Assembly: GCA_022828105.1 (NCBI GenBank)
Contig: JAJEJC010000005.1
Coordinates: forward strand, 1-64,000
From: Dehalococcoidia bacterium
GTDB lineage: Bacteria > Chloroflexota > Dehalococcoidia > Bin125
DNA length: 64,000 nt
Direction: 5' to 3'
The translations under genes were made by a program, and so were the position numbers. Position 1 is the stretch's first letter; each line of letters begins with the position of its first letter. This document shows positions 1 to 64,000 of the stretch, one piece after another. Under the pieces are notes generated by a model. It was not told the origin of the DNA, did not search any database, and saw only the letters and a program-made list of their open reading frames with translations.

Positions 1-408
1 GCAGCGGCCAAGATGGGCATCGTCGGCTTCACCTATAGCTGCGCGAACGCACTGGGACGCTACGGCGCGACCGCCAACGCGATCTCGCCGGGCGCGTCGA
101 CCCGGATGACCGACACGGTGCCGGAAGAGCGGCGCGGCGCGGGCTCCGTCGGCGACTCGTCGGAAGAGGACCCGCAGCGCTCGCCGGCCAACGTCGCCGT
201 GCCGCTGGTCTACATGGCTTCCGAGCAGTCCGACTGGCTGACCGGCCAGATCGTCGGCGCTTCGGGCTACGAGCTGCAGCTCTTCAACAAGCCCGCCGTG
301 ATCCGCCAGGTGCGCGGCACCGAGCGCTGGACCCCCGAAGGCGCAGCCCAGCAGATCGAGGAACTGTTCAAGCCGGCCGTCACCGGTGGCGGCGGTACCT
401 TCGGCTAG
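1..408 (+). CDS. Short-chain dehydrogenase/reductase, C-terminal part (cut by window edge)
   Basis: This reading frame is open from base 1 and has no start inside the window, so only the C-terminal 135 residues are visible. It begins with AAAK, the end of the SDR YxxxK active-site motif, and runs on as GIVGFTYSCANALGRYG. That segment is nearly identical to residues 172-188 of the SDR just downstream, so the two are tandem paralogs. Sequence and family resemblance place both in the HSD17B4-like (peroxisomal multifunctional enzyme type 2) SDR group, which oxidises 3-hydroxyacyl or related alcohols with NAD. The substrate is unknown. The stop is followed directly by a palindromic repeat and then the second SDR. 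Confidence 0.85.
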   Translation, partial: AAAKMGIVGFTYSCANALGRYGATANAISPGASTRMTDTVPEERRGAGSVGDSSEEDPQRSPANVAVPLVYMASEQSDWLTGQIVGASGYELQLFNKPAVIRQVRGTERWTPEGAAQQIEELFKPAVTGGGGTFG

Positions 409-462
409 TCTCCCTCTCCCCCCGCTTCGCGGGGGGAGATGTCACGAAGTGACAGAGGGGGG
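409..462 (+). repeat. Two-hairpin palindromic repeat, copy 1
   Basis: The element has a stem of six C and six G around GCTTCGC (415-437), then a second small hairpin TGTCAC-GAAG-GTGACA-like (440-454), then a G-run. The same architecture recurs at about nine other places in the window. It lies between two SDR genes and overlaps the spurious upstream extension of the second. Confidence 0.85.
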
Positions 463-507
463 ATCTCCTCGCGGAGGAATCGGCACTCGCCGAAAGGACA
501 CAACATC

Positions 508-1413
508 ATGGGAATGCTTGACAACCGAGTCGCGATCGTGACCGGCGCGGGACGCGGAATCGGCGCCGAGGTGTCGAAACTGTTTGCCGCCAACGGCGCC
601 AGCGTGGTCGTCAACGACCTCGGCGGCGCGGTCGACGGCTCGGGCGCCGAGTCGGGTCCGGCCGACGAAACCGTGTCGGCGATTCGCGACGCCGGCGGCA
701 ACGCGGTCGCCAACTACACCTCGGTCGCCGACTACGACGGCGCAGAGGGCATCGTTCAGCAGGCGCTGGACGAGTACGGACGACTCGACATCCTGGTCAA
801 CGTCGCCGGCAACCTGCGCGACCGGATGGTCTTCAACATGACCGAAGCGGAGTGGGACGCGGTCGTGGCGGTGCACATGAAGGGAACCTTCAACACGACC
901 AAGTACGCCTCGATTTACTGGCGCGCGAACCGCGAGGGTCACTACCGGCTGATCAACTTCACGTCGGGCTCGGGCCTGCACGGCGCGCCGGGACAGCCCA
1001 ACTACGCGGCGGCCAAGCTCGGCATCGTCGGCTTCACCTACAGCTGCGCCAACGCATTGGGCCGCTACGGGGTGACCTCCAACGCGATCGGGCCGGGCGC
1101 TTCGACCCGGATGACCGACACCGTGCCTGAGGAACGACGACGCCGGCCGATGGACGACTCCGACAACATCGTGGACATGCGCCGCTCGCCGGCCAACGTC
1201 GCCGTGCCGATCGTCTTCCTCGCCTCCGAGGCTTCCGACTGGTGCAACGGCCAGGTGATCCGCGCGATGGGTTACGACATCGGCCTGTACAGCCAGTACA
1301 AGCTGATCCGCGAACTGAGCGGCACCGAGATGTGGACCGTCGAGCGCGCAGCCGAAGAGATGGAGCGCGTTTTCCGACCGGCCATCGAAGCCGGCAACGT
1401 GATCGGCGGCTAA
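508..1413 (+). CDS. Short-chain dehydrogenase/reductase (HSD17B4-like)
   Basis: A 301-residue NAD(P)-dependent SDR. The Rossmann motif TGAGRGIG is at residues 12-19, the N-x-A-G type element (NVAGN) near 100, and the catalytic YAAAK at Y166/K170. The frame is open back to 439, but that extension lies inside the palindromic repeat. The ATG at 508 follows GAAAGGA at a normal distance and gives the standard SDR N-terminus, so it was chosen. The long N-terminal VVVNDLGG segment and the RDRMVFNMTEAEWD region resemble the dehydrogenase domain of peroxisomal multifunctional enzyme 2, which suggests an acyl or steroid-like hydroxy substrate (family inference). It is a tandem paralog of the gene ending at 408. 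Confidence 0.88.
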   Translation: MGMLDNRVAIVTGAGRGIGAEVSKLFAANGASVVVNDLGGAVDGSGAESGPADETVSAIRDAGGNAVANYTSVADYDGAEGIVQQALDEYGRLDILVNVAGNLRDRMVFNMTEAEWDAVVAVHMKGTFNTTKYASIYWRANREGHYRLINFTSGSGLHGAPGQPNYAAAKLGIVGFTYSCANALGRYGVTSNAIGPGASTRMTDTVPEERRRRPMDDSDNIVDMRRSPANVAVPIVFLASEASDWCNGQVIRAMGYDIGLYSQYKLIRELSGTEMWTVERAAEEMERVFRPAIEAGNVIGG

Positions 1414-1494
1414 GTCCGGCCAAACGCGGTTGACCTACGCTGACGGCGGACCTCCGGGTCCGCCGTTTCGCGTTTCACTTCTACGGACACATCC

Positions 1495-2013
1495 ATGTCA
1501 GACCACCTCTCCATCCGTGCCGCCGTCGACGACGACGTCCCCCAACTCGCCGAGCTCTACAACCACTACATCCTGACGTCGCCGGCGACGTTCGACACCG
1601 AGCCGCACACAGTCGAGGCGAAGCGCGAGTGGTTCTCGAAGTACTCCGACTCGGGGCCGTACCGCGTGATGGTCGCGGTCGAGCCCGACGGCAGGATTGT
1701 CGGTCACTCCTATTCCAGCGCGCTCTATCCCAAGGCGGCCTACGACAGCAGCGTCGCGACCAGCGTCTATCTGCTGCCCGGCGAGGTCAGACGCGGTCTC
1801 GGCACGAGGCTCTGGGAGGCGCTCTACGAGGAGCTGCTCAAGGTGGACGATCTGCACCAACTCTTCGCCCTGATCACGCTGCCCAACGACGCCTCAATCG
1901 CGATGACCGAGCGAGTCGGGTACACGCTCTCGGGCGTGTGGAAGGAGTGCGGCCGCAAGTTCGACCAGTACTGGGACGTCGGCATCTGGCAGCGCCCCCT
2001 GCGGCTTGAGTAA
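1495..2013 (+). CDS. GNAT N-acetyltransferase, phosphinothricin-acetyltransferase-like
   Basis: A 172-residue single-domain GNAT protein. The N-terminal IRAAVDDDVPQLAELYNHYI and the later TFDTEPHT are typical of the Pat/Bar/MnaT branch. The acetyl-CoA loop is represented by VYLLPGEVRRGLGTRLWEAL (about residues 90-109), and the C-terminal GYTLSGVWKECGRKFDQYWD is also characteristic. Family members acetylate small amines, such as methionine sulfoximine, phosphinothricin or amino-acid analogues, with acetyl-CoA in the cytoplasm. The actual substrate cannot be read from sequence. The gene stands alone, 80 bp after the SDR and 63 bp before a luciferase-like gene. Confidence 0.88.
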   Translation: MSDHLSIRAAVDDDVPQLAELYNHYILTSPATFDTEPHTVEAKREWFSKYSDSGPYRVMVAVEPDGRIVGHSYSSALYPKAAYDSSVATSVYLLPGEVRRGLGTRLWEALYEELLKVDDLHQLFALITLPNDASIAMTERVGYTLSGVWKECGRKFDQYWDVGIWQRPLRLE

Positions 2014-2076
2014 TCCAGGACTGGTAGCCTCAGTCTGTCTACGACATCTGAACTTTTCACATGTGAGGACCCGACC

Positions 2077-3000
2077 ATGAGCGACCGAATCGGCATGGGA
2101 CTGGCCAACTTTCCCTTCACCGACGTAGCCACGATGTGGCGCTGGATCGACCTGTGCGAGGAGCACAACGTCGACTCGATCTGGCAGACCGACCGGTTGA
2201 TCTCGAAGGAGCCGATCCTGGAGTCGATGACCTTCATGGCGGCGCTCGCAGCCCGGACCGAGAAGCTGAAGTTCGGGATGAACGTGGTCGTCGTCGGATT
2301 CCGCGACCCGCTCGTCCTGGCCAAGCAGTGCGCGACCATCGACTTCCTCTCCAACGGCAGGATGCTGCCCGCGTTCGGGGTCGGCGGCGCGTTTGCGCCC
2401 GAGTGGGACGTCACGCATCGTCAGCTCCGCGGACGCGCGCCGATCGCCGACGAGATGCTGGACATCATCCAGGGACTGTGGAACGAGGAATCGTTCACCT
2501 ACCACGGCGAGCATTTCACCTACGACAACGCGACAATCTCACCGAAGCCCGTGCAGAATCCCTTGCCGCTCTGGATCGGCGGACACAGCAAGGCGGCGAT
2601 CCGGCGTACGGCGCGGATTGGTACGGGCTGGGTCGCGGGCGTCCAGTCCGCGCACGAGGTGGGGCCGACCATCCAGCAGATCAAGGCGGCGCTTGCAGAG
2701 GCCGGACGCACCGACTACGAGCCGGATCACTTCGGCGCCGGATTCGCCTACCACTTCGGCTCGTGGGACGATGCCGATGTCCAGGCCAACATCGCCGCCA
2801 TCAAGCGCCGATTGCCGGATGTCGATCCCGAGACGTTCTATTCAGTGGGTACGGCAGAGGACATCCTGCGCCGGGTCAACGAGTACCGAGACGCCGGGGT
2901 GAGCAAGTTCATCATGCGCCCGGTCGCCCGCGGCGACGACGCGATCATGTACCAGTCGCAGCGTCTGTTCGACGAGGTGCTGCCGGTCGTGCATGCCTGA
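2077..3000 (+). CDS. Luciferase-like (LLM class) flavin/F420-dependent oxidoreductase
   Basis: A 307-residue bacterial-luciferase-fold protein, a TIM barrel that binds FMN or F420. Recognisable elements are the N-terminal GMGLANFPFTDVATMWRWID, the LKFGMNVVVVGFRDPLVLAKQ strand, the SNGRMLPAFGVGG phosphate-loop region (about 90-110) and PLPLWIGGHSKAAIRR in the C-terminal half. The ATG at 2077 follows TGAGGA about 13 bases upstream. Three other members of this family occur in the window, so the genome is probably rich in them. Such enzymes oxidise or monooxygenate diverse organic substrates. Whether FMN or F420 is the cofactor cannot be decided from sequence. Confidence 0.88.
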   Translation: MSDRIGMGLANFPFTDVATMWRWIDLCEEHNVDSIWQTDRLISKEPILESMTFMAALAARTEKLKFGMNVVVVGFRDPLVLAKQCATIDFLSNGRMLPAFGVGGAFAPEWDVTHRQLRGRAPIADEMLDIIQGLWNEESFTYHGEHFTYDNATISPKPVQNPLPLWIGGHSKAAIRRTARIGTGWVAGVQSAHEVGPTIQQIKAALAEAGRTDYEPDHFGAGFAYHFGSWDDADVQANIAAIKRRLPDVDPETFYSVGTAEDILRRVNEYRDAGVSKFIMRPVARGDDAIMYQSQRLFDEVLPVVHA

Positions 3001-3012
3001 GCATGGCGCGCG

Positions 3013-4002
3013 CTAGGGATACGAGGGCAGCGGCAGGTTGGGGAACGCTCGCTTGACGCTCTTGACGGCTGCTCGCTTGGCCGTGGCGGCGACGCTCTGT
3101 TCCTTGCCCAGGGCGCTCGCCGACTCGGGCAGCACGTCTTCATCGCCGGCGACGAGCGGGTCGCTCCACGCGCGGAGTTGCTCCATCGTCACGTGACCGT
3201 CGATGCGGTCGCAGAATCGAGTGAATCGCCGCCAGGGCTCCTCGCTTCGGCGGGTCTTGGTGTAGACGGCCCGGCCGGCGGCAATGCAGAGCGCGACGCC
3301 GCCGGCGACGTCCCAGATCCGCGAGCCGTCGAACAGCGCCATTTGCACCGAGCCCTCGGCCGCGAGCGCGAGCTCGGTGGCCGTGCTGCCGAAGGTTCGC
3401 GCGATGCCGAAGCGTCGCCCGGCTGGGCCCGTCACGCCGCCGGTGCCGGCGGGCACCGTGCTGAGCCTCGATGCGGCCTGCAGATCGGGCGCGTCGCTGC
3501 CGAAGGGTCTGTCATTGAACATGAGCGGTGTCCCGGCCTTGGCGTGGTACACGCCCGGCCGGAGGAATCGATTGGAAGGCAGCCAGAGCGCCCCTGCGAC
3601 CGGTCGGCCTCGGTGCAACACGCCAATCGAACAGGCGAACAGGCCAATGCCATTGATGAAGTTCGACGTCCCGTCCAGCGGATCAATCACCCAGACAATC
3701 TCGGCGTCGGTCGGACCGCCGTTGTCGCGTTCTTCGCCCAGGACGCCGTGGGCGGGAAAGTGCCGATGCACCTCGTCGCGGATCAGGTCCTCGATCGCGT
3801 GATCGACTTCCGTGACCGGATCGTGGGCATTTTGACCCTTGAACGAGACTTCAATCGCAGCGTGAAAGCGGTCGAGGAGGATGTCTCCGCCTTGCTGCGC
3901 CAGCGAGCGCGCCGCCTCCGCGATCTCCTGCAGCTCCGACTCGGAAAGTTTGGATAGGCCAGATGTATCGTCTGGAAAGGTTCCATTGGTCATTTCAGGC
4001 AT
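3013..4002 (-). CDS. Inositol monophosphatase family protein
   Basis: A 329-residue member of the Mg2+-dependent IMPase/CysQ/FBPase family. The metal-binding motifs are visible: GEE at residues 89-91, DPLDGTSNF at 107-115 and WDVAGG at 230-235. Substrates in the family include inositol phosphates, histidinol phosphate and PAP, and the true one here is unknown. The protein is about 60 residues longer than usual because of an Ala/Lys/Arg-rich basic tail after the catalytic domain. An alternative ATG three codons downstream (3993) is equally possible. It converges on the luciferase-like gene (12 bp apart) and is divergent from the FIST gene. Confidence 0.87.
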   Translation of the reverse strand: MPEMTNGTFPDDTSGLSKLSESELQEIAEAARSLAQQGGDILLDRFHAAIEVSFKGQNAHDPVTEVDHAIEDLIRDEVHRHFPAHGVLGEERDNGGPTDAEIVWVIDPLDGTSNFINGIGLFACSIGVLHRGRPVAGALWLPSNRFLRPGVYHAKAGTPLMFNDRPFGSDAPDLQAASRLSTVPAGTGGVTGPAGRRFGIARTFGSTATELALAAEGSVQMALFDGSRIWDVAGGVALCIAAGRAVYTKTRRSEEPWRRFTRFCDRIDGHVTMEQLRAWSDPLVAGDEDVLPESASALGKEQSVAATAKRAAVKSVKRAFPNLPLPSYP

Positions 4003-4059
4003 GTCAGCAGGGTACCCTTTGCACTGCTACCTGCACCCCCCAGAGAAGGGTCTCGTGCG

Positions 4060-5301
4060 ATGTCTAACCTACATGCAACATCCGGACGGGCGGAGCGGCA
4101 ATCAACCGGTCCCGGACAGGCAACAGTTCGCGCAGGTCGCTTGCTGGCCTCGGCAGCCGTCGGATTCGAGGCGGAGTGGGAAGCGGCCTGTCAGACGGCG
4201 CTCGACGGCATGGATCTGTCCCTGACCCCCGACTTGTTGCTTGTCTTCGTCGACTCACGCTATGCCGGGCATTACGAACAGATCATTGCGCGCCTGCGGG
4301 AGGCCACCGGAGCGCGGCACTTGATCGGCGCCTCCGGGCAGAGCGTGATCGGTTCCTCGCTCGAGGCTGAGGAAGGCTCTGCAATCGCGGCGCTCGGGTT
4401 CTGCCTGCCCAATGCCGAGTTCACCTCGCTGCCGATCGATCCGGAGCGCATGGACGACGCCGTCTTCGCGCCCATCCAGAACGGCCCCGAAGTGTGGTTG
4501 ATGTTCAGCAATCCGTTCACGATCATGACCGACCGACTGGTTGAACATCTGCAGCAATTGCGACCCGAGCTGATCTTGCTGGGCGGAATGGCCTCTTCGC
4601 ATCAACAGCAGCAGGGCTGCGCGGTGTTTATTGACGATCAGGTGTTGATGAGCGGCGCGGCGATGATGGGATTGAGCGGCGTCTCGGTCCGTCCGGTCGT
4701 GGCCCAGGGCGCCGAGCCGCTGGGTCAGCCCTGGATTGTGACCGAGTGCGAGTCCAACACGGTCAAGACGCTTGGTTCGCGTCCGGCGCTCGAAGTGCTG
4801 CAGGAGACGCTCATCGATCTCGATGAATCGACCCGCGAACGGGCGGCGCGCAACCTGCTCGTCGGCCTGGCGATGGACGAGTACCGCGAGAGCCACGAGC
4901 GCGGGGACTTCCTGATCCGCAATGTCATGGGCGCTGACCGCGAGTCGGGCGTGGTCGCGATCAACGCGATTCCGAGGGTCGGGCAGACGCTGCAGTTCCA
5001 GTACCGCGACGCCCAGGCGGCCGACGACGATTTGCGCGCTCGCCTGACGGAACTGCGCGAGGCGCTGGAGCCGGAAGAGGAAGTGCTCGGCGCGCTGCTC
5101 TGCTCATGCAACGGCCGAGGCCGCGGGCTGTTCGGCGAGCCGGATCACGACGCGTCGGCGCTGGCAGAGATTTTCGGCCCCGTCCCCACCGCCGGCTTCT
5201 TCTGCAACGGAGAGATCGGCCCGGTCGGCGGCGAGAACTACCTGCACGGCTTCACAGCCTCGATCGCGGTGCTGACATCGCACCTTGATGGACTTGATTG
5301 A
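4060..5301 (+). CDS. FIST N/C-domain sensory protein
   Basis: A 413-residue protein matching the FIST fold. The N-terminal FIST part carries LLLVFVDSRYAGHYEQII followed by GARHLIGASGQSVIG (about residues 60-110). The C-terminal FIST part carries LLCSCNGRGRGLFG and TAGFFCNGEIGPVGG (about 345-400). FIST domains are thought to bind small ligands such as amino acids in signal transduction and are often found alone. No kinase, GGDEF or membrane segment is fused here, so output is presumably through a partner. AGAGAAGGG lies about 10 bases before the ATG. The gene is convergent with the molybdenum hydroxylase/MoaD operon. Confidence 0.85.
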   Translation: MSNLHATSGRAERQSTGPGQATVRAGRLLASAAVGFEAEWEAACQTALDGMDLSLTPDLLLVFVDSRYAGHYEQIIARLREATGARHLIGASGQSVIGSSLEAEEGSAIAALGFCLPNAEFTSLPIDPERMDDAVFAPIQNGPEVWLMFSNPFTIMTDRLVEHLQQLRPELILLGGMASSHQQQQGCAVFIDDQVLMSGAAMMGLSGVSVRPVVAQGAEPLGQPWIVTECESNTVKTLGSRPALEVLQETLIDLDESTRERAARNLLVGLAMDEYRESHERGDFLIRNVMGADRESGVVAINAIPRVGQTLQFQYRDAQAADDDLRARLTELREALEPEEEVLGALLCSCNGRGRGLFGEPDHDASALAEIFGPVPTAGFFCNGEIGPVGGENYLHGFTASIAVLTSHLDGLD

Positions 5302-5304
5302 CGC

Positions 5305-5568
5305 TCATCCCCCGCTGATCTGCGGGACGATTGATATCTCTGCTCCCTCTGGGACTTTGGTGATCAGGCCCGTCGAGACGACGTCTCCGTTGATGGCGAG
5401 CGAGAGGCCTCGGCCGATTCGGTCTCCGTTGACGAGGCGCTCGGCCAGTTCGGGGTAGCGCGGGGCGAGATCGCGGATGACCGCCCGCAGGTTATGACCC
5501 TCAGCCGTCAGGACGGCCTCGCCGTCGGTGAGGGTCCTGAGCGACTGAGGAACGAGGACGGTGACCAT
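5305..5568 (-). CDS. MoaD/ThiS-family ubiquitin-like sulfur carrier protein
   Basis: An 87-residue beta-grasp protein ending in ISGG. The C-terminal di-glycine is the site that becomes a thiocarboxylate in MoaD/ThiS proteins. The PEGAEISIVPQISGG tail is typical. MoaD supplies sulfur to molybdopterin, whereas ThiS serves thiazole synthesis. Position last in a run of genes for a molybdenum hydroxylase favours a MoaD-like role (inference from context). It is separated from the Mo-subunit gene by 120 bp that includes a palindromic repeat, so read-through from the operon is likely but not proven. Confidence 0.85.
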   Translation of the reverse strand: MVTVLVPQSLRTLTDGEAVLTAEGHNLRAVIRDLAPRYPELAERLVNGDRIGRGLSLAINGDVVSTGLITKVPEGAEISIVPQISGG

Positions 5569-5589
5569 TGCTCAGAGAGGATTGGGGCA

Positions 5590-5639
5590 GCCCCCCTCTG
5601 CCTTCGGCATCTCCCCCCGCCGCGCGGCGGGGGGAGAGG
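5590..5639 (-). repeat. Two-hairpin palindromic repeat, copy 2
   Basis: CCCCCCTC, then a TGCC-TTC-GGCA hairpin, then a long C6/G6 stem around GCCGCGCGGC. It has the same architecture as copy 1 but lies in the opposite orientation, in the gap between the Mo-subunit and MoaD-like genes. Confidence 0.85.
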
Positions 5640-5688
5640 TGATCCGAACCGCGTCGCCGGCTGTCTCCTGCCGGGCAGCGGGATATCG

Positions 5689-7992
5689 CTAGCTTTCGTC
5701 GAGCACGGTCGCGTCGAGGATGGCTCGCGGCGACATCGGCAGCTCGGTCATGTGCACGCCGATGGCGTTGGCGATGGCGGCGCGCACGGCCGGGGCCGGC
5801 GGGACGATGGGAACTTCGCCGACGCCTCGCACGCCGTAAGGGTGACCTGGATTCGGCACCTCGACGATGATCGGCTCGATCATCGGCAGGTCGAGCGCGG
5901 TCGGCATGCGGTAGTCGAGCAGGCTGGCGTTCTTGAGATCGCCCGAATCGTCGTAGAAGTACTCCTCGTTCAGCGCCATGCCGACGCCCTGCGCGACGCC
6001 GCCCTGCATCTGTCCCTCGACGTAGGCCGGGTGGATCGCCGTGCCGGCGTCCTGGACGGCGGTGTAGCGGAGGATGTCGACCTTGCCGGTGTCGGGGTCG
6101 ACCTCGACATCGACGATGTGGGTGGCGAAGGCGGGACCGCTGGAGGTCTTGTTCACGTCGGCGCGGCCAACAATGTGGCCGCCGCTGGTGGCGAGCTGGC
6201 CGGCGAGCTCCTTGAAGCTGAACTGGCGCTCGTTGCCGTCCTCGTCGGCGGGTCCGCGCACGATGGCGTCGTCGCCGTAGGCCACGTCGTCGGCGTCGCA
6301 TTCCCAGATCTGGGCGGCGCGCTGTTCCATCTGCTTGCGGATGTCCATGGCGCACTCGTAGGCGGCCCAGCCGCCGGCGAAGGTCGTGCGCGAACCGCCT
6401 GTGACCTGCGTGTAGCCGACCGAGTTGGTGTCGACGACATGCGGGTGCACATCGTCGGAAGAGATGCCCAGCGTCTCGGCGAGCTGCATCGCGATCGAGG
6501 CGCGGGTGCCGCCGATGTCGGTCGAGCCGAGCACCAGCGGAACCGTGCCGTCGCCGTTGACCTGCGCGTATGCCGACGACTCGAAGCCGATGTTGAACCA
6601 GAAGCCCTGGGCGACGCCGCGACCGCGGTTGGGGCCTTCCAGCTCCGACTGCCAGTGCGGCGACTCCTGCGCGGCGGTCATGCACTCGACGTTGCCGATC
6701 ACACCGAAGGGCATGCCGGCGGCGGTCGTGTTGCCCTCGACGCTGGCATTCTTGAGCCGCATCTCAAGCGGGTCGTGACCCAGCTGCTCGGCCAGTTCGT
6801 TGAGCACCGATTCGGTGGCGAATTCGGCCTGGGGCGCGCCGGGCGCGCGGTAGGCGGCCGTCTTGGGCTTGTTCACGACCACGTCGTAGCCGTCGATTTT
6901 CTGATTGGGGATGTCGTAGGGCGCGAGCGAACACATCGCGCCGGCGCCGACCGGCGAGCCGGGGTACGCGCCGGCCTCGAATGCGAGGTGGACTTCGCCC
7001 GCGGTGATCGTGCCGTCATTCTTGGCGCCCATGCGCACGCGCATGTACGTGCCCGAGGTCGGACCGGTAGCGAGCAGCACTTCTTCGCGGTTCATGGTCA
7101 GCTTGACCGGGCGGCCGGTCTTCTGCGACAGCAGCGCGGCCAGCGGCTCGAGGTAGACGGGAATCTTCCCGCCGAAACCGCCGCCGATCTCCATCGGCGT
7201 CACCTTGACCTGCGAAGGCGAAAGCTGCAACAGCGGCGCGACCGAGTCGCGCACGACGAACGCCCCCTGCGTTGAGGTCCAGACATCGAGTGTGCCGTCG
7301 GCGCGCCAGTAGGCGGTGCCGTTGTGCGGCTCGATGTAGCCCTGGTGCGCCATCGAGGTCTCGAACTCGCGCTCGATGACCACGTCGGCCTCGGCAAAGC
7401 CTTCCTCAATGTCGCCTTTTGTGAACTGCAGGTGCGACGCCGTGTTGCTGGCGTTGTCGCTCGTGGAGCCGTCCAGCTCTCGGGTGTGCAGCGAATCGTG
7501 CAGCAGCGGAGAACCGTCGACCATTGCGTCACGCACGTCGAGCACCGGGCTGAGCACCTCGTACTCGACCTCGATCAACTCAAGCGCGTCCTCGGCGATG
7601 TGGTGGTCGGTCGCTGCGACGGCGGCGATCGCGTGGCCCTTGTAGAGCACCTTGTCCGAGGCGATCACGTTGTCCAGCACCCAGCGCAGGTTTGCGGTGC
7701 CTTCGCCGGTGTCAATCTCCGCGTCGGCGGCGCGGGGGAAATCGGCGTTGGTGATCACCGCCTTGACCCCGTCCAGCGCTTCGGCCTTGGAGGTGTCGAT
7801 GCTGACAATCCGAGCGTGGGCGTGCGGGCTGCGCAGGACGCGGCCCGCGAGCATGCCGGGCAGGTTCAGGTCCGCGCCGTACTGCGCCGCGCCGGTGACC
7901 TTGTCCACGCCGTCGTGGCGAATCGGGCGCGTGCCGATGACGTTGTACTGCTCGGTTTCCTTGGACTGTGGTTGCGACTGAGCGGTGACCAT
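5689..7992 (-). CDS. Xanthine dehydrogenase family molybdopterin-binding (large) subunit
   Basis: A 767-residue catalytic subunit of a molybdenum hydroxylase (aldehyde oxidase/xanthine dehydrogenase/CO dehydrogenase superfamily). It has the N-terminal a/b hammerhead domain (DKVTGAAQYGADL, about residues 30-43), MPT-binding glycine-rich segments (GGGFGGKIPVYLEP near 272) and the C-terminal GVRGVGEVPIVPPAPA, whose Glu is the family's catalytic base. The active-site loop reads AYRAPGAPQ rather than the AYRCSFR of form I CO dehydrogenase, so a CO-oxidising role is unlikely. The substrate is probably an aldehyde or N-heterocycle. GAGAGGA precedes the ATG by 7 bases. It forms one operon with the two electron-transfer subunits upstream. 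Confidence 0.92.
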   Translation of the reverse strand: MVTAQSQPQSKETEQYNVIGTRPIRHDGVDKVTGAAQYGADLNLPGMLAGRVLRSPHAHARIVSIDTSKAEALDGVKAVITNADFPRAADAEIDTGEGTANLRWVLDNVIASDKVLYKGHAIAAVAATDHHIAEDALELIEVEYEVLSPVLDVRDAMVDGSPLLHDSLHTRELDGSTSDNASNTASHLQFTKGDIEEGFAEADVVIEREFETSMAHQGYIEPHNGTAYWRADGTLDVWTSTQGAFVVRDSVAPLLQLSPSQVKVTPMEIGGGFGGKIPVYLEPLAALLSQKTGRPVKLTMNREEVLLATGPTSGTYMRVRMGAKNDGTITAGEVHLAFEAGAYPGSPVGAGAMCSLAPYDIPNQKIDGYDVVVNKPKTAAYRAPGAPQAEFATESVLNELAEQLGHDPLEMRLKNASVEGNTTAAGMPFGVIGNVECMTAAQESPHWQSELEGPNRGRGVAQGFWFNIGFESSAYAQVNGDGTVPLVLGSTDIGGTRASIAMQLAETLGISSDDVHPHVVDTNSVGYTQVTGGSRTTFAGGWAAYECAMDIRKQMEQRAAQIWECDADDVAYGDDAIVRGPADEDGNERQFSFKELAGQLATSGGHIVGRADVNKTSSGPAFATHIVDVEVDPDTGKVDILRYTAVQDAGTAIHPAYVEGQMQGGVAQGVGMALNEEYFYDDSGDLKNASLLDYRMPTALDLPMIEPIIVEVPNPGHPYGVRGVGEVPIVPPAPAVRAAIANAIGVHMTELPMSPRAILDATVLDES

Positions 7993-8046
7993 GGGATTGT
8001 CCTCTCGGATGTCGGTGCGGGTGTGGGGCAGGAGTCTGCGCGGGCG

Positions 8047-8526
8047 TTAGACGACGCTCTGTCCGGCCGCCTGCTGGACGGCCTTGATGATCTTGTCGTA
8101 GCCGGTGCAACGGCAGAGATTGCCGGCCAGCCAGTAGCGAATCTCGTGCTCGCTCGGGTCGGGGTTCTGCTCGAGCAACGCCTCGGCCGCCACGAGGAAG
8201 CCCGGAGTGCAGATGCCGCACTGCAGCGCGGCCTGCTCCAGGAAGGCGTTCTGCAGCGGCGTGAGTTGATCGCCCATCGCCAGTCCTTCGACCGTGCGAA
8301 TCTCGGATCCCTCGCACTCGCCCGCCATGACCAGGCAGCTGTTGACGATCCGCCCGTCCATGTTGACGCAGCAGGCGCCGCAGTTGCCGTTGTTGCAGCC
8401 TTCCTTGGCCCCGGTCAGGCCAATGCGGTCGCGCAGCGCCTCCAGCAACGAGTCGCGCTCGTTGGCAAGGAAGGTCTGCGATTCGCCATTGATCGTGCAG
8501 TTGACGACGATGTGTTCGGTTGCCAT
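8047..8526 (-). CDS. (2Fe-2S)-binding small subunit of the molybdenum hydroxylase
   Basis: A 159-residue protein with two iron-sulfur domains. The plant-ferredoxin-type cluster is GCNNGNCGACCV plus a following Cys (about residues 44-68). The second, all-helical cluster is formed by QCGICTPG and CRCTGYDKI (about 103-145). It passes electrons from the Mo site to the FAD subunit. The length is standard for the CoxS/XdhC-type subunit. The gene sits between the FAD subunit (57 bp upstream) and the Mo subunit (54 bp downstream) on the same strand. Confidence 0.94.
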   Translation of the reverse strand: MATEHIVVNCTINGESQTFLANERDSLLEALRDRIGLTGAKEGCNNGNCGACCVNMDGRIVNSCLVMAGECEGSEIRTVEGLAMGDQLTPLQNAFLEQAALQCGICTPGFLVAAEALLEQNPDPSEHEIRYWLAGNLCRCTGYDKIIKAVQQAAGQSVV

Positions 8527-8582
8527 TCGTTACCTGTCCCTTGTCGTTGATTCGGACTTGTCAATCGGTTGGTTCAACTCGA

Positions 8583-9449
8583 TCAGGCGGCGCGTTCGGC
8601 GGCGTGTCGGATGGTGCGCTCGGTCAGCACGCCGGCGAGGTGGACTCGCTGTCGGACGCTGCCGCGCATGTCGTCGATTGGGTTGGCAGCCGCGCGCGAG
8701 GCAGATGCCGCAGCGGCGATCGAGTCTTCGCTCAGCGGTTGACCGACCAGCGCGTCGGCGGCTTCGGAGACGAGCAGCGGCGTCGGGGCGACCGCGCCGA
8801 TCGCGACTCGCGCCCACGCGACCGAGCCGTCGCCGTTGAGCCGAATCTGGGTCGCAGCGTTGGTGACCGCGATATCCATCTCGTTGCGCGGGATGAAGCG
8901 CAGGAAGCGAGCGCCGGAGCCCGCTGCCGGCGCGGGGAAGCTGAGACTGACCACGAACTCGCCGCTGCCCAGCACGTTGCGTCCCGGAGCCGTGCAAAAG
9001 TCCTCGACCGCAACCGTGCGCCGACCGTTGGGACCGGCGATCTCGACCTGGGCCTCAAGCACGATCAGCGACGGGATTCCGTCTGCCGCCGGCGAGGAGT
9101 TGCAGAGGTTGCCGCCCAATGACGCGCGGCCCTGGATCGCCGTACCGCCGATCAGTGAGGTCGAGTCGACCAGGATCGGGAAGCGCTCGGCGATCGTCGC
9201 GTCGCCATAGATCTGGTAGCAGGGGGTCGCGGCGCCGATGGTCAGGCTGCCGTCTGCGCCGTGCCGGATATCGACCACTTCGGGGATGTGCTTGATATCG
9301 ACGAACAGATCGATGTCTCGGGTGCGCTCGCGAGCCTGCACGATCACATCGGTCCCGCCGGCCAGCGGGCGGGCGCCGTCGCCGCCCTCCTGGAGCAGCC
9401 GAACTGCCTCTGCCACGCTCTCGGCGCGGGCGTATTTGACCGCTTGCAC
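8583..9449 (-). CDS. FAD-binding middle subunit of the molybdenum hydroxylase
   Basis: A 288-residue CoxM-type flavoprotein. The FAD-binding motif ARPLAGGTDVIV is near residues 27-38 and a second motif, TSLIGGTAIQGRASLGGNLCN, follows in the middle. The frame is open to an ATG at 9527, but the GTG at 9449 is preceded by GAGGAGG at 8 bases and yields the family's usual start (QAVKYARAESVAEAV), so GTG was chosen. It is the first gene of the operon FAD subunit, Fe-S subunit, Mo subunit and, probably, the MoaD-like gene. The subunit receives electrons from the Fe-S protein and delivers them to an external acceptor. Confidence 0.9.
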   Translation of the reverse strand: MQAVKYARAESVAEAVRLLQEGGDGARPLAGGTDVIVQARERTRDIDLFVDIKHIPEVVDIRHGADGSLTIGAATPCYQIYGDATIAERFPILVDSTSLIGGTAIQGRASLGGNLCNSSPAADGIPSLIVLEAQVEIAGPNGRRTVAVEDFCTAPGRNVLGSGEFVVSLSFPAPAAGSGARFLRFIPRNEMDIAVTNAATQIRLNGDGSVAWARVAIGAVAPTPLLVSEAADALVGQPLSEDSIAAAASASRAAANPIDDMRGSVRQRVHLAGVLTERTIRHAAERAA

Positions 9450-9590
9450 GTATTCCGCCTCCTCGTGTTCAGCGCCGCAGCGGCGCTCAAGCATGGATGC
9501 ACGCATTACCGCCACACACGCGCCCAACTACAGCCAGGACGCCGCATGACCGCAGAAAGTGTAGCGTACGCGCGCGCCGAACCTATCGAA

Positions 9591-10943
9591 CTAGAATCGC
9601 GCCTTGGCCGTACGCAGCACGGCGAATCCCAGCACCGCCGCCACAATCGATGCGGCGAAAATGCCAATCTTCGCGCCTTCGAGCAATCCCTCCGGGTCGT
9701 TGGCAAAGCTGAGATTGGCGATGAAGATGGCCACGGTGAAGCCGATTCCTGCCAGCAGCGCCGCGCCGCCAATGTGGGTCCAGTTGAGCTGTTGCGGCTT
9801 GAACGCGATGCCGAGTCGAATCGCCAGGGCCGAGGCGCCAAGAATGCCCACGAACTTGCCCAGCAGCAGCCCGGCGAAGATGCCCCAGGCGATGTTTGAG
9901 CTGAGCGCCGCGTCGATGCTGTCGCCGGTGATGTGAATGCCCGCGTTGGCGAGGGCAAAGATCGGCACGACGAAGAACGCCGAGATCGGCGCCATCGTCT
10001 CTTCGAGATGCTCGAGCGGACTGAGGCCCTCCTTGGCCACGTGCTCGATGTTGCGCAGCGCCTCGTGCGAGTCGTGCTCGCGGACGGCCGGATCGGGGTC
10101 TTCCTGCACATACCGCAGCCTCTGGAGCAGATAGTCGAATCGACGCGCGATTCCCTTGTCGTCGTAGAGCGCGTCGGCAGGCACAATCAGTCCAAGGATG
10201 ACGCCCGCGAGCGTCGCGTGTACGCCCGCCTCCCAGAGCGTCAGCCAGAGGAACACTCCTCCGACCGCGTGGATGGCCATGTTGCGAAAGCCCGCCTGTT
10301 TGAGCGCCAGGAGGAAGCCGACCGCGCCGATCATCCCGGCAATCCACTCCACCTGGATCGACTCGGAGTAGAAGATGGCGATGATCAGGATCCCGCCGAC
10401 GTCATCGGCAACAGCCAGGGTGAGCAGGAACACCTTGAGCTGCACCGGCACGCCCCTGCCGACCAGGGCCAGCACGCCCAGGGCGAACGCGATGTCCGTC
10501 GCGACCGGAATGCCCCAGCCGGAGCTGCCGTCGCCGCCCGCATTGAGTGCCGCGTAGACCGCCGCGGGAACGATCATGCCGCCCAGTGCGGCCATGATCG
10601 GCAGCGCCGCCTGGCGTGGATCGCGCAGCTCACCGTGGGTGAACTCACGCTTGATCTCCGCGCCCACGACGAGGAAAAAGACCACCATCAACACGTCATT
10701 GACGACATGCTGCAGCGACTGATCGAACGACCAGATCGACAGGTCCAGCTTGATGTGGGTGTGCCAGAACGAGTCGTAGGAGGCGAAGTCGAGGTTGGCC
10801 CAGGCCAGCGCAACCGCCGCCGCCACGACCAGGACGATGCCGCCGGCCGCCTCGATCTCCATGAAGCGCAGCGTCGTCTGCACGACTAGCCGGCGGAACG
10901 GATCGTCGCCCTCGCGCCAGCGCGGTCGGAACAGATCAGCCAT
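9591..10943 (-). CDS. nhaA: Na+/H+ antiporter NhaA
   Basis: A 450-residue, highly hydrophobic protein with the NhaA hallmarks. ATDIAFALG is near residues 148-156, and the paired aspartates of AVADDVGG at D180/D181 correspond to the ion-binding Asp pair of E. coli NhaA. The early KREFTHGELRDPRQA segment is also typical. It exports Na+ in exchange for protons at the inner membrane. The length is slightly above E. coli NhaA because of short N- and C-terminal additions. It is monocistronic by appearance, between the Mo-hydroxylase operon and metH on the same strand. Confidence 0.95.
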   Translation of the reverse strand: MADLFRPRWREGDDPFRRLVVQTTLRFMEIEAAGGIVLVVAAAVALAWANLDFASYDSFWHTHIKLDLSIWSFDQSLQHVVNDVLMVVFFLVVGAEIKREFTHGELRDPRQAALPIMAALGGMIVPAAVYAALNAGGDGSSGWGIPVATDIAFALGVLALVGRGVPVQLKVFLLTLAVADDVGGILIIAIFYSESIQVEWIAGMIGAVGFLLALKQAGFRNMAIHAVGGVFLWLTLWEAGVHATLAGVILGLIVPADALYDDKGIARRFDYLLQRLRYVQEDPDPAVREHDSHEALRNIEHVAKEGLSPLEHLEETMAPISAFFVVPIFALANAGIHITGDSIDAALSSNIAWGIFAGLLLGKFVGILGASALAIRLGIAFKPQQLNWTHIGGAALLAGIGFTVAIFIANLSFANDPEGLLEGAKIGIFAASIVAAVLGFAVLRTAKARF

Positions 10944-11049
10944 GCGGAGCCTCCGCCTTCACGCTGAGTCTCCCTGTACGGACTCTGCGTTGCAGTTCAA
11001 CAACCGTGAGCATCCTACCGCGCCGCCCGTGAAGATTGAACGCGGAGGG

Positions 11050-14000
11050 TCAGATGTTGAAATAGCGAGCTTCCGGATGATGCACGACCAACGCCGAGGT
11101 CGACTGTTCCGGGTGCATTTGGAACTCCTCGCTCAACGTCACTCCGATTCGTTCCGGATCGAGCAGCTTCCAGAGCAGCGCCTGATCTTCAAGGTTCGGA
11201 CAGGCCGGATAGCCGAATGAGTAGCGCGCGCCCTGGTAGCTCGTCTTGATCAGCTCCTCGGGCGTCGACCCGTCAGCCCCGTCGATTCGCAACTCCTGGC
11301 GGATGCGCCGATGCCAGTACTCCGCCAACGCCTCGGCGATCTCGACGCCGAAGCCATGCCAGTAGAGGTACTCCTGGTAGCGATCGGCGCGGTACAACGC
11401 CTGCGCGTACTCGCCGACGCGCGGCCCCATCGTCACCACGTGGAATCCGATCAGGTCCGGCTCGCCCGAATCGACCGAGCGGAAGTAGTCAGCCAGGCAG
11501 CGTCCCTGCTTGCCCTGCTGGCGCGGGAAGCTGAACCGAACCGCTTCCCTGCCCGTTCGCTCGGCGTCGTAGACGATCAGGTCATCGCCATCCGACTGCG
11601 CCGGAAAGTAGCCGTAGACCACGGCCGGTTCCAACACGCCTTCGCGCAGCGCCTGCTGCTGGATGTCCAACAGCGCTTGCTCAGCCTGCGCGGCGGTCTC
11701 CTCGTCGCGTCCCTTGTATCCCCACTGGCCGCGCAACAGGGCGGTGCGGTTGATGTACGGGAATATGTCGGTCAACGGCAGACCGCGGATCACCCGAGTG
11801 CCCAGGAACGGTGCGGACGGAATCGTGGCCGCGGGCGCCAGCGTCGATCGAACCGCGGTCGCCGTCGCCGTCACGGATGCGGCGTGGGACGCTGCCGGCG
11901 CGGGCATCGGTTCGACCGGTTCGCGCTCGAGCGCGACGCCGTCGCTGAGCGCGTTCATGATCCGCAAGCCCTCGAAGGCGTCCTGGCCGTAGAACACGTC
12001 GCCCTGGAACGTCTTGCGCAGGTCCCATTCGACGTACTTGCGAGTCAACGCCGCCCCGCCGAGCAGCACCGGCCAGCGATCGGCGAGTTCGCGGCGATTC
12101 AATTCCTCCAGGTCGTCCTTCATCACCAGCGTTGACTTGACGAGCAGGCCGGACAATCCGATCGCGTCGGCGTTGTGTTCCAGCGCCGCCTCGATCACGT
12201 TTGAGATCGGCTGCTTGATGCCGAGGTTGATCGTGGTGAAACCGTTGTTGGAGAGGATGATCTCGACCAGGTTCTTGCCGATGTCGTGGACGTCGCCACG
12301 CACGGTCGCGAGAACGATCGAGCCCTTGCTCGTCGATTCCAGCCGGTCCATGTGCGGCTCCAGGTGCGCCACGGCCCGCTTCATTGTCTCCGCCGACTGC
12401 AGCACGAACGGCAACTGCATGTCGCCGGCCCCGAACAGGTCGCCTACCTCCTGCATGGCCGGCAGGAGCAGTTCGTTGATGATCGGAATCGCCTCGCGTC
12501 TGACCAGCGCTTCGTCGAGGTCGGCTTCCAATCCCTCACGCTGACCGTCGACGATGCGGCGGTGCAGGCGCTCGTCAAGCGGCAGGTCGTCCAGGCGGTC
12601 GCGCTGCTGCGTCGACGCCTGTGCGTCTTCGAACAAAGCCATGAACGCCGGCAACGGATCGATGGGGCCATCCGGTCCATCGATCCACTCGTTGAGGATC
12701 AAGCGCCGGGCCGCGTCGAGCTGCGCCTCGGGAATCCGATTGATCGGCAGAATCTGAGCCGCATGAACGATGGCTGCCTTGAGCCCGCGCTCCACGGCAT
12801 CGTGCAGGAAGACCGAATTGAGCACCTGGCGCGCCGCTGAGTTGAGTCCAAACGAGATATTGGAGACGCCAAGAATGGTCTGCGCGCGAGGAAACTCCTG
12901 CGAGATCGCCTCGACCGCCTGCAGCGTCTCCAGACCGTCACGGCGCAAGTCTTCCTGTCCGGTGCTGACTGGCAGCGTGAGCGCATCGAAGAACAGATCC
13001 TCGGGCGCGAGGCCATAGTCCTCGGTCGCGATGCGATAGAGCCGTCGGGCAATCTCCAGCTTTCGCGCGCAGGTGCGGGCCTGGCCTTCTTCGTCGATTA
13101 CGAGTGCGACGACTCCGGCGCCGAAACGAACCGCCGCCGAGAGTGTCTGATCGAGCCGTGCGCCGCCGTCTTCGAGGTTGAACGAGTTGACGATCGCCTT
13201 CCCGCCCAACTGCTTCAGTCCGGCTTCAAGCACCGCCGGCTCGGTGGAATCCAACATCAGCGGCAGTGTCGAGAGCCCTCGGGCGCGGCGGACGAGCTCC
13301 GCCATGTCGGGTACGCCGTCGCGCCCGACGAAGTCGACGCAGACATCGGTGATATGCGCACCCTCGGACGCCTGGTCGCGGATGACGTTAGCCATCTGCT
13401 CCCATTCTTCATTCTGCAGGAGCCGCTTGAATCGCCGCGAGCCGTTGGCGTTGGCCCGCTCGCCGACGATCAGGAAGGAAGCGTCCTGTCGGTACGGAGT
13501 CGAGACGAACAGCGAAGCGGCCGACGGTTCAGCCTGCGGCGACCGCTCAACCGCCTGCATGCCGGCCGTCGCCTCGCTCATTGCGCGCACGTGCTCGGGC
13601 GTCGTGCCGCAGCAACCACCGACGATGCCGACGCCGTACTCGCTGACAAACGTCTGGTGCGCATCCGCGAGCTCCGCAGGGGTCAGGTCATAGACCATCC
13701 GGCCGTCCTCGGTGCGGGGGAGTCCGGCGTTGGGCGAGCACAGCAGCGTGGAATCGGCGTTGGCAGCGAGATAGCGCAACGGTTCGTGCATCAAGTTGGG
13801 TCCGGTCGCGCAGTTGAGTCCGATTCCGTCCAGTCCCAGCGGCGCCAGCGCGGTCAGGGCGGCGCTGATCTCACTGCCAACCAGCATCTGGCCGGTCGTC
13901 TCAATCGTCACGGTCGCGAACAGGGGTGTATCGATTTTGTACTCGGCCAATGCGTCCTTGCAGGCGAGGATCGCCGCCTTGCCCTGCAGCAGGTCGTAGA

Positions 14001-14493
14001 CCGTTTCGACCAACAGCGCGTCGACTCCACCTTCAAGCAGTCCTCGAGCTTGTTCCAGGTAGGCCGCGTGCAACTCATCGAATCCCACGTGGCCCAGCGA
14101 AGGCAACTTGGTGCCCGGACCAAGCGAACCGAGCACGAATCGCGGTCGCTGAGCGGTTGCAAACCGATCGGCGACCCCGCCCGCGATCAGCGCCGACTGA
14201 CGGTTGATGTCCCGCGTCCGCTCCGACAGGTCATACTCGCTCAGTGTGATCGAGGACGCGCCGAACGTGTTGGTCAGCACGGCGTCGGCGCCGGCCTCGA
14301 AGTACGACTCGTGCAACGCCGCCACGGCGTCGGGGCGCGACACGTTGAGGATCTCGTTGCAGCCTTCGAGGCCGTCGAAATCGGAGAGCGACAGATCGAG
14401 CAACTGCAGGCCGGTGCCCGTCGCCCCGTCGAGCACGACAACGCGCTCGGCTACGGCGGCTCGCAGATCGGGGCGCGGATCGGAGCGTTGCAT
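11050..14493 (-). CDS. metH: Cobalamin-dependent methionine synthase
   Basis: A 1147-residue, full-length MetH with all four modules in order. First is a homocysteine-binding barrel (residues 1-310) with zinc ligands in LNCATG and GGCCGTTPEH near 291. Next come a pterin/methyl-THF barrel (about 335-600, GERANANGSRRFKRLL) and a cobalamin domain with DVHDIGKNLVEIIL near 732, whose His is the lower cobalt ligand. Last is a reactivation domain (about 920-1147) ending in SEEFQMHPEQSTSALVV. It transfers methyl groups from 5-methyl-THF to homocysteine. No cobalamin riboswitch fits in the 53-bp gap upstream. The enzyme implies a B12 supply. Confidence 0.96.
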   Translation of the reverse strand: MQRSDPRPDLRAAVAERVVVLDGATGTGLQLLDLSLSDFDGLEGCNEILNVSRPDAVAALHESYFEAGADAVLTNTFGASSITLSEYDLSERTRDINRQSALIAGGVADRFATAQRPRFVLGSLGPGTKLPSLGHVGFDELHAAYLEQARGLLEGGVDALLVETVYDLLQGKAAILACKDALAEYKIDTPLFATVTIETTGQMLVGSEISAALTALAPLGLDGIGLNCATGPNLMHEPLRYLAANADSTLLCSPNAGLPRTEDGRMVYDLTPAELADAHQTFVSEYGVGIVGGCCGTTPEHVRAMSEATAGMQAVERSPQAEPSAASLFVSTPYRQDASFLIVGERANANGSRRFKRLLQNEEWEQMANVIRDQASEGAHITDVCVDFVGRDGVPDMAELVRRARGLSTLPLMLDSTEPAVLEAGLKQLGGKAIVNSFNLEDGGARLDQTLSAAVRFGAGVVALVIDEEGQARTCARKLEIARRLYRIATEDYGLAPEDLFFDALTLPVSTGQEDLRRDGLETLQAVEAISQEFPRAQTILGVSNISFGLNSAARQVLNSVFLHDAVERGLKAAIVHAAQILPINRIPEAQLDAARRLILNEWIDGPDGPIDPLPAFMALFEDAQASTQQRDRLDDLPLDERLHRRIVDGQREGLEADLDEALVRREAIPIINELLLPAMQEVGDLFGAGDMQLPFVLQSAETMKRAVAHLEPHMDRLESTSKGSIVLATVRGDVHDIGKNLVEIILSNNGFTTINLGIKQPISNVIEAALEHNADAIGLSGLLVKSTLVMKDDLEELNRRELADRWPVLLGGAALTRKYVEWDLRKTFQGDVFYGQDAFEGLRIMNALSDGVALEREPVEPMPAPAASHAASVTATATAVRSTLAPAATIPSAPFLGTRVIRGLPLTDIFPYINRTALLRGQWGYKGRDEETAAQAEQALLDIQQQALREGVLEPAVVYGYFPAQSDGDDLIVYDAERTGREAVRFSFPRQQGKQGRCLADYFRSVDSGEPDLIGFHVVTMGPRVGEYAQALYRADRYQEYLYWHGFGVEIAEALAEYWHRRIRQELRIDGADGSTPEELIKTSYQGARYSFGYPACPNLEDQALLWKLLDPERIGVTLSEEFQMHPEQSTSALVVHHPEARYFNI

Positions 14494-14546
14494 CCGTTGA
14501 TCGTAACCAGCAAGACGACCCGTTTCAGCAACGGGCTGTGTCGGAC

Positions 14547-15173
14547 TTATCCGCCAAAACGCCTGCGCAGCGCGCCGCCCAGGCCACTCTGAGCGGCATC
14601 CAGCTCCGCCTGCAACCGCTCGACCTCCTTTTGCAGTCGGTCGTTCTCGCGGCTCAGCCGGTTGCGCTCCTGGCGAAACTCTTCGTGCCGTTGATCGAGC
14701 GCGTCCCGCGCATCAGTCGCCTGCGTCTCCGCGGCTACCTGCGCCGCCGACGCCGCCGCGAGCGAGGATGACGCATCCTTGGCCGCCTGCTCGTAGAAGG
14801 TCGACTTCTCGGTCAACTCCGCGTGCGCGGTCCGCAAGCGGTCGCGTTCCTGCTCGGCCTGCTCGGACCGTTGCGTCAGTCCAGCCAGTTGCGAGCTGGC
14901 CGACTCGGCCGACGCCGCCGCCTCTTCTGCCCTGGAACGCAATCCGTCGAGTTCGGCCCTGGTCTCGCGTAACTTGTTGCGCAGAGGTTCAATCTCCTCG
15001 CCCGACGTGGACAGCTTTGCCGCCAGACGATCCAGGTGCGCCCGCAGATCGCGCGCCTGCTTTTCGGCCTGCTTGGCGCGCTCTTCGAGCGCGTCGGCGC
15101 GGGCGACCGCCGTCTTACGGCTCGCCTCCGCACGCTCAGCCCGAGCCCGTTCGACTCGCAGTTGATCGGCCAT
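14547..15173 (-). CDS. Coiled-coil protein of unknown function
   Basis: A 208-residue protein that is almost entirely heptad-patterned, Glu/Arg/Ala-rich coiled coil from about residue 3 to 195. Repeated segments include KQARDLRAHLDRLAAKL and RNRLSRENDRLQKEVERLQ. It ends in a short basic, glycine-rich tail (GGALRRRFGG). There is no signal peptide and no recognised catalytic domain. It is on the same strand as isocitrate dehydrogenase (8 bp downstream of its stop) and metH (53 bp further on), so it could be co-transcribed with either. Coiled coils of this kind occur in scaffold, chromosome-segregation or polar proteins, but no specific role can be given. Confidence 0.65.
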   Translation of the reverse strand: MADQLRVERARAERAEASRKTAVARADALEERAKQAEKQARDLRAHLDRLAAKLSTSGEEIEPLRNKLRETRAELDGLRSRAEEAAASAESASSQLAGLTQRSEQAEQERDRLRTAHAELTEKSTFYEQAAKDASSSLAAASAAQVAAETQATDARDALDQRHEEFRQERNRLSRENDRLQKEVERLQAELDAAQSGLGGALRRRFGG

Positions 15174-15181
15174 GGGTCGAC

Positions 15182-16396
15182 CTAGGCGCCGGCGCGGACG
15201 GCCTCGATCGCCGCCGTCCAGCGGTCGTCCAGGCTGGAGTCGTTGACCGTCGACAGCACGTAGTCGCCGAATTCAGCGGTCGTGGCGCCGGTGTCGCGGC
15301 CGGTCATCACGAGTTCCTTCTCGTACTGACCGCACAGGTCCATCGCCTTGTCGAGCTTGCCGCCCAGGTCGGGGAATCCGATGTGCGAGAGCAGCATGCC
15401 GCCGGCCCGCAGCATTGACGACGGGTCGGCGTAGATGTCACGTCCCTCGCGGACCATACGCGGAGCCGAGCCGTGAATCGCCTCGAACATCGCGGTCTTG
15501 GTTCCGATGTTGCCGGCGCCAGCAGTGCCCACGCCACCCTGGAACTCCGCCGCCTCGTCGGTCAGTATGTCGCCGTAGAGGTTGGGCAGCGCGAAGACCT
15601 GGAAGTTGGTCCGCCGCTTGGGATCGACCAGCTTCGCAGTCATGATGTCGATGTACCAGCCCTCCCACTCGATCCCCTTGAAATCCTCAGCCACCTTGCG
15701 CGCCGCATCGAGGAACGCCCCGTCGGTCGTCTTGACCACGTTTGCCTTGGTCACGATGGTGACCGAGTTCTTGCCGTTGTTCTTTGCGTAGTCGAATGCA
15801 GCGCGGATAATCCGCTCCGAGCCGGGATTGGAGAGAATCTTGAAGTCGATGTTCAGGTCGCCGATTGAGAAGCCCTCGGATCCCACGGCATAGAGGTCCT
15901 CCGTGTTCTCGCGGAAGAACGTCCAGTCGATTCCCTCGGCCGGCACGCGAACCGGGCGCACGTTGGCGTAGAGATCGAGCACCTTGCGCATCGCCACGTT
16001 CGCCGACTCGATATTCGGCCAGCCGTCGCCCTGTTCCGGCGTCGTCGTCGGACCCTTGAGCGTGACGTCGCACTCGTGGATCTCCTTGAGCACGCCTTCG
16101 GGAATCGCGGCCAACTCTTCGGCACGGCGCTCGATCGTCAGGCCATCAATCGTGCGAAAACTGACCCGACCGGAGGAGACCTGGTCTTCGAGCAGCGCTT
16201 CAAGCACGCGCTGCGATTCGTGCGCGATCGACGGACCGATGCCGTCGCCGCCAAGCACACCGATCTCGATGTGATCAAGCGCCGTGAAGTCGGTCGGCTC
16301 GCCCTCGGATTTGATTTTGTCTACGCGGGCTTGCTGTGCTTCAAGCAGTTCGCCAAAGCGCTGCTTGGCCTGCTCGACGGAGTCAATCGTGGGCAT
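15182..16396 (-). CDS. NAD(P)-dependent isocitrate dehydrogenase family protein
   Basis: A 404-residue beta-decarboxylating dehydrogenase. GVLGGDGIGPSI is near residue 46. The substrate loop ESANVAMRKVLDLYANVRPV carries the S-x-N-x3-R pattern of isocitrate rather than isopropylmalate enzymes. The metal and cofactor region runs LPNLYGDILTDEAAEFQGG to EAIHGSAPRMV. It oxidises isocitrate to 2-oxoglutarate in the TCA cycle. Together with the aceA/aceB genes elsewhere in the window it forms the isocitrate branch point. AGGAGAAGGAA lies directly before the ATG. About 40 extra N-terminal residues precede the Rossmann core. Coenzyme choice and homoisocitrate activity cannot be excluded by eye. Confidence 0.85.
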   Translation of the reverse strand: MPTIDSVEQAKQRFGELLEAQQARVDKIKSEGEPTDFTALDHIEIGVLGGDGIGPSIAHESQRVLEALLEDQVSSGRVSFRTIDGLTIERRAEELAAIPEGVLKEIHECDVTLKGPTTTPEQGDGWPNIESANVAMRKVLDLYANVRPVRVPAEGIDWTFFRENTEDLYAVGSEGFSIGDLNIDFKILSNPGSERIIRAAFDYAKNNGKNSVTIVTKANVVKTTDGAFLDAARKVAEDFKGIEWEGWYIDIMTAKLVDPKRRTNFQVFALPNLYGDILTDEAAEFQGGVGTAGAGNIGTKTAMFEAIHGSAPRMVREGRDIYADPSSMLRAGGMLLSHIGFPDLGGKLDKAMDLCGQYEKELVMTGRDTGATTAEFGDYVLSTVNDSSLDDRWTAAIEAVRAGA

Positions 16397-16489
16397 ATTC
16401 CTTCTCCTCGTCGAACCATCCGCGATAGAGTACCGTCGGCAGTGTACCCGCTCGACTGATCGGGACTTGACAGCGCACGCGGCGCGGCT

Positions 16490-18469
16490 TCAGGCCGTTA
16501 GTCCGAGCTCGCGCAAGAACGCGTCGGCGTTCGGCTCCCGGCCCAAGAATCGGTGGATCAATCGGTCCGCATCCGCGGTGCCGCCCGGCTCAAGAATGTG
16601 CCGACGGTAGTCGGCGCCCACTGCGGCAACGGACGCGCCCGGGGCCTCGAATCTCGTGAACATATCGTCGCCGAACACGCGCGACCAGAGATATCCGTAG
16701 TAGCCAGCGTCGTAGCCGAAGAGGTGTCCGAAGCCGGCCTGAAAGTGCGTGTCCTCGGGGAATGGGAATCCGGTGATCGGGTGCAGCTCGCGGGCGATCT
16801 CATCCGTGCTGCGACCGGACTCGGAGTGATAGGCCAGGTCGAGCCGCGAGAAGTAGACCTGGCGCAGCGTCGCAATCGCCGAAGACGTGTGCTTCGCTTC
16901 GATCATGCGGTTGATCAACGAAGTCGGCAGCGGATCGCCGGTCTCGTAGTGGCGGCTGAAGCTGCGCAGCATGTCCGGCTGCCAGCACCAGTGCTCCAGC
17001 ATCTGCGACGGCGCTTCCACGAAGTCGCGCTCGACGCGGGTGCCGCTGAATCGCGTGAATTGTGAAGTAGTCAGCGTCTGATGCAGGATGTGGCCGAACT
17101 CATGGAATAGCGTCACGACCTCGCTGTGGCGCAACAGTGAAGGCGACGACTCAGTCGGCTTGGTGAAGTTGGCGACGATCGCGGAGATCGGCCGCTGATA
17201 GCTGTCGACGTCCAGGCGGCGTCCGCCGCGCAGGGTGAACGCGGCCGCGTGCCCGAACTTGCCGGGCCGTGGATACAGGTCCATGTAGAAGCGCGCCAAC
17301 GCCTCGCCGCTCGACGGATCCACGATGTCGAACGGCTGCGCATCGGCGTGCCAGGCGGAGCCGACCGCATCGGGCCGGCGTTCGAATTCGACACCGACCA
17401 GCTCCTCGTAGACGCGGAACATCCCATCGAGCACGGCATCGAGCGGGAAGTACGCCGCGACCTCAAACGGATCGACCTGGTACTGCTCGCGAATGACCTG
17501 GTTGGTGTAGTAGCGCCAATCCGCGATGTCGACGGGGCCGTGTGCTCCGGTCCGCCGCGCCTGCTCATCGCTGAGTCGCGCCATGTCCGTCTGCAACTTC
17601 GGTTGCAGCTGCGCCTCGAGGTCGACCAGGAAGTCCAGCACGGCGTCGGCCTGCTTCGCCATCTTGATCTCAAGCGCGTACTCCGCCCAGGACTCGAAGC
17701 CGAGGATGCTCGCCATCGACGCCCGGACCCCAAGCGCCTCTTCCAGTAACTCGACGTTGGAGTCGGCAGCCTTGTTGTGGTTCTTGTGGAACAACTCTCG
17801 ACGCCGCTCTCCGTCATGGGCGCTGTCGAGATACGGGTGCAGCTCGGGATAGTCGAGCCCAACCCGATACCGCACCGCGCCGTTAGCTTCCACGGTCCGA
17901 AGCCGCTCGATGTAGGAGTCGGGCAGACCATCCAGTTCGCCGCGCAGGACCTCGATGTGGTCCTCATAGTCGTCAAGGTTCTTGCGGAACTGGATGCCCA
18001 GCCCGACCAGCCGCTCTTGCAGGGACTGGAGTTCGTCCCGCGTCCGCTTGTCCAGGTCAAGTCCATTGCGGCGATAGTCCCGCAACGCGAACTCGAGCAG
18101 CCGGCGCGCATCGTCGGGCAATGCCTCCTGCTCCGCCCGCGACGCGTAGGCCTTCAGCGCCCGGTCGATCTCCTCGCGAAAACCGATCCCGGACGCGAAC
18201 ACATTGAGCCGCTCTTCCTCCCGATGCGCCACGCCGCGCAAGCCTTCGTTCGCCGAGACCTGGGAGAGAAAGCCGTAGCGTCCCGACGCCTGGGTGAAGA
18301 CGTCGCTGATCCTGTCGAGCGGCAGCACCGTGTTCTCGAACGTCCGCCGCCCGTCGGGCACCGAGACCAGCTCGTCGATCAGCCCTTCGACCGTGCGGAT
18401 CGACTCGTCGACGCCGCGTTCGATGTCGTCGGCAGTGGTTTCGGCCCAATTGGGTGTCTCGATGGTCAT
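16490..18469 (-). CDS. M3 family zinc metallopeptidase (oligopeptidase)
   Basis: A 659-residue thimet/oligopeptidase-A-type peptidase. The zinc motif HEFGH lies at about H456-H460, with the third ligand in DFVEAPSQ (E485). The N-terminal two-thirds is the usual helical domain and the C-terminus carries the family's FGYDAGYYGYLWSRVF. It degrades short peptides in the cytoplasm. A GTG seven codons upstream (18490) is possible, but the ATG at 18469 follows GGAAG at 9 bases. The gene is divergent from the epoxide hydrolase gene, 80 bp apart. Confidence 0.93.
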   Translation of the reverse strand: MTIETPNWAETTADDIERGVDESIRTVEGLIDELVSVPDGRRTFENTVLPLDRISDVFTQASGRYGFLSQVSANEGLRGVAHREEERLNVFASGIGFREEIDRALKAYASRAEQEALPDDARRLLEFALRDYRRNGLDLDKRTRDELQSLQERLVGLGIQFRKNLDDYEDHIEVLRGELDGLPDSYIERLRTVEANGAVRYRVGLDYPELHPYLDSAHDGERRRELFHKNHNKAADSNVELLEEALGVRASMASILGFESWAEYALEIKMAKQADAVLDFLVDLEAQLQPKLQTDMARLSDEQARRTGAHGPVDIADWRYYTNQVIREQYQVDPFEVAAYFPLDAVLDGMFRVYEELVGVEFERRPDAVGSAWHADAQPFDIVDPSSGEALARFYMDLYPRPGKFGHAAAFTLRGGRRLDVDSYQRPISAIVANFTKPTESSPSLLRHSEVVTLFHEFGHILHQTLTTSQFTRFSGTRVERDFVEAPSQMLEHWCWQPDMLRSFSRHYETGDPLPTSLINRMIEAKHTSSAIATLRQVYFSRLDLAYHSESGRSTDEIARELHPITGFPFPEDTHFQAGFGHLFGYDAGYYGYLWSRVFGDDMFTRFEAPGASVAAVGADYRRHILEPGGTADADRLIHRFLGREPNADAFLRELGLTA

Positions 18470-18549
18470 GACTGATCGCTTCCGGCTCACTCCGACTCGT
18501 CAAGAATCTAAGGCAAGGTAATCTCTCAGGGAGAAGCGGAGGCAGCGCC

Positions 18550-19503
18550 ATGACTGAGATTACTCATCAGCAGATCGAGCTCTCGACGGGGCTCAGCATG
18601 CACATCGCCGAGGCCGGCGAGGGTCCGGCCGTGGTCTTCTGCCACGGATTTCCCGAGCTCTGGTACTCGTGGCGGCACCAACTGCCCGCCGTCGCCGAGG
18701 CGGGATTCCGCGCCATCGCGCCGGACATGCGCGGCTACGGCGAGACCGACGCGCCGCCCAACATCGAGGACTACACCCAGGAGCGAATCTGTGCTGACAT
18801 GATCGCGCTGCTCGACGCGCTGGAGATCGAGAGCGCCGTCTTCGTTGGACACGACTGGGGCGGCGCGGTGGTCTGGAACATGGCCCAGCACCATCCGACC
18901 CGCTGCAACGCCGTCGCCGGGATCAACACGCCGGCCGGCCGCCGACCGCCGATCAACCCGCTCGAAGCGATGAAGATCGATCCGGGCCGCTTCGACTATC
19001 AGCTCTACTTCCAGGACGAGGGCGTCGCCGAAGCCGAGCTGGGCGGCAATGCAAGACGCACCATGACCCTGATGCTGCGCACCTCCAAGCCCGAGGACCG
19101 GCTCGATGTGATCGGCATGACCTCCGGCGTTCGCGAACGCGGCGGCCTGTTGGTCGGCCTGCCCGACGACGCCGAGCGCTCGATCATGTTGACCGCCGAA
19201 GACCTCGACACATTCGCCGGCGCCTATGAGAAGACCGGCTTCCGCGGCGGACTCAACTGGTACCGCAACCACGGCCGCAACTGGGAGTGGGGCGCCGCCG
19301 TTGACGGCCAGGACATCACTCAGCCCGCGCTGATGGTCACCGCCGGCAAGGACGGCGTCCTGCTGCCCTCGATGTCCGAAGGCATGGAGGAGTGGATCCC
19401 CAACCTCTCCCGAGGTCACATCGAAGAGTGCGGCCACTGGACGCAGCAGGAAGAGCCCGAAGAACTCAACCGCATCCTGGTGGGTTGGCTGAAGACGCTC
19501 TAG
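18550..19503 (+). CDS. Alpha/beta hydrolase, epoxide hydrolase-like
   Basis: A 317-residue alpha/beta-hydrolase. HGFPE at residues 32-36 is the oxyanion-hole motif. GHDWGG places the nucleophile at D102, an aspartate as in epoxide hydrolases and haloalkane dehalogenases. The catalytic His is in ECGHWTQQE near the C-terminus. Cap-domain tyrosines are present (FDYQLYFQ, GGLNWYRN), which supports epoxide hydrolase over dehalogenase. A good GGAGG sits about 9 bases before the ATG. It probably opens epoxides from lipid or xenobiotic oxidation in the cytoplasm. It is convergent with the Gfo/Idh gene. Confidence 0.88.
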   Translation: MTEITHQQIELSTGLSMHIAEAGEGPAVVFCHGFPELWYSWRHQLPAVAEAGFRAIAPDMRGYGETDAPPNIEDYTQERICADMIALLDALEIESAVFVGHDWGGAVVWNMAQHHPTRCNAVAGINTPAGRRPPINPLEAMKIDPGRFDYQLYFQDEGVAEAELGGNARRTMTLMLRTSKPEDRLDVIGMTSGVRERGGLLVGLPDDAERSIMLTAEDLDTFAGAYEKTGFRGGLNWYRNHGRNWEWGAAVDGQDITQPALMVTAGKDGVLLPSMSEGMEEWIPNLSRGHIEECGHWTQQEEPEELNRILVGWLKTL

Positions 19504-19515
19504 CCGGCGCCGCGG

Positions 19516-20553
19516 TCAGTCCAACGCCGCGATGTCTCGGCTCTGGCCCGTGTTCCACGACTCCCAGACGGCGTCGGTGAAGCGCATGTAGCGGACTCCG
19601 TCCTCGAAGTTGGTCAACTCAACTGGCGCGCCGTTGCGGACCGAGTTCATGAAATCGGCCTCGACCTGCCAGTCGTGCGCGGTACCGGGGTCGGGATGGA
19701 TGGTCTGCAGGTCCTCGCCGTGGCGGGCCCACTCGCCGGTGTCGCCGAAGCGCCAGTGCAGACGGCCTTCGGAGCCGTAGACGTCGATCGTCGGCGGCTG
19801 CGGCGCGCCCTCGGTGACAGCGCTGACCCGGTAGGTGCAGCGCGCGCCGTTGGCCATGTCGGCGAAAATGCCCAGGCTGTCGGGAATCTCGATGTGATAA
19901 CGCTCGCCGGTCTCTTCGTCGACTCGCGAGGGAACGAAGGTGCGGGCGTGGGCGATGACGCGCGTGGTGTCGCCGAGCCAGCGCTGGATCGTCTCGTTGA
20001 AGATGCCGAGCTGCATCATATTATGTCCGGAGTAGTCGCTTCGGTGCCGCCAGTGCAGCGGCCCGGACTCGTCCAGACCCGAGCCGTTGAGCAGGGTCAG
20101 GTGGACCTCGAGGATGCTGCCCAGCGACCCGTCCTCGCAGAGCCGCTTGATCGTCTTGCCCAGGCGGAAGTCGAACGGCGCGGGCACCAGTTGCGAGACG
20201 AGATCGGGATGCGCGCGGCTGACGGCGAGCATCTCCTCCGCCTCCTGCGCGTTCTTCGCCATCCGCGCCTCGCAGAGCACGTGCTTACCCGCTTCGAGCG
20301 CGGCGCGCGTGTACTCGAGGTGCATGTAGGGCCAGGTGCCGATGCTGACGGCGTCGACCTCGGGATCGGCGAGCAGTTCCTCGACCGATGCCGAAACGCG
20401 GGGGATGTCCCACTCCGCCGCGACGCGTTCGCCCGACTCGCGCGAGCGGTTGACCACGTTGACGATCGCCACGTCGTCGATTTCGCGGAATCCGGGGATG
20501 TGGCGCAGCTTCTGGTTGCCACCCGCGCCGATCAGTCCGATGCCGAATGCCAT
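19516..20553 (-). CDS. Gfo/Idh/MocA family oxidoreductase
   Basis: A 345-residue NAD(P)-binding oxidoreductase. The N-terminal Rossmann motif GIGLIGAGGNQ is at residues 4-14. The strand/loop VDAVSIGTWPYMH and the EAGKHVLCEARMAKN block (about 87-101) correspond to the conserved EKP region of the family, with E-A-R replacing E-K-P. The C-terminal half is the alpha/beta dimerisation and substrate domain. Members act on sugars, inositols or aromatic cis-diols. The substrate is unknown and the altered EKP motif is worth noting. It is convergent with the epoxide hydrolase gene, with only 12 bp between the two stops. Confidence 0.85.
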   Translation of the reverse strand: MAFGIGLIGAGGNQKLRHIPGFREIDDVAIVNVVNRSRESGERVAAEWDIPRVSASVEELLADPEVDAVSIGTWPYMHLEYTRAALEAGKHVLCEARMAKNAQEAEEMLAVSRAHPDLVSQLVPAPFDFRLGKTIKRLCEDGSLGSILEVHLTLLNGSGLDESGPLHWRHRSDYSGHNMMQLGIFNETIQRWLGDTTRVIAHARTFVPSRVDEETGERYHIEIPDSLGIFADMANGARCTYRVSAVTEGAPQPPTIDVYGSEGRLHWRFGDTGEWARHGEDLQTIHPDPGTAHDWQVEADFMNSVRNGAPVELTNFEDGVRYMRFTDAVWESWNTGQSRDIAALD

Positions 20554-20678
20554 GGCCGTCTCCTGCCGCTGCGTGAGGGATGTGGTTAACGTCCGACGAT
20601 GTGAGGTCAGGGTAATCCGAGCCTGTCCTATGCTGCTGGAGAACGAATCGAACGCACCCTAACCAAGGAGCACACGCC

Positions 20679-21119
20679 ATGGCGACCGCAAACGAACTTC
20701 GAGCAGGAATTGACGGGGGCGTCGCCTCGCTACGCGCCGCGATTCAGATGTCCGAGGGCAACTGGGAGACGCCGAAGGGCACCGCGGACGACGGCGAGGC
20801 CGGCTGGTCGCCGCGCCAGGTCGCCGAGCACGTGATTCCCTCGACGCTGATGTTCGCCAACGGCATCTGCGCGGCCTGCGGTTACGAGGGCCCCGACAAC
20901 CCGCTGAGCAGCACCGACATGCCGACCTCCGCCGATGCGCTGGCCGCGCTCGACGCCGTGGTGGCGGCCGCCGACAGCAAGGTCAAGTACGTCCAGGACG
21001 AAGAATTGGGCAAGTCGGCCGGCGGCGAGGGACTGGGCGCAGCCCCGGTCTCCATGCTGATGCAGGGCGCCATGTGGCACTTCGTCGACCACGCCGCGCA
21101 GATGAGCAACCCCTTCTAG
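20679..21119 (+). CDS. DinB-like four-helix-bundle protein
   Basis: A 146-residue protein with the layout of the DinB/YfiT superfamily: a helical bundle with WSPRQVAEHVIPSTL in the first third (about residues 48-62) and AMWHFVDHAAQM at the C-terminus. The His residues at EH and WHFVDH could be metal ligands, as in DinB proteins. Family members include metal-dependent thiol transferases (maleylpyruvate or mycothiol-linked), but many have no known function. AAGGAG lies 8 bases before the ATG. A small membrane-protein gene follows 18 bp downstream, so they may be co-transcribed. Confidence 0.7.
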   Translation: MATANELRAGIDGGVASLRAAIQMSEGNWETPKGTADDGEAGWSPRQVAEHVIPSTLMFANGICAACGYEGPDNPLSSTDMPTSADALAALDAVVAAADSKVKYVQDEELGKSAGGEGLGAAPVSMLMQGAMWHFVDHAAQMSNPF

Positions 21120-21137
21120 CACCGACCCGGATTGAAG

Positions 21138-21335
21138 ATGCTGCGTACTGCAACCATCTCGCTGGCGCTGATCGCCGCCGTCCTGCTGGGCGGCGCGGCG
21201 ATGGCCGCCGGCGGCGAGGGCGGCGGCGGCCTGCACGCGGGCCAGATCGTCGCCATCGTGATCGGCATCGCGATGGCCGCCATCCTGCTCGCCCTCTCGG
21301 CCGCCTACATCCTGCCCAAGCCGCCCAAGTTCTAA
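21138..21335 (+). CDS. Small membrane protein with signal-like N-terminus
   Basis: A 65-residue protein. Residues 1-24 look like a cleavable signal or signal anchor (MLRTATISLALIAAVLLG, then GGAAMAAGG). A Gly-rich linker follows, then one strong transmembrane helix (IVAIVIGIAMAAILLALSAA, about residues 37-56) and a short PKPPKF tail. The ATG at 21138 is used rather than the TTG two codons earlier. No homologous family is recognised. A two-copy palindromic repeat and a methyltransferase-like gene follow. It is probably a real small envelope protein because frame, spacing and hydrophobic pattern all agree. Confidence 0.6.
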   Translation: MLRTATISLALIAAVLLGGAAMAAGGEGGGGLHAGQIVAIVIGIAMAAILLALSAAYILPKPPKF

Positions 21336-21352
21336 CCCGGCTCCAGATTCCC

Positions 21353-21402
21353 CACCTCCCCCCGCTGCGCGGGGGGAGGTGTCCCGTAGGGACGGAGGGG
21401 GG
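21353..21402 (+). repeat. Two-hairpin palindromic repeat, copy 3
   Basis: CCTCCCCCC-GCTGCGC-GGGGGGAGG stem, then a small GTCCCGTAGGGAC hairpin, then GGAGGGGGG. The final G-run lies 7-12 bases before the GTG start of the next gene and looks able to act as its ribosome-binding site. Confidence 0.85.
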
Positions 21403-21408
21403 TCCGAC

Positions 21409-22053
21409 GTGACGCAAGCACCAGACGACCCGCCCTTCGAAGACGCCCACTTTCAGCGGGTCGACGAGTCGGACGACGCGCGGTTCTACGTCGAGCCGCG
21501 GCTGGTCACCCATATTGACGATGCCGCGATCGGCGCGCTGCGCGAGCACTACTCGAAGTTCCTGCCCAGGCAGGGCCGGCTGCTCGACCTGATGTCGTCG
21601 TGGGTCTCGCACTATCCCGACGACCTGGAGTCGGAGCGCGTCGCCGGGCTGGGCATGAACGCCGAGGAGCTGGCGGAGAATCCGCAGCTGACCGAGTGGG
21701 TCGTGCATGACCTCAACGCGGAGCCGGTGCTGCCCTTCGGCGACGGCGAGTTCGACGTGGTCACAATCGCGGTCTCGGTGCAGTACCTGACGCGCCCGCT
21801 GGAGGTGTTCCAGGAGATCGGCCGCGTGCTGCGCCCAGGCGGCGGCTGCATCGTGTCGTTCTCGAACCGCTGCTTCCCGACCAAGGCAGTCCGGCTCTGG
21901 CAGGGCATGGGCGACGAGGGGCACGTGCAGTTGGTCGGCGCCTACTTCCACTACTCGGGAGCGTTCGAAGCCCCGCAGTGGCACGACATCTCCCCCGCCA
22001 AGGGCCGCAGCGACCCGATGTACGTCGTGCAGTCGCGGACGCCTCAGGCCTGA
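21409..22053 (+). CDS. Class I SAM-methyltransferase-like protein
   Basis: A 214-residue Rossmann methyltransferase-like protein. Post-I and later motifs are clear: LPFGDGEFDVVTIAVSVQYL is motif II/III-like, and EIGRVLRPGGGCIVSFSNR is motif IV/V-like. Motif I, normally a Gly-rich E/DxGxGxG loop, reads LLDLMSSWVSHYP and has no glycines. The substrate and even catalytic activity are therefore uncertain. The frame is open to 21379, but that stretch is the palindromic repeat. The GTG at 21409 follows GGAGGGG from the repeat and was chosen. Its last 10 bases overlap the 3' end of the hicA-like gene on the other strand. Confidence 0.75.
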   Translation: MTQAPDDPPFEDAHFQRVDESDDARFYVEPRLVTHIDDAAIGALREHYSKFLPRQGRLLDLMSSWVSHYPDDLESERVAGLGMNAEELAENPQLTEWVVHDLNAEPVLPFGDGEFDVVTIAVSVQYLTRPLEVFQEIGRVLRPGGGCIVSFSNRCFPTKAVRLWQGMGDEGHVQLVGAYFHYSGAFEAPQWHDISPAKGRSDPMYVVQSRTPQA

Positions 22054-22253
22054 TCGAAGTCGCGCTTGTCGATGCCGAGATCTCTTCGGATTTGAGCGAT
22101 CGTGCCGGGCTTCAGGTCCCTACTGCCCCAGTTAGGCACGAGGGCGGTCTTCCTCGTGACGGGATTTCGCCACATCTCGTGTGACCCCTTGGCTTGCCGT
22201 TCGAAGTCACATCCGCAAGCGCGAAGCTTGCGAGCGAGCACGCGATAGTTCAC
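22044..22253 (-). CDS. hicA: HicA-type mRNA interferase toxin
   Basis: A 69-residue HicA protein with a small double-stranded-RNA-binding-like fold. The catalytic His lies in AKGSHEMWRNP (about residues 21-31), and the C-terminal LKPGTIAQIRRDLGI is typical. HicA cleaves mRNA when it is not bound by HicB. Its ATG overlaps the hicB stop by 4 bases (ATGA), so translation is coupled. Here hicB precedes hicA, the reverse of the commonest order. The gene is 3' of a hicB copy and close to a DNA methylase, which is a defence-type neighbourhood. Its stop region overlaps the end of the opposing methyltransferase gene. Confidence 0.88.
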   Translation of the reverse strand: MNYRVLARKLRACGCDFERQAKGSHEMWRNPVTRKTALVPNWGSRDLKPGTIAQIRRDLGIDKRDFDQA

Positions 22254-22498
22254 GTGTTGACGGTGAGTTCGCCGCGTTGGGCGACCGCAGCGACGAGAGC
22301 AGCCGGCAGTGGGTCACCGTGTTCGCGGTAGGAGTCGATGAACGCCTGCGCAACGCTCTCGATGTATTCGAGCGCCAGCTCGGGCGTCTCGCCCCACGCC
22401 CGGCAGCCCGGCAACGCAGGAACCTCGGCCATGTACATGTCGTCGGTACCCTCGCAGGGCGCATACATCACGTAGGACAGTTGGATCTGCTTTGACAT
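22250..22498 (-). CDS. hicB: HicB-type antitoxin
   Basis: An 82-residue HicB protein. The partial RNase-H-like fold is represented by YMAEVPALPGCRAWGETPELALEYIE (shown by MAEVPALPGCRAWGETP, about 28-44), followed by a helix and a C-terminal tail. It neutralises HicA and, in related pairs, represses its own promoter. There is no clear ribbon-helix-helix or HTH domain at this length, so DNA binding is doubtful. The ATG at 22498 was chosen. A GTG six codons upstream (22516) is the alternative. It is co-transcribed with hicA through a 4-base overlap. Confidence 0.87.
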   Translation of the reverse strand: MSKQIQLSYVMYAPCEGTDDMYMAEVPALPGCRAWGETPELALEYIESVAQAFIDSYREHGDPLPAALVAAVAQRGELTVNT

Positions 22499-22512
22499 TT
22501 CTTCACCGTTCC

Positions 22513-22755
22513 TCACGTCGTGCGGTCACTGCCCTCAAGATATCTCGGTGCCGGAGTGAGGGTTGAGCGGACAATTTGGGTACTGTTGGACGGTTTTGTC
22601 GCTCTGGATTGAGAATTCTGCGAAAAACCGTCCGGATCAGTCCAGATTTGTCCAGATTTGTCTCGGTTATGCCAGATTTGGTGAGTGTCATTCTCGGCAG
22701 ATCCGGCTTGATCCGGGTCAGTCCGGGTGTCGGTGTTGGCGGTGAGGTTGGTCAT
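22513..22755 (-). CDS. Possible small Asp/Thr/Gln-rich protein encoded across a decamer-repeat tract
   Basis: An 80-residue frame starting ATG at 22755 with GGAG about 6 bases upstream, ending 14 bases before hicB on the same strand. The first third is polar and GC3-rich (MTNLTANTDTRTDPDQAG). The middle encodes peptide repeats of the type DKSGQIWTDPDG, which simply mirror the 10-base DNA periodicity. The last third has lost the GC3 bias. No family is recognised. It could be a genuine leader gene of the hicBA unit or an accidental frame over a repeat array. The good start signal is the main argument in its favour. Confidence 0.3.
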   Translation of the reverse strand: MTNLTANTDTRTDPDQAGSAENDTHQIWHNRDKSGQIWTDPDGFSQNSQSRATKPSNSTQIVRSTLTPAPRYLEGSDRTT

Positions 22756-22902
22756 GTGTGCTCCGTCAAGTGGTAGCCAGACATTCTGGCGGCATCGATT
22801 GTATGCGGACGGATGTTCTTGTGGCGGAGGGAGAGGTTATCGGGGCGACAGAGGGGTGAGCGGAGGCAATGGAGCGGCTTGGGCGTAGTAGAGGTTGAAG
22901 GC
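22517..22902. other. 386-bp gap between the DNA methylase and hicB
   Basis: This stretch has lower GC than its surroundings. It holds the decamer-repeat tract (22629-22735) and a doubtful small frame (22513-22755). Bases 22756-22902 show no gene, hairpin or promoter that I can support. Confidence 0.5.
22629..22735. repeat. Decamer-periodic repeat tract upstream of hicB
   Basis: About ten successive near-10-base units. Examples are GTCCGGATCA, GTCCAGATTT (twice in a row) and TGCCAGATTT, then GATCCGGCTT and GATCCGGGTC. The spacing is one helical turn, which would put all units on one DNA face. It lies 5' of hicB on the minus strand. Confidence 0.65.
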
Positions 22903-25900
22903 TCAGGAACGATCGTTGCGGGGGACTGACTTCTCGCCGCTGTCGGTGAAGACGACGCGTGACTTCTTGCCTCCGTGGATCTGGGGTTCTCGGGCGAGTT
23001 TGCGTCGGATGAGGTCGATGGGGCCGCCGGGTTCGACCAGTGACTCGGGCAGGCCGAGGACATCGACGAGAATGGCGCGGTCGAGTTTGGCTCGGGCCGG
23101 GTCTTCGTCGATCTGGTCGAAGGGGAGGAAGCGCTCGTCGCGGAGGAGGTCGAACTGTCGCCTGGCCTCGGCGTGCTGCTCGTCGGTGAGGGCGCGCGTG
23201 TCGAGGGTTGGAATGTTGGGGATGCCCGTGACGGTCGTGGTGCCTCGGCCTGCCTGAGTCTTGTTGCTCACCCACCAATGGAGGAGCAGACCGAGCGTGG
23301 AATTGCACCACAAGGAAAACACGTACTCATGAGTGGGCCTACTAAAGATCATCGACGGCCAAGCACGACCACCAAGACACTTCTGCTGCGTCATAGCAAT
23401 GATGATCGATTGAGCGTTGAACTGAAGATCACCGTTGTAGTGAGCGCGTGTCGCGGTGGCCCAGATGTCAGCGGCCCTCTTGTCTACCTTGGGCTGATCA
23501 GATGGCCAAGACTTGATATGTCCTTCAGAGTCTGGGTCGACGATCAATTCGCGTTCGTTGGGAGCGTCATGCGCCCAAAGCATCGGGTAGGTCGGCTCAG
23601 GAGACTGCGCCGGCATGATGTGTTGGAAGGGACCGCGCGGCGATCCATCGGTCAGATCGGAGCGGATGTCCAGGTGATACGGGCCGACCCTGGCGATGTT
23701 TCTCATGCGAACAACCTCCAGCGGAATGCCCGCTGTTGCAGGTTGACCAACCTGGACGATTGCTCCATTGGTGAGTGCGAAGGCGGCCTGCGCCAAGGTC
23801 TGATCGGTAACGCCGACCATCGGCCACGGCCCGGACTTGGGAATCGGCGCGCGCACGACGGATCCGAAGTGCTGCTCCCCCAAACGCATCGGGAGACTCT
23901 GATCAATCGAGTCCGCGATCGAACCCAGTCCGCCGCTGTGTTGCGCCCGATCCATCTGAATCGCTGCTTCGGCGCCGAGCGACGTCGATGCCGGTTGCTG
24001 ATTCAGTATCGCGAACGTCGCATCGTCAGAAGCCCGGTCGTCAATGGTCCTCTTGCGTGTGACGAGCAGGCATTCCGCCATGCCGGTGTCCGCAGAGAAC
24101 GACCGCTCATGGGTGTCCTCGGCAGAGATTGTCACGACTGTTGTAGCGGCGCAGCGCTCCCGGATGGCCTTTCGCACAGGCTCCCAGGTAAGGCCGCTCA
24201 TGCTGCTCAACGGCAGCACCAGTGCGAGCGTTCCGCCTGGTCGCAGTTTGCGCAGGCCGAGATCGACGAAGTGCGCCGCCATGCCCGCGTTGCCGGAGCC
24301 GAGCCGTTCCGCGCCAGAGACGCGGCGCAACTGCTTCTGCATCGCATCCTGAGTCTTGCGATCGGTCTCGAAGGCCGCGAACGCAGCGTTGCCGATTCCG
24401 ACACGCTCAGCCTCCTGCCCTCCTTGACGAGTGAACGGAGGGTTCATGATCACGAGGTCGAACTGTCCGTGTCCGACCTGCGTCATCAGGTCTCGGACGT
24501 CTTCGGGTCGCCGTCCGCCGGCGGTGACGGCGGCAGCGTCATCGATCATGTTGGGCGAGACGTGTTCAGCCAAGAGTTCCAGCGAGCCGATCGAGGCGGC
24601 GTCTCCGCCGTACGGCATTGTCAGCAAGCATTCGCCCTCGAACGGGACGTCGGGGTGCGCGCCGGCGAGGGTGGCGGCGGTCAGGTGGACGGCGATGTTG
24701 AGGACGTCGAGGCCGACGAGGCCGTGCTTCATCATGGGGGCGTGGAGCTTGCGCGGGTCGCCTCCGTTGAGCTCGTGCAGCAGCGAGATGCGCTGGTAGG
24801 CGGCGGGGAGCAGCGTGCCGGTGCCGCAGGCGAAGTCGCCGATCTGGAGGGCGGCGATGGTCTCCTCATCGCCCCACTCGGCGCCGCCGGGGGCGCGGTC
24901 GGCGGGGATCGCGAGTCCGGCCAGCAGGGCGGCGGCGGCCGGTCGGGTGTAGAAGGTGGCGAGGAACTTGCGGTCGGCGATGAGGCGCTGGAAGATGACG
25001 CCGGTCAGGTCGTGAGATTTGGTCACGCCGCCCTGGACCAGCTGGTTGGCGGCGTTCCAGAGGGGCTGGAGGACGTCGCCGACGGTGGCGATGGGCAGCT
25101 TGAGCAGGATCTCGCGGGCGGTGGCGAAGATGGGCCAGTAGTTGACGTCGAGGATCAGGTTCCACTCGTCGGTGAGGGCGTCGCGGCGGTAGCTGTAGTC
25201 GGAGTCGCGGAAGTGGGAGAGCGGGTGGACTCGGCGGCCGGTCGAGGACTGGTCGCTGTCGGCCTGCGGTGGGCCCCCTGCGTCGCTCTGCGACACCTCC
25301 CCCGGAGGGGGAGGTGTTTGACGTTCGATGCGGAAGCCGGCTTCGGCGAGGGCTTCGTGGAAGATGAGGGCGTTGATGAGCACGGTCATCGCCATCCGGC
25401 GGGTCTGGCCGCCCTGGTCGTCGGCCTGACCGAGCAGCTCGGCGATCTCGGGTCCGAGTTCGCCGGCGGCGTGCGATCCGTGGCGGTCGGTGAAGCGGTG
25501 GGCGGCGTTTTCGATGCCCTGTTCCAGCACTACGCCCAGGCGCTCGATGCGCGGCGCAGGCATCGAGGCTCGGTGGGCGAGCATGGCGAGGTCTTTGGCG
25601 GAGCCGTTCAGCCAACCGGATTCGGGCAGGCGTTCCTCGCCTCCGGCGATCGTGCGCGTGTAGAGCGCGTACTCCAGGGCGTCGGTCAGCCGGAGTTCGT
25701 CGCGCAGGGCCTGTCCGTTCAAGTCGAGCACCGACTCCGGACAGACGAGGGCGATGGCGCTCTCAATCGGCTTGCCGGTCTCGTTGACGATCAGCCCCAG
25801 CCGGCCAAGGGCATCCTGCTCGGCGCTTGGGTGGTTGGTGCGCTCGGCTTCGATGACGACGGGCCACTGGGAGGCTTCCTCGATCAGGATGTCGGGCTGC

Positions 25901-26016
25901 TTGGCGGCGTCCTGAAGGGTTCGCGTCTCCTCGGCGTGCACTCGCCAGCTATGGGGTCGGAGTCCGGCGAGCACTTCGCCGAGAGCGACGTTGATCGTGT
26001 GCTCGTGGGTGGCCAT
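22903..26016 (-). CDS. N6-adenine DNA methyltransferase with nuclease-like N-terminus (possible single-chain restriction-modification enzyme)
   Basis: A 1037-residue protein. The central methyltransferase has motif I DFACGTGTLLPAAY (near residue 392) and motif IV NPPF (near 523), the gamma-class N6-adenine pattern. The first 110 residues contain PDILIEEASQWPVVIEAE, which matches a PD-(D/E)xK nuclease core except that the last residue is Glu instead of Lys. The C-terminal third resembles target-recognition or helical regions and ends in a basic tail. Residues 233-248 (TPPPPGEVSQSDAGGPP) are encoded by an inserted palindromic repeat. No specificity subunit or helicase is adjacent. It could be type IIG-like, an orphan methylase or a degenerate relative. 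hicBA lies just downstream. Confidence 0.8.
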   Translation of the reverse strand: MATHEHTINVALGEVLAGLRPHSWRVHAEETRTLQDAAKQPDILIEEASQWPVVIEAERTNHPSAEQDALGRLGLIVNETGKPIESAIALVCPESVLDLNGQALRDELRLTDALEYALYTRTIAGGEERLPESGWLNGSAKDLAMLAHRASMPAPRIERLGVVLEQGIENAAHRFTDRHGSHAAGELGPEIAELLGQADDQGGQTRRMAMTVLINALIFHEALAEAGFRIERQTPPPPGEVSQSDAGGPPQADSDQSSTGRRVHPLSHFRDSDYSYRRDALTDEWNLILDVNYWPIFATAREILLKLPIATVGDVLQPLWNAANQLVQGGVTKSHDLTGVIFQRLIADRKFLATFYTRPAAAALLAGLAIPADRAPGGAEWGDEETIAALQIGDFACGTGTLLPAAYQRISLLHELNGGDPRKLHAPMMKHGLVGLDVLNIAVHLTAATLAGAHPDVPFEGECLLTMPYGGDAASIGSLELLAEHVSPNMIDDAAAVTAGGRRPEDVRDLMTQVGHGQFDLVIMNPPFTRQGGQEAERVGIGNAAFAAFETDRKTQDAMQKQLRRVSGAERLGSGNAGMAAHFVDLGLRKLRPGGTLALVLPLSSMSGLTWEPVRKAIRERCAATTVVTISAEDTHERSFSADTGMAECLLVTRKRTIDDRASDDATFAILNQQPASTSLGAEAAIQMDRAQHSGGLGSIADSIDQSLPMRLGEQHFGSVVRAPIPKSGPWPMVGVTDQTLAQAAFALTNGAIVQVGQPATAGIPLEVVRMRNIARVGPYHLDIRSDLTDGSPRGPFQHIMPAQSPEPTYPMLWAHDAPNERELIVDPDSEGHIKSWPSDQPKVDKRAADIWATATRAHYNGDLQFNAQSIIIAMTQQKCLGGRAWPSMIFSRPTHEYVFSLWCNSTLGLLLHWWVSNKTQAGRGTTTVTGIPNIPTLDTRALTDEQHAEARRQFDLLRDERFLPFDQIDEDPARAKLDRAILVDVLGLPESLVEPGGPIDLIRRKLAREPQIHGGKKSRVVFTDSGEKSVPRNDRS
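25273..25318 (-). repeat. Two-hairpin palindromic repeat inside the DNA methylase gene, copy 4
   Basis: GGGCCCCCTG, then a GTCGC-TCT-GCGAC hairpin, then CACCTCCCCC-GGAGGGGGAGGTG. It has the same two-hairpin plan as the intergenic copies but is read in frame inside the methylase, where it encodes a Pro/Gly-rich loop (residues 233-248). Confidence 0.8.
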
Positions 26017-26051
26017 TGCCTGAGTTTAGGTCGGGACGTCGGAAGCGGGCC

Positions 26052-26097
26052 CTCACTCCCCACCTTCGGCATCTCCCCCCGCTTCACGGGAGGAGAG
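26052..26097 (-). repeat. Two-hairpin palindromic repeat, degenerate copy 5
   Basis: CTCACTCCCC, ACCTTCGGCAT, then CTCCCCCC-GCTTCAC-GGGAGGAGAG. The right arm has lost two G residues and the TTCGC loop is TTCAC, so this copy is decayed. It lies between the methylase start and a luciferase-like gene. Confidence 0.75.
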
Positions 26098-26139
26098 TGG
26101 AGTGGAGCGGGTTCCCGGGTGAAGCGGGGACTGGGACCT

Positions 26140-27081
26140 TTAACGGAACTCTGGGATGACCGTCTCGGCAAACATCTGGGCCGGCTCGATCGTGTCTCGG
26201 CCGAAGAACTCGATCATGAACATGTCGCAGCCGAGCTCGACGTGCTTCTCGATGCGCTCTTTGATCATTGAGGGGGTTCCGGTCAGGGCCATGTCGCCGG
26301 CCGGGTTGCCCATGTGACCTCCGAAGATCTTCTGGGCTCGCTCGACCATCGGGCCGACCTTTTCGTCGTCGTCGACGATCGTGACCAGGCACTGCTGCGA
26401 GACACGGATTTCCGAGGGGTCGCGACCCAGGCGCTCGGCGTGGCCGCGGAGGACGGAGATCTTGTGCTCGAGGTCGTCCTGGGCGCCGGCGGAGTTGTTC
26501 CAGATGTCGGCGTACTGCGCGGCGATGCGCATGGTGACCTGCTCGCCGCCGCCGCCGACCAGGATCGGCATGTCGCGCGGGGGCTTGGGCTGGGTGACGA
26601 GGTTCTCGGTGTGGAAGAACTCGCCCTCGAAGGAGAACTCCTCCTGGTCGGCGTCGAACATGCCCTTGAAGATCTGCAGGCCCTCCTCGAGCTGGCGCAG
26701 GCGGTCGCGGGTCGAGACGAAGGGCATGCCGAAGTCGGAGAATTCGCGCGCCATCCAACCGGAGCCGAAGCCGGGGATCACACGTCCGCCGGCGATGTTG
26801 TCGACGGTGGCGATCATCTTGCCGGTGTGCGCCGGGTTGCGCATGCCGACGGGGGTGACGAGCGTGCCGATTTCCGGCTTCTCGGTCACGGCCGCGATGC
26901 CGGCGGCGAGGGTCCAGGCCTCGAGCATGGGGATCGCGGGCGACTGCGGGCCGTAGAGGTGGTCGTTGACCCAGAGTGAGTCGAAGCCCATCTCTTCAAA
27001 CGCCGAGGCGGCGCGCTGCGTCTCCTGCCAGGTGCGCTTGATCTGGGGAACCATGACGCCGAAATGTGGGCTGTTGGTCAC
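26140..27081 (-). CDS. Luciferase-like (LLM class) F420/flavin-dependent oxidoreductase
   Basis: A 313-residue TIM-barrel oxidoreductase of the bacterial luciferase superfamily. MVPQIKRTWQETQRAASAFE is at the N-terminus, followed by the DSLWVNDHLYGPQ loop (about 36-48). The TVDNIAGGRVIPGFGSGW phosphate region is near 92-109 and DMPILVGGGGEQVTMRIAA near 160-178. These features fit the F420-dependent subgroup well, but the cofactor is not certain. The C-terminus carries the short EFFGRDTIEPAQM segment. Its role is probably oxidation of an organic substrate. It is 123 bp upstream of the methylase on the same strand, separated by a repeat. Confidence 0.88.
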   Translation of the reverse strand: MTNSPHFGVMVPQIKRTWQETQRAASAFEEMGFDSLWVNDHLYGPQSPAIPMLEAWTLAAGIAAVTEKPEIGTLVTPVGMRNPAHTGKMIATVDNIAGGRVIPGFGSGWMAREFSDFGMPFVSTRDRLRQLEEGLQIFKGMFDADQEEFSFEGEFFHTENLVTQPKPPRDMPILVGGGGEQVTMRIAAQYADIWNNSAGAQDDLEHKISVLRGHAERLGRDPSEIRVSQQCLVTIVDDDEKVGPMVERAQKIFGGHMGNPAGDMALTGTPSMIKERIEKHVELGCDMFMIEFFGRDTIEPAQMFAETVIPEFR

Positions 27082-27150
27082 GTGACGATCCTCTCTCCGC
27101 CGAGGCGGGTCATTGTGCTGGCAAGTGTCTGCTGAAGGGTAGCAGCGGAG

Positions 27151-27402
27151 TCAGTCGGCCTCGCGGAGGTCCTCGGGGGCGAGAGGCTTGGCTTCGCGGT
27201 CGGCGGCTTCTAGGGCGGCCTGCTTGATGAAGCGAATCAGCGGGCCTCGAGGATGTCGCGCCTTGAGGCGGTCGGTTTCTTCTCGATCGAACTCGATCGT
27301 GAGGCGCATCCCACCGGGGCCCTTCTTCGCAGGATCGTAGGGAATCTCGTCCAGATCACCGATCGGCGTGTCGATGTGGAGCTTGCTCTTCATTCTGCTC
27401 AT
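27151..27402 (-). CDS. Antitoxin-like protein of a toxin-antitoxin remnant
   Basis: An 83-residue protein with a polar N-terminus (KLHIDTPIGDLDEIPYDP) and a central MRLTIEFDREETDRLKARHP stretch, beta strand then helix, reminiscent of ribbon-helix-helix antitoxins. A charged C-terminal helix follows. It matches no family that I can name with certainty. Its ATG overlaps, by ATGA, the stop of a truncated toxin-like frame immediately upstream, so it was probably the antitoxin of a toxin-first pair. An ATG three codons downstream (27393) is an alternative start. With the toxin broken, the gene may be free to decay or may have another role. Confidence 0.6.
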   Translation of the reverse strand: MSRMKSKLHIDTPIGDLDEIPYDPAKKGPGGMRLTIEFDREETDRLKARHPRGPLIRFIKQAALEAADREAKPLAPEDLREAD

Positions 27403-27551
27403 CGCCTGCGCATCCTTCCACCGGGTTGATGGTAGCGCGTTTGCTCATCGCGATCCGCGCGCCAGCCGGTGACGACGTGCGACCACCCATCGTCGTCAGG
27501 CAACTCCAGAATGAACGTCAACAGGCGGCCGCTCCGGTCGGGGCCAACCAT
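27399..27551 (-). pseudogene. Truncated toxin remnant upstream of the antitoxin-like gene
   Basis: A 50-residue frame beginning MVGPDRSGRLLTFILELP and ending HVVTGWRADRDEQTR plus a short tail. The G-P-D-R-S-G-R-L-L block is characteristic of the C-terminal half of small toxins encoded directly before RHH-type antitoxins (family recalled, not searched). In-phase codons upstream of the ATG (PERLK) are blocked by a TGA only five codons before it. Thirty to fifty N-terminal residues expected for such toxins are missing. Its stop overlaps the antitoxin start. The lost 5' end coincides with the junction to the broken ABC-transporter gene at about 27.6 kb, which suggests a deletion or rearrangement. 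Confidence 0.5.
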
Positions 27552-27619
27552 CTTCAGCCGCTCGGGTCAAGTCCCGGCACAAACGGGCACAACGGGCGAT
27601 GAGGAAACGGAGCAGCTCG

Positions 27620-28394
27620 ATGAGCGAACGAAACTACTGGCAGCGAATGCGGCGCAACAAAATGTCGCGGCGGTCGCTCTTGCGAGCCTCGGCGCGAGCC
27701 GGGGTTGGCGCCGCCGGACTGGCCCTGGTCGGCTGCGGCGGCGACGATGACGACGACGATCAGCCGGCAGCAGCGCAGGTTGCGCAGCAGCAGGAACAGC
27801 AGGCCCAACAGCAGTCAATGCAGCAGGAGCAAGCCGAGCAACAGGCCGAACAACAGGTCCAGCAGCAACAGGCTCAGACGGCGACCGCCGACGAACAGCA
27901 GGAGGCGGAGGAAGCCGCCGATGACCACCAGCCACTTTGAAACCCCAACCGCGGAGGTGCTCCAGCAGAACTTTGCCGAGATCGGCTTCGAGGTCGAGCT
28001 CCTGGAGGTTCCCGACACGGAGCACAACACCAGGCGGGCATCGGGAGACTTCACCATCAGCTTCCAGGGCTACGGGGGCGTGTTCGACCCCGACGCCCTC
28101 CACGGCGGCCACCACACCGACGGCGGCCGGAACTACGGCGAGTTCTCGGACCCCGAGATCGACGCGTCGCTGGAGCAGGGACGCTCCATCCTCGGCGTCG
28201 AGAACCGTTTGCCGATCTACGACGAGATCCAGACCAAGCTGCTCGAGGAGCACGCGCCCCAGATCTACTGCAATTGGGGCCGGCCGGTCGTCGGCCACCG
28301 TCCCTGGCTCAAGGGCTTCGGGCCGACCAACATGCAAACCGCCGCCACCTATCTGCTGTACAAGTCCTGGTTCGAGGGCAAGCCCGGCGTGTAG
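27620..28394 (+). pseudogene. Broken family-5 (peptide/nickel-type) ABC substrate-binding lipoprotein gene
   Basis: Two frames of one gene are visible. The first (27620-27940) starts with a twin-arginine lipoprotein signal: SRRSLLRAS at residues 16-24 and lipobox LVGC with Cys39. It continues into an Asp6 and Gln/Glu/Ala-rich tether and stops at 27940. The second, in another frame, encodes TAEVLQQNFAEIGFEVEL through WLKGFGPTNMQTAATYLLY to 28394, which is the C-terminal lobe of a DppA/OppA-type binding protein. About 350-400 central residues are missing and the frame is shifted at the join. It is non-functional as written. Intact permease genes follow 90 bp downstream. An assembly collapse is the alternative explanation. 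Confidence 0.75.
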
Positions 28395-28434
28395 GGGGGT
28401 TGTATTGCAGGGCTCCCTCTTCCGCCCTCTGACC

Positions 28435-28469
28435 CTTCCCTCCCTCTCCCTCTGGGAGAGGGAGGGAAG
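28435..28469. terminator. Perfect 16-bp hairpin between broken binding-protein gene and permease
   Basis: Left arm CTTCCCTCCCTCTCCC and right arm GGGAGAGGGAGGGAAG are perfectly complementary around a 3-base loop. No T-run follows, so it is more likely an mRNA-stabilising or repeat-type hairpin than an intrinsic terminator. It lies just before the permease start at 28484. Confidence 0.5.
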
Positions 28470-28483
28470 CGGAGCCAACACCG

Positions 28484-29446
28484 ATGCGTGCTTACGTCAT
28501 TCGACGGTTGCTGCTGCTGCCGGTCACGGTGATTCTGCTCTCGATCTTCGCCTTCGGCCTGGTGCGGCTCGTGCCGGGATCGGTGGTCGACGCGCGCCTC
28601 TCCAATACCATGGGCGCCTCGGCGGGCTCCAACCCGGAGCAGCGCGCCGCGCTGGAGGCGCATTTCGAGCTCGACAAGCCGGTCCACGTGCAGTTCGTGA
28701 ACTGGGTCGGACAGGTCCTCACCGGCGATTTCGGCACCTCCTGGCTGACGCGGGAGTCCATCATGGACACCTTCGCCCGCCGCATGCCCGTCACGGCCCA
28801 ACTGCTCTTCCTGACGCTGCTGCTGTACATCCCGATCGGGATTGGAACGGGGATCTGGTCGGCCGTGCGCCGCAACCGGCCCGACGACTACACCATCCGC
28901 TTCATCACGGTGCTCTTCCTCGCCATCCCCAACTTCTGGCTGGCCACCCTGGTCGTGTTAATCCCGCTCGTGCTCTGGCGCTACGCGCTGCCCGCCCCCT
29001 ACGAGCAACTCTGGCATAACCCGGGCACCAACATGCTGCAGATGATCGTGCCCGCGGCGGTCGCGGCGGTGTCGGGCGCGGCCGTGCTGGGACGGCTGGC
29101 GCGCTCGGAGATGCTGGGAGTGCTGCGCCAGGATTACGTGCGCACCGCCCGGGCCAAGGGCGTCTCCGGCCGCATCGTGATCATGCGTCACGCGCTGCGC
29201 AACGCCATGATCCCCCTGATCACGCTGATCGGGCTCGTCTTCGCCGATGGCGTCGCGGGCTCGGTGATCGTCGAGCAGATCTTCGGGCTGCCGGGCATGG
29301 GCCACCTGCTCGTCGACTCCATCTTCGCGAACGACCTGCCGGTGGTGCAGCTCTGGATGCTGTTCTTCGGCACGGCCTTCGTGCTGATCAACCTGGCCGT
29401 CGACCTCAGCTACGCCGTCTTCGATCCCCGGGTCCGGTTCCAGTGA
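28484..29446 (+). CDS. ABC transporter permease, DppB/OppB type
   Basis: A 320-residue inner-membrane permease with six predicted helices. The N-terminal MRAYVIRRLLLLPVTVILLS is the standard OppB start. The cytoplasmic EAA-type loop reads DYVRTARAKGVSGRIVIMRH (about residues 216-235) and contacts the ATPase. The C-terminus DLSYAVFDPRVRF is typical. With the DppC-type gene it should form the channel of a peptide or nickel importer. The matching binding protein upstream is broken and no ATPase genes are present in this window, so function depends on ATPases elsewhere or has been lost. Confidence 0.93.
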   Translation: MRAYVIRRLLLLPVTVILLSIFAFGLVRLVPGSVVDARLSNTMGASAGSNPEQRAALEAHFELDKPVHVQFVNWVGQVLTGDFGTSWLTRESIMDTFARRMPVTAQLLFLTLLLYIPIGIGTGIWSAVRRNRPDDYTIRFITVLFLAIPNFWLATLVVLIPLVLWRYALPAPYEQLWHNPGTNMLQMIVPAAVAAVSGAAVLGRLARSEMLGVLRQDYVRTARAKGVSGRIVIMRHALRNAMIPLITLIGLVFADGVAGSVIVEQIFGLPGMGHLLVDSIFANDLPVVQLWMLFFGTAFVLINLAVDLSYAVFDPRVRFQ

Positions 29447-30348
29447 GCGCCGCCCAACCCACTCAACAGCCGGGCGCGCCCGTCTTCGATGAGTACGGCG
29501 TCCTGGTGCGGCCGCCGCTGCGCCGGCGCCTCCGGCGGCTGCTGCGGCAGCATCCCCTGGGCGCGTTCGGGCTGTTGATCGTGATCCTGATGATCGCGCT
29601 CGCCGCCTTCGGCCCGCTGATCGCCGGGGATCCGACCAAGCTCTCCCCGAACATCCTGGCCGAACCCGGCGGCGAGTACTGGTTCGGCACCGACGGGCTC
29701 GGGCGGGATTATTTCGCGCGCGTGGTCGCGGGCACCCGGCTCTCGATCTCGCTGGCGCTGACCGCGATGGCGATCGGGGTCGGCATCGCGCTGCTCTGGG
29801 GCATGACCTCGGCCTACGCGGCCGGGCTGTTCGATCTCCTGTCCCAGCGCGTGCTCGACATGCTGCTGGCCTTCCCCGGCCTCGTGCTGCTGCTGTTGCT
29901 GGCGCAGGTGACGGGCCGCAACTGGCAATCGATCGCGCTGGGCATGGGGCTCATCTTCACGATGGGCATGGTGCGGATCGTGCGCGGCAGCACGCTGGCG
30001 ACGCTCGGCGCCGCCTACGTCGAGGCGGCGCGCGTCATCGGCGTGGCGCCCTTCCGCATCCTCTGGCGGCACATGCTGCCCAACATTGGCCCGCCGCTGC
30101 TGATCTACGTGACGACCCTGCTCGGCGGCGCGATCCTCTTCGAGGGCGCGCTTTCATTCCTCGCCCTCGGCGTCCCCCCGCCGAATCCGTCCTGGGGCCG
30201 CATGCTGGTCGAATCGCGAGACTACTGGCAGCACACCCACCTCAGCATCTTCCCCGGCCTCGCGATCACCCTCGCTGTGCTCGGCTTCAACCTCCTCGGA
30301 GACTCCCTCCGAGACATCTTCGACCCCCGCCTCCGCGGCAGCGAGTGA
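29443..30348 (+). CDS. ABC transporter permease, DppC/OppC type
   Basis: A 301-residue inner-membrane permease. The N-terminal cytoplasmic segment is followed by HPLGAFGLLIVILMIALA as the first helix. Typical OppC motifs are GTDGLGRDYFARVVAGTR (about 83-100) and the EAA loop AAYVEAARVIGVAPFRILWR. It ends in GDSLRDIFDPRLRG. It starts with GTG overlapping the stop of the preceding permease gene by four bases (GTGA), so the two are translationally coupled. ATPase genes would be expected next, but the strand changes to aceA beyond an intrinsic terminator hairpin. Confidence 0.93.
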   Translation: MSAAQPTQQPGAPVFDEYGVLVRPPLRRRLRRLLRQHPLGAFGLLIVILMIALAAFGPLIAGDPTKLSPNILAEPGGEYWFGTDGLGRDYFARVVAGTRLSISLALTAMAIGVGIALLWGMTSAYAAGLFDLLSQRVLDMLLAFPGLVLLLLLAQVTGRNWQSIALGMGLIFTMGMVRIVRGSTLATLGAAYVEAARVIGVAPFRILWRHMLPNIGPPLLIYVTTLLGGAILFEGALSFLALGVPPPNPSWGRMLVESRDYWQHTHLSIFPGLAITLAVLGFNLLGDSLRDIFDPRLRGSE

Positions 30349-30414
30349 GTTCCTGCCGGATTGGGCGACGCTTCGCCGACACAAGCCACTGCGATCAGCA
30401 CGAGGCGGTAATGA

Positions 30415-30440
30415 CGAAGCCCCGCCGGAGCGGGGCTTCG
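30415..30440. terminator. Hairpin terminator between permease and aceA genes
   Basis: CGAAGCCCCGC-CGGA-GCGGGGCTTCG is a perfect 11-bp stem lying between two convergent genes, the permease stop at 30348 and the aceA stop at 30466. The T-run is weak (TTGGTGTTG on the plus side). It could serve both directions. Confidence 0.7.
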
Positions 30441-30465
30441 TTGGTGTTGACCGGGTCTGCTGCGG

Positions 30466-31794
<1,329 letters not shown>

Positions 31795-31918
31795 CGGGGT
31801 CCTCCGTGGCTGTCCGTGGCCGAACGTTGGCGTCGACTCACGTCACTTGGCGGCGTGCGGTTGCCGTTGTGCCTGATGTTGGTGCTCGCTTACTTCGCGT
31901 CCCGGGTTGGTCGAATGC

Positions 31919-33514
31919 CTAGTCCAGGTATTCGTAAGCGGGCAGGGTGAGAAACTCAGTGAACTCATCGTTCAGCACGAGCTGGTCAAGAATCTCCACG
32001 GCGTCGCCGTAGCGAGACTCGGTGCGGCCGCCGAGCGCGACGAGCTCGTCGTCGCGCAGGGATTCGTAGAGGTCGGCGGTGACGGAGCGGCCGTCGTCGA
32101 GTTCCGCGCCGTGCCGGATCCATTGCCAGATCTGGCCGCGGGAGATTTCGGCGGTGGCGGCATCTTCCATCAGGTTGTTGATCCCCGCGGCGCCGACGCC
32201 ATTGAGCCAGCTGTTGATGTACTGCAGGGCGACCGAGATGTTGGCTCGCAGGCCGGCCTCGGAAACGCTGCCGCCGGACTGGTCGAGCGAGACGAGTTCG
32301 CCGGCGCTGACGTCGACGTCCTCGCGCAAGCGCTCGCGCTGGTTGCGCGCGCCGCCCAGATTCTGCTCGAAAATGTCGCGGGCAACGGAGACGAGGTCGG
32401 GGTGCGCGACCCAGGTGCCGTCGAACCCGTCGGTCGATTCGCGCTCCTTGTCGGCGCGCACGCCGGTCAGGGCGACCTCATTGATCTCGGGGTCGCGGCG
32501 GGACGGAATGAACGCGGCCATGCCGCCCATCGCGTGCGCGCCGCGCTTGTGGCAGGTGCGCACAAGCAACTCGGTGTAGGCGCGCATGAAGGGCGTGGTC
32601 ATCGTGACCTGTACGCGGTCGGGCAGGGTGAAGGTCGGCTGCGACTTGAAGCGCTTGACGGCCGAGAAGATGTAGTCCCAGCGTCCGGCGTTGAGTCCGG
32701 CCGAGTGATCGCGCAGCTCGTAGAGGATCTCTTCCATCTCGAACGCTGCCGGCAGGGTTTCGATCAGCACGGTTGCGCGGATGCTGCCCTGGGGCACGCC
32801 GAGGTCGTCCTGGGCCTTGATGAAGGCGTCGTTCCAGAGCCGGGCCTCGAGGTGCGACTCGAGCTTGGGCAGGTAGAAGTACGGTCCCGTGCCGCGGGCG
32901 ATGCGCTCGGCAGCGTTGTGGAACATGTACATGCCGAAGTCAAACAGCGAGGCCGAGATCGGCTTACCGTCGACCAGGACGTGTTTTTCGTCGAGGTGCC
33001 AGCCGCGCGGACGAATCAGCAGCGTGGCGATCTGCTCGTTCAGGGTGCGGACGGAGCCGTCCGGGTTCTCAAACGTGATCTCGCGGCGGACGGCGTCGCG
33101 GGCGTTGATCTGGCCGTTGACGATGTTGTCCCAGGTCGGCGAGAGCGCGTCTTCGAAGTCGGCCATGAAGGCGTCGGCGCCCGAGTTGAGCGCGCCGATC
33201 ATCATCTTGCGGTCAACAGGCCCGGTGATCTCGGCCCAACGCTGCTGCAGATCCTCGGGGGTCGGCGCGACCTTCCAGGAGCTGAAGCGGATCTCTTCGG
33301 TGTCGGAGAGGAAGTCTGGCAATGCGCCGTTGTCGAACTCGACCTGGCGCTCCATCCGGCGGGCCAACAGCTCTTGCCGGCGGGCGTTGAACTGACGGTG
33401 CAGACCGGCGATGAACGCCAGCGCATCGCTGGTCAGGATGGCCTCGAACCCCTCGCTGATCGCGCCGACGACTTCCACGCCGGCTGGTGTGTTGAGTTCG
33501 CTCGCCTGGGTCAT
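31919..33514 (-). CDS. aceB: Malate synthase A
   Basis: A 531-residue malate synthase of the A type, which condenses glyoxylate with acetyl-CoA. Recognisable blocks are [51 protein letters not shown] and [16 protein letters not shown]. The frame is open to 33610, but the ATG at 33514 gives the standard length (E. coli AceB has 533) and N-terminus, so it was chosen even though no strong ribosome-binding site precedes it. It is the first gene of the aceBA unit. The unit probably draws acetyl-CoA from the fatty-acid and acyl-CoA enzymes found elsewhere in the window. Confidence 0.95.
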
Positions 33515-33825
33515 CGGTGGTGCTCGGTTCTCAAGTCGGTGTTGGGACGAAGCGTTGCCCGTGCGCGCTCCGTATGTGAACGTTGGATTAAGGTAGGTAA
33601 GCAGCGGCAAACGTCAATAGCAGATGGCCAACATGATAGAAACTTTTTGTAGCGCAAGAAACCAAGTCGATAAATCGCTCCAGACCAGCCGCCTGTGGAC
33701 AGGTGGACCCGCGCGGCCCAATCACTGCGTCGATGGTTCGCCAAGAGCGAGACTGCAAGATCGCCATCCGCGCGATATTCTGGAGGACCCGCAACAGTAG
33801 CCGGGAGGAGCCAGGAGACTGCCCC
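33515..33825. other. 311-bp divergent intergenic region between aceB and the VOC gene
   Basis: It holds the candidate aceB promoter (33590-33617) and, near the plus-strand gene, a GGGAGGAGCCAGGAG ribosome-binding region. There is also an A/T-rich patch (33634-33680). No small gene or repeat was found. Confidence 0.5.
33590..33617 (-). promoter_or_regulatory. Candidate sigma-70-type promoter for aceB
   Basis: On the minus strand TTGACG (33617-33612) and TACCTT (33595-33590) are separated by 16 bases, which would put the start about 70 bases before the aceB ATG. The -10 matches the consensus at only four of six positions, so the call is weak. Confidence 0.3.
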
Positions 33826-34422
33826 ATGTCACTCAGCCACGACAACGCACCAAGTAGCGTCGGCCCGTTCAAAGTCTCCGGGGTCAATCACCTTGCCCTG
33901 GTCTGCCGCGACATGCAGCAGACCGTCGATTTCTACGAAGGGGTGCTCGGCTTCCCGCTCGTCAAGACGATCGAGCTGCCCGGCGACATGGGTCAGCACT
34001 TCTTCTTCGACATCGGCAATGGCGACTGTCTCGCGTTCTTCAATTTCCCCGACGCGCCCGAGGCGGTGCCGGGCGTGTCGTCGCCCGATCCCAACACCTT
34101 CTTCGACCCCTCCGCCGAGTTGGTGACTGCCGTCGCCTCGATGAACCACGTTGCGTTCAACGTCGCTCCGGAAGAAATCGATGCCGCTCGCGATCGACTG
34201 GTCGACGCCGGCATCCGCTGCACACCGATCATCAACCACGACGACTCGCCGCGCGGAATCGCGCGCGAGAATCACTCCGGCGTCTTTGTGCGATCAGTGT
34301 ACTTCTACGACCCCGACGGGATCATGCTGGAGTTCGCCGCCTGGACCCGGGCGATGCGGCCCGATGACGTACGCCATGCGCCGGCAAGAGCCGCGGAGGC
34401 AGTTGGCGTGCTTGCCGACTGA
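33826..34422 (+). CDS. VOC (glyoxalase/bleomycin-resistance) superfamily protein
   Basis: A 198-residue protein with two beta-alpha-beta-beta-beta modules. The first begins VNHLALVCRDMQQTVDFYEG (about residues 19-38) and the second MNHVAFNVAPEEIDAARDRL, ending in SVYFYDPDGIMLEFAAW. Candidate metal ligands are H21, H106 and the Glu in MLEF. VOC proteins include dioxygenases, glyoxalase I and resistance proteins. The FYDPDGIMLEF ending is common in dioxygenase-like members, but the reaction is unknown. The frame is open further upstream, but the ATG at 33826 follows AGGAG at 10 bases. It is divergent from aceB. Confidence 0.85.
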   Translation: MSLSHDNAPSSVGPFKVSGVNHLALVCRDMQQTVDFYEGVLGFPLVKTIELPGDMGQHFFFDIGNGDCLAFFNFPDAPEAVPGVSSPDPNTFFDPSAELVTAVASMNHVAFNVAPEEIDAARDRLVDAGIRCTPIINHDDSPRGIARENHSGVFVRSVYFYDPDGIMLEFAAWTRAMRPDDVRHAPARAAEAVGVLAD

Positions 34423-34687
34423 GCGCGGTTCTACTCGACCGACTTCGGAACTTCGGGACCAACCGCATCGTCCTGTGATGCGTGGTTGACTGTCCTCATC
34501 GTCCGAAGACGCGGCGCGTATCCCAAGCCGCACATTCCAAGTACAGCGCGTCGCAGTTCCCCGTCGCCAGCCCTTGCGTTGTGGGAACAAAGCCGCGTCG
34601 GTTTTCGTACTGTTGATGAGCGCGTTGACCTCACTGGCGCACGGAGCGTCGAGCGAGGTCGGCAGCACTTGACGAAAGGGGGATCGG

Positions 34688-36307
34688 ATGACGTTCGAAG
34701 AACGGCTTGACCACGAGGGCAGCGACATTGAGGCGCTGCACGAGGATCAGAGGTATCAGAACGGAGACGAGCGCCGCATGGCGCCGGAGCGGACGAGGGA
34801 GATGATGATTACGTCAGATAAGCCGCTGGTCGGGTTTGACATCTCCGGCACCCGAGCCCCGACCCGTGAGACGGCCGCCGCCTGGCGCCGCCGCATGAGC
34901 GATGCGCCGCGTCCCGCCGTGCGGGTCGGCGAAGCCGGCTCCGAGTGGCGCTTCGCCGCCCCGGACGATGAGTCGCCGACCGCGACCGCCAAGCCTCGGC
35001 GCCGCCGCGCCGCACGAACGGACGCCGGCGACAACATCGACGCCACCCGCGCCTACTTCAACGAGATTGGTCGGCGGCCGTTGCTGACGGCCGAACAGGA
35101 GCAGGAACTGGGCGCGGCGATCGAGCGAGCGCGCTGGATCGATGCCGTCGAACAGGGGCTCGTTGAAGAGCTCGGCCGGCAGCCGCAACCGATGCAGGTC
35201 TGGGCCGAACTGTTGCGCCAGCTCTGCGAGCTACGAGGCGTGGCCGATGTCGCCGCGCACTCGCTGGACCTGCACGCCCTGCCGTTCGACGAGCTGATTG
35301 CGCATCAGCGGTTCCGCGATGCGATTGACGGCAAGATCGAGCCGCAGTTCGCCGCCAAGCTGAGCGCTGCCTACGGACTCGACCAGGAGTACGTGACCGA
35401 TCTCGTGACCGCGCTGTCGGTCGTGACCTCGATTGTGACGCCGCGGCTGTACCGGCGTTCGGCCGAGGCGCTGGGTTGGAACGGCGAGATCGCCGAGCTG
35501 CCCGACGCTGCGGCCTCCGTGCTGTCGGCTGACTCCGAGCTCGAACGACGCGCGGAGCGGCGCCTGACCGAAACCAAGTGGGACGGCTACGACGCGGAAC
35601 GGACGATGTACGTCTCCAACCTCCGCCTGGTCGTGTCCGTTTCCAAGAAGTACCAGAAGAAGGGCCTGCACCTGCTCGACCTGATCCAGGAGGGCAACGT
35701 GGGACTCTTCCGCGCGGTTGAGAAGTTCGACTACCGCAGGGGAAACAAGTTCTCGACCTATGCGACCTGGTGGATTCGACAGTCGGTGACGCGTTCGCTG
35801 GCCGACACCGCCAACCTGATCCGCGTGCCGGTGCACACGTCCGAGTTGATCAACAAGATGAACCGGGCCGAGCGCCGTCTGCGGCAGGAGTTCCAGGCGC
35901 AGCCGTCCGACGCAGAACTGGCGCTGGAGATGAACGAGACCGAGGAACGGATCCGCACGCTGCGGCGAATCTCGATGACTCCGGCCTCGCTCGACAAGAG
36001 CGTCTCGGACGAGGATGACGACTCCGACCTGACGCGATTCCTCGCCGACGAAGACTCGCGCACGCCTGAGGAGGAGGTGCTGCAGCAGGCCCTGAACGGC
36101 TCCACTCGCGCGGCGCTGGGTCGTCTCGATCCGCGCGAGGCCGCGGTCCTGGCCATGCGCTTCGGACTCGAGGACGGTCAGGAGTACACCCTGGAGCAGG
36201 TAGGCGACCGCTTCGGTCTGACTCGCGAGCGCATCCGTCAGATCCAGAGCAAGGCTTACCGCGAACTGCGCAAGGACCCGGAATTGCAACAGCTCCGGGA
36301 GACCTAG
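34688..36307 (+). CDS. RNA polymerase sigma factor, primary (group 1/2) type
   Basis: A 539-residue sigma-70 protein. A polar, basic N-terminal segment precedes region 1.2 ([20 protein letters not shown], about 118-137). About 150 residues of less conserved sequence follow, then region 2 ([20 protein letters not shown] and [16 protein letters not shown], about 310-375), region 3, and region 4 with the DNA-binding helix [19 protein letters not shown] near the end. Complete regions 1.2-4 make it a housekeeping or closely related sigma factor. Group 2 paralogs cannot be excluded. GAAAGGGGG lies 6 bases before the ATG. Confidence 0.9.
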
Positions 36308-36310
36308 TTC

Positions 36311-36347
36311 CCCTCTCCCCCCGCTGCGCGGGGGGAGCAGAGGGGGG
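36311..36347 (+). repeat. Palindromic repeat, short copy 6
   Basis: CCTCTCCCCCC-GCTGCGC-GGGGGGAGCAGAGGGGGG directly after the sigma-factor stop. It has the main C6/G6 stem, but the second small hairpin is reduced to a few bases. It may double as a transcription-end hairpin. Confidence 0.8.
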
Positions 36348-36370
36348 CGACCGCTAACCTGATCCTGCGA

Positions 36371-36445
36371 GCGGGGGTAGCTCAGGGGTAGAGCTCCTGC
36401 CTTCCAAGCAGGTGGCCGCGGGTTCGAATCCCGTCCCCCGCTCCA
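36371..36445 (+). tRNA. tRNA-Gly (anticodon TCC)
   Basis: Cloverleaf with acceptor GCGGGGG/CCCCCGC and D arm GCTC...GAGC. The anticodon loop CTTCCAA gives anticodon TCC, and the T arm is CGGGTTCGAATCCCG. The discriminator T and CCA are encoded (36442-36445). It lies between two palindromic repeats downstream of the sigma-factor gene. Confidence 0.96.
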
Positions 36446-36470
36446 GCCCAGCCCCAACTCAGACGGCTCC

Positions 36471-36518
36471 TTCTCCCCCCGGCATCGCCGGGGGGAGATG
36501 CCGTAGGCAGAGGGGGGC
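36471..36518 (-). repeat. Two-hairpin palindromic repeat, copy 7
   Basis: TTCTCCCCCC-GGCATCGCC-GGGGGGAGA followed by TGCCGTAGGCA and AGAGGGGGG. It has the full two-hairpin form, just after tRNA-Gly and before the convergent GyrI-like gene. Confidence 0.83.
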
Positions 36519-36523
36519 TTGCC

Positions 36524-36976
36524 CTACTGCAAGGGCAGCAGGATCTCCGTGTGCCACTTCGACGGGTCGGGCTCGGCCTCGGGATCGGTGATGTAGCGCT
36601 CGGTCGGTCCCGCGATTGGCTCGCGGCCGAGTTCCTGCACGAACGGCCAGATCGATTCGTGGGTCTGGTACAGCGTGTCGTAGGGGCCATAGTGATCGGC
36701 CTTGACCGCGTCGCAGGCGGGCATTTCGAGGAGCACAAGCGGTTCCGCGACTTCCACGCCGTCACCAACTTCGATTCCTGCCGAGAGCGACATCTGGTTG
36801 GCGTCCATCGTGTGATAGACGGCAATCACGTGTCCCATCTCGGTGACGCCTTGCTCGGTGAGGGCGGCGAACACGGCCGGGAAGATGCGCTCGAACGTGG
36901 CCGGCAGTTCCTCGGTCGAGGCGGTGGCGTGCATGACCGCGGCCTGGCGTTTGGCTAGCTGGACGACTTCCGGCAT
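36524..36976 (-). CDS. GyrI-like small-molecule-binding domain protein (copy A)
   Basis: A 150-residue protein with the GyrI-like/SOUL-type effector-binding fold seen in the C-terminal domain of MerR/AraC regulators. Characteristic parts are GHVIAVYHTMDANQMSLSAG (about 47-66), VVEVAEPLVLLEMPACDAVK-like strand, and the terminal DPSKWHTEILLPLQ. There is no DNA-binding domain. It is a paralog (roughly 40% similar by eye) of the gene at 37030. Stand-alone members bind or hydrolyse hydrophobic cations and other small compounds. The specific ligand is unknown. The ATG at 36976 was chosen over the longer frame. It is the last gene of the long minus-strand run that begins at pyrR. Confidence 0.75.
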   Translation of the reverse strand: MPEVVQLAKRQAAVMHATASTEELPATFERIFPAVFAALTEQGVTEMGHVIAVYHTMDANQMSLSAGIEVGDGVEVAEPLVLLEMPACDAVKADHYGPYDTLYQTHESIWPFVQELGREPIAGPTERYITDPEAEPDPSKWHTEILLPLQ

Positions 36977-37029
36977 CGGATTGCTCCGTTCTGATTGTGC
37001 TGACTGTTCTGATTGTCGTGCCGCGAATG

Positions 37030-37488
37030 CTAGAGCAGCGGCAGCCAGAGCTCGGTATGCCACTTTGATTGGTCGGGCTCGGCATCGGGAACGGTCAGGT
37101 AACGCTCGATCACGATTCCGCGCGGCTCGTGACCGATTGCGGATACCTCCGCTTCCAGGTTTGCCTGGGTCCGGCGAAAGTCGTCGAACACGTACGGCCC
37201 AAAGTGGTCGGCCATCGCCGCGTCGCAGCCGCCGAGTTCAAGCAGCGCCAGCGGTTCGCGAGGCGTGAAATCGTCCGCAACCTCCATGCCTGCCGACAGC
37301 ACCAGCTCGTCCTCGCCGATCGAGTGATACACGGCGATCACCTTGCCCAGCCCAGGCGGACCCTGTTCGTGCAGCGCTTCCCAGATCGCCGGGTACATCT
37401 GCGCAAATGCTCGAACGAGTTCGGCTCGAGTTGTCACCGCGTGGAACACGGCGGCGCGGCGCTCCGGCATCCTGCGCACTATCGACAT
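37030..37488 (-). CDS. GyrI-like small-molecule-binding domain protein (copy B)
   Basis: A 152-residue stand-alone GyrI-like protein, a tandem paralog of the next gene downstream. Shared signatures include KVIAVYHSIGEDELVLSAG (about 48-66), ADHFGPYVFDDF and the terminal QSKWHTELWLPLL. There is no HTH domain. Its start overlaps the end of the 5-formyl-THF cyclo-ligase gene by 10 bases, which indicates co-transcription and probably translational coupling. Two adjacent copies may form a heterodimer (inference). The ligand and reaction are unknown. Confidence 0.75.
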   Translation of the reverse strand: MSIVRRMPERRAAVFHAVTTRAELVRAFAQMYPAIWEALHEQGPPGLGKVIAVYHSIGEDELVLSAGMEVADDFTPREPLALLELGGCDAAMADHFGPYVFDDFRRTQANLEAEVSAIGHEPRGIVIERYLTVPDAEPDQSKWHTELWLPLL

Positions 37489-38042
37489 TGGATCACTCGC
37501 AACTCGGTGACGATCATGTCGATCCGCTGATCGTGAGGCCGTTGGGGCAGCTCGGTCTGAATCTGCATCTCGAAGGCGAGGCCGATCGTGTGCGCGTTCG
37601 TCTGGACGAGAAAGCGGTCGTAGTAGCCGCCGCCCATGCCCAGGCGCGCGCCGTCGGCGCTGAATGCGACGCCGGGCACGAGGATCAGGTCGGCGGCGGC
37701 GGGATCGGCCGGAGGCGCGAGGTCGGCGTCGGGTTCCAACAGTCCGAACGACGACTCGCGCAGGTGCGACGTGTCCAGCAACTCGCGGTGGTCCAGTTGG
37801 CCGTGCGGGCGGACGCGGGGACAGAGCACGCGCTTGCGCTCGCGCAGGGCTTGCTCAACGAGCGACTCGGTGCGCACCTCGCCGGGCAGGACGCCGAGGT
37901 AGGCGTGCACGACCTCCGACTGCGACCAGATGTCGAGCGCTGATGCTCGGGCGCGGATGGCGGCGGACCAACCGGCGATCAGCTCCGGAGGCAGGGACGC
38001 TCGATAGCGACCGAGCGTGTGACGCAGTTCCGCCCTGGACAC
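37479..38042 (-). CDS. 5-formyltetrahydrofolate cyclo-ligase
   Basis: A 187-residue enzyme that converts 5-formyl-THF to 5,10-methenyl-THF with ATP. The hallmark GMGGGYYDRFLVQ (about residues 132-144) and the VPGVAFSADGARL block are present. The frame is open to 38294, but that overlaps the SMP30 gene fully. The GTG at 38042 begins SRAELRHTLGRYRASLPPEL, the typical start, and gives the usual length, so it was chosen. It lies 22 bp after the SMP30 stop and overlaps the following GyrI-like gene by 10 bases. Its presence links folate one-carbon metabolism to the pyrimidine run. Confidence 0.88.
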   Translation of the reverse strand: MSRAELRHTLGRYRASLPPELIAGWSAAIRARASALDIWSQSEVVHAYLGVLPGEVRTESLVEQALRERKRVLCPRVRPHGQLDHRELLDTSHLRESSFGLLEPDADLAPPADPAAADLILVPGVAFSADGARLGMGGGYYDRFLVQTNAHTIGLAFEMQIQTELPQRPHDQRIDMIVTELRVIQCR

Positions 38043-38064
38043 GGTCGGTGCCCCGGTCGTCAGG

Positions 38065-38910
38065 TCAGGGCAGACCCGCGCCGCCGACATCGACGTCGAA
38101 GGCGCGGATCCGGCCTCGGCGCGGATCGCCGGGCTGCGGGTTGGATGTGGGGGCCTCAAGCGAGAACAGCGTTTTGCGCTCGTCGCCGCCCAGCATGCAG
38201 GCGAAGACGCCCATGTCGGGCACGTCGATCCGTTCCAGCACGTCGCCGCCTGCGGCAACCCGCACGAGCGCGCCGGGATTGGTCGGCACCGCAACCCAGA
38301 TTGCGCCCTCGGCGTCGAGCGCGATGCCGTCCGGCGGGAGTCCGAGTTCGGCCCAGACCCGCTGATTGGACAGCGTGGCGTCGTCCTCGATGTCGAACGC
38401 GGTCAGCCGCTGTCCCCAGCTCTCGCCCACGATCAGCGTCCTGCCGTCGGGCGTGATCACGGTGCCGTTGGGGAACTGCAGTCCGTCGGCGACGACCTGG
38501 GATTCGCCCTGGGGGCGGACCAGGACAATGGTCGTGGCGCGCGGCGGGGAGCCGTCGGTGAGGTCGAAGCCGAAGTTGCCGATGTAGCAGTTGCCCTCGG
38601 CGTCGGTGACCATGTCGTTGCAGTGGTAGGGCGCGAGGTCCGAGATGTCGGCGACCTCGAAGAGTCCGTCGGGATCGAGGCGGAGCAGCTTGCGGTCGAT
38701 CATGGAGACGATTAGCAGCCGTCCGTCGGGCAGGAATCCGAGTCCCGACGGCTGGTTGGGCACCTCGACGATGGTCTCGCGCTCGCCGTCGGGCGTGACC
38801 GCGACGACTTCATGGGCGTGCATGTCGGAGAACCAGATCCGCCCCTCATGCCAGCGCGGGCCCTCGGGGAAGACAAGTCCGTCGAGAACCAAGCGAGCTT
38901 CTCGCGCCAC
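38065..38910 (-). CDS. SMP-30/gluconolactonase family six-bladed beta-propeller
   Basis: A 281-residue protein of the SMP-30/lactonase family. FPEGPRWHEGRIWFSDMHA is near residues 15-33 and supplies the first metal-binding Glu. Repeating propeller strands follow, such as LPDGRLLIVSMIDRKLLR and CNDMVTDAEGNCYIGNFG, where N and D residues coordinate Ca2+ or Zn2+. Family enzymes hydrolyse sugar lactones or organophosphates. There is no signal peptide, so it acts in the cytoplasm. The GTG at 38910 has GGAG 7 bases upstream. A TTG eleven codons earlier (38943) is the alternative. It is 42 bp downstream of pyrK. Confidence 0.85.
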   Translation of the reverse strand: MAREARLVLDGLVFPEGPRWHEGRIWFSDMHAHEVVAVTPDGERETIVEVPNQPSGLGFLPDGRLLIVSMIDRKLLRLDPDGLFEVADISDLAPYHCNDMVTDAEGNCYIGNFGFDLTDGSPPRATTIVLVRPQGESQVVADGLQFPNGTVITPDGRTLIVGESWGQRLTAFDIEDDATLSNQRVWAELGLPPDGIALDAEGAIWVAVPTNPGALVRVAAGGDVLERIDVPDMGVFACMLGGDERKTLFSLEAPTSNPQPGDPRRGRIRAFDVDVGGAGLP

Positions 38911-38952
38911 GGCATTGCTCCATCTAGATACTGTTTGGGGCAAGGATAGGCC

Positions 38953-39759
38953 CTAGCCGTTTGGATACACGTCCAACAACTCGAACCTTGGGCCGTCTTT
39001 GCAGCAGAGCTTGACGCCTCGCTTGGTGAAGACGGCGCAGCCGTAGCAGATGCCGGTGCCGCAGGCCATCTCGGTCTCCATCAGGATTTGCACGGGACGG
39101 CTCATGCCGTCGCGGCGGACGATGGGGGACATGGCGCGGAACATGGGGACGGGGCCGCAGGCGAAGCTCTGGTCGGCCCAGGAAAGATGCTCGGCGAACA
39201 GGTCGGTGACGAAGCCTGGCCTGCCCATCGAGCCGTCCTCGGTGGCGACCTGGTACTCGACCTGGGGCGGGAGCAGCTCGGCGGGGTAGACGCCCTCGGC
39301 GCCGCGTGCACCGAAGCAGAGCACGATCGAGCGGCTGCGGCTGGCGTGCTCGGACTCTGCGTCGGCCAGGGCGACGAGCGGCGCGATGCCCACGCCGCCG
39401 CCGACGAGCAGCAGGTTGGCGGCCGAGCGGCGGACCTCGAAGCCGCGGCCCAGCGGTCCGGTCATCCAGACGCGGTCGCCGGGCTGCATGGAGGCCATCT
39501 GCTCGGTGACGCGTCCGATCAGGCTGTAGAGCAGCGCGAACTGGCGCTCGGAATCGTGAGGTGAGGCATAGCGGAATCGGTAGTAGGAGAAGGCGCGCGG
39601 CAGGAGCGGATCGAGGCCGCTGCGCTCGGCGCCAGCATCGACCATGACGAACTGGCCCGGTTTCGCGTGTTGCGACAGCGCCGGCGCGTCGTACCAAGTC
39701 ACGAACGTGCCCGGATAGATCTCTTCCGTTTGGATCACCCGGGCGGCGGCGCGGCGCAC
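38953..39759 (-). CDS. pyrK: Dihydroorotate dehydrogenase electron-transfer subunit
   Basis: A 268-residue FAD/2Fe-2S protein of the PyrK family. The FAD-binding region has RAFSYYRFR and the NAD-side nucleotide loop has LLLVGGGVGIAPLVALAD. The C-terminal cluster motif is CGTGICYGCAVFTKRG followed by CC (about 228-250). PyrK partners class 1B dihydroorotate dehydrogenase (PyrD) to pass electrons to NAD+. The pyrD gene normally lies next door but is absent here. The next gene encodes an SMP30-like lactonase. It follows carB by 20 bp and is therefore inside the pyr operon. Confidence 0.92.
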   Translation of the reverse strand: MRRAAARVIQTEEIYPGTFVTWYDAPALSQHAKPGQFVMVDAGAERSGLDPLLPRAFSYYRFRYASPHDSERQFALLYSLIGRVTEQMASMQPGDRVWMTGPLGRGFEVRRSAANLLLVGGGVGIAPLVALADAESEHASRSRSIVLCFGARGAEGVYPAELLPPQVEYQVATEDGSMGRPGFVTDLFAEHLSWADQSFACGPVPMFRAMSPIVRRDGMSRPVQILMETEMACGTGICYGCAVFTKRGVKLCCKDGPRFELLDVYPNG

Positions 39760-39779
39760 GACGGCTTGTCCCGAACTCG

Positions 39780-42700
39780 CTAGACGGCCGCAACGCGACC
39801 GGCGGTGTACTCGCTGACGGTGGCGATGTTGTAGTCGGCGCTGCCCTCGACCATTGCGGCGACCGCGTGGTGCGCGGTGTCGATCGAGGTGAAGCAGGGG
39901 ATGCGCTGTTCGGCGGCGGCGCGACGGATGTAGAAGCCGTCGCGGATCGTGCTGCTGATCTGCTCGGGGGTGTTGATCACCATGTCGATCCGGCCCGTGC
40001 GGATCAGGTCGATCACATCGGGATCGCCGCCGACTTCGCGCTTGGGCACGAGGTTTACGTCGATGCCCAGCCCGCGGATCAAGTCGGCGGTGCCGGCCGT
40101 GGCGTGCAGTTCGTATCCTGCCGCGCCGAGGTCGCGGATCAGCGACATCGCGGCGGGCTTGTCCTGGTCGGCGATGCTGAGCAGCGCGCTGCCTCGCGGC
40201 GGCACGGCCATGCCGGCGGCGATCAGCGCCTTGCTCAGCGCTTTGTCGTAATCGACATCGACGCCCATGACCTCGCCGGTCGATTTCATCTCGGGTCCGA
40301 GATGGGTGTCGACGCCGGAGAGCTTGGACATCGAGAAGACCGGGGCCTTGACCGCGACCAGCGGCGTCGCCGGCCAGAGACCGCTGGGGTAACCCTGCTC
40401 GGCGAGCGATTCGCCCAGCATTGCGTGGATCGCGACTTCCACCATCGGCACGCCGGTCACTTTGCTGAGGAATGGCACGGTGCGGCTGGCGCGGGGATTG
40501 ACCTCGAGCACGTAGACATCGCCGTCCGCGTTGGCGTCGTCGCGCATGATCACGTACTGGATGTTCATCAGTCCGGTGACGCCGAGTCCGTTGCCGATCT
40601 GCGCGGTGTACTCGACCAGCCTGGCGACCTCGCCGGCGCGCAGGTTGGGCGCGGGATAGACGGCCATTGAGTCGCCCGAGTGCACGCCGGCGCGCTCGAT
40701 GTGCTCCATGATTCCGGGAATCAGGACGGCGTCGTCCTCCGGGGTGCCGCAGATGGCGTCGACTTCGACTTCGATGCCGGCCAGGTACTTGTCGATCAGA
40801 ATGGGTTTGCCGGGAGCTGCGGCCTGCGCCTGGGTCACGTAGCGGGCCAGGTCGCCGACGCCCTGCACGATCTCCATCGCGCGTCCGCCGAGCACGTACG
40901 AGGGGCGCACGAGCACCGGGTAGCCGATCGCGTCGGCGGCCAGGACGGCCTCGTCGACGCTGCTGACCGCCGTGCCCGGAGGCTGGGGAATGCCGAGGTC
41001 GGCGAGGAAGCGCTCGAACTGCTTGCGGTCTTCGGCCAGGTCGATGACATCGGCTTGCGAGCCGAGGATCGGGCGCGCGGCCTTGGTCAACGGATTGGCC
41101 AGGTTGATCGCGGTCTGTCCGCCGAACTGCAGAATCGAGGCGACTTCCGAGGCGGCGCCGTTGCCGTTGCCATTCAGGGAGCCGTCCTCGTTCTCGAGAA
41201 TGTCGCGCACGGCCTCTTCGTCGAGCGGTTCGAAGTAGAGCCGGTCGGAGGTGTCGAAGTCGGTTGACACGGTTTCGGGATTGCTGTTCGCCATGACGGC
41301 GGCCCAGCCTGCGGCGCGCAGCGCCTGCGCCGCCTTGACCGAGGCGTAGTCGAACTCGATGCCCTGGCCAATCCGGATCGGTCCGGAGCCGACGACGAGC
41401 GCGCGATTGCCGCCTTCGGGAGCGGCCTCGTTCTCTTCCTCGTAGGTCGAGTAGAAGTAGGGCGTGACGGCGTCGAACTCGGCCGCGCAGGTGTCGACCA
41501 TCTTGTAGACGGGCTTGATGCCCCAGTTCAGCCGCTGTTCGCGGATGCGCTCGTCGACGCTGCCGGCGAGATTGGCGATCTGTTCGTCGGCGAAACCCAT
41601 CCGCTTTGCCTGGCGCATCAAGGTCGGCGTCAGCGACTCGGAGAGCAGGCGGCGCTCCATCTGCACGATCGTCTCGAGCCGCTCCAGGAACCAGGGATCG
41701 ACGCCGGAACGCTCGGCGATCTCTTCCAGGGGGATGTCGGCGCGGATGGCGGAGAGCAGATGCCAGAGGCGGATGTCGGTCGGGGTCGATGCGGCCTGGA
41801 TCGGCTCGGCTTCGGCCTCGGCGTCTTCCCAGAGCACCGACTTGCCGCCGACCTCAAGCGAGCGGATGGCCTTCTGCAATGCCGCCTCAAAGGTGCGGTC
41901 GATGGCCATGACCTCGCCGGTGGCCTTCATCTGCGTGCCGAGCACGCGGTCGCCGGCCTCAAACTTGTCGAAGGGCCAGCGCGGAATCTTGACGACGCAG
42001 TAGTCGAGCGCCGGCTCGAACGCTGCCTGGGTGCGTCCGGTGACCTGATTGGCGATCTCGTCGAGGCGTTTGCCGGCCGCAATCTTGGCCGCGACGCGGG
42101 CGATCGGATAGCCGGTCGCCTTGGAGGCCAGCGCGGAGGAGCGGCTGACGCGCGGATTCACCTCGATCACGTAGTAGGGCAGGGGCTCGTCGTGCGGCAC
42201 GCCGACGCCGCCGCCCGGTGGCATCGATTCGGCCGGCCAGGCGGTCACGTCCTGCCGGGGTGCGAGCGCGAGCTGCACGTTGCATCCGCCTTCGATGCCC
42301 AATGAGCGGATGATGTTGATCGAGGCCGAGCGCAGCATGTGGTAGTCCTTGTCGGACAACGTCTGCGAGGGCGCGACCACGATTGAGTCGCCGGTGTGGA
42401 CGCCCATCGGGTCGAGGTTTTCCATGTTGCAGATCGTGATGCACGTGTCTGCGGCGTCGCGCATGACCTCGTACTCGACCTCTTTCCAACCCAGCAGCGA
42501 GCGCTCGACCAGAATCTGGCTGATCGGCGAGGCGTCGAGTCCCGTCTGCACGACCCGTTCGAACTCCTCCATCGTGCGCACGAATCCGCCGCCGGTGCCG
42601 CCCAGCGTGTAGGCGGGCCGGATGGCGACCGGCAGCCCGATCTCGGCAATGGCGTCGCGCGCCTCCTCAATCGAGTTGGCGATCGCCGACGGCGGCGTTG

Positions 42701-43130
42701 GCTCGCCGATCTCGTGCATCAGCTCGCGGAACAGTTGGCGGTCCTCGGCCTTGCGGATTCCGTCGAGTTGGGTGCCCAGCACGCGGATGTTGAACTCGTC
42801 CAGGATGCCGGCGTCCTGCAGCTCGACGGCGAGGTTGAGTCCGACCTGTCCGCCCAGCGTCGGCAGCAGACTCTCCGGTCGTTCTTTTTCGATAATCCGG
42901 CGCAGGACGGGAACCGTCAGCGGCTCGATGTAGACCGCGTCGGCGACGCCTTCGTCGGTCATGATCGTGGCCGGATTGGAGTTGACCAGGATCGAACGGA
43001 TGCCTTCCTCGGTCATCGCCTTGCAGGCCTGGGTGCCGGCGTAATCGAATTCGGCCGCCTGGCCGATCACGATGGGGCCACTGCCGATGATCAGGACGGA
43101 TTCAGGTGTCTTCATGTTGACCGCGTTCAT
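39780..43130 (-). CDS. carB: Carbamoyl-phosphate synthase large subunit
   Basis: A 1116-residue synthetase with two homologous ATP-grasp halves. [20 protein letters not shown] opens the first half (about 10-30) and [20 protein letters not shown] the second (about 590). [12 protein letters not shown] is also present. The C-terminal MGS-like regulatory domain carries [19 protein letters not shown]. It makes carbamoyl phosphate from ammonia, bicarbonate and ATP for pyrimidines and arginine. The ATG at 43130 is used. A second ATG five codons on is possible. Its start overlaps the end of a small membrane-protein gene by 29 bases. carA is separated from it by that gene and a GNAT gene. Confidence 0.97.
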
Positions 43131-43356
43131 CTGCTTCCCATGGTCCTGTCGATTCGCCTGGCGCGGTACGGCCCATCGCTCGGCCGATCAAGCCCAGACC
43201 CAATCCCAGCGGCCAGGCTGCAAGCGGGCCGAGCAGCCAGAGTTCGCAATGCCCGCCAATCAAACCGCCGATGCAGCACAGCGCCAGCGTGAGCATCGCT
43301 GCGCCGGCCATCGCGCAGATCAGCGCGGCGGCGAACAGCGAGCGGAGCAGGGACAA
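43102..43356 (-). CDS. Small membrane protein with two helices, between carA and carB
   Basis: An 84-residue protein. Two hydrophobic helices ([21 protein letters not shown], about 6-26, and [21 protein letters not shown], about 40-60) flank a Gly/Cys-rich turn ([11 protein letters not shown]). A polar acidic tail ends the protein. The start is a TTG with AGAGGAA 6 bases upstream. No family is recognised. It overlaps the carB start by 29 bases and follows the GNAT gene by 12 bp, so it is embedded in the pyr operon. Given this position and a clear membrane pattern it is probably a real gene. A role in membrane association of the pathway is only a guess. Confidence 0.6.
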
Positions 43357-43368
43357 TTGGCGTTCCTC

Positions 43369-43845
43369 TCACAGCGGCAGCTCGAATCGTGAGTCGGGAT
43401 TGATCAGCGGCGCGAGTGCGCCGATCGCGCTGAGGAACGACAGCGCCGCTTCGTTGTTGTCGGGCAGTGACCCGACGACACGGCGGAAGTTCTGTTCGCG
43501 GGCATGCGAGAGGAGGTACTCGGCCAGCACGGTACCGATCCCGCGGCGCCGCCACTCGGATCGCAGCCAGACGCCGAGCGTGCAAGTTTCGGGCTCACGT
43601 GTGTTGTAGTCGAGCGCACCGAAGCCAATCAGCGCGCCGCCTTCGAGGGCGACGTAGATCGCCCCGCTGTTGCCCAGACGCCTGCGCCACACGGAGACTT
43701 CTTCGACGCTCCAGGGCCGGTCGAACACGACAGGATTAGGCCCCTCCACCACGTCGCGAATCACGTCGGCGATGGCCGGGGCATCGTCGGCCGTGGCCAG
43801 TCGATACTCAAGCTCGGCGTCGCGCGGGCCGGTGTGGTGCGTCAT
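43369..43845 (-). CDS. GNAT N-acetyltransferase, between carA and carB
   Basis: A 158-residue GNAT-fold protein. EYRLATADDAPAIADVIRDV is at the N-terminus, GVWLRSEWRRRGIGTVLAEY is the acetyl-CoA pyrophosphate loop (about 92-111, R-R-R-G-I-G), and RVVGSLPDNNEAALSFLSAI the later helix. It probably acetylates a small molecule or protein N-terminus. The substrate is unknown. Its ATG is one base after the carA stop, so translation is coupled to carA. An unrelated acetyltransferase so tightly placed between the two carbamoyl-phosphate synthase genes is unusual. Confidence 0.85.
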   Translation of the reverse strand: MTHHTGPRDAELEYRLATADDAPAIADVIRDVVEGPNPVVFDRPWSVEEVSVWRRRLGNSGAIYVALEGGALIGFGALDYNTREPETCTLGVWLRSEWRRRGIGTVLAEYLLSHAREQNFRRVVGSLPDNNEAALSFLSAIGALAPLINPDSRFELPL

Positions 43846-43846
43846 G

Positions 43847-44977
43847 TCAGTCCCCTTGAACTTCGCCGATCAGGTCGAGAAAGCGGTCAAACAGGTGCCC
43901 GTTGTCCAGCGGACCAGGCGAAGCCTCCGCGTGGTATTGGATCGAGAACACCGGCTCCGAACGATGCGCGAGACCCTCGACCGTATCGTCGTGCAGATTG
44001 ATGTGGGTCACCTCAACGTCGGCCGAGAGTCCATCGGGATCGACGGCGTAGCCGTGATTCTGCGCGGTGATCGCGACCCGACCCGTAGGCACTTCGAGCA
44101 CGGGATGATTGCCGCCACGGTGACCAAACTTGAGCTTGAAGGTGTCGGCGCCGAAGGCGCGGCCCAGCACCTGATGGCCCAGGCAGATGCCCATGATCGG
44201 TAGCTTGCCGATCAGCGACTTGGCCGTCTTGACCTGGAGCTCGCGGAGCTGCGGATCGCCCGGTCCCGGCGCCAGCAGGACGCCCTGCGGGTCGAGCGCA
44301 AGGATGTCCTCGACGCAGGAGTCGGGAGGCATCGCGGTGACGCGGCAGCCTCTCCGCTGCAAGTTGCGCAGGATGTTGTACTTGAGCCCCTGGTCGAGCA
44401 CGACCACGTGCGGCCCGGCTTCGTCCGACGCCGCAGCCAGCGCCTCGGGCGCGCCGTTGCGCCAGCGATAGGGCTGTGCCGCGCCGACGCTGATGAAGTC
44501 CAGCGTGTCGTAGTCGGGCAGTTCCATCAGTTGCCGCCGGGCGTCCTCGACCTCGGCGGCGGGAACAATCATGCCTGGCATCACGCCCTCGTGACGGATT
44601 CGCCTGGTAATCGCGCGGGTGTCGACGCCGGCGATCCCTGGAATCCCGGCTGCGGCGAGATAGTCGTGCAGCCGCATCCCGCCGCGCGGATGCGAGGGCG
44701 AGTCGCACTCCGAGCGAACGACCAGTCCGCGTACCTGGATCTGGCGCGACTCGTCGATCGGCGGGTCGATCCCATAGTTGCCGATCAACGGGTAGGTCAG
44801 CACGAGGATCTGTCCCGCATAGGACGGATCGGTGAGCATCTCCTGGTAACCCGTCATCGAGGTGTTGAAGACGACCTCGCCCCAGGTGTCGCTAGCGGCG
44901 CCCAGCGCAGTGCCACGGAAGACGGCTCCGTCGGCCAGCACCAGCGCCGCTTCGGTATGTTCGGCCAGTTCGTTCAT
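43847..44977 (-). CDS. carA: Carbamoyl-phosphate synthase small (glutaminase) subunit
   Basis: A 376-residue protein. The N-terminal CarA domain has VVFNTSMTGYQEMLTDPSY (about 33-51). The class I glutamine amidotransferase domain has GICLGHQVLGRAFGAD with the catalytic Cys (about 255-270), the NHGYAVDP strand and YHAEASPGPLD carrying the His/Glu. It supplies ammonia to CarB. The ATG overlaps the pyrC stop (ATGA), so it is translationally coupled. The longer frame to 45196 is spurious because it lies in pyrC. A GNAT gene follows one base later, before carB. Confidence 0.96.
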   Translation of the reverse strand: MNELAEHTEAALVLADGAVFRGTALGAASDTWGEVVFNTSMTGYQEMLTDPSYAGQILVLTYPLIGNYGIDPPIDESRQIQVRGLVVRSECDSPSHPRGGMRLHDYLAAAGIPGIAGVDTRAITRRIRHEGVMPGMIVPAAEVEDARRQLMELPDYDTLDFISVGAAQPYRWRNGAPEALAAASDEAGPHVVVLDQGLKYNILRNLQRRGCRVTAMPPDSCVEDILALDPQGVLLAPGPGDPQLRELQVKTAKSLIGKLPIMGICLGHQVLGRAFGADTFKLKFGHRGGNHPVLEVPTGRVAITAQNHGYAVDPDGLSADVEVTHINLHDDTVEGLAHRSEPVFSIQYHAEASPGPLDNGHLFDRFLDLIGEVQGD

Positions 44978-46302
44978 GCCGGCTCCCGTTCGTCCCAGAC
45001 GATGCGTCCCTGTGAGATCGTCGCTGCCACTGCGCCGACGAGTTCGCGGCCGGCCAGCGGTGTGTTCTTGCCCATCGAGGCCCAGCGCTCGGGGTCGATC
45101 CTGACCGGAGCGTCCGTGGCGAGCAACGCGATGTCGGCCGGCGCACCCACTCCGAGCGTACCCAGCCCGAGCCGATTTCCTGTGTCCAGATTCCACGTCC
45201 GTGCGGGACCGATGGTCAATCGCGCAATCGCATCCTCCAGCCCCAGGCGACCCCGCGAGACCAGCGTATTGACCACCGGCCAGGCCGATTCCAGCCCCGA
45301 GATGCCAAAGGCCGCGCGATCGAATTCACAGCTCTTGTCTACGGCCGCGTGGGGCGCGTGATCGGTGGCCACCGCCTCCACCACACCCGCCGCCAGCGCC
45401 GCAATGCAGGCCTCGATGTCAGCGTCGGTGCGCAGCGGCGGGTTGACCTTGGCATTGGTGTCGTATCGCAGTTCCTCGCCGTCGCCGGCGACGACATCGT
45501 GGGAGAGGAAGAGATGATGCGGCGTGACCTCCGCCGTCACGCGCAAGCCGCGAGCCTTGGCGTCGGCGATGGCCTCCAACGCTGATTGGGTAGAGATGTG
45601 GCAGCCGTGAAACTGCGCGCCCGAGGCTTCGGCGAGCGCGATGTCGCGCTGCACGATCGAGAGTTCCGCCGCCGCGGGCTGTCCGCGCAGACCCAGGCGC
45701 GCCGAGACCGCGCCTTCGTGCATCATGCCGCCCTGCGAGATGGCCGGATCCTCGCAGTGCTCGGCCAGCGGCAGGTCGAGGTCGGCCAGGTACTCGAATG
45801 CGCGCCGGGCGATGGAGGTGTCGGACACGGCGTCGCCGTCGTCGGAGACCGCGACCGCGCCCGCATCGCGCAGCGCGGCGAGCTCGGTCATCTCCTGCCC
45901 CTTGCGGCCCATCGTGACCGCGCCGATCGGCAGGACGCGGCAGTCCACGTCGCGCGCGCGCAGAACGACGGCGTCAATCGTCGCCGCCGTATCCATTGCG
46001 GGCTCGGTGTTGGGCATCGCGCAAATGGTCGTGAACCCGCCCCGAGCCGCCGCGCGGGCGCCCGATGCGATGGTCTCCTTGTGTTCCTGTCCGGGTTCGC
46101 GCAGGTGGACGTGCAGGTCGATGAATCCCGGCGACACCACGAGCCCCGTTGCATCGACAATCTCGGCGGTCCCGTTGGACAGCTCAGCGCCCAGCTCGGC
46201 GATCCGCCCGTCCACGACACGCACGTCGAGCACCGCGTCAACGCCCGACGCAGGATCGATCACGCGCCCGCCGCGCACGATGAGCTGCCTCGTCTGCGTC
46301 AT
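44974..46302 (-). CDS. pyrC: Dihydroorotase
   Basis: A 442-residue class I dihydroorotase (amidohydrolase). The HxH metal motif is in FIDLHVHLREPGQEHKE (about 63-79). Further ligands are in CHISTQSALEAI, and the catalytic Asp is in ATDHAPHAAVDKS (near residue 318). It cyclises carbamoyl aspartate to dihydroorotate. The ATG at 46302 overlaps the pyrB stop by four bases. The frame upstream of it is inside pyrB and spurious. Its own stop overlaps the carA start. The order pyrB-pyrC-carA is the common PyrR-regulated arrangement. Confidence 0.96.
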   Translation of the reverse strand: MTQTRQLIVRGGRVIDPASGVDAVLDVRVVDGRIAELGAELSNGTAEIVDATGLVVSPGFIDLHVHLREPGQEHKETIASGARAAARGGFTTICAMPNTEPAMDTAATIDAVVLRARDVDCRVLPIGAVTMGRKGQEMTELAALRDAGAVAVSDDGDAVSDTSIARRAFEYLADLDLPLAEHCEDPAISQGGMMHEGAVSARLGLRGQPAAAELSIVQRDIALAEASGAQFHGCHISTQSALEAIADAKARGLRVTAEVTPHHLFLSHDVVAGDGEELRYDTNAKVNPPLRTDADIEACIAALAAGVVEAVATDHAPHAAVDKSCEFDRAAFGISGLESAWPVVNTLVSRGRLGLEDAIARLTIGPARTWNLDTGNRLGLGTLGVGAPADIALLATDAPVRIDPERWASMGKNTPLAGRELVGAVAATISQGRIVWDEREPA

Positions 46303-47363
46303 ACGCCGCCTCGAGTCAAGAGGAAGAGCACGGCCATGCGCACCGCGAGTCCGGCCGAAACCTGCGCTTCGATCCGGCACTGCGGGCTGTGGGCGACATC
46401 GACGCCAATCTCGACGCCCTCGTTCATTGGTCCGGGATGCATCACGATTGCGTGCGGCGCGGCGTTGGCGACCCGCTCGGCGGTGAGTTGATAGCGGCGC
46501 GCGTATTCGGCGGTGGACGGCAGCAATCTGCCGCGCAGCCGCTCGTTCTGGATGCGCAGCGCCATGACTGCGTCCGCGCCGGCGATGGCCCGGTCGAGAT
46601 CGGACTCCACCTGGACCGCGGGCAGCGCGAGCGGATGTTCCTTCTCGGCCGCGCTGGCAGTCATCGAGGCGGGCAGCAAGGGACGCGGAGCGACGACCGT
46701 GACCTCTGCGCCGAGCGTCGTCAGCGACCAGATGTTGGAGCGCGCCACGCGTGAGTGCAGAATGTCGCCGACAATCACGACCTTGCGGCCGCCAAGATCG
46801 CCGAACTCGCGCAAGAGGATGTACGCGTCGAGCAGCGCCTGGGTCGGATGCGCGTGCTGGCCGTCGCCGGCGTTGACGATGTGACCGTCAATCGTGCGCG
46901 CCGCGAGCCAGGGCGCGCCCGAAGCCGGGTGGCGCATGACCACCGCGTCGGCGCCGACGGCCGAGAGCGTGTTCAGGGTCTCGACCAGCGACTCGCCCTT
47001 TTCCACCGAGGAGCCGGAGCCGGAGACATTGATCACGTCCGCGCCGAGGATCTTGCCGGCCAGCTCGAACGAGGAACGGGTGCGGGTCGAGGCCTCGTAG
47101 AACAGGTTGAAGATCGTGACGCCGCGCAGGGCCGGCGTCCGCGCGACCGGCCGATCCAGTACTTCGGCCATCGCGTTGGCGGTCGAGAGGATGTGCAGAA
47201 TCTCGTCCCTGGACAGCGTGTCGACATCGAGCAGGTGTCGCAGCCGCCAATCGCTCGCCAAGTCGTCGAACGGCGCGTGCGCCGGCGGCCGATCAGATTC
47301 GGAGATCGGCGTCGCCGAGGCGGGAGCTTCGAGGCCTTGTGTACCGAGCGGTTCAGCGACCAC
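46299..47363 (-). CDS. pyrB: Aspartate carbamoyltransferase catalytic subunit
   Basis: A 354-residue ATCase. The carbamoyl-phosphate loop STRTRSSFE (about 91-99), the [10 protein letters not shown] segment and the C-terminal [12 protein letters not shown] are all present. It joins carbamoyl phosphate and aspartate. About 40 extra residues at the N-terminus precede the usual start ([17 protein letters not shown]), which makes it longer than Bacillus PyrB (304). The GTG at 47363 has GAGAGGA 6 bases upstream and overlaps the pyrR stop by 11 bases. No pyrI regulatory gene is present. Control is probably through the PyrR leader. Confidence 0.95.
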
Positions 47364-47895
47364 GAGACATCCTCTCCTCGTACACGCCGACGCAGTCTTC
47401 GCCGTCGGTCTCGGCCAGCGAAACGCGCACGTCGTCGCCGCGCTGGGTGGGCATGTTCTTGCCGACGTAGTCGGCGCGAATCGGCAGCTCGCGGTGCCCG
47501 CGGTCGATCAGCACCGCAAGCTCGATCACGGCCGGCCGGCCGTAGTGGATCAACGCATCCAGCGCGGCGCGGATCGATCGGCCCGTGAACAGCACGTCGT
47601 CGACCAGCACGATCGCCGCGCCGTCGATGTCCTCGGGAATCCGCGACGGGTGCATACGCGCGTGCGGCCGGCGATCCAGGTCGTCGCGGTAGAGCGAGAT
47701 ATCGAGCGCTCCGACGGGCACGCGGCGTCCGTCGATCGTCTCGATCCGCGCCGCCAGCCGCTCGGCCAGCGGTACGCCGCGGGTGCGCATCCCGACCAGC
47801 ATCAGGGGAACGGGATTGGGATGCCGCTCGACAATCTCGTGCGCGATGCGCACGAGCGCGCGGCCCATCGCGGCGGCGTCCATGGTGTTCGTCAT
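47353..47895 (-). CDS. pyrR: Bifunctional pyr operon regulator/uracil phosphoribosyltransferase
   Basis: A 180-residue PyrR (B. subtilis protein 181). The PRPP loop is [18 protein letters not shown] (about 88-105), and the N-terminal helix region is [18 protein letters not shown]. PyrR binds UMP and the leader RNA to favour termination and also converts uracil and PRPP to UMP. The ATG at 47895 has GAGG 8 bases upstream. The TTG at 47925 would lie inside the leader terminator and was rejected. It is the first gene of the pyr operon, directly after the leader attenuator that it is expected to control. Confidence 0.95.
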
Positions 47896-47924
47896 CGACG
47901 CGCCTCGCGAACGGTCGGTGGGCA

Positions 47925-47950
47925 AGAAAAAACCAGCGCCGGGCGCTGGT
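47925..47950 (-). terminator. Intrinsic terminator of the pyr leader (attenuator)
   Basis: On the minus strand ACCAGCGCC-GGCGCTGGT forms a 9-bp stem with a one-base centre, followed by TTTTTT and CTT. It lies between the PyrR-binding hairpin and the pyrR start, as in attenuated pyr operons. Confidence 0.85.
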
Positions 47951-48005
47951 CGTGCCGCTGATACGCGGATATGCCGGAGGGGGGCGGAAGTGTTGGCGTC
48001 ATCTG

Positions 48006-48046
48006 GTTGACCTTCCCGGCCTCACAGGACCGGATTAAAGTTCAAC
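48006..48046 (-). promoter_or_regulatory. PyrR-binding anti-antiterminator hairpin
   Basis: On the minus strand GTTGA...CTT...CCGG pairs with CCGG...AAG...TCAAC around the loop TCCTGTGAGG. The sequence CCGGTCCTGTGAGGCCGGG with its purine-rich right side matches the known PyrR binding-loop pattern (UCC-N-GNGAGG, then AAGG). It sits 56 bp upstream of the terminator. Confidence 0.85.
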
Positions 48047-48149
48047 TGGGTGTTCATTGGAGCCTACAGGCTGGCGCGCGTCCTCGACTGTCACCCGCGA
48101 TACCGAGTCGGCGCTCGCCGCCGCTCGCCGCCCAACGGCAGCGCTGCGG

Positions 48150-48821
48150 TCAGGAGTCGAACAGCAGCTCGCCAACGCCGGGCAGATCGTCCGCGACCCC
48201 CGTCGCGCCTTCGCGAATCAGGAAATCCGCGTCGCGCAGGCCGACGATGCCGATCACTCCGGCGAAGTTCGCGTTTCGTCCCGCGCCCATATCCGACTCG
48301 GTGTCGCCGACCATTGCGGCCGCTTCCGGCTCGCCGCCAAGGACGTCGAGCGCGTGCAGCAGCGGGGCGGGGTGCGGCTTCGGATCGCTGGCCGTGTCGG
48401 CGCCGATGATCGTCCGGAAGCGATCGGTCCAACCGAGTAGCTCGACGGTCTTGCGCCCTGCGTCCTCACGCTTGTTGGTCACGACCGCCAGCGGCACGCC
48501 TGCGGCGGCCAGCTTGTCGAGCAAGGCCTCCGCGCCGGCGAGCGGCGTGGTCCGGGGCATGTACGACTCCTCGTAGCGGCGCAGATAGTCCATGTAGATC
48601 GGCTGCGCCTGTTCGGCGCTGAGTCCCAGCATGTTGAACAGCATGACCGGCAAGGGCGGGCCGATGAACTGGAGTAGACGGGTTCGGTCGACTGGGTGCC
48701 CGTGCGCGTTGATCGTCTCCAGCATGCAGCCCAGCACCAGCGGCTCGGTGTCGGCCAGGGTGCCGTCGAGATCGAATATCACCGAGCGGTAGCGCGCCCG
48801 AGCGCCGTTCAGTGAGGTCAT
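48150..48821 (-). CDS. HAD-superfamily phosphatase (phosphoglycolate phosphatase-like)
   Basis: A 223-residue HAD hydrolase. Motif I is FDLDGTLAD (D16 nucleophile and general acid), motif II is VVTNK, motif III the Lys in DPKPHPAPL, and motif IV MVGDTESDMGAG. The four-helix cap between motifs I and II fits the phosphoglycolate phosphatase/beta-phosphoglucomutase subfamily. The substrate is uncertain. The frame continues upstream, but the ATG at 48821 gives the family start (SLNGARARYRSVIFDLDGT). It lies upstream of the pyr leader and is oriented the same way, with an independent start. Confidence 0.9.
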   Translation of the reverse strand: MTSLNGARARYRSVIFDLDGTLADTEPLVLGCMLETINAHGHPVDRTRLLQFIGPPLPVMLFNMLGLSAEQAQPIYMDYLRRYEESYMPRTTPLAGAEALLDKLAAAGVPLAVVTNKREDAGRKTVELLGWTDRFRTIIGADTASDPKPHPAPLLHALDVLGGEPEAAAMVGDTESDMGAGRNANFAGVIGIVGLRDADFLIREGATGVADDLPGVGELLFDS

Positions 48822-48925
48822 GTGAAGCGAACGCGCCAATCGTCGGAGCCGGGCTTGTCCCGCTCGCAGACGGCGAGTTTGCCGCTGGTGAAGACGCTCA
48901 CACTGAGCGCCGGTCCGGGAATCGT

Positions 48926-49072
48926 TCAATCGCGGGCCGAGGGTCGCTCGGCCTCGGCGGCGGCGTTGCGGATCTCATCCAGCAACGCATCGAATGCAAC
49001 ACCCAGGACCTCTGCGGCGTCGGCGACGCTCATCGCTTCTGTCGTGTGCGGCTGTTTGGTCGGTGCGGCCAT
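48926..49072 (-). CDS. Possible 48-residue helix-rich protein
   Basis: A short frame encoding MAAPTKQPHTTEAMSVADAA... and ending in AEAERPSARD, with a predicted amphipathic helix-turn-helix-like stretch (ADAAEVLGVAFDALLDEI, about 17-34) reminiscent of excisionase-like or MerR-type N-terminal helices. There is no good ribosome-binding site. It lies between the HAD gene and the divergent CNNM gene, where nothing else is coded. The very long frame running on into 50485 is antisense to the CNNM gene and spurious. Support is limited to amino-acid pattern and location. Confidence 0.35.
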   Translation of the reverse strand: MAAPTKQPHTTEAMSVADAAEVLGVAFDALLDEIRNAAAEAERPSARD

Positions 49073-49141
49073 GTTTGCAGGGTAGCGTAGGGATGGAGTG
49101 TCACTGTCCGTTGTGTGGCGGAGAGTGCAGGGAGCCAATCC

Positions 49142-50425
49142 GTGATCGAGTATTTCGTCTTGCTGGCGGTGCTGCTGGCGCTGTCTGCGTTTTTCTCCAG
49201 TTCCGAAACCGCGTACCTGTCGATTGAGGGTGTGCGGCTTGAACATGAACGGCAGCGAAAGCTGCCGGGCGCCGAACGCACGGCCGGCCTGCTGGCGGAG
49301 CCGCGCCGGCTGCTCGCGTCGATCCTGGTCGGCAACAACCTGGTCAACACCGGGGCCGCGACCGTGGGCGCGGTGATCGCGCAGGACCTGATCGGCGGCA
49401 GCGGCGGACTGAGCATCGTCGTGGCGACCGTCGCGGTCACCGTGCTGCTGGTGATCTTCGGCGAGATCGGCCCCAAGTCGGTCGCGCTGCACCACAACCT
49501 GACGCTCGCGCGGCTCTACTCGCTGCCCCTGACCTGGTGGTCGCGGCTGATCGCGCCGGCCGTGGTGGCGCTGGACTGGCTCTCGCGCATCTGGCTGCGG
49601 ATCGTCGGCGGCGCGGAAGAGGCGAGCACGGCGCTCTCGCTGGGCGAGCTGCGCACCGCCATCGTCCAGTCGCGCGACGAGGGCGAGCTGGCCGGCGCCG
49701 ACACCTCGGTGCTGCTCGGCGCGCTGCGCCTGGGCGAGACCCAGGTGCGGCGGATCATGACCGGACGGCCGCAGATCGCCTCGATCGATTCCTCGGCCAC
49801 GCTCGAGGAAGCGGGCCGCGCGTTCGCGGCGGCGGGATTCCTGCGCCTGCCCGTGCGCTCGGGCACCGCCGACGAGTACATCGGCTACCTGCACGGCTCC
49901 GACGTGCTGGCCGAGCTCGGCCACGGGCGCGGCGCGCGGGTCGTGCGCGAGGTGATGCGCGAGCCCGTCTTCGAGTCCGAGCGCGCCTCGGTCCAGCGCG
50001 TGCTCACCCAGATGCAGAACACGGACCATCACATGATGCTGCTGATCGACGAGTTCGGCGGCGCGACCGGACTGGTCACGCTGGAGGACATCCTCGAGCT
50101 GGTCGTGGGCAACATCCGCAGCGAGACCCGGGCCGGCTCCGAACCGGTCCCGGTGCGCATCGCCGGCGAGCAGTTCGTCGAAGGCCGCCGCGGGCTCACC
50201 GACCTCGGCACGGAACTCGAAGCGGACTTCTCCGGCGAGGAAGCGGAGACGGTCGCGGGCATGCTCCTGCAACGCTTCCACCGCATCCCCCAGGCGGAGG
50301 AGTCGATCGAGCTGCACGGCTACCGCTGGACGGTGGCCGAGTCGGACAATCGCCGCATCCGCCTGGTCCGCTTTCGCAAGTTGCCCGCGACGCAGGACGA
50401 GTCCGACGCTGGGGACGGCGCCTGA
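49142..50425 (+). CDS. CNNM/HlyC-CorC family membrane protein with CBS pair
   Basis: A 427-residue protein. The N-terminal DUF21 region has three to four membrane helices, with the motif FFSSSETAYLSI near residue 17 and GEIGPKSVALHHNLTLARLY. A CBS pair follows (TGRPQIASIDSSATLEEAGR to MREPVFESERASVQRVL, about 205-320). A C-terminal CorC/HlyC FAD-like domain (GLTDLGTELEADFSGEEAET, about 345-425) ends it. Members are implicated in Mg2+/Co2+ efflux, sodium transport or membrane repair. The GTG at 49142 has GGGAG 7 bases upstream. An earlier GTG at 49115 is possible. It is upstream of tRNA-Leu and tRNA-Gln. Confidence 0.9.
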   Translation: MIEYFVLLAVLLALSAFFSSSETAYLSIEGVRLEHERQRKLPGAERTAGLLAEPRRLLASILVGNNLVNTGAATVGAVIAQDLIGGSGGLSIVVATVAVTVLLVIFGEIGPKSVALHHNLTLARLYSLPLTWWSRLIAPAVVALDWLSRIWLRIVGGAEEASTALSLGELRTAIVQSRDEGELAGADTSVLLGALRLGETQVRRIMTGRPQIASIDSSATLEEAGRAFAAAGFLRLPVRSGTADEYIGYLHGSDVLAELGHGRGARVVREVMREPVFESERASVQRVLTQMQNTDHHMMLLIDEFGGATGLVTLEDILELVVGNIRSETRAGSEPVPVRIAGEQFVEGRRGLTDLGTELEADFSGEEAETVAGMLLQRFHRIPQAEESIELHGYRWTVAESDNRRIRLVRFRKLPATQDESDAGDGA

Positions 50426-50449
50426 GCGTCCTGTTACCCTGAGTCGAGT

Positions 50450-50536
50450 GCCGAGGTGGCGGAATGGTAGACGCGATGGTCTCAAAAACCATTGGGCGTA
50501 ACGCCCGTGCCGGTTCGAGTCCGGCCCTCGGTACCA
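50450..50536 (+). tRNA. tRNA-Leu (anticodon CAA)
   Basis: Acceptor GCCGAGG/CCTCGGT, anticodon loop CTCAAAA giving CAA, a long variable arm GGGCGTAACGCCC as in tRNA-Leu, T arm CCGGTTCGAGTCCGG, and an encoded CCA end. It lies 25 bp after the CNNM gene and 17 bp before tRNA-Gln. Confidence 0.95.
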
Positions 50537-50553
50537 GCCCGCGCATCAATCCT

Positions 50554-50627
50554 TGCCGAGTAGTGTAACGGTAGCACTAGGGACTTTGGATCCCTCAGTT
50601 CAGGTTCGAATCCTGGCTCGGCAGCCA
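50554..50627 (+). tRNA. tRNA-Gln (anticodon TTG)
   Basis: Acceptor TGCCGAG/CTCGGCA, anticodon loop CTTTGGA giving TTG, T arm CAGGTTCGAATCCTG, discriminator G and an encoded CCA. It marks the left edge of an AT-richer accessory stretch that ends at tRNA-Asn. Confidence 0.95.
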
Positions 50628-50654
50628 CACGCTGCCACTCTTCGACCCCACTCC

Positions 50655-50679
50655 GTCATTCCCGCGTAGGCGGGAATCT
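50655..50679. repeat. REP-type palindrome, different family
   Basis: ATTCCCGC-GTAG-GCGGGAAT is a perfect 8-bp stem of the widespread ATTCCCGC repetitive-palindrome type. It is unlike the C6/G6 two-hairpin family elsewhere in the window. Confidence 0.8.
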
Positions 50680-50705
50680 CGCCCAAATCTGCTATGCTGT
50701 GCCAT

Positions 50706-50806
50706 GCCAAACAAAGGTGGTCGTTCGTGACCATTCGTCTGCGATGGGACGTGCTCGTCGGCGTGTCCCCTTCCGAGCAAATGGCGCGGACTCACCTTTG
50801 TTTGGC
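50706..50806. repeat. 101-bp element with perfect 14-bp terminal inverted repeats
   Basis: GCCAAACAAAGGTG at 50706-50719 is exactly complementary to CACCTTTGTTTGGC at 50793-50806, with 73 bp between. It resembles a miniature inverted-repeat element or fold-back regulatory hairpin. It lies directly upstream of the duplicated membrane-protein gene. Confidence 0.7.
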
Positions 50807-50841
50807 GACAAGTGCATCCCGTCGCCGGAAGGGGGCCCTGC

Positions 50842-51276
50842 GTGTTAGTGATATTCGTCATTGGAATCATCGTAAGTCCAATCCTCACATGGGCATTTGA
50901 TTTGAGCGGTTGGTTGTGGGGAACGTCCTGGTTACTCACGGGTCTGTCCTTAGCGATCATGCTCTTCGATGATTCTCTATCAGCAGGATTTATCGCTGTC
51001 GGCATTGTCGCCGCACCTCTTTTGACGTGGGGCTTTGATGTTAGTCCGTGGCTATGGGGAATGGCCTGGCTGAGTACAGGTACCCTGATACTGTCAGCAA
51101 TGAAATTCGAATACGCGCCCCAGGCAGGCATTCTGGGCTTCATTGTTATGGCTATCGGTATCATAGCATCGAGCGACAGTCAAGCAACTTGGGGCGATTG
51201 CATTCAGTATGCGGCCATGGAATACAGAGAGGCATACCAGACAAACAACTGCGCTGACATACTCGCCGATAGATAG
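50842..51276 (+). CDS. Membrane protein with internally duplicated helices, unknown function
   Basis: A 144-residue hydrophobic protein with four to five helices. Two consecutive units are clearly related: IGIIVSPILTWAFDLSGWLWG (about 6-26) and VGIVAAPLLTWGFDVSPWLWG (about 43-63). A third partial unit is FIVMAIGIIASS. It ends in a polar tail with two Cys residues (GDCIQYAAMEYREAYQTNNC). Codon use is AT-richer than the flanking genes, which fits recent acquisition. The GTG at 50842 follows GGAAGGGGG. A GTG ten codons earlier (50812) is the alternative. It has no known family. Confidence 0.65.
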   Translation: MLVIFVIGIIVSPILTWAFDLSGWLWGTSWLLTGLSLAIMLFDDSLSAGFIAVGIVAAPLLTWGFDVSPWLWGMAWLSTGTLILSAMKFEYAPQAGILGFIVMAIGIIASSDSQATWGDCIQYAAMEYREAYQTNNCADILADR

Positions 51277-51652
51277 CTGGAGCTCAAGCCAAGTGTCGCG
51301 TCCGATTCAGACGCCATTTGGTTTAGCATCTTTTCGCCGCACGTAAGTTGACGCAGAGGGAGGCATCCACCTGAAGGACAAATGTGTTGGATGCTTAGAC
51401 GGCTGAGACCCTGACTAGTCAGGTAAGTGGTACTGCCGGTCTGCTGCGGATTCGGCGGTCAGATGCCCGAGTGTTGTAAATCCCTTGAGCGTCTGTGAAC
51501 AGCGTCTCGGCAAGCCCCTCCTGATGACGGTCTCAATGTGGCAGCCAGCGAGGAAGTGCGGGAATGGCCGCCACGAAAAGGCCGTCTTCGTCGCTCCGAT
51601 AGAGGATTATCTGGTACTTGTGCATTGATCGTCGCCACTTTGCAACAGTGTG
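51277..51652. other. 376-bp stretch without a supported gene in the tRNA-bounded island
   Basis: The sequence is AT-richer and codes for no protein I can support on either strand. A 97-residue plus-strand frame (51538-51831) runs across the decayed tRNA and an antisense hicB, so it was not accepted. No repeat or terminator is clear. Confidence 0.5.
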
Positions 51653-51730
51653 TGCCCGGGCAGGACTTGAATCCGCAATCTAGCGGCTATCGGCCGCCCG
51701 CTCTGACGCTGAGTCAGGCCGACGGGCTAA
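51653..51730 (-). pseudogene. Decayed tRNA-Asn-like copy (possible attachment-site remnant)
   Basis: About 54 bases match the 3' two-thirds of the intact tRNA-Asn gene at 52222, from acceptor and T arm to anticodon stem. The anticodon loop reads CCGATAG: it has lost U33 and asparagine identity. The T stem has a mismatch and there is no CCA. The 5' third is rearranged. It is not functional. With the intact tRNA it flanks a hicAB pair, as expected for an island at a tRNA site. Confidence 0.6.
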
Positions 51731-51929
51731 CCAACTCGCATGCCGGCTCTGGTATCGGATGTCCGAACTCTCTCGCTGTGTCAATCCAGAGCGACATCGC
51801 GACCTGCGCCTCTTGGAGCGCCTCTTCGTAGGATTCGCCGTGCGCCGAACACCCGGGCAACTCCGGCATGTGAGCGATGTATGCGTCGTCCTCGTCGCTC
51901 CAAAAGATGATGATTTCGTACTGGAGCAT
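51714..51929 (-). CDS. HicB-family antitoxin
   Basis: A 71-residue HicB-like protein. EIIIFWSDEDDAYIAHMP and ELPGCSAHGESYEEALQEAQ (about 5-42) form the partial RNase-H fold common to the family, followed by one helix and a short C-terminus. No DNA-binding tail is visible. It neutralises the upstream HicA-like toxin. The start overlaps the hicA stop (ATG with TGA/TAA overlap by one base). The stop end overlaps the decayed tRNA by 17 bases. It is part of the AT-richer island between tRNA-Gln and tRNA-Asn and is not closely related to the other hicB at 22.3 kb. Confidence 0.85.
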   Translation of the reverse strand: MLQYEIIIFWSDEDDAYIAHMPELPGCSAHGESYEEALQEAQVAMSLWIDTAREFGHPIPEPACELVSPSA

Positions 51930-52192
51930 CAGTTGCCTCCTGAAACATCGCGCAGGTTGTGCTTCACGAGCACATTTCGAAGCTGTCGCAGTTGATATGG
52001 CTTCGCGTCTGATCCACCCGGTTGCAGGTTCACCTGGTCCTCGATGCCTGCTTTCGTGTACACGTAATGGCTCCCCCGGATTCGCTCCCTAAAGCCGAGT
52101 CTAGCGAGAAGCGACCGGACATCGTCGAAGCGGATGTTAGCCAGGTGTGAACCATCGAGAATGCGGTTCAGCAGCCGTTGATGCCGGTTCAA
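51929..52192 (-). CDS. HicA-family toxin
   Basis: An 87-residue HicA-like mRNA interferase. IRFDDVRSLLARLGFRERIR and the catalytic His in RGSHYVYTKAGIED (about 39-52) are followed by KPYQLRQLRNVLVKHNL, the typical C-terminal helix. An unusually long N-terminus of about 20 residues (MNRHQRLLNRILDGSHLANI) precedes the usual start. The order hicA-hicB is canonical here, unlike the other pair in this window. It lies 29 bp from the intact tRNA-Asn gene, which suggests delivery with an island. Confidence 0.85.
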   Translation of the reverse strand: MNRHQRLLNRILDGSHLANIRFDDVRSLLARLGFRERIRGSHYVYTKAGIEDQVNLQPGGSDAKPYQLRQLRNVLVKHNLRDVSGGN

Positions 52193-52221
52193 TCCGAACT
52201 CCGCGTTCTGGTGGGATTTGG

Positions 52222-52297
52222 TGGCTGCCCGGGCAGGACTTGAACCCGCAACCTAGCGGTTAACAGCCGCCCGCTCTACCAATTGAGCTACCGGGCA
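52222..52297 (-). tRNA. tRNA-Asn (anticodon GTT)
   Basis: On the minus strand acceptor TGCCCGG/CCGGGCA, anticodon loop CTGTTAA giving GTT, T arm GCGGGTTCAAGTCCTGC, discriminator G and CCA are all intact. A decayed copy of its 3' part lies about 570 bp away. Confidence 0.95.
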
Positions 52298-52358
52298 TCG
52301 CCACCGACATCTTAGCCCGAACCGGGCCGGCGATCATCCCCGCATTGACGCGGGGGCG

Positions 52359-53636
52359 TCACTCGGCGCCGAGACTGCCCACTGCCAGGGGATTCGCCGA
52401 GAGCGGGTCCGAGATGCGCAGGCTGACCCGGCCCTCCAGCGCCTGCAGCAGGGCGTCGCCGCAGACCTCGCCGCGCCAGCCGCGCAGCAGCGCCGGCCGG
52501 CGATCGTCCGAGCGGCCGTGCTCGTTCCAGGCGACGAGCGACTTGATCTGCGAGCTGCTGCCGACCAGGTCCGGATCGATCTGGTGGTCGGCGCAGGCCG
52601 CGGCCAGTACCGACTCGAGGAACAGCACGACCATGCGCGACGGCTTCGCGCCGCGCTGCGACGTGGCGCGCGGCGGCAGCTCCGACTCGGGCAGCGCCAG
52701 GGCTGCCGAAACCGCGTCCAGCACCTCGCCACGGTAGGACGCGTCCAGCCGCTGGTTTCCGCGCACGCTGGTCAGTTCGACCGTCGATTCCGGCAGTGAC
52801 GCGGCGATTGCGACGATCAGTTCGTCCGCCACGATCCGCCGCAGCGGCGTGTTGCGGCTGCCCGCGACGGACTCGCGCCAGGCCGACAGCTCGCGCAGCG
52901 CGGCCAGCGAGCGGGAGGAGAGTTTGTTCGCGCCGCGCAGCCGCCGCCAGCGGTCGGCCTCGCGGTCGCCCAGGCGGTCCAGCCGCTGCGCGGTCTCCTG
53001 CTGCAACCAGCCCTCGCGCCGGCCGCCGTCATGCTCGGCCATGCGCTCGACGAAGCGGTCGTGCAGGCGCAGCAGCCAGCGCACGTCCTCGGCCGCGTAG
53101 CGGCGCTGCGCCTCGGTCAGCGGACGGCGCATCCAGTCGGTGCGCGATTGCGACGGCCCGACCGAGCGCCGCAGTTCGCGACCCACCAGCCGGTCGTAGG
53201 CGATCGGGTAGTAGTGTCCGTTGAACGCCGCGGCGAGCTGCACGTCGAAGAGGTCGCCCGGCGCGCGGCCGGTGCGCTCCAGGCAGAAGCGCGCCTCCTG
53301 GTCGTGGGCGTGGACGATCGTCCGCACCGAGGGGTCGGCCATCGCCTCCCAGATTGGCTGGTCGGGCGCTTGCTGGATGTGCTCGGCCAGCGGGTCGATC
53401 AGGTAGATGCCGTCCAGCGTCGCCACTTGCAAGAGGGCGAGCTGCGGCCGGTAGGTGCGCTCGGAGATGAACTCGGTGTCGAGCCCCATCACGCCATCGG
53501 AACGAATCCGCTCGGCGAGTGCCACGACATCCTCGTGGCGGTCGAGCAACTGTCCGGCGGAGTTGTCGGCGGAAGTGGCGATGGAAGCGGCGTTGTGCGT
53601 GCCTGGCGGCGTGGCCGTGGCGTTGCTCAAGGGCAT
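52359..53636 (-). CDS. rnd: Ribonuclease D
   Basis: A 425-residue RNase D. The DEDD-type exonuclease domain carries MGLDTEFISERTYRPQLALL (Asp/Glu of motif I, about 49-68), motif II in VRTIVHAHDQEARFC, and motif III YAAEDVRWLLRLHDRF (Y and D). One or two HRDC-like helical domains follow (LAALRELSAWRESVA). It trims the 3' ends of tRNAs and other structured RNAs. The frame extends to 53837, but that overlaps the rpmJ gene, so the ATG at 53636 was chosen. It is divergent from rpmJ. Confidence 0.92.
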   Translation of the reverse strand: MPLSNATATPPGTHNAASIATSADNSAGQLLDRHEDVVALAERIRSDGVMGLDTEFISERTYRPQLALLQVATLDGIYLIDPLAEHIQQAPDQPIWEAMADPSVRTIVHAHDQEARFCLERTGRAPGDLFDVQLAAAFNGHYYPIAYDRLVGRELRRSVGPSQSRTDWMRRPLTEAQRRYAAEDVRWLLRLHDRFVERMAEHDGGRREGWLQQETAQRLDRLGDREADRWRRLRGANKLSSRSLAALRELSAWRESVAGSRNTPLRRIVADELIVAIAASLPESTVELTSVRGNQRLDASYRGEVLDAVSAALALPESELPPRATSQRGAKPSRMVVLFLESVLAAACADHQIDPDLVGSSSQIKSLVAWNEHGRSDDRRPALLRGWRGEVCGDALLQALEGRVSLRISDPLSANPLAVGSLGAE

Positions 53637-53778
53637 ACGCAAATGAAGCCTCTCGGACCCTTGCACATAGAATAGCCGCCGCGCCGATGACACAACAGTT
53701 GCATACAAACCCGAACGCGCACGGGACCAAGTCCGGCGCGTGTTACGATCACGGTGAAGCGCAGATATCGGAGCCCCT

Positions 53779-53895
53779 ATGAAGGTCAGAGCCTCGGTCA
53801 AGAAACGCTCCCGCGACGACCAAATCGTGCGTCGCAAGGGCCGCGTCTACATCATCAACAAGAAGAACCCGCGCAACAAGCAGCGCCAGGGCTAG
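53779..53895 (+). CDS. rpmJ: Ribosomal protein L36, zinc-free (C-minus) form
   Basis: A 38-residue L36: [14 protein letters not shown] at the start and NPRNKQRQG at the end are diagnostic. The standard Cys-x2-Cys...Cys-x4-His zinc ligands are all missing: position 11-14 is SRDD and the later CENPKHK-type segment reads NKKNPRNK. It is therefore the zinc-independent paralog, often induced or retained when zinc is scarce. L36 binds 23S rRNA in the large subunit. It stands alone, away from the str-spc-alpha operon, which is also usual for the C-minus copy. A zinc-binding copy may exist elsewhere in the genome. Confidence 0.93.
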
Positions 53896-53918
53896 GCGGT
53901 CGGACGCGGCTGAGCTCG

Positions 53919-54887
53919 GTGGCGGTGGCTGCGGTGGCTGACGAAATCCAACGAGCTCAAGCGGCGCTGGCGGCCTGCGGCGTTGACGGTGAAGTGACCG
54001 CCGTCGAGCGGCTCAAAGGGCAGTCGCACATCAGCCTGCGCGTCGAGCGCGCCGACGCGGCGCCGGTCGAGCTGCGGATTGAGCCGCAACGAGGCATCCT
54101 GCCGCCCTACGACCTGCCCTCCGAAGCTCGTCTCTTGCGCCTGCTGCGTCGCGCGGGCATCGCGGTTCCCGAAGTGCTCGGCGTCTGCGCAGACCTTGAG
54201 CCGTCGGCGGACCGCGGACAGGGCTGTCTTGCGCTCGAGTGGGTCGAGGGCGACGTGATGATCAGGGGTCGCGTCGAGGCCGACGCCGCGCGCGCCTACT
54301 GCGAGACGCTGCGCCGCATCCACACGCTCGACTGGCGCGTCGCCGGCATCGACTGGCTTCCCGAGCCGCCCGTCGTCGGCCCGGCCGTCCGCGAGCGCCG
54401 GGAAATCATGACCAGGCTGCGTTCCTTCGGCGTCGACGACGCGCCGCACATCCGCCGGCTGCGCGACGCCCTCGACGGACTCGCGCCCAGCGAGCAACCG
54501 CCCATGCTGGTGCATGGAGACGTGAACTTCGGCAACATCATCCTCAGCCCCGACTCCCCGCGGCGCGTCGCTGCCGTGCTGGACTGGGAGCAGACGCATC
54601 TCGGCGATCCGCTCTCCGACTGGGGCCGGTTGGCCGCCGAAGACCTGCTCGGCAATCTCGACCTCAGCGCCGACGCCCGCGCGGTCATGCAGGACGCCCG
54701 CACAGCCTACGGTCGCAGCGACGACGATCTCCACTACTGGACGTTGCACCAGCTCTACAAGCACGCCTCCGCCACCGCAGCCCTGACCGTCCTGCGCGGT
54801 TGGGACTTCGAGCAGATCGCCGCCATGTACGCCGAGCCCACGGAACGGCTCTTGTCCATAGGCGGCGCAATCGGGTTCTGCCCTTAG
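53919..54887 (+). CDS. Aminoglycoside-phosphotransferase-fold protein (copy A)
   Basis: A 322-residue protein-kinase-like phosphotransferase. The catalytic loop is LVHGDVNFGNIIL (about 203-215), the Mg2+ loop VLDWEQTHLGDPLSDWGR, and the N-lobe has AVERLKGQSHISLRVE. It resembles the APH proteins encoded near acyl-CoA dehydrogenase genes (ACAD10-like), which probably phosphorylate hydroxyacyl or sugar-like substrates rather than antibiotics (family inference). Three GTG codons (53919, 53925, 53934) are possible starts and none has a clear ribosome-binding site. It is followed by a thioesterase and a second phosphotransferase, likely in one operon. Confidence 0.82.
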   Translation: MAVAAVADEIQRAQAALAACGVDGEVTAVERLKGQSHISLRVERADAAPVELRIEPQRGILPPYDLPSEARLLRLLRRAGIAVPEVLGVCADLEPSADRGQGCLALEWVEGDVMIRGRVEADAARAYCETLRRIHTLDWRVAGIDWLPEPPVVGPAVRERREIMTRLRSFGVDDAPHIRRLRDALDGLAPSEQPPMLVHGDVNFGNIILSPDSPRRVAAVLDWEQTHLGDPLSDWGRLAAEDLLGNLDLSADARAVMQDARTAYGRSDDDLHYWTLHQLYKHASATAALTVLRGWDFEQIAAMYAEPTERLLSIGGAIGFCP

Positions 54888-54896
54888 ACTCACGGC

Positions 54897-55322
54897 ATGG
54901 CTGAGCAGATTGACTACCTGGTGCCGCTGCCTGAGATCGAGGCCCGCTACGGGACCAACTCGCTGTTCGGCGAGCGGTTTACGGAGATCACGCGCGGCCG
55001 CACGGTGATGGAGATGCCGATCTCTCGGGACACGGCGGGCGGGGCGCGGGGCGGCGTGCACGGCGGCATCCTGGCCTCGCTGGCCGACATCGGCGTCGTG
55101 GCGGCGGTGCTGACCACCTGCCGCGTCGGCGAGCAGATGCAGGGCACGTCGGAACTGAACATCTCCTACCTGCGCCCGGCCGTCGGATCGATGGTGCGGG
55201 TCGAATCGACCGTGATCAAGAAGGGCCGCGCGCTGGCCGTGGGCGATGTCGACCTGCTCAGCGACCAGGGCAAGCTGATCGCCAAGGCGCGCGTGACCTA
55301 CGCCATCACGCAGACGGGTTGA
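54897..55322 (+). CDS. PaaI-type hotdog-fold thioesterase
   Basis: A 141-residue hotdog thioesterase. GGVHGGILASLADIGVVAAV (about 57-76) is the PaaI/4-hydroxybenzoyl-CoA-thioesterase-II signature, in which HGG and the following Asp take part in catalysis. LNISYLRPAVGSMVRVES is the second conserved strand. It hydrolyses acyl- or aryl-CoA esters in the cytoplasm. It starts 9 bp after the first phosphotransferase and ends 4 bp before the second, so all three probably form an operon for handling CoA-linked or phosphorylated intermediates (inference). Confidence 0.88.
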   Translation: MAEQIDYLVPLPEIEARYGTNSLFGERFTEITRGRTVMEMPISRDTAGGARGGVHGGILASLADIGVVAAVLTTCRVGEQMQGTSELNISYLRPAVGSMVRVESTVIKKGRALAVGDVDLLSDQGKLIAKARVTYAITQTG

Positions 55323-55326
55323 GACC

Positions 55327-56262
55327 ATGGAAATCGAGCTGACGCCGGCGCTGGCGACCGAGGCGCTGCTGGCCTGCGGCGTCGGCGGCAGGGCCGTCGC
55401 CGCCGAGCGGCTGGACGGAGGCGTCTCGAACCTGACCTGGCTCGTGCAGCGCAACGGCGACGCACCGGTCGTCCTTCGGCTGGAGCGCAAGCTGGGCATC
55501 TTTCAGCCCTACGACGTGCGCCGCGAAGCGCGAGTGATGCGCTGCCTGGCCGACTCGGAAATCCCCGTGCCGCAGGTGCTCGGCGAGGCGGGCGAGGACT
55601 CACCGCTCGGTGCGCCGTTCGTCGTGCTCTCCTGGCTCGCCTATCCGCACATGGGCATGACGCCGATGACCGATGCCGTGATCGACAACTACCGCGCGAT
55701 GGTGGAGTCGATTCATTCGCTCGACTGGCGCCCGCTGGGTCTGGACTTCCTCGACCCGCCGCCTGCCGGTCACGAGGCGGCGCTGCGCGACCTGGACGCG
55801 GTGCGCGCCCGAGCCGTGCATTTCCGCTGCGACCGCGACCATCTGATCTCCGAGATCGGCGCGATTCTGAATCAACACCTGCCCGACAGTCCCGAGCCGC
55901 GACTCTGCCACGGCGACATCAACGTGTTCAACTACCTCGTCGATGAGGACGGCTCGATCGCCGGCGTGGTCGACTGGGAACAGGCGCAGCTCGGCGATCC
56001 GCTCTCCGACTGGGGCCTGATCACGGCGCTGGCCTCGCTCAAGGGTCTCAACGCGCCGCCGGAGGATCATCCGCTGGCCGCGCCCGCCTTCGCTCGCTCG
56101 GGGCGGCCGGTCGAGGACTTGCGCTACTGGATGCTGCACCAGATGTTCAAGCTGGCGGTGATTCACCGCATCTGGTCCGAGATCGGCGACTCGCCGCCCT
56201 GGTACTCGTGGTCGGATGTAGAACGGGTTTCCGAGAGCGCGCTGATGTATCTGGGCGAGTGA
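55327..56262 (+). CDS. Aminoglycoside-phosphotransferase-fold protein (copy B)
   Basis: A 311-residue paralog of the gene at 53919. The catalytic loop LCHGDINVFNYLV (about 195-207) and Mg2+ loop VVDWEQAQLGDPLSDWGL are intact, and the N-lobe has AERLDGGVSNLTWLV and VLRLERKL. Identity to copy A is limited outside the motifs, so the two may have distinct substrates. It follows the thioesterase by 4 bp. The role is probably phosphorylation of a small hydroxylated metabolite. Antibiotic resistance is unlikely from this context but cannot be excluded by motif alone. Confidence 0.85.
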   Translation: MEIELTPALATEALLACGVGGRAVAAERLDGGVSNLTWLVQRNGDAPVVLRLERKLGIFQPYDVRREARVMRCLADSEIPVPQVLGEAGEDSPLGAPFVVLSWLAYPHMGMTPMTDAVIDNYRAMVESIHSLDWRPLGLDFLDPPPAGHEAALRDLDAVRARAVHFRCDRDHLISEIGAILNQHLPDSPEPRLCHGDINVFNYLVDEDGSIAGVVDWEQAQLGDPLSDWGLITALASLKGLNAPPEDHPLAAPAFARSGRPVEDLRYWMLHQMFKLAVIHRIWSEIGDSPPWYSWSDVERVSESALMYLGE

Positions 56263-56271
56263 CGCCCGGTC

Positions 56272-57105
56272 TCAGCCGTCCAGCGAGGTCAGATGCTCGA
56301 CCGCGTGGAGCAGGCTGCGCTCGGCGCGGGCCGAGAGCGAGACCAGCCGATGCGCGCCGGCGTCGGCATACTGCTCCACGGCTACCTCGGTCAGGCGCGC
56401 CGGCGGCGTGATCGTGATCTCCAGCGGGCCAAGCTCGGCCGGCCGCTCGACCTCTTCACAGAGCCGGTTGAGCCGCTCGACATACGCGGCGGTTTGCTCG
56501 GGATCCTGCATCCAGCCGTACCAGCCCTGACCGCGTTCGGCGGCTCGGCGCAACGCTGCCTCGGAGTGGCCGCCAACATGGATCGGCACGCCTCCGGAGG
56601 TGACGGGGCGCGGATGGGCGTCGATTCCCGCGAACTGCCAGAATTCGCCGTCGAAGGATGGATCTTCTTCGTTCCAGAGCGAGCGCATGGCGTCGATCGC
56701 TTCGTCGGTGCGCGGGCCGCGCTCACGGAACGGTGCGCCGATCGCGTCGAACTCCGGCTCGAGGTAGCCCGCGCCGATGCCGAGGATCATCCGACCCCTG
56801 GAGAGGACATCGGCCGAGGCGAACTCCTTGGCCAGGACGACCGGGTTGCGCTGGGCGATCAGGACGATGCCGGTGCCCAGCTTGACTCGCTCGGTGCAGG
56901 CTGCCAGGTAGGTGAGCACGACCGACGGGTGCAGAAATTCCAGGTCGGGATCGGCGGGCGAGGGCGCGACGCGGGGTTTGGGCAGGACGACATGCTCGCC
57001 GCACCAGAGCGACTCCAGCCCCGCCGCGTCGGCGGCCTGCGCCACGTTGCGCAGGATGTCCGGGTCGGCGACGCCGGATCCCAGTCCAAAGATGCCGAAC
57101 TTCAT
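56272..57105 (-). CDS. Luciferase-like (LLM class) oxidoreductase
   Basis: A 277-residue bacterial-luciferase-fold oxidoreductase. MKFGIFGLGSGVADPDILRN is at the start, LESLWCGEHVVLP about 31-43, SRGRMILGIGAGYLEPEFDA near 100 and GGVPIHVGGHSEAALRRAA in the C-terminal half. Cofactor (FMN or F420) and substrate are unknown. It lies 10 bp downstream of the biotin carboxylase gene on the same strand, so it probably belongs to that operon. This is the third intact family member in the window. Confidence 0.87.
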   Translation of the reverse strand: MKFGIFGLGSGVADPDILRNVAQAADAAGLESLWCGEHVVLPKPRVAPSPADPDLEFLHPSVVLTYLAACTERVKLGTGIVLIAQRNPVVLAKEFASADVLSRGRMILGIGAGYLEPEFDAIGAPFRERGPRTDEAIDAMRSLWNEEDPSFDGEFWQFAGIDAHPRPVTSGGVPIHVGGHSEAALRRAAERGQGWYGWMQDPEQTAAYVERLNRLCEEVERPAELGPLEITITPPARLTEVAVEQYADAGAHRLVSLSARAERSLLHAVEHLTSLDG

Positions 57106-57115
57106 CTCATCGCTC

Positions 57116-58468
57116 CTAGCTCTTGATCAGCGCGTCGGCGAGTGTGACATCGTAGTCGCCGTCGATGAACGGCTGCGTCTCGATCACGCGCCGGAGGAAG
57201 GGAATGTTGTGCTTGAGACCCTCGATCCGCGAGTCGGTCAGCGCCGTCCGCAGCCGATCGAGCGCCTCGGCCCGGTCGTCGCCGTGGACGATCAGCTTGG
57301 CCATCAGCGGGTCGTAGAAGTGCGAGACCTCGTCGCCTGAGGCGACGCCGGCGTCCAGCCGCAGCCAGGGCTCGTTGGGTACTTCGAGCAGATCGATCGA
57401 GCCAGGACTTGGCAGCAGGGTGTCGGGATCCTCCGCGTAGATGCGCGCCTCGATCGCGTGGCCCGAGAGCGGCGGCGGATCGCCGTATCCGGGCAGCGAG
57501 GTCAGGGGCTCGCCCGCCGCGATCCGCAGTTGCCATTCGACGAGGTCGAGACCGGTGACCATCTCGGTCACGGGATGCTCGACCTGCAGGCGGGTGTTCA
57601 TCTCAAGGAAGTAGACCTCGCCGGATGCATCGAGCAGGCACTCGACCGTGCCGGCGTTGCGGTAATTGAGCCCGGCGATGGCCGTGCGGACCCGCCCATA
57701 GAGGTGCTCGCGCCGCTCGGACGTGAACTGCGGCGCCGGCGCGGGTGCTTCTTCGATCACCTTCTGGTGACGCCGCTGCACGCTGCATTCGCGGTCGCCG
57801 AGGATGACGGCGTTGCCCTGCCCGTCGCCGAACACTTGCAGCTCGATGTGGTGCGGTTCGACCAGCAGGCGCTCCAGGTAGACCTCGCCCGAGCCGAACG
57901 CCCGTTGCGCCGACGATCGTGCCCGGCGCAGCATGCGGCTGAACTGATTCGGACGCTGAACGGTCGCCATGCCAATCCCGCCGCCGCCGTAGGAAGCCTT
58001 GATTAGCAGCGGGTAGCCCACCGACTCGGCGGCCGCTTCCGCATCGTCGTCGGCGACGGTGGCGGGCGAACCGGGAATCACCGGCATGCCGAGCTCGCGC
58101 ATCGTGGCGCGGGCTTGGTTCTTGTTGCCCATCAGCTCCATGTGCGCCGCGTCCGGTCCGATGAAGGTGATGCCGCGTTCCTCGCAGGCCTGGGCGAAAT
58201 GGCTGTTCTCGGAGAGCAGACCGTAGCCGGGATGCACCGCGTCGCAGCCGGCCTCGATCGCCGCGTCGAGCACGGCGTCTACGTTGATGTACGACTCGGC
58301 CACCGGCGCGGCGCCGATGTGCGTCGCGCCGTCGGCCTCGCGCACGTGCAGAGCGTCGGCGTCGGCCACCGAGTAGACCGCGTGCGACTCGATCCCGAGC
58401 CGGCGGCAGGTGCGTGACACGCGAGCGGCGATCTCGCCGCGGTTGGCGATCAGGACACGCTGAAACAT
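57116..58468 (-). CDS. accC: Biotin carboxylase
   Basis: A 450-residue biotin carboxylase. The N-terminal FQRVLIANRGEIAARVSRTC, the ATP-grasp glycine loop KASYGGGGIGMATV (about 156-169) and MNTRLQVEHPVTEMVTG (about 286-302) are diagnostic. It carboxylates biotin on a carrier with ATP and bicarbonate, for acetyl-CoA or related carboxylases. The carrier-like gene lies 27 bp upstream, but no carboxyltransferase gene is adjacent: the next gene is a luciferase-like oxidoreductase. The function could therefore be acetyl-CoA, propionyl-CoA or another substrate. Confidence 0.94.
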   Translation of the reverse strand: MFQRVLIANRGEIAARVSRTCRRLGIESHAVYSVADADALHVREADGATHIGAAPVAESYINVDAVLDAAIEAGCDAVHPGYGLLSENSHFAQACEERGITFIGPDAAHMELMGNKNQARATMRELGMPVIPGSPATVADDDAEAAAESVGYPLLIKASYGGGGIGMATVQRPNQFSRMLRRARSSAQRAFGSGEVYLERLLVEPHHIELQVFGDGQGNAVILGDRECSVQRRHQKVIEEAPAPAPQFTSERREHLYGRVRTAIAGLNYRNAGTVECLLDASGEVYFLEMNTRLQVEHPVTEMVTGLDLVEWQLRIAAGEPLTSLPGYGDPPPLSGHAIEARIYAEDPDTLLPSPGSIDLLEVPNEPWLRLDAGVASGDEVSHFYDPLMAKLIVHGDDRAEALDRLRTALTDSRIEGLKHNIPFLRRVIETQPFIDGDYDVTLADALIKS

Positions 58469-58495
58469 GATCTCGACTATTAGCTAGGGAGGACG

Positions 58496-58711
58496 TCAGT
58501 CGTTCAAGGTGACGAGGAGATCGCCCTCTTGCACCTGGTCGCCCTGGGCGACATGCACCTCGGCGATGGTTCCGTCATTGGGCGCTTCGACCGGGATCTC
58601 CATCTTCATCGATTCGAGGATGACGAGCTCGTCGCCTTCTTCGACGGCGTCGCCGACGGCGGCGATCAACTCGAAAATGGTACCTGCCATCGGCGACTTG
58701 ATTTCGGACAT
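58496..58711 (-). CDS. Biotin/lipoyl attachment domain protein (biotin carboxyl carrier-like)
   Basis: A 71-residue single biotinyl domain. The biotinylated lysine is K36 in ILESMKMEIPVEAP, the classic carrier motif, flanked by GDAVEEGDELV and DQVQEGDLLVTLN strands. There is no N-terminal extension, so it is shorter than normal AccB (about 150). Such minimal carriers serve some acyl-CoA carboxylases. The ATG at 58711 was chosen. The longer frame upstream is unsupported. It is the first gene of the operon with the biotin carboxylase. Confidence 0.9.
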   Translation of the reverse strand: MSEIKSPMAGTIFELIAAVGDAVEEGDELVILESMKMEIPVEAPNDGTIAEVHVAQGDQVQEGDLLVTLND

Positions 58712-58834
58712 GTTGCGTCGCTCCACTCCCTGATCGTGGCATCGAATGCCGGCGCGCGCCTCGGGTTGGCGTACAGTATGGCAGTATCCCGTCAGCGCTC
58801 GATATGCGCAGCAGTAGTGAACGTGCGGTGTGCC

Positions 58835-59038
58835 ATGAGACGCGAACTGGTGGAGTTGTTGGTCTGCCCGGTGACGCGCGACCCGCTCAAACTCGAGGTC
58901 GTGAGCGAGGACGAGCATGGCGACGTGATCGAAGGCGCATTGGTCTCCGAGCGGATCAACTTCCGCTATCCGATCGAAGACGGCATCCCCAACCTGCTTC
59001 CGCCCGACCTGCAGCGGCGAGCGGACGAGCCCGCCTGA
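58835..59038 (+). CDS. Trm112/YcaR-like small protein
   Basis: A 67-residue protein matching the Trm112 family in length and pattern: RRELVELLVCPVTRDPLKLE at the start and RINFRYPIEDGIPNLLP (about 40-56) at the end. Only the first of the usual Cys ligands is present, so zinc binding may be lost, as in many bacterial members. Eukaryotic Trm112 activates methyltransferases. Bacterial roles are unclear. The ATG is at 58835. It is divergent from the biotin carrier gene and convergent with the enoyl-CoA hydratase gene 5 bp away. Confidence 0.85.
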   Translation: MRRELVELLVCPVTRDPLKLEVVSEDEHGDVIEGALVSERINFRYPIEDGIPNLLPPDLQRRADEPA

Positions 59039-59043
59039 GCCTG

Positions 59044-59838
59044 CTAGCGGTTGAAGACCGGTTCGCGCTTCTCCAGGAATGCGGTCACGGCTTCCTCGTG
59101 CGAGGGCAAACGGCGCGACTCCCGGTCGCGTGCGCCTTCGCGCTCCATGACGCGATCGAGGTCCGGTTCGGTCACGTTGTCGTTGAGCAGCGTCTTAATC
59201 TTGCGGATCACGGCGGTCGGATTGTTGGCGTACTCCTCGGCCTTGGCCAGCGCCGTGGAGAACAGGTCCTCCTTGGGCACCACTGCCGAGACCAGCCCGA
59301 TCCGGTAGGCCTCGTCGGCCGGCACCATCCGGCCGGAGAGGCAGATGTCGGTCGCGTGACCCAGGCCGACCAGTTGCGCCAGCAGTCTCGTCGAACCGAG
59401 TTCAGGCACCAGGCCGACCTTGATAAAGCGGATCGAGAGTTTCGTGTCCTCGGCCGCATAACGCACATCGCAAGGCAGGGCCATCGTCAGTCCCACGCCC
59501 ACGGCGTAGCCGTGAATCGCCGCGATGACCGGCTTTGACTCGCGGATCAGCCGGGTCCAGTTCGTGCCCACGCGCATCCCGCGATCGCGGTTCTTGGCCT
59601 CCGGGTCGTCGGCCAGGCGCTGGTTGAAGCCCTGCAAATCGGCGCCGGCGCAGAAGGCCCGACCTTCGCCGGCGATCACAATCGCGCCGATGCCATCGTC
59701 ACTGTTCCAGGACTCAATCTGGTCGGCCATCTCCGACGACATCTGGTCGGTCCAGGCGTTCAGCTTCTCCGGCCGGTTCAGCCGGATCACGCCGACCCGG
59801 CCGATGGTCTCGGTCAGGATCTGTTCGTATGCCACCAT
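59044..59838 (-). CDS. Enoyl-CoA hydratase/isomerase family protein
   Basis: A 264-residue crotonase-fold enzyme. IRLNRPEKLNAWTDQM is near residue 18, the first oxyanion-hole loop is AGEGRAFCAGADLQGF (about 58-73), and the second is AIHGYAVGVGLTMALPCD (about 106-123). The two acidic catalytic residues of true hydratases are only partly evident by eye, so isomerase or hydrolase activity is possible. AAAGG lies 5 bases before the ATG at 59838, so the upstream ATG (59859) was rejected. It functions in fatty-acid or aromatic catabolism. A second member is cut by the right window edge. Confidence 0.89.
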   Translation of the reverse strand: MVAYEQILTETIGRVGVIRLNRPEKLNAWTDQMSSEMADQIESWNSDDGIGAIVIAGEGRAFCAGADLQGFNQRLADDPEAKNRDRGMRVGTNWTRLIRESKPVIAAIHGYAVGVGLTMALPCDVRYAAEDTKLSIRFIKVGLVPELGSTRLLAQLVGLGHATDICLSGRMVPADEAYRIGLVSAVVPKEDLFSTALAKAEEYANNPTAVIRKIKTLLNDNVTEPDLDRVMEREGARDRESRRLPSHEEAVTAFLEKREPVFNR

Positions 59839-59909
59839 GCAGCCTTTCGTCGTAGTCAATCGTTGATCGTCCAGAGTCTAGAGCCAGGCCCGGGCGCCGC
59901 ACGTCCGAA

Positions 59910-61265
59910 GTGAACGCCTACCCTGCGAACGTGAGTGTGCGACCCAGCCTCAACGGAGTCGACCGGCGACCGGCCTGGCGGCGCAATCTGCGTCTCTACC
60001 CAATCTTCTACTTCTTCCACGACCTGCACTTCTGGATGCCGGTCTGGATCATCTTTGCCACCGACGAGGTCGGGCTGACCTTTGCCCAGCTCGGAGCGAT
60101 TGGCCCTGCCTTCTATGTGATCACCTCGTTCGGTCAGCCGCTGGCCGGGGCGCTGGCCGACCGCTTTGGTCGAGTGCGTACGATCCGCGCGTCGCTGGTC
60201 ATCTTCATGGTCTTTACGGCCTGGTTCGCGTTCTCCGACTCGTTCTGGATGGCAGCGATCGCCTGGGCATTGTGGGGACTGGCGATGGTCGCGATCACCG
60301 GCACCGACAGCGCGTTCCTGCACGACACGCTGCAAGCGCTGGGGCGCGAGAGGGAGTTCGAGCGCCAGGCCGGTCGCGCGTTCGCAGTGAGGTCGCTGGC
60401 GTTGGTCCTGGCGACGTTTACCGGCGGAGTCATCGCAGGCGAGATCGGCGGACGGGGCGCGCTGCTCTGCGGCACGACGGCGACAGGACTGGCGCTGTTG
60501 ATCTCACTCCTGTTCCGCGAACCGCCCAGACAGGAACACGAGCAGGAGACCCGCGGACCGACGTACATGGAACTCCTGAAGGAAACGCTTCGACTGGCCG
60601 GACGGACGCCGACGATCCGCTACTCGCTGATCTTCAGCGCGTTGTTGATCGCGGCGATGGTGCCCGAGTTCTACCTGCTGCAGCCGTTCCTGAAGGAACA
60701 GGGCGTTGAGGTTGGCTGGTTGTTCTCGGCGTTGCAAGCGCCGGCGCGGGTCGCCACCGTCTTCGCCGCGGCGTTGGCGTTCTGGCTGGCGATGCGCTTT
60801 GGCATTGTGCGAACGCTGGCCTCGATGCCGTTCTGGGTCGTGCTCGTCTACGTCGGCGTCGGGCTGATCGATCACCTGGGCGCGATTGCGCTATTCGTCA
60901 TCCTCGGACTCGCGCGCGGCGCGCAGATGCCGTTGATGGAGGGCTACCTCAACCGCCGCGTCCCGTCCCGCCTGCGAGCCACGGCCCTCTCGCTCAATCA
61001 CATGGGCTGGGCGCTGATCATGTTGCCCTTCCTGCCGATCTTCGGCGAGGTCGTGGACTCGTACCCGCTCTCGACGGTGTTCCACGGCATCGCCGCGTTC
61101 TACGGCCCCCTGCTAGTGATCGTGATGATCCTCTGGGTCCGCGCCGACCGTCGGGAGGGTCGGGGCCTGCCCCTGCCGACGGCGATTCCGGCCCTGTTGC
61201 GCGAAGTGCTCTGGAAGCCGCAGCGCCCGGCGGCTCCCGCCGTCACCTCCGTCGACCTCGACTGA
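59910..61265 (+). CDS. Major facilitator superfamily transporter
   Basis: A 451-residue membrane protein with 12 predicted helices. The signature loop between helices 2 and 3 is GALADRFGRVRTIRASLVIF (about 72-91), the canonical MFS G-x3-D-R/K-x-G-R pattern. A central cytoplasmic loop with acidic and basic residues (REPPRQEHEQETRG, about 208-221) separates the halves. The substrate is unknown. It may be a drug or metabolite exporter or uptake system. The start is uncertain: GTG at 59910 or GTG at 59931, neither with a strong ribosome-binding site. It is divergent from the enoyl-CoA hydratase gene. Confidence 0.88.
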   Translation: MNAYPANVSVRPSLNGVDRRPAWRRNLRLYPIFYFFHDLHFWMPVWIIFATDEVGLTFAQLGAIGPAFYVITSFGQPLAGALADRFGRVRTIRASLVIFMVFTAWFAFSDSFWMAAIAWALWGLAMVAITGTDSAFLHDTLQALGREREFERQAGRAFAVRSLALVLATFTGGVIAGEIGGRGALLCGTTATGLALLISLLFREPPRQEHEQETRGPTYMELLKETLRLAGRTPTIRYSLIFSALLIAAMVPEFYLLQPFLKEQGVEVGWLFSALQAPARVATVFAAALAFWLAMRFGIVRTLASMPFWVVLVYVGVGLIDHLGAIALFVILGLARGAQMPLMEGYLNRRVPSRLRATALSLNHMGWALIMLPFLPIFGEVVDSYPLSTVFHGIAAFYGPLLVIVMILWVRADRREGRGLPLPTAIPALLREVLWKPQRPAAPAVTSVDLD

Positions 61266-61288
61266 ATGCCCACGAAGGAGAACGGATC

Positions 61289-62068
61289 ATGCCCGACCGA
61301 CTTGCCGGCAAGGCGGCGATTGTGACCGGCGCGGGATCGCGCGCGGAGGGGGTTGGCAATGGCCGCGCGACGGCGATCCTGTTCGCGCGCGAGGGCGCGG
61401 ACCTGCTACTCGTGGACCGCGACGAAGCGGCGGTGCAGGTGACGCTGGACATGATCCGCGCCGAGGGCCACGACGCCGCGATTGCAGTCGCCGATGTGAC
61501 TTCAACGGAGGACTGTGCCCGGATCGTCGCCGACGCCGTGAGCCGCTACGGCAAACTTGACGTGCTGCACAACAACGTCGGCATCGGCGGGCGGGGCACG
61601 GTCGAGGAGATCTCCGAGGCCGATTGGGACCATGTCCAGCGGGTCAACGTGACCTCGATGATGCTGACCTGCAAGCACGCGATCCCGGCGCTGCGCGAGA
61701 GCGGCGGCGGGGCGATCACCAACGTGTCGTCGATTGCCGCGCTGCGGCCGCGCGGACTGACCGCGTACAGCGTGAGCAAAGCGGCAGTGGCGACCTTGAC
61801 GCAAGCCCTCGCCGTCGATCACGGGCGCGACGGAATCCGGGCGAATTGCATCATGCCGGGGCCGGTCTACACGCCGATGGTCTACGCGGGCGGGATGTCG
61901 GACGAGCTGCGCGAGCGGCGCAAGAACGCCAGCCTGCTCAGGCAGGAAGGCGAACCCTGGGATATCGCCTGGGCGGCGGTCTACCTGGCCAGCGACGAAG
62001 CGAAGTACGTGACCGGGGTGATCCTGCCGATCGACGGCGGCGTCACTGTGCGCGGGCCGGATCGGTAG
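61289..62068 (+). CDS. Short-chain dehydrogenase/reductase
   Basis: A 259-residue classical SDR. The cofactor motif reads TGAGSRAEGVGNG (residues 13-25), with an insertion relative to the usual TGxxxGIG. NNVGIGG is the N-A-G-like strand (about 94). The catalytic Ser is in NVSSIAAL and YSVSKAAV has Y and K (about 160-164). NCIMPGPVYTPM and VTGVILPIDGGV complete the fold. It oxidises or reduces an alcohol or ketone with NAD(P). The substrate is unknown. GAAGGAG lies 8 bases before the ATG. It follows the MFS gene by 23 bp, so they are probably co-transcribed. Confidence 0.9.
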   Translation: MPDRLAGKAAIVTGAGSRAEGVGNGRATAILFAREGADLLLVDRDEAAVQVTLDMIRAEGHDAAIAVADVTSTEDCARIVADAVSRYGKLDVLHNNVGIGGRGTVEEISEADWDHVQRVNVTSMMLTCKHAIPALRESGGGAITNVSSIAALRPRGLTAYSVSKAAVATLTQALAVDHGRDGIRANCIMPGPVYTPMVYAGGMSDELRERRKNASLLRQEGEPWDIAWAAVYLASDEAKYVTGVILPIDGGVTVRGPDR

Positions 62069-62076
62069 GTCGGGAA

Positions 62077-62124
62077 GCCCCCCTGTGCCTTCGGCGTCTC
62101 CCCCCGCTTCGCGGGGGGAGAGAG
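62077..62124 (-). repeat. Two-hairpin palindromic repeat, copy 8
   Basis: CCCCCCTGTGCCTTCGGCGTCT, then CCCCCC-GCTTCGC-GGGGGGAGAGA. It has the full two-hairpin plan, between the SDR stop and the convergent FG-GAP gene. Confidence 0.85.
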
Positions 62125-62142
62125 GATGCAGGGCCCGTCGCC

Positions 62143-63774
62143 CTATTGGGCTTGCTGGTCTTCCTGGTCTGATTCTTCCGGTTCCTCGCTCGGGATCTCG
62201 TAGACGGCGGCGTCGCCGGCGTCTTCGCCGGCCTCGGTGTCGGCGAGCCATGCGCCGACGACCACCGTGTTGCCGGAAACGTCCGTCGCCCAGCCGAACT
62301 CCGCGCGCTCCCCGGCCAGCACGGCGTCAACGGGACCGAACACGCCGACTTCGACCCATTCATCGTCACGCAGCTCGAATGCGTAGGCCGCGCCGCTGCG
62401 GTAGGTCTGCGACTCCGGGTGGGCTCGGTGCGGCGCGCCGATCACCATCCAGTTGCCCTCGATCGCCGAGGCGTAGCCGAACCAGTCGCCCGGCTGAGCG
62501 TCGGAGGCGGTCAGCTTCGAGTGGAACTCCCAGAGGTTGTCCAGCTTCCAGACGTAGACCGCGCCCATGCTCCAGAGCGGGGTGTCGTGGTCGTATCCGC
62601 CGGCGACGAGCCATCGCTCGTGCAGCGCGACCTGCGAACCAAGCCGATCGAGTTCCAGTCCATCGGAGGCCAGCAGCTTGCCAGCGAAGTTCCATTCGTT
62701 GTTGTAGTGGTGCCAGACGAAAACGGCGCCCGCATCCTCGGCGATCGTGTCGTCGCCCGGCGCGCCCACGACGAGCACGTTGTTGAACAGCTCGATGTCG
62801 CGGCCGAACATCTGACGCTCGGTCGGCTCGGCGGGGGTCAGCACGGCCTCGGCTCGCCACAGACCCTTGTGCTGGCGGAAGACCGTGACCGAGCCCGCGC
62901 CCACGCCGTTGACCCGGTCCTCCCAGGCCGAAACGGCGATGCGGTCGCCGAAGATCGCCACGCTCCAGCCGAACGACGCGCCCGTGGTCGGCACAGCGGG
63001 CAGCAGTGTGCCGGTCCGTAACCAGTCGCCGCCGATCTTCTCATAGACGTAGGCGACTCCGGCGTCCTCGACGAAGCTGCCGTCCTCGGTGAGTACGTCC
63101 TCGTAGGGGGCGCCGATGACCAGGCGGCCGGCGTCAATCGCGAGCCAGCGTCCGAACCAGCCCAGCGGATCGGCGAACGGCGGCAACAGGTATGCCGTTT
63201 CAACCCATTCGCCGTCGATCCGCTCGAAAATGAAGACGGCGCCCGTGTCCTCGCCGAGGACATCGTGGTAGGGCGCGCCGATCGCCATCACGTCGCCTTC
63301 GACCACGGCCGACCAGCCGTACTCGTCGAACGGCGCAGGCACGCTCGGCGTGAGCGACACGCCCTCGGCCAGCCACTGGCGGACCGGCGGCACCGGCGCG
63401 GACGACTCCTGTTGGGACTGGCCTGAGCTGCTTGCGTAGGGATCGTCGGCGTCGTAACCCTGCTGCCCCTGGCGCGGCGCGCTGGTCATTGACTGCGCGG
63501 CGGACGATTGATCGTCCTGCTCCTGCGGCGTGTCCTCGGCCTGGGCCGATGGATCGTCCGCTTCTTGCTGCTGCGCCGAGGGCTGCGAGTCAGTTTGCTG
63601 CGGCTGCTCGTCCTGCTGCTTGACCTCGGCGGTCGCGTCCGCTTGCGAGTCCGTGGGCTCGGCCTGGTCAGCGCTGTCGGAGCAGGCTGCCAGCACAACC
63701 GCAAGGTAGGCCGCAAGGAGTGTGATCAGGAGGGATGTCACCCAGTATCGGGACAGCGTCGGACGCAACGCCAT
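62143..63774 (-). CDS. FG-GAP repeat lipoprotein
   Basis: A 543-residue exported lipoprotein. The signal peptide has the hydrophobic run SLLITLLAAYLAVVLAA and lipobox LAAC with C31. Residues 32-120 form a Gln/Asp/Ser-rich tether. Seven or so FG-GAP-type beta-propeller repeats follow, marked by GWSAVVEGDVMAIGAPY, GRWLAIDAGRLVIGAPY and GYASAIEGNWMVIGAPH, each about 60 residues apart. An acidic Ser/Glu/Gln tail ends it. It is probably a cell-surface or envelope-exposed propeller for binding or scaffolding. The ligand is unknown. No neighbour explains its job. Confidence 0.85.
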   Translation of the reverse strand: MALRPTLSRYWVTSLLITLLAAYLAVVLAACSDSADQAEPTDSQADATAEVKQQDEQPQQTDSQPSAQQQEADDPSAQAEDTPQEQDDQSSAAQSMTSAPRQGQQGYDADDPYASSSGQSQQESSAPVPPVRQWLAEGVSLTPSVPAPFDEYGWSAVVEGDVMAIGAPYHDVLGEDTGAVFIFERIDGEWVETAYLLPPFADPLGWFGRWLAIDAGRLVIGAPYEDVLTEDGSFVEDAGVAYVYEKIGGDWLRTGTLLPAVPTTGASFGWSVAIFGDRIAVSAWEDRVNGVGAGSVTVFRQHKGLWRAEAVLTPAEPTERQMFGRDIELFNNVLVVGAPGDDTIAEDAGAVFVWHHYNNEWNFAGKLLASDGLELDRLGSQVALHERWLVAGGYDHDTPLWSMGAVYVWKLDNLWEFHSKLTASDAQPGDWFGYASAIEGNWMVIGAPHRAHPESQTYRSGAAYAFELRDDEWVEVGVFGPVDAVLAGERAEFGWATDVSGNTVVVGAWLADTEAGEDAGDAAVYEIPSEEPEESDQEDQQAQ

Positions 63775-63892
63775 ATCGCAAAGCCTGCCATTCCACGATC
63801 TCAGTGATCAATGCGCCCCGCCGCATCACTGCCCGGACAACGCGGCGTGCCCCGCACTGCGTGTTAGCGTAGCCCCGATTCGGCGTACGGCG

Positions 63893-64000
63893 TTAGCGCC
63901 GATAGACAGGCGGGCGCTTCTCGCGGAAGGCGTCCTGCGCTTCGACGGCGTCGTCGCCGCTCATGGTGACCTGCTCCATCGCCAGCGAGAGCGGCAGCAC
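63893..64000 (-). CDS. Enoyl-CoA hydratase/isomerase family protein, C-terminal part (cut by window edge)
   Basis: Only the last 35 residues are in the window. They read LPLSLAMEQVTMSGDDAVEA and then DAFREKRPPVYRR, ending with a stop. The closing F-x-E-K-R-x-P-V-Y/F motif is the usual C-terminus of crotonase-family proteins and matches the end of the gene at 59044. The start and catalytic loops lie beyond position 64000. It is 118 bp downstream in orientation from the divergently read FG-GAP region, with no terminator visible. Confidence 0.75.
   Translation of the reverse strand: MLPLSLAMEQVTMSGDDAVEAQDAFREKRPPVYRR

Follow-up and report, generated by a model that had tools for sequence, protein, structure and literature searches.

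A large N6-adenine methylase gene, an intergenic stretch carrying a 10-base periodic array, and the genes hicB and hicA follow one another in that order on the minus strand of the 64,000-nucleotide stretch of Dehalococcoidia DNA analysed here (the window), which raises the question of whether they form one defence system or are separate elements lying side by side. A sequence-only reading of this DNA had proposed one compact system. We find instead that the locus is probably a stand-alone Type IIG-like restriction-modification enzyme in a variable slot, a reading that we hold with good confidence, and that hicBA and the array are no part of this enzyme. The named parts are ordinary (a Type IIG-like enzyme and a Class 2 hicBA pair) and a system combining them is unsupported; what is unexpected is the presence of dispersed decamer arrays with LexA-like boxes, and of a defence-linked module at the tail of the enzyme. 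Every genome of the genus used in these comparisons is a metagenome bin.

The assignment of the methylase gene (22903–26016, minus strand, 1037 codons) to a Type IIG-like restriction-modification enzyme draws on the open reading frame, a family alignment, a structure model and a structural match. Sequence libraries return weak methylase matches only for the 1037-residue protein, and a PDB sequence search with this single protein gives no match. Its methylase core (residues 351–660; 24037–24966, minus strand) contains the motifs expected of a gamma-type N6-adenine methylase, an FxGxG-like motif I and NPPF, as DFACGTG (residues 394–400) and NPPF (525–528), both invariant in 20 homologues with the exception of F395, and the identification of a 1037-residue N6-adenine methylase by the sequence-only reading is borne out. 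A whole-chain model built from a 20-member alignment, with identities down to 34%, has a pLDDT of 82 and a pTM of 0.86, and when compared over its full length with the PDB it is matched best by RM.BpuSI, a Type IIG enzyme (PDB 3s1s, E = 8e-16), followed by BrxX, CamA and DrdV. The predicted structure places nuclease, methylase and target recognition in one chain. As the earlier reading had noted, no S subunit or helicase is evident beside the methylase in the window, and none of the partners R, M, S or helicase is evident beside the homologues, whose loci were judged by gene length and sequence.

That reading had also picked out a PD-(D/E)xK-like core, PDILIE...VVIEAE, at what are residues 41–58, and structure prediction indeed gives a PD-(D/E)xK fold over residues 1–153 (25558–26016, minus strand). 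Residues 1–235 modelled alone reach a pLDDT of 85, with the helix and strand order of the PD-(D/E)xK topology, and residues 1–153 match restriction-endonuclease folds in VIA-align at Z-scores of 9.1 (1wdj), 8.2 (3ijm) and 7.7 (the nuclease domain of DrdV), where values of 7–9 are middling; most top rows of this comparison belong to one superfamily. For this domain, Foldseek by itself returns nothing significant (best E = 0.015). The models support a PD-(D/E)xK nuclease fold at the N-terminus and, for the 1037-residue protein as a whole, a nuclease-methylase fusion of Type IIG layout, from which both DNA cleavage and methylation are predicted. In such an enzyme, the target-recognition domain of the single chain would recognise a DNA site, the methylase part would modify an adenine within it, and the N-terminal domain would cut foreign DNA lacking this methylation, and its role would be phage defence.

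The region between the methylase core and the C-terminal part, residues 661–835 (23512–24036, minus strand), stands out in the identity profile, with 36–41% identity to the homologues at L003, L005 and L006 and 70–88% in both flanks, and we read it as a putative target-recognition region that has been exchanged. Three further methylase copies are present in the genome containing the window (G000), two of them 83% and 72% identical and the third more distant, at 33%. In the paralogue of contig C9 (G000:C9:519143-522181), identity is 91% in the target-recognition region and 71% in the nuclease domain; these genes are therefore mosaics, and the copies on C5 and C9 may have the same DNA target. 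The distant copy (L004, G000:C4:45986-48088; 33% identity) represents a second methylase subfamily, with matches at a similar level in many genomes of the genus. Homologue loci in other genomes are found in Chloroflexota, Planctomycetota, Gemmata, Sphingopyxis, Acidimicrobiales, Bacteroidetes and others.

The slot that holds the enzyme lies between a conserved SAM-methyltransferase gene (21379–22053, plus strand), which is 87–89% identical at the DNA level in five relatives, and a luciferase-like monooxygenase gene (26140–27081, minus strand). In relatives, the place beside the SAM-methyltransferase and the array is taken by an MmeI-type enzyme (G003), an AIPR/Mrr gene (G008), a surface protein (G006), or a peptidase-like gene with a hicB remnant (G014, which lacks this methylase here); two of these occupants are of a defence type. 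Since other species carry other genes here, the slot is variable and the methylase is just one of its occupants. Upstream of the methylase, the intergenic stretch 26063–26135 has copies 81–92% identical near the paralogue loci L020 and L021 and is another dispersed intergenic repeat.

The C-terminal end of the enzyme, residues 1002–1037 with the stop codon (22903–23013, minus strand), also occurs on its own beside defence genes in relatives. A family search returns stand-alone matches to the last ~36 methylase residues, with a 35-codon core, in many relatives, and the complete core is present without the methylase at eight loci in seven related genomes. This 105-nt core is 81.5% identical between the orphans and its flanks are 29% and 34% identical, which defines sharp borders; the breakpoints cluster within about five codons but do not coincide at a single base. 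A defence-type gene neighbours the tail at all eight loci: HNH_2 (G013 and G012b), XcyI (G006), DUF1828 (G001, with a homologue in G012a), DprA/SLOG (G010), ApeA-HEPN (G008, divergent) and an N6/N4-methylase with Eco29kI (G014, divergent), a count in which we take the DUF1828 and DprA/SLOG genes to be of defence type. Incomplete tails comprise a partial one by trypsin-like genes (G003), a broken one (G005) and a short remnant by glyA (G263). One slot is marked by a trypsin-like gene (60–79% identity), which lies beside the tail in G001, G006 and G012, beside the partial tail in G003 and, in G004, beside the complete methylase; the orphan loci of G010 and G013 have a CoA-transferase slot in common. 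Because slots are partly shared, independent events number fewer than eight. At L059 5361–6867 (G012 contig C7), two tail units stand in tandem, in the order HNH_2, tail, a 154-residue gene, DUF1828, tail, a LexA-like box with a decamer array, and a convergent trypsin-like gene.

We find signs of coding-type selection in the history of the orphan tails. None of the eight contains a stop or frameshift in 105 nt; changes per pair at the three codon positions are 1.6/1.9/10.7 in six orphans and 2.9/3.3/11.8 in full-length copies; and three orphan peptides are identical though 6–8 of 20 fourfold sites differ. Divergence at fourfold sites is lower in the tail than in recA (0.31 vs 0.51, and in 20 of 21 pairs, these pairs being non-independent with 16–20 sites each), so that the tails have either a more recent common ancestry than the species or an extra constraint on silent sites, as is expected of exchanged DNA. 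A LexA-like box, scored as described below, lies above the control 95th percentile within 150 nt after the tail in 7 of 13 loci. Fusion of the orphan tail to the preceding gene was considered and rejected, as the frames differ between loci. Starts of the orphan tails are an overlapping ATG (G013 and G006), a TTG behind a stop (G010 and G012b) or of no usual kind (G001 and G012a), and because they differ in this way between loci, translation of the orphan tails is unproven.

The chances are about even that the orphans are recent scars of methylase loss, in which the coding-type conservation is inherited from the intact gene. Degraded pieces of the methylase family do exist, including the tail piece beside glyA, and both the two shared slots (trypsin-like in G001, G006 and G012; CoA-transferase in G010 and G013), which bring the number of events below eight, and the differing translation starts are what such scars would show; less easily reconciled with loss are the eight uninterrupted 105-nt frames, the codon-position pattern, which is tighter in six orphans than in full-length copies, the three peptides that are identical despite 6–8 differences at 20 fourfold sites, and the finding that genomes with orphans keep no full-length copy carrying this tail. 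Tentatively, and with rather less than even probability, we suggest that the last 35 codons are a mobile, separately selected junction module, in front of which unrelated defence genes are swapped in this genus of Dehalococcoidia-like Chloroflexota, often before a LexA-like box. As such a module the constant tail would serve as a recombination anchor, as a translated tag or small peptide, or as both, and may be an exchanged junction for defence cassettes. If this is true, a coding tail that stays constant beside differing anti-phage genes would represent a cassette junction of a new kind, and its larger point would be how defence genes are exchanged.

The array lies between the methylase and hicB (about 22630–22760, minus strand). 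The 10-base periodicity reported by the sequence-only reading is real, with a lag-10 self-match of 0.48 vs 0.40 (99th percentile of shuffles) in a degenerate phasing over ~22760–22630 and six unit-pair matches in the window vs 0.4 expected, but weak, with 2.3 clean copies of GTCCAGATTT by TRF. A search with 300 bases around the array finds matches at many sites in genomes of relatives. The core pattern of this type 1 array, with the unit AATCTGGACA, occurs 107 times in G003, 100 in G014, 76 in G012, 43 in G013, 41 in G008 and 25 in G006, and a control with the pattern read backwards gives 0–2 matches per genome; because matches overlap within arrays, arrays are fewer than matches. The window genome, in which arrays were counted by search, has three matches, two of them in this array. 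The window array is thus one copy of a decamer element that is dispersed in the genus.

Type 1 elements usually stand behind a promoter-like block with a LexA-like box, (A)GAACATnnGTnC...TACAAT, which resembles a LexA box over a promoter, and for nine array copies of G003 there is a G014 counterpart in which conservation extends from this block past the array. In the window, the box GAACATCCGTCC (22807–22818, minus strand) overlaps the block, with a −10 element TACAAT at 22803–22798. GAAC-N4-GTTC boxes are present at the promoters of lexA and recA in ten genomes of the genus, and we built a LexA matrix from these 20 sites. The matrix score at the 5′ ends of arrays has a median of 8.3 vs −0.9 in controls, and 65% of arrays exceed the control 95th percentile; the p of 8e-18 for this excess is overstated because array copies share descent. 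The box in the window scores 10.0, above the control 99th percentile, and LexA control of the arrays is predicted from these matches. A second decamer type, AACCTGAAAR, has 14–50 matches in each of nine genomes of the genus, one match in the window genome and, among the 20 genomes searched, none outside the genus; its arrays have a weaker excess of LexA-like boxes (32% above the 95th percentile, p = 4e-4). Members of this second family (L211–L240, in the nine genomes) often follow AATCCGAACA-type units and are followed by CACGATCTCCAGCAAAACACTGGAGATC-like ends.

We considered several roles for the arrays. A defence-specific one is rejected, since none of ten genes downstream of other type 1 copies is of a defence type; these genes are metabolic, of other function, or unassigned (one without a family). 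A structured RNA is likewise rejected, with no covariation support in nine pairs, one of which is changed on both sides; hairpins behind arrays are rare (a stem of at least 8 behind 1 of 41 copies of type 1 and 2 of 25 of type 2), although the window copy, taken by itself, does fold better than its shuffled versions (z = −2.95). A coding repeat is rejected because one orthologue pair differs by a single 10-nt unit, against a reading frame, and the open frame of the array is uninformative, because a stop-free 10-base unit stays open in every frame. Our best guess is either a small transcript under LexA control or an array phased for protein binding. Among the literature titles and abstracts listed, none is relevant to LexA boxes or to decamer repeats of this group. 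The genus appears to carry decamer arrays by the dozen, of at least two unit types and with LexA-like boxes in front of many, which, if true, would tie dozens of small loci to DNA damage.

The hicB-like antitoxin gene (22250–22516, minus strand; 88 codons, with an inner ATG at 22498) overlaps the hicA toxin gene (22044–22253, minus strand) by four bases. HicA is well above its Pfam cut-off (HicA_toxin, 1.5e-14), and the HicB-like match is sub-threshold (5.8e-5, 23.7 vs 27 bits); HicB is of Class 2 size, and we see in it no other domain and no DNA-binding domain. The order of the two genes had been called the reverse of the usual one, which does not hold: a small HicB puts a hicBA pair in Class 2, and hicBA lacking a DNA-binding domain is the most common bicistronic structure (PMC10865869). 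By its sequence, the pair in the window is a separate, common Class 2 toxin-antitoxin pair. Near homologues of HicA (55–67% identity) occur in five other genomes of the genus, G005, G006, G008, G009 (twice) and G013, and only one of them, in G009 (L006/L052), adjoins the methylase. HicA is encoded twice in the window genome, once at 22 kb of this contig and once on contig C4, and neither gene lies near the other methylase copies. A second HicB-like stretch in the window (51702–51938, minus strand) is 35% identical to this HicB, and neither of the genome's two HicA genes lies near it.

The array with its LexA-like box could be a leader of hicBA that places the pair under SOS control, a local role that would be compatible with a stand-alone enzyme and that we consider unlikely. 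Box and array do point towards hicB, the start of which is ~290 bases behind the box, an 80-codon open reading frame runs through the array and stops in the region where hicB starts, and a Class 2 HicB without a DNA-binding domain leaves room for other regulation; against this, the matching place in G003 and G012 has the array followed by the convergent SAM-methyltransferase with no hicBA, and most other array copies have other neighbours.

For the enzyme itself, the main doubt concerns its nuclease. In all homologues aligned, the catalytic Lys of the ExK motif is replaced by Glu58 (ExE), with D42 and E56 conserved. BamHI is an active enzyme with ExE, a Glu standing in place of the ExK Lys. 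The domain could be inactive, leaving a solitary regulatory adenine methylase like CamA, one of the proteins that match the methylase part best in structure; the missing Lys is common to all homologues, and one distant member, L056, has lost both D42 and E56. We regard this as quite improbable: E29, D42, E56 and E58 do not vary across 18 aligned N-termini with identities as low as 29%, and would hardly be kept by a dead domain, ExE is found in active enzymes, and the patchy distribution and exchanged target region fit restriction. We therefore retain a Type IIG-like restriction-modification enzyme, for which DNA cleavage is likely but, with Glu invariably in place of the catalytic Lys, unproven.

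It is highly improbable that methylase, array and hicBA work together as a single defence locus, in which hicBA would act when restriction fails: the three share a strand, and both genes adjoin in G009 too, with an HTH-type gene between them, but HicA is found neither near the two close methylase paralogues of the same genome nor at methylase loci of other genomes except G009, the array is dispersed and the copies checked elsewhere lie by housekeeping genes, and G014 keeps a hicB remnant with array and SAM-methyltransferase where this methylase is absent. The neighbourhood comparison that the sequence-only reading had proposed thus leaves its one compact system unsupported, although the outcome that it named as refuting, that methylase and hicBA never co-occur, does not strictly hold, since G009 too has them side by side.

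Among known systems, the enzyme is most like RM.BpuSI of Type IIG, with which it shares a single chain composed of an N-terminal PD-(D/E)xK nuclease, a helical part, an N6-adenine methylase and a target-recognition region; it differs in being only ~11% identical in sequence and in having ExE rather than ExK. Type II models, including that of MmeI, do not recognise it at their cut-offs. Type IIL enzymes (MmeI, DrdV) have a similar layout, and DrdV matches both the methylase part and the nuclease domain; in contrast, 0 of 20 family members have an MmeI-family Pfam match, whereas the G003 slot gene does have such matches. PglX/BrxX of BREX has a related methylase and target region, with a weak PglX profile match, whereas the window enzyme has a nuclease domain of its own, and BREX partner genes are absent among the neighbours in the window and beside homologues. 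To these the enzyme would add a Type IIG-like family that is widespread and solitary, has an ExE nuclease site and extends from Chloroflexota to Gemmata and Sphingopyxis. The toxin-antitoxin pair resembles Class 2 HicBA (PMC10865869) in having hicB before hicA, an overlap, and a small HicB without a DNA-binding domain, with no evident difference, the window HicB being a weak Pfam match. The tail module alone recalls integron cassettes, as a constant segment behind varied genes with two tandem units in G012, but its coding-type conservation argues against an attC site. The boxes of the arrays, finally, resemble those at lexA and recA of the genus, as would members of a LexA regulon.
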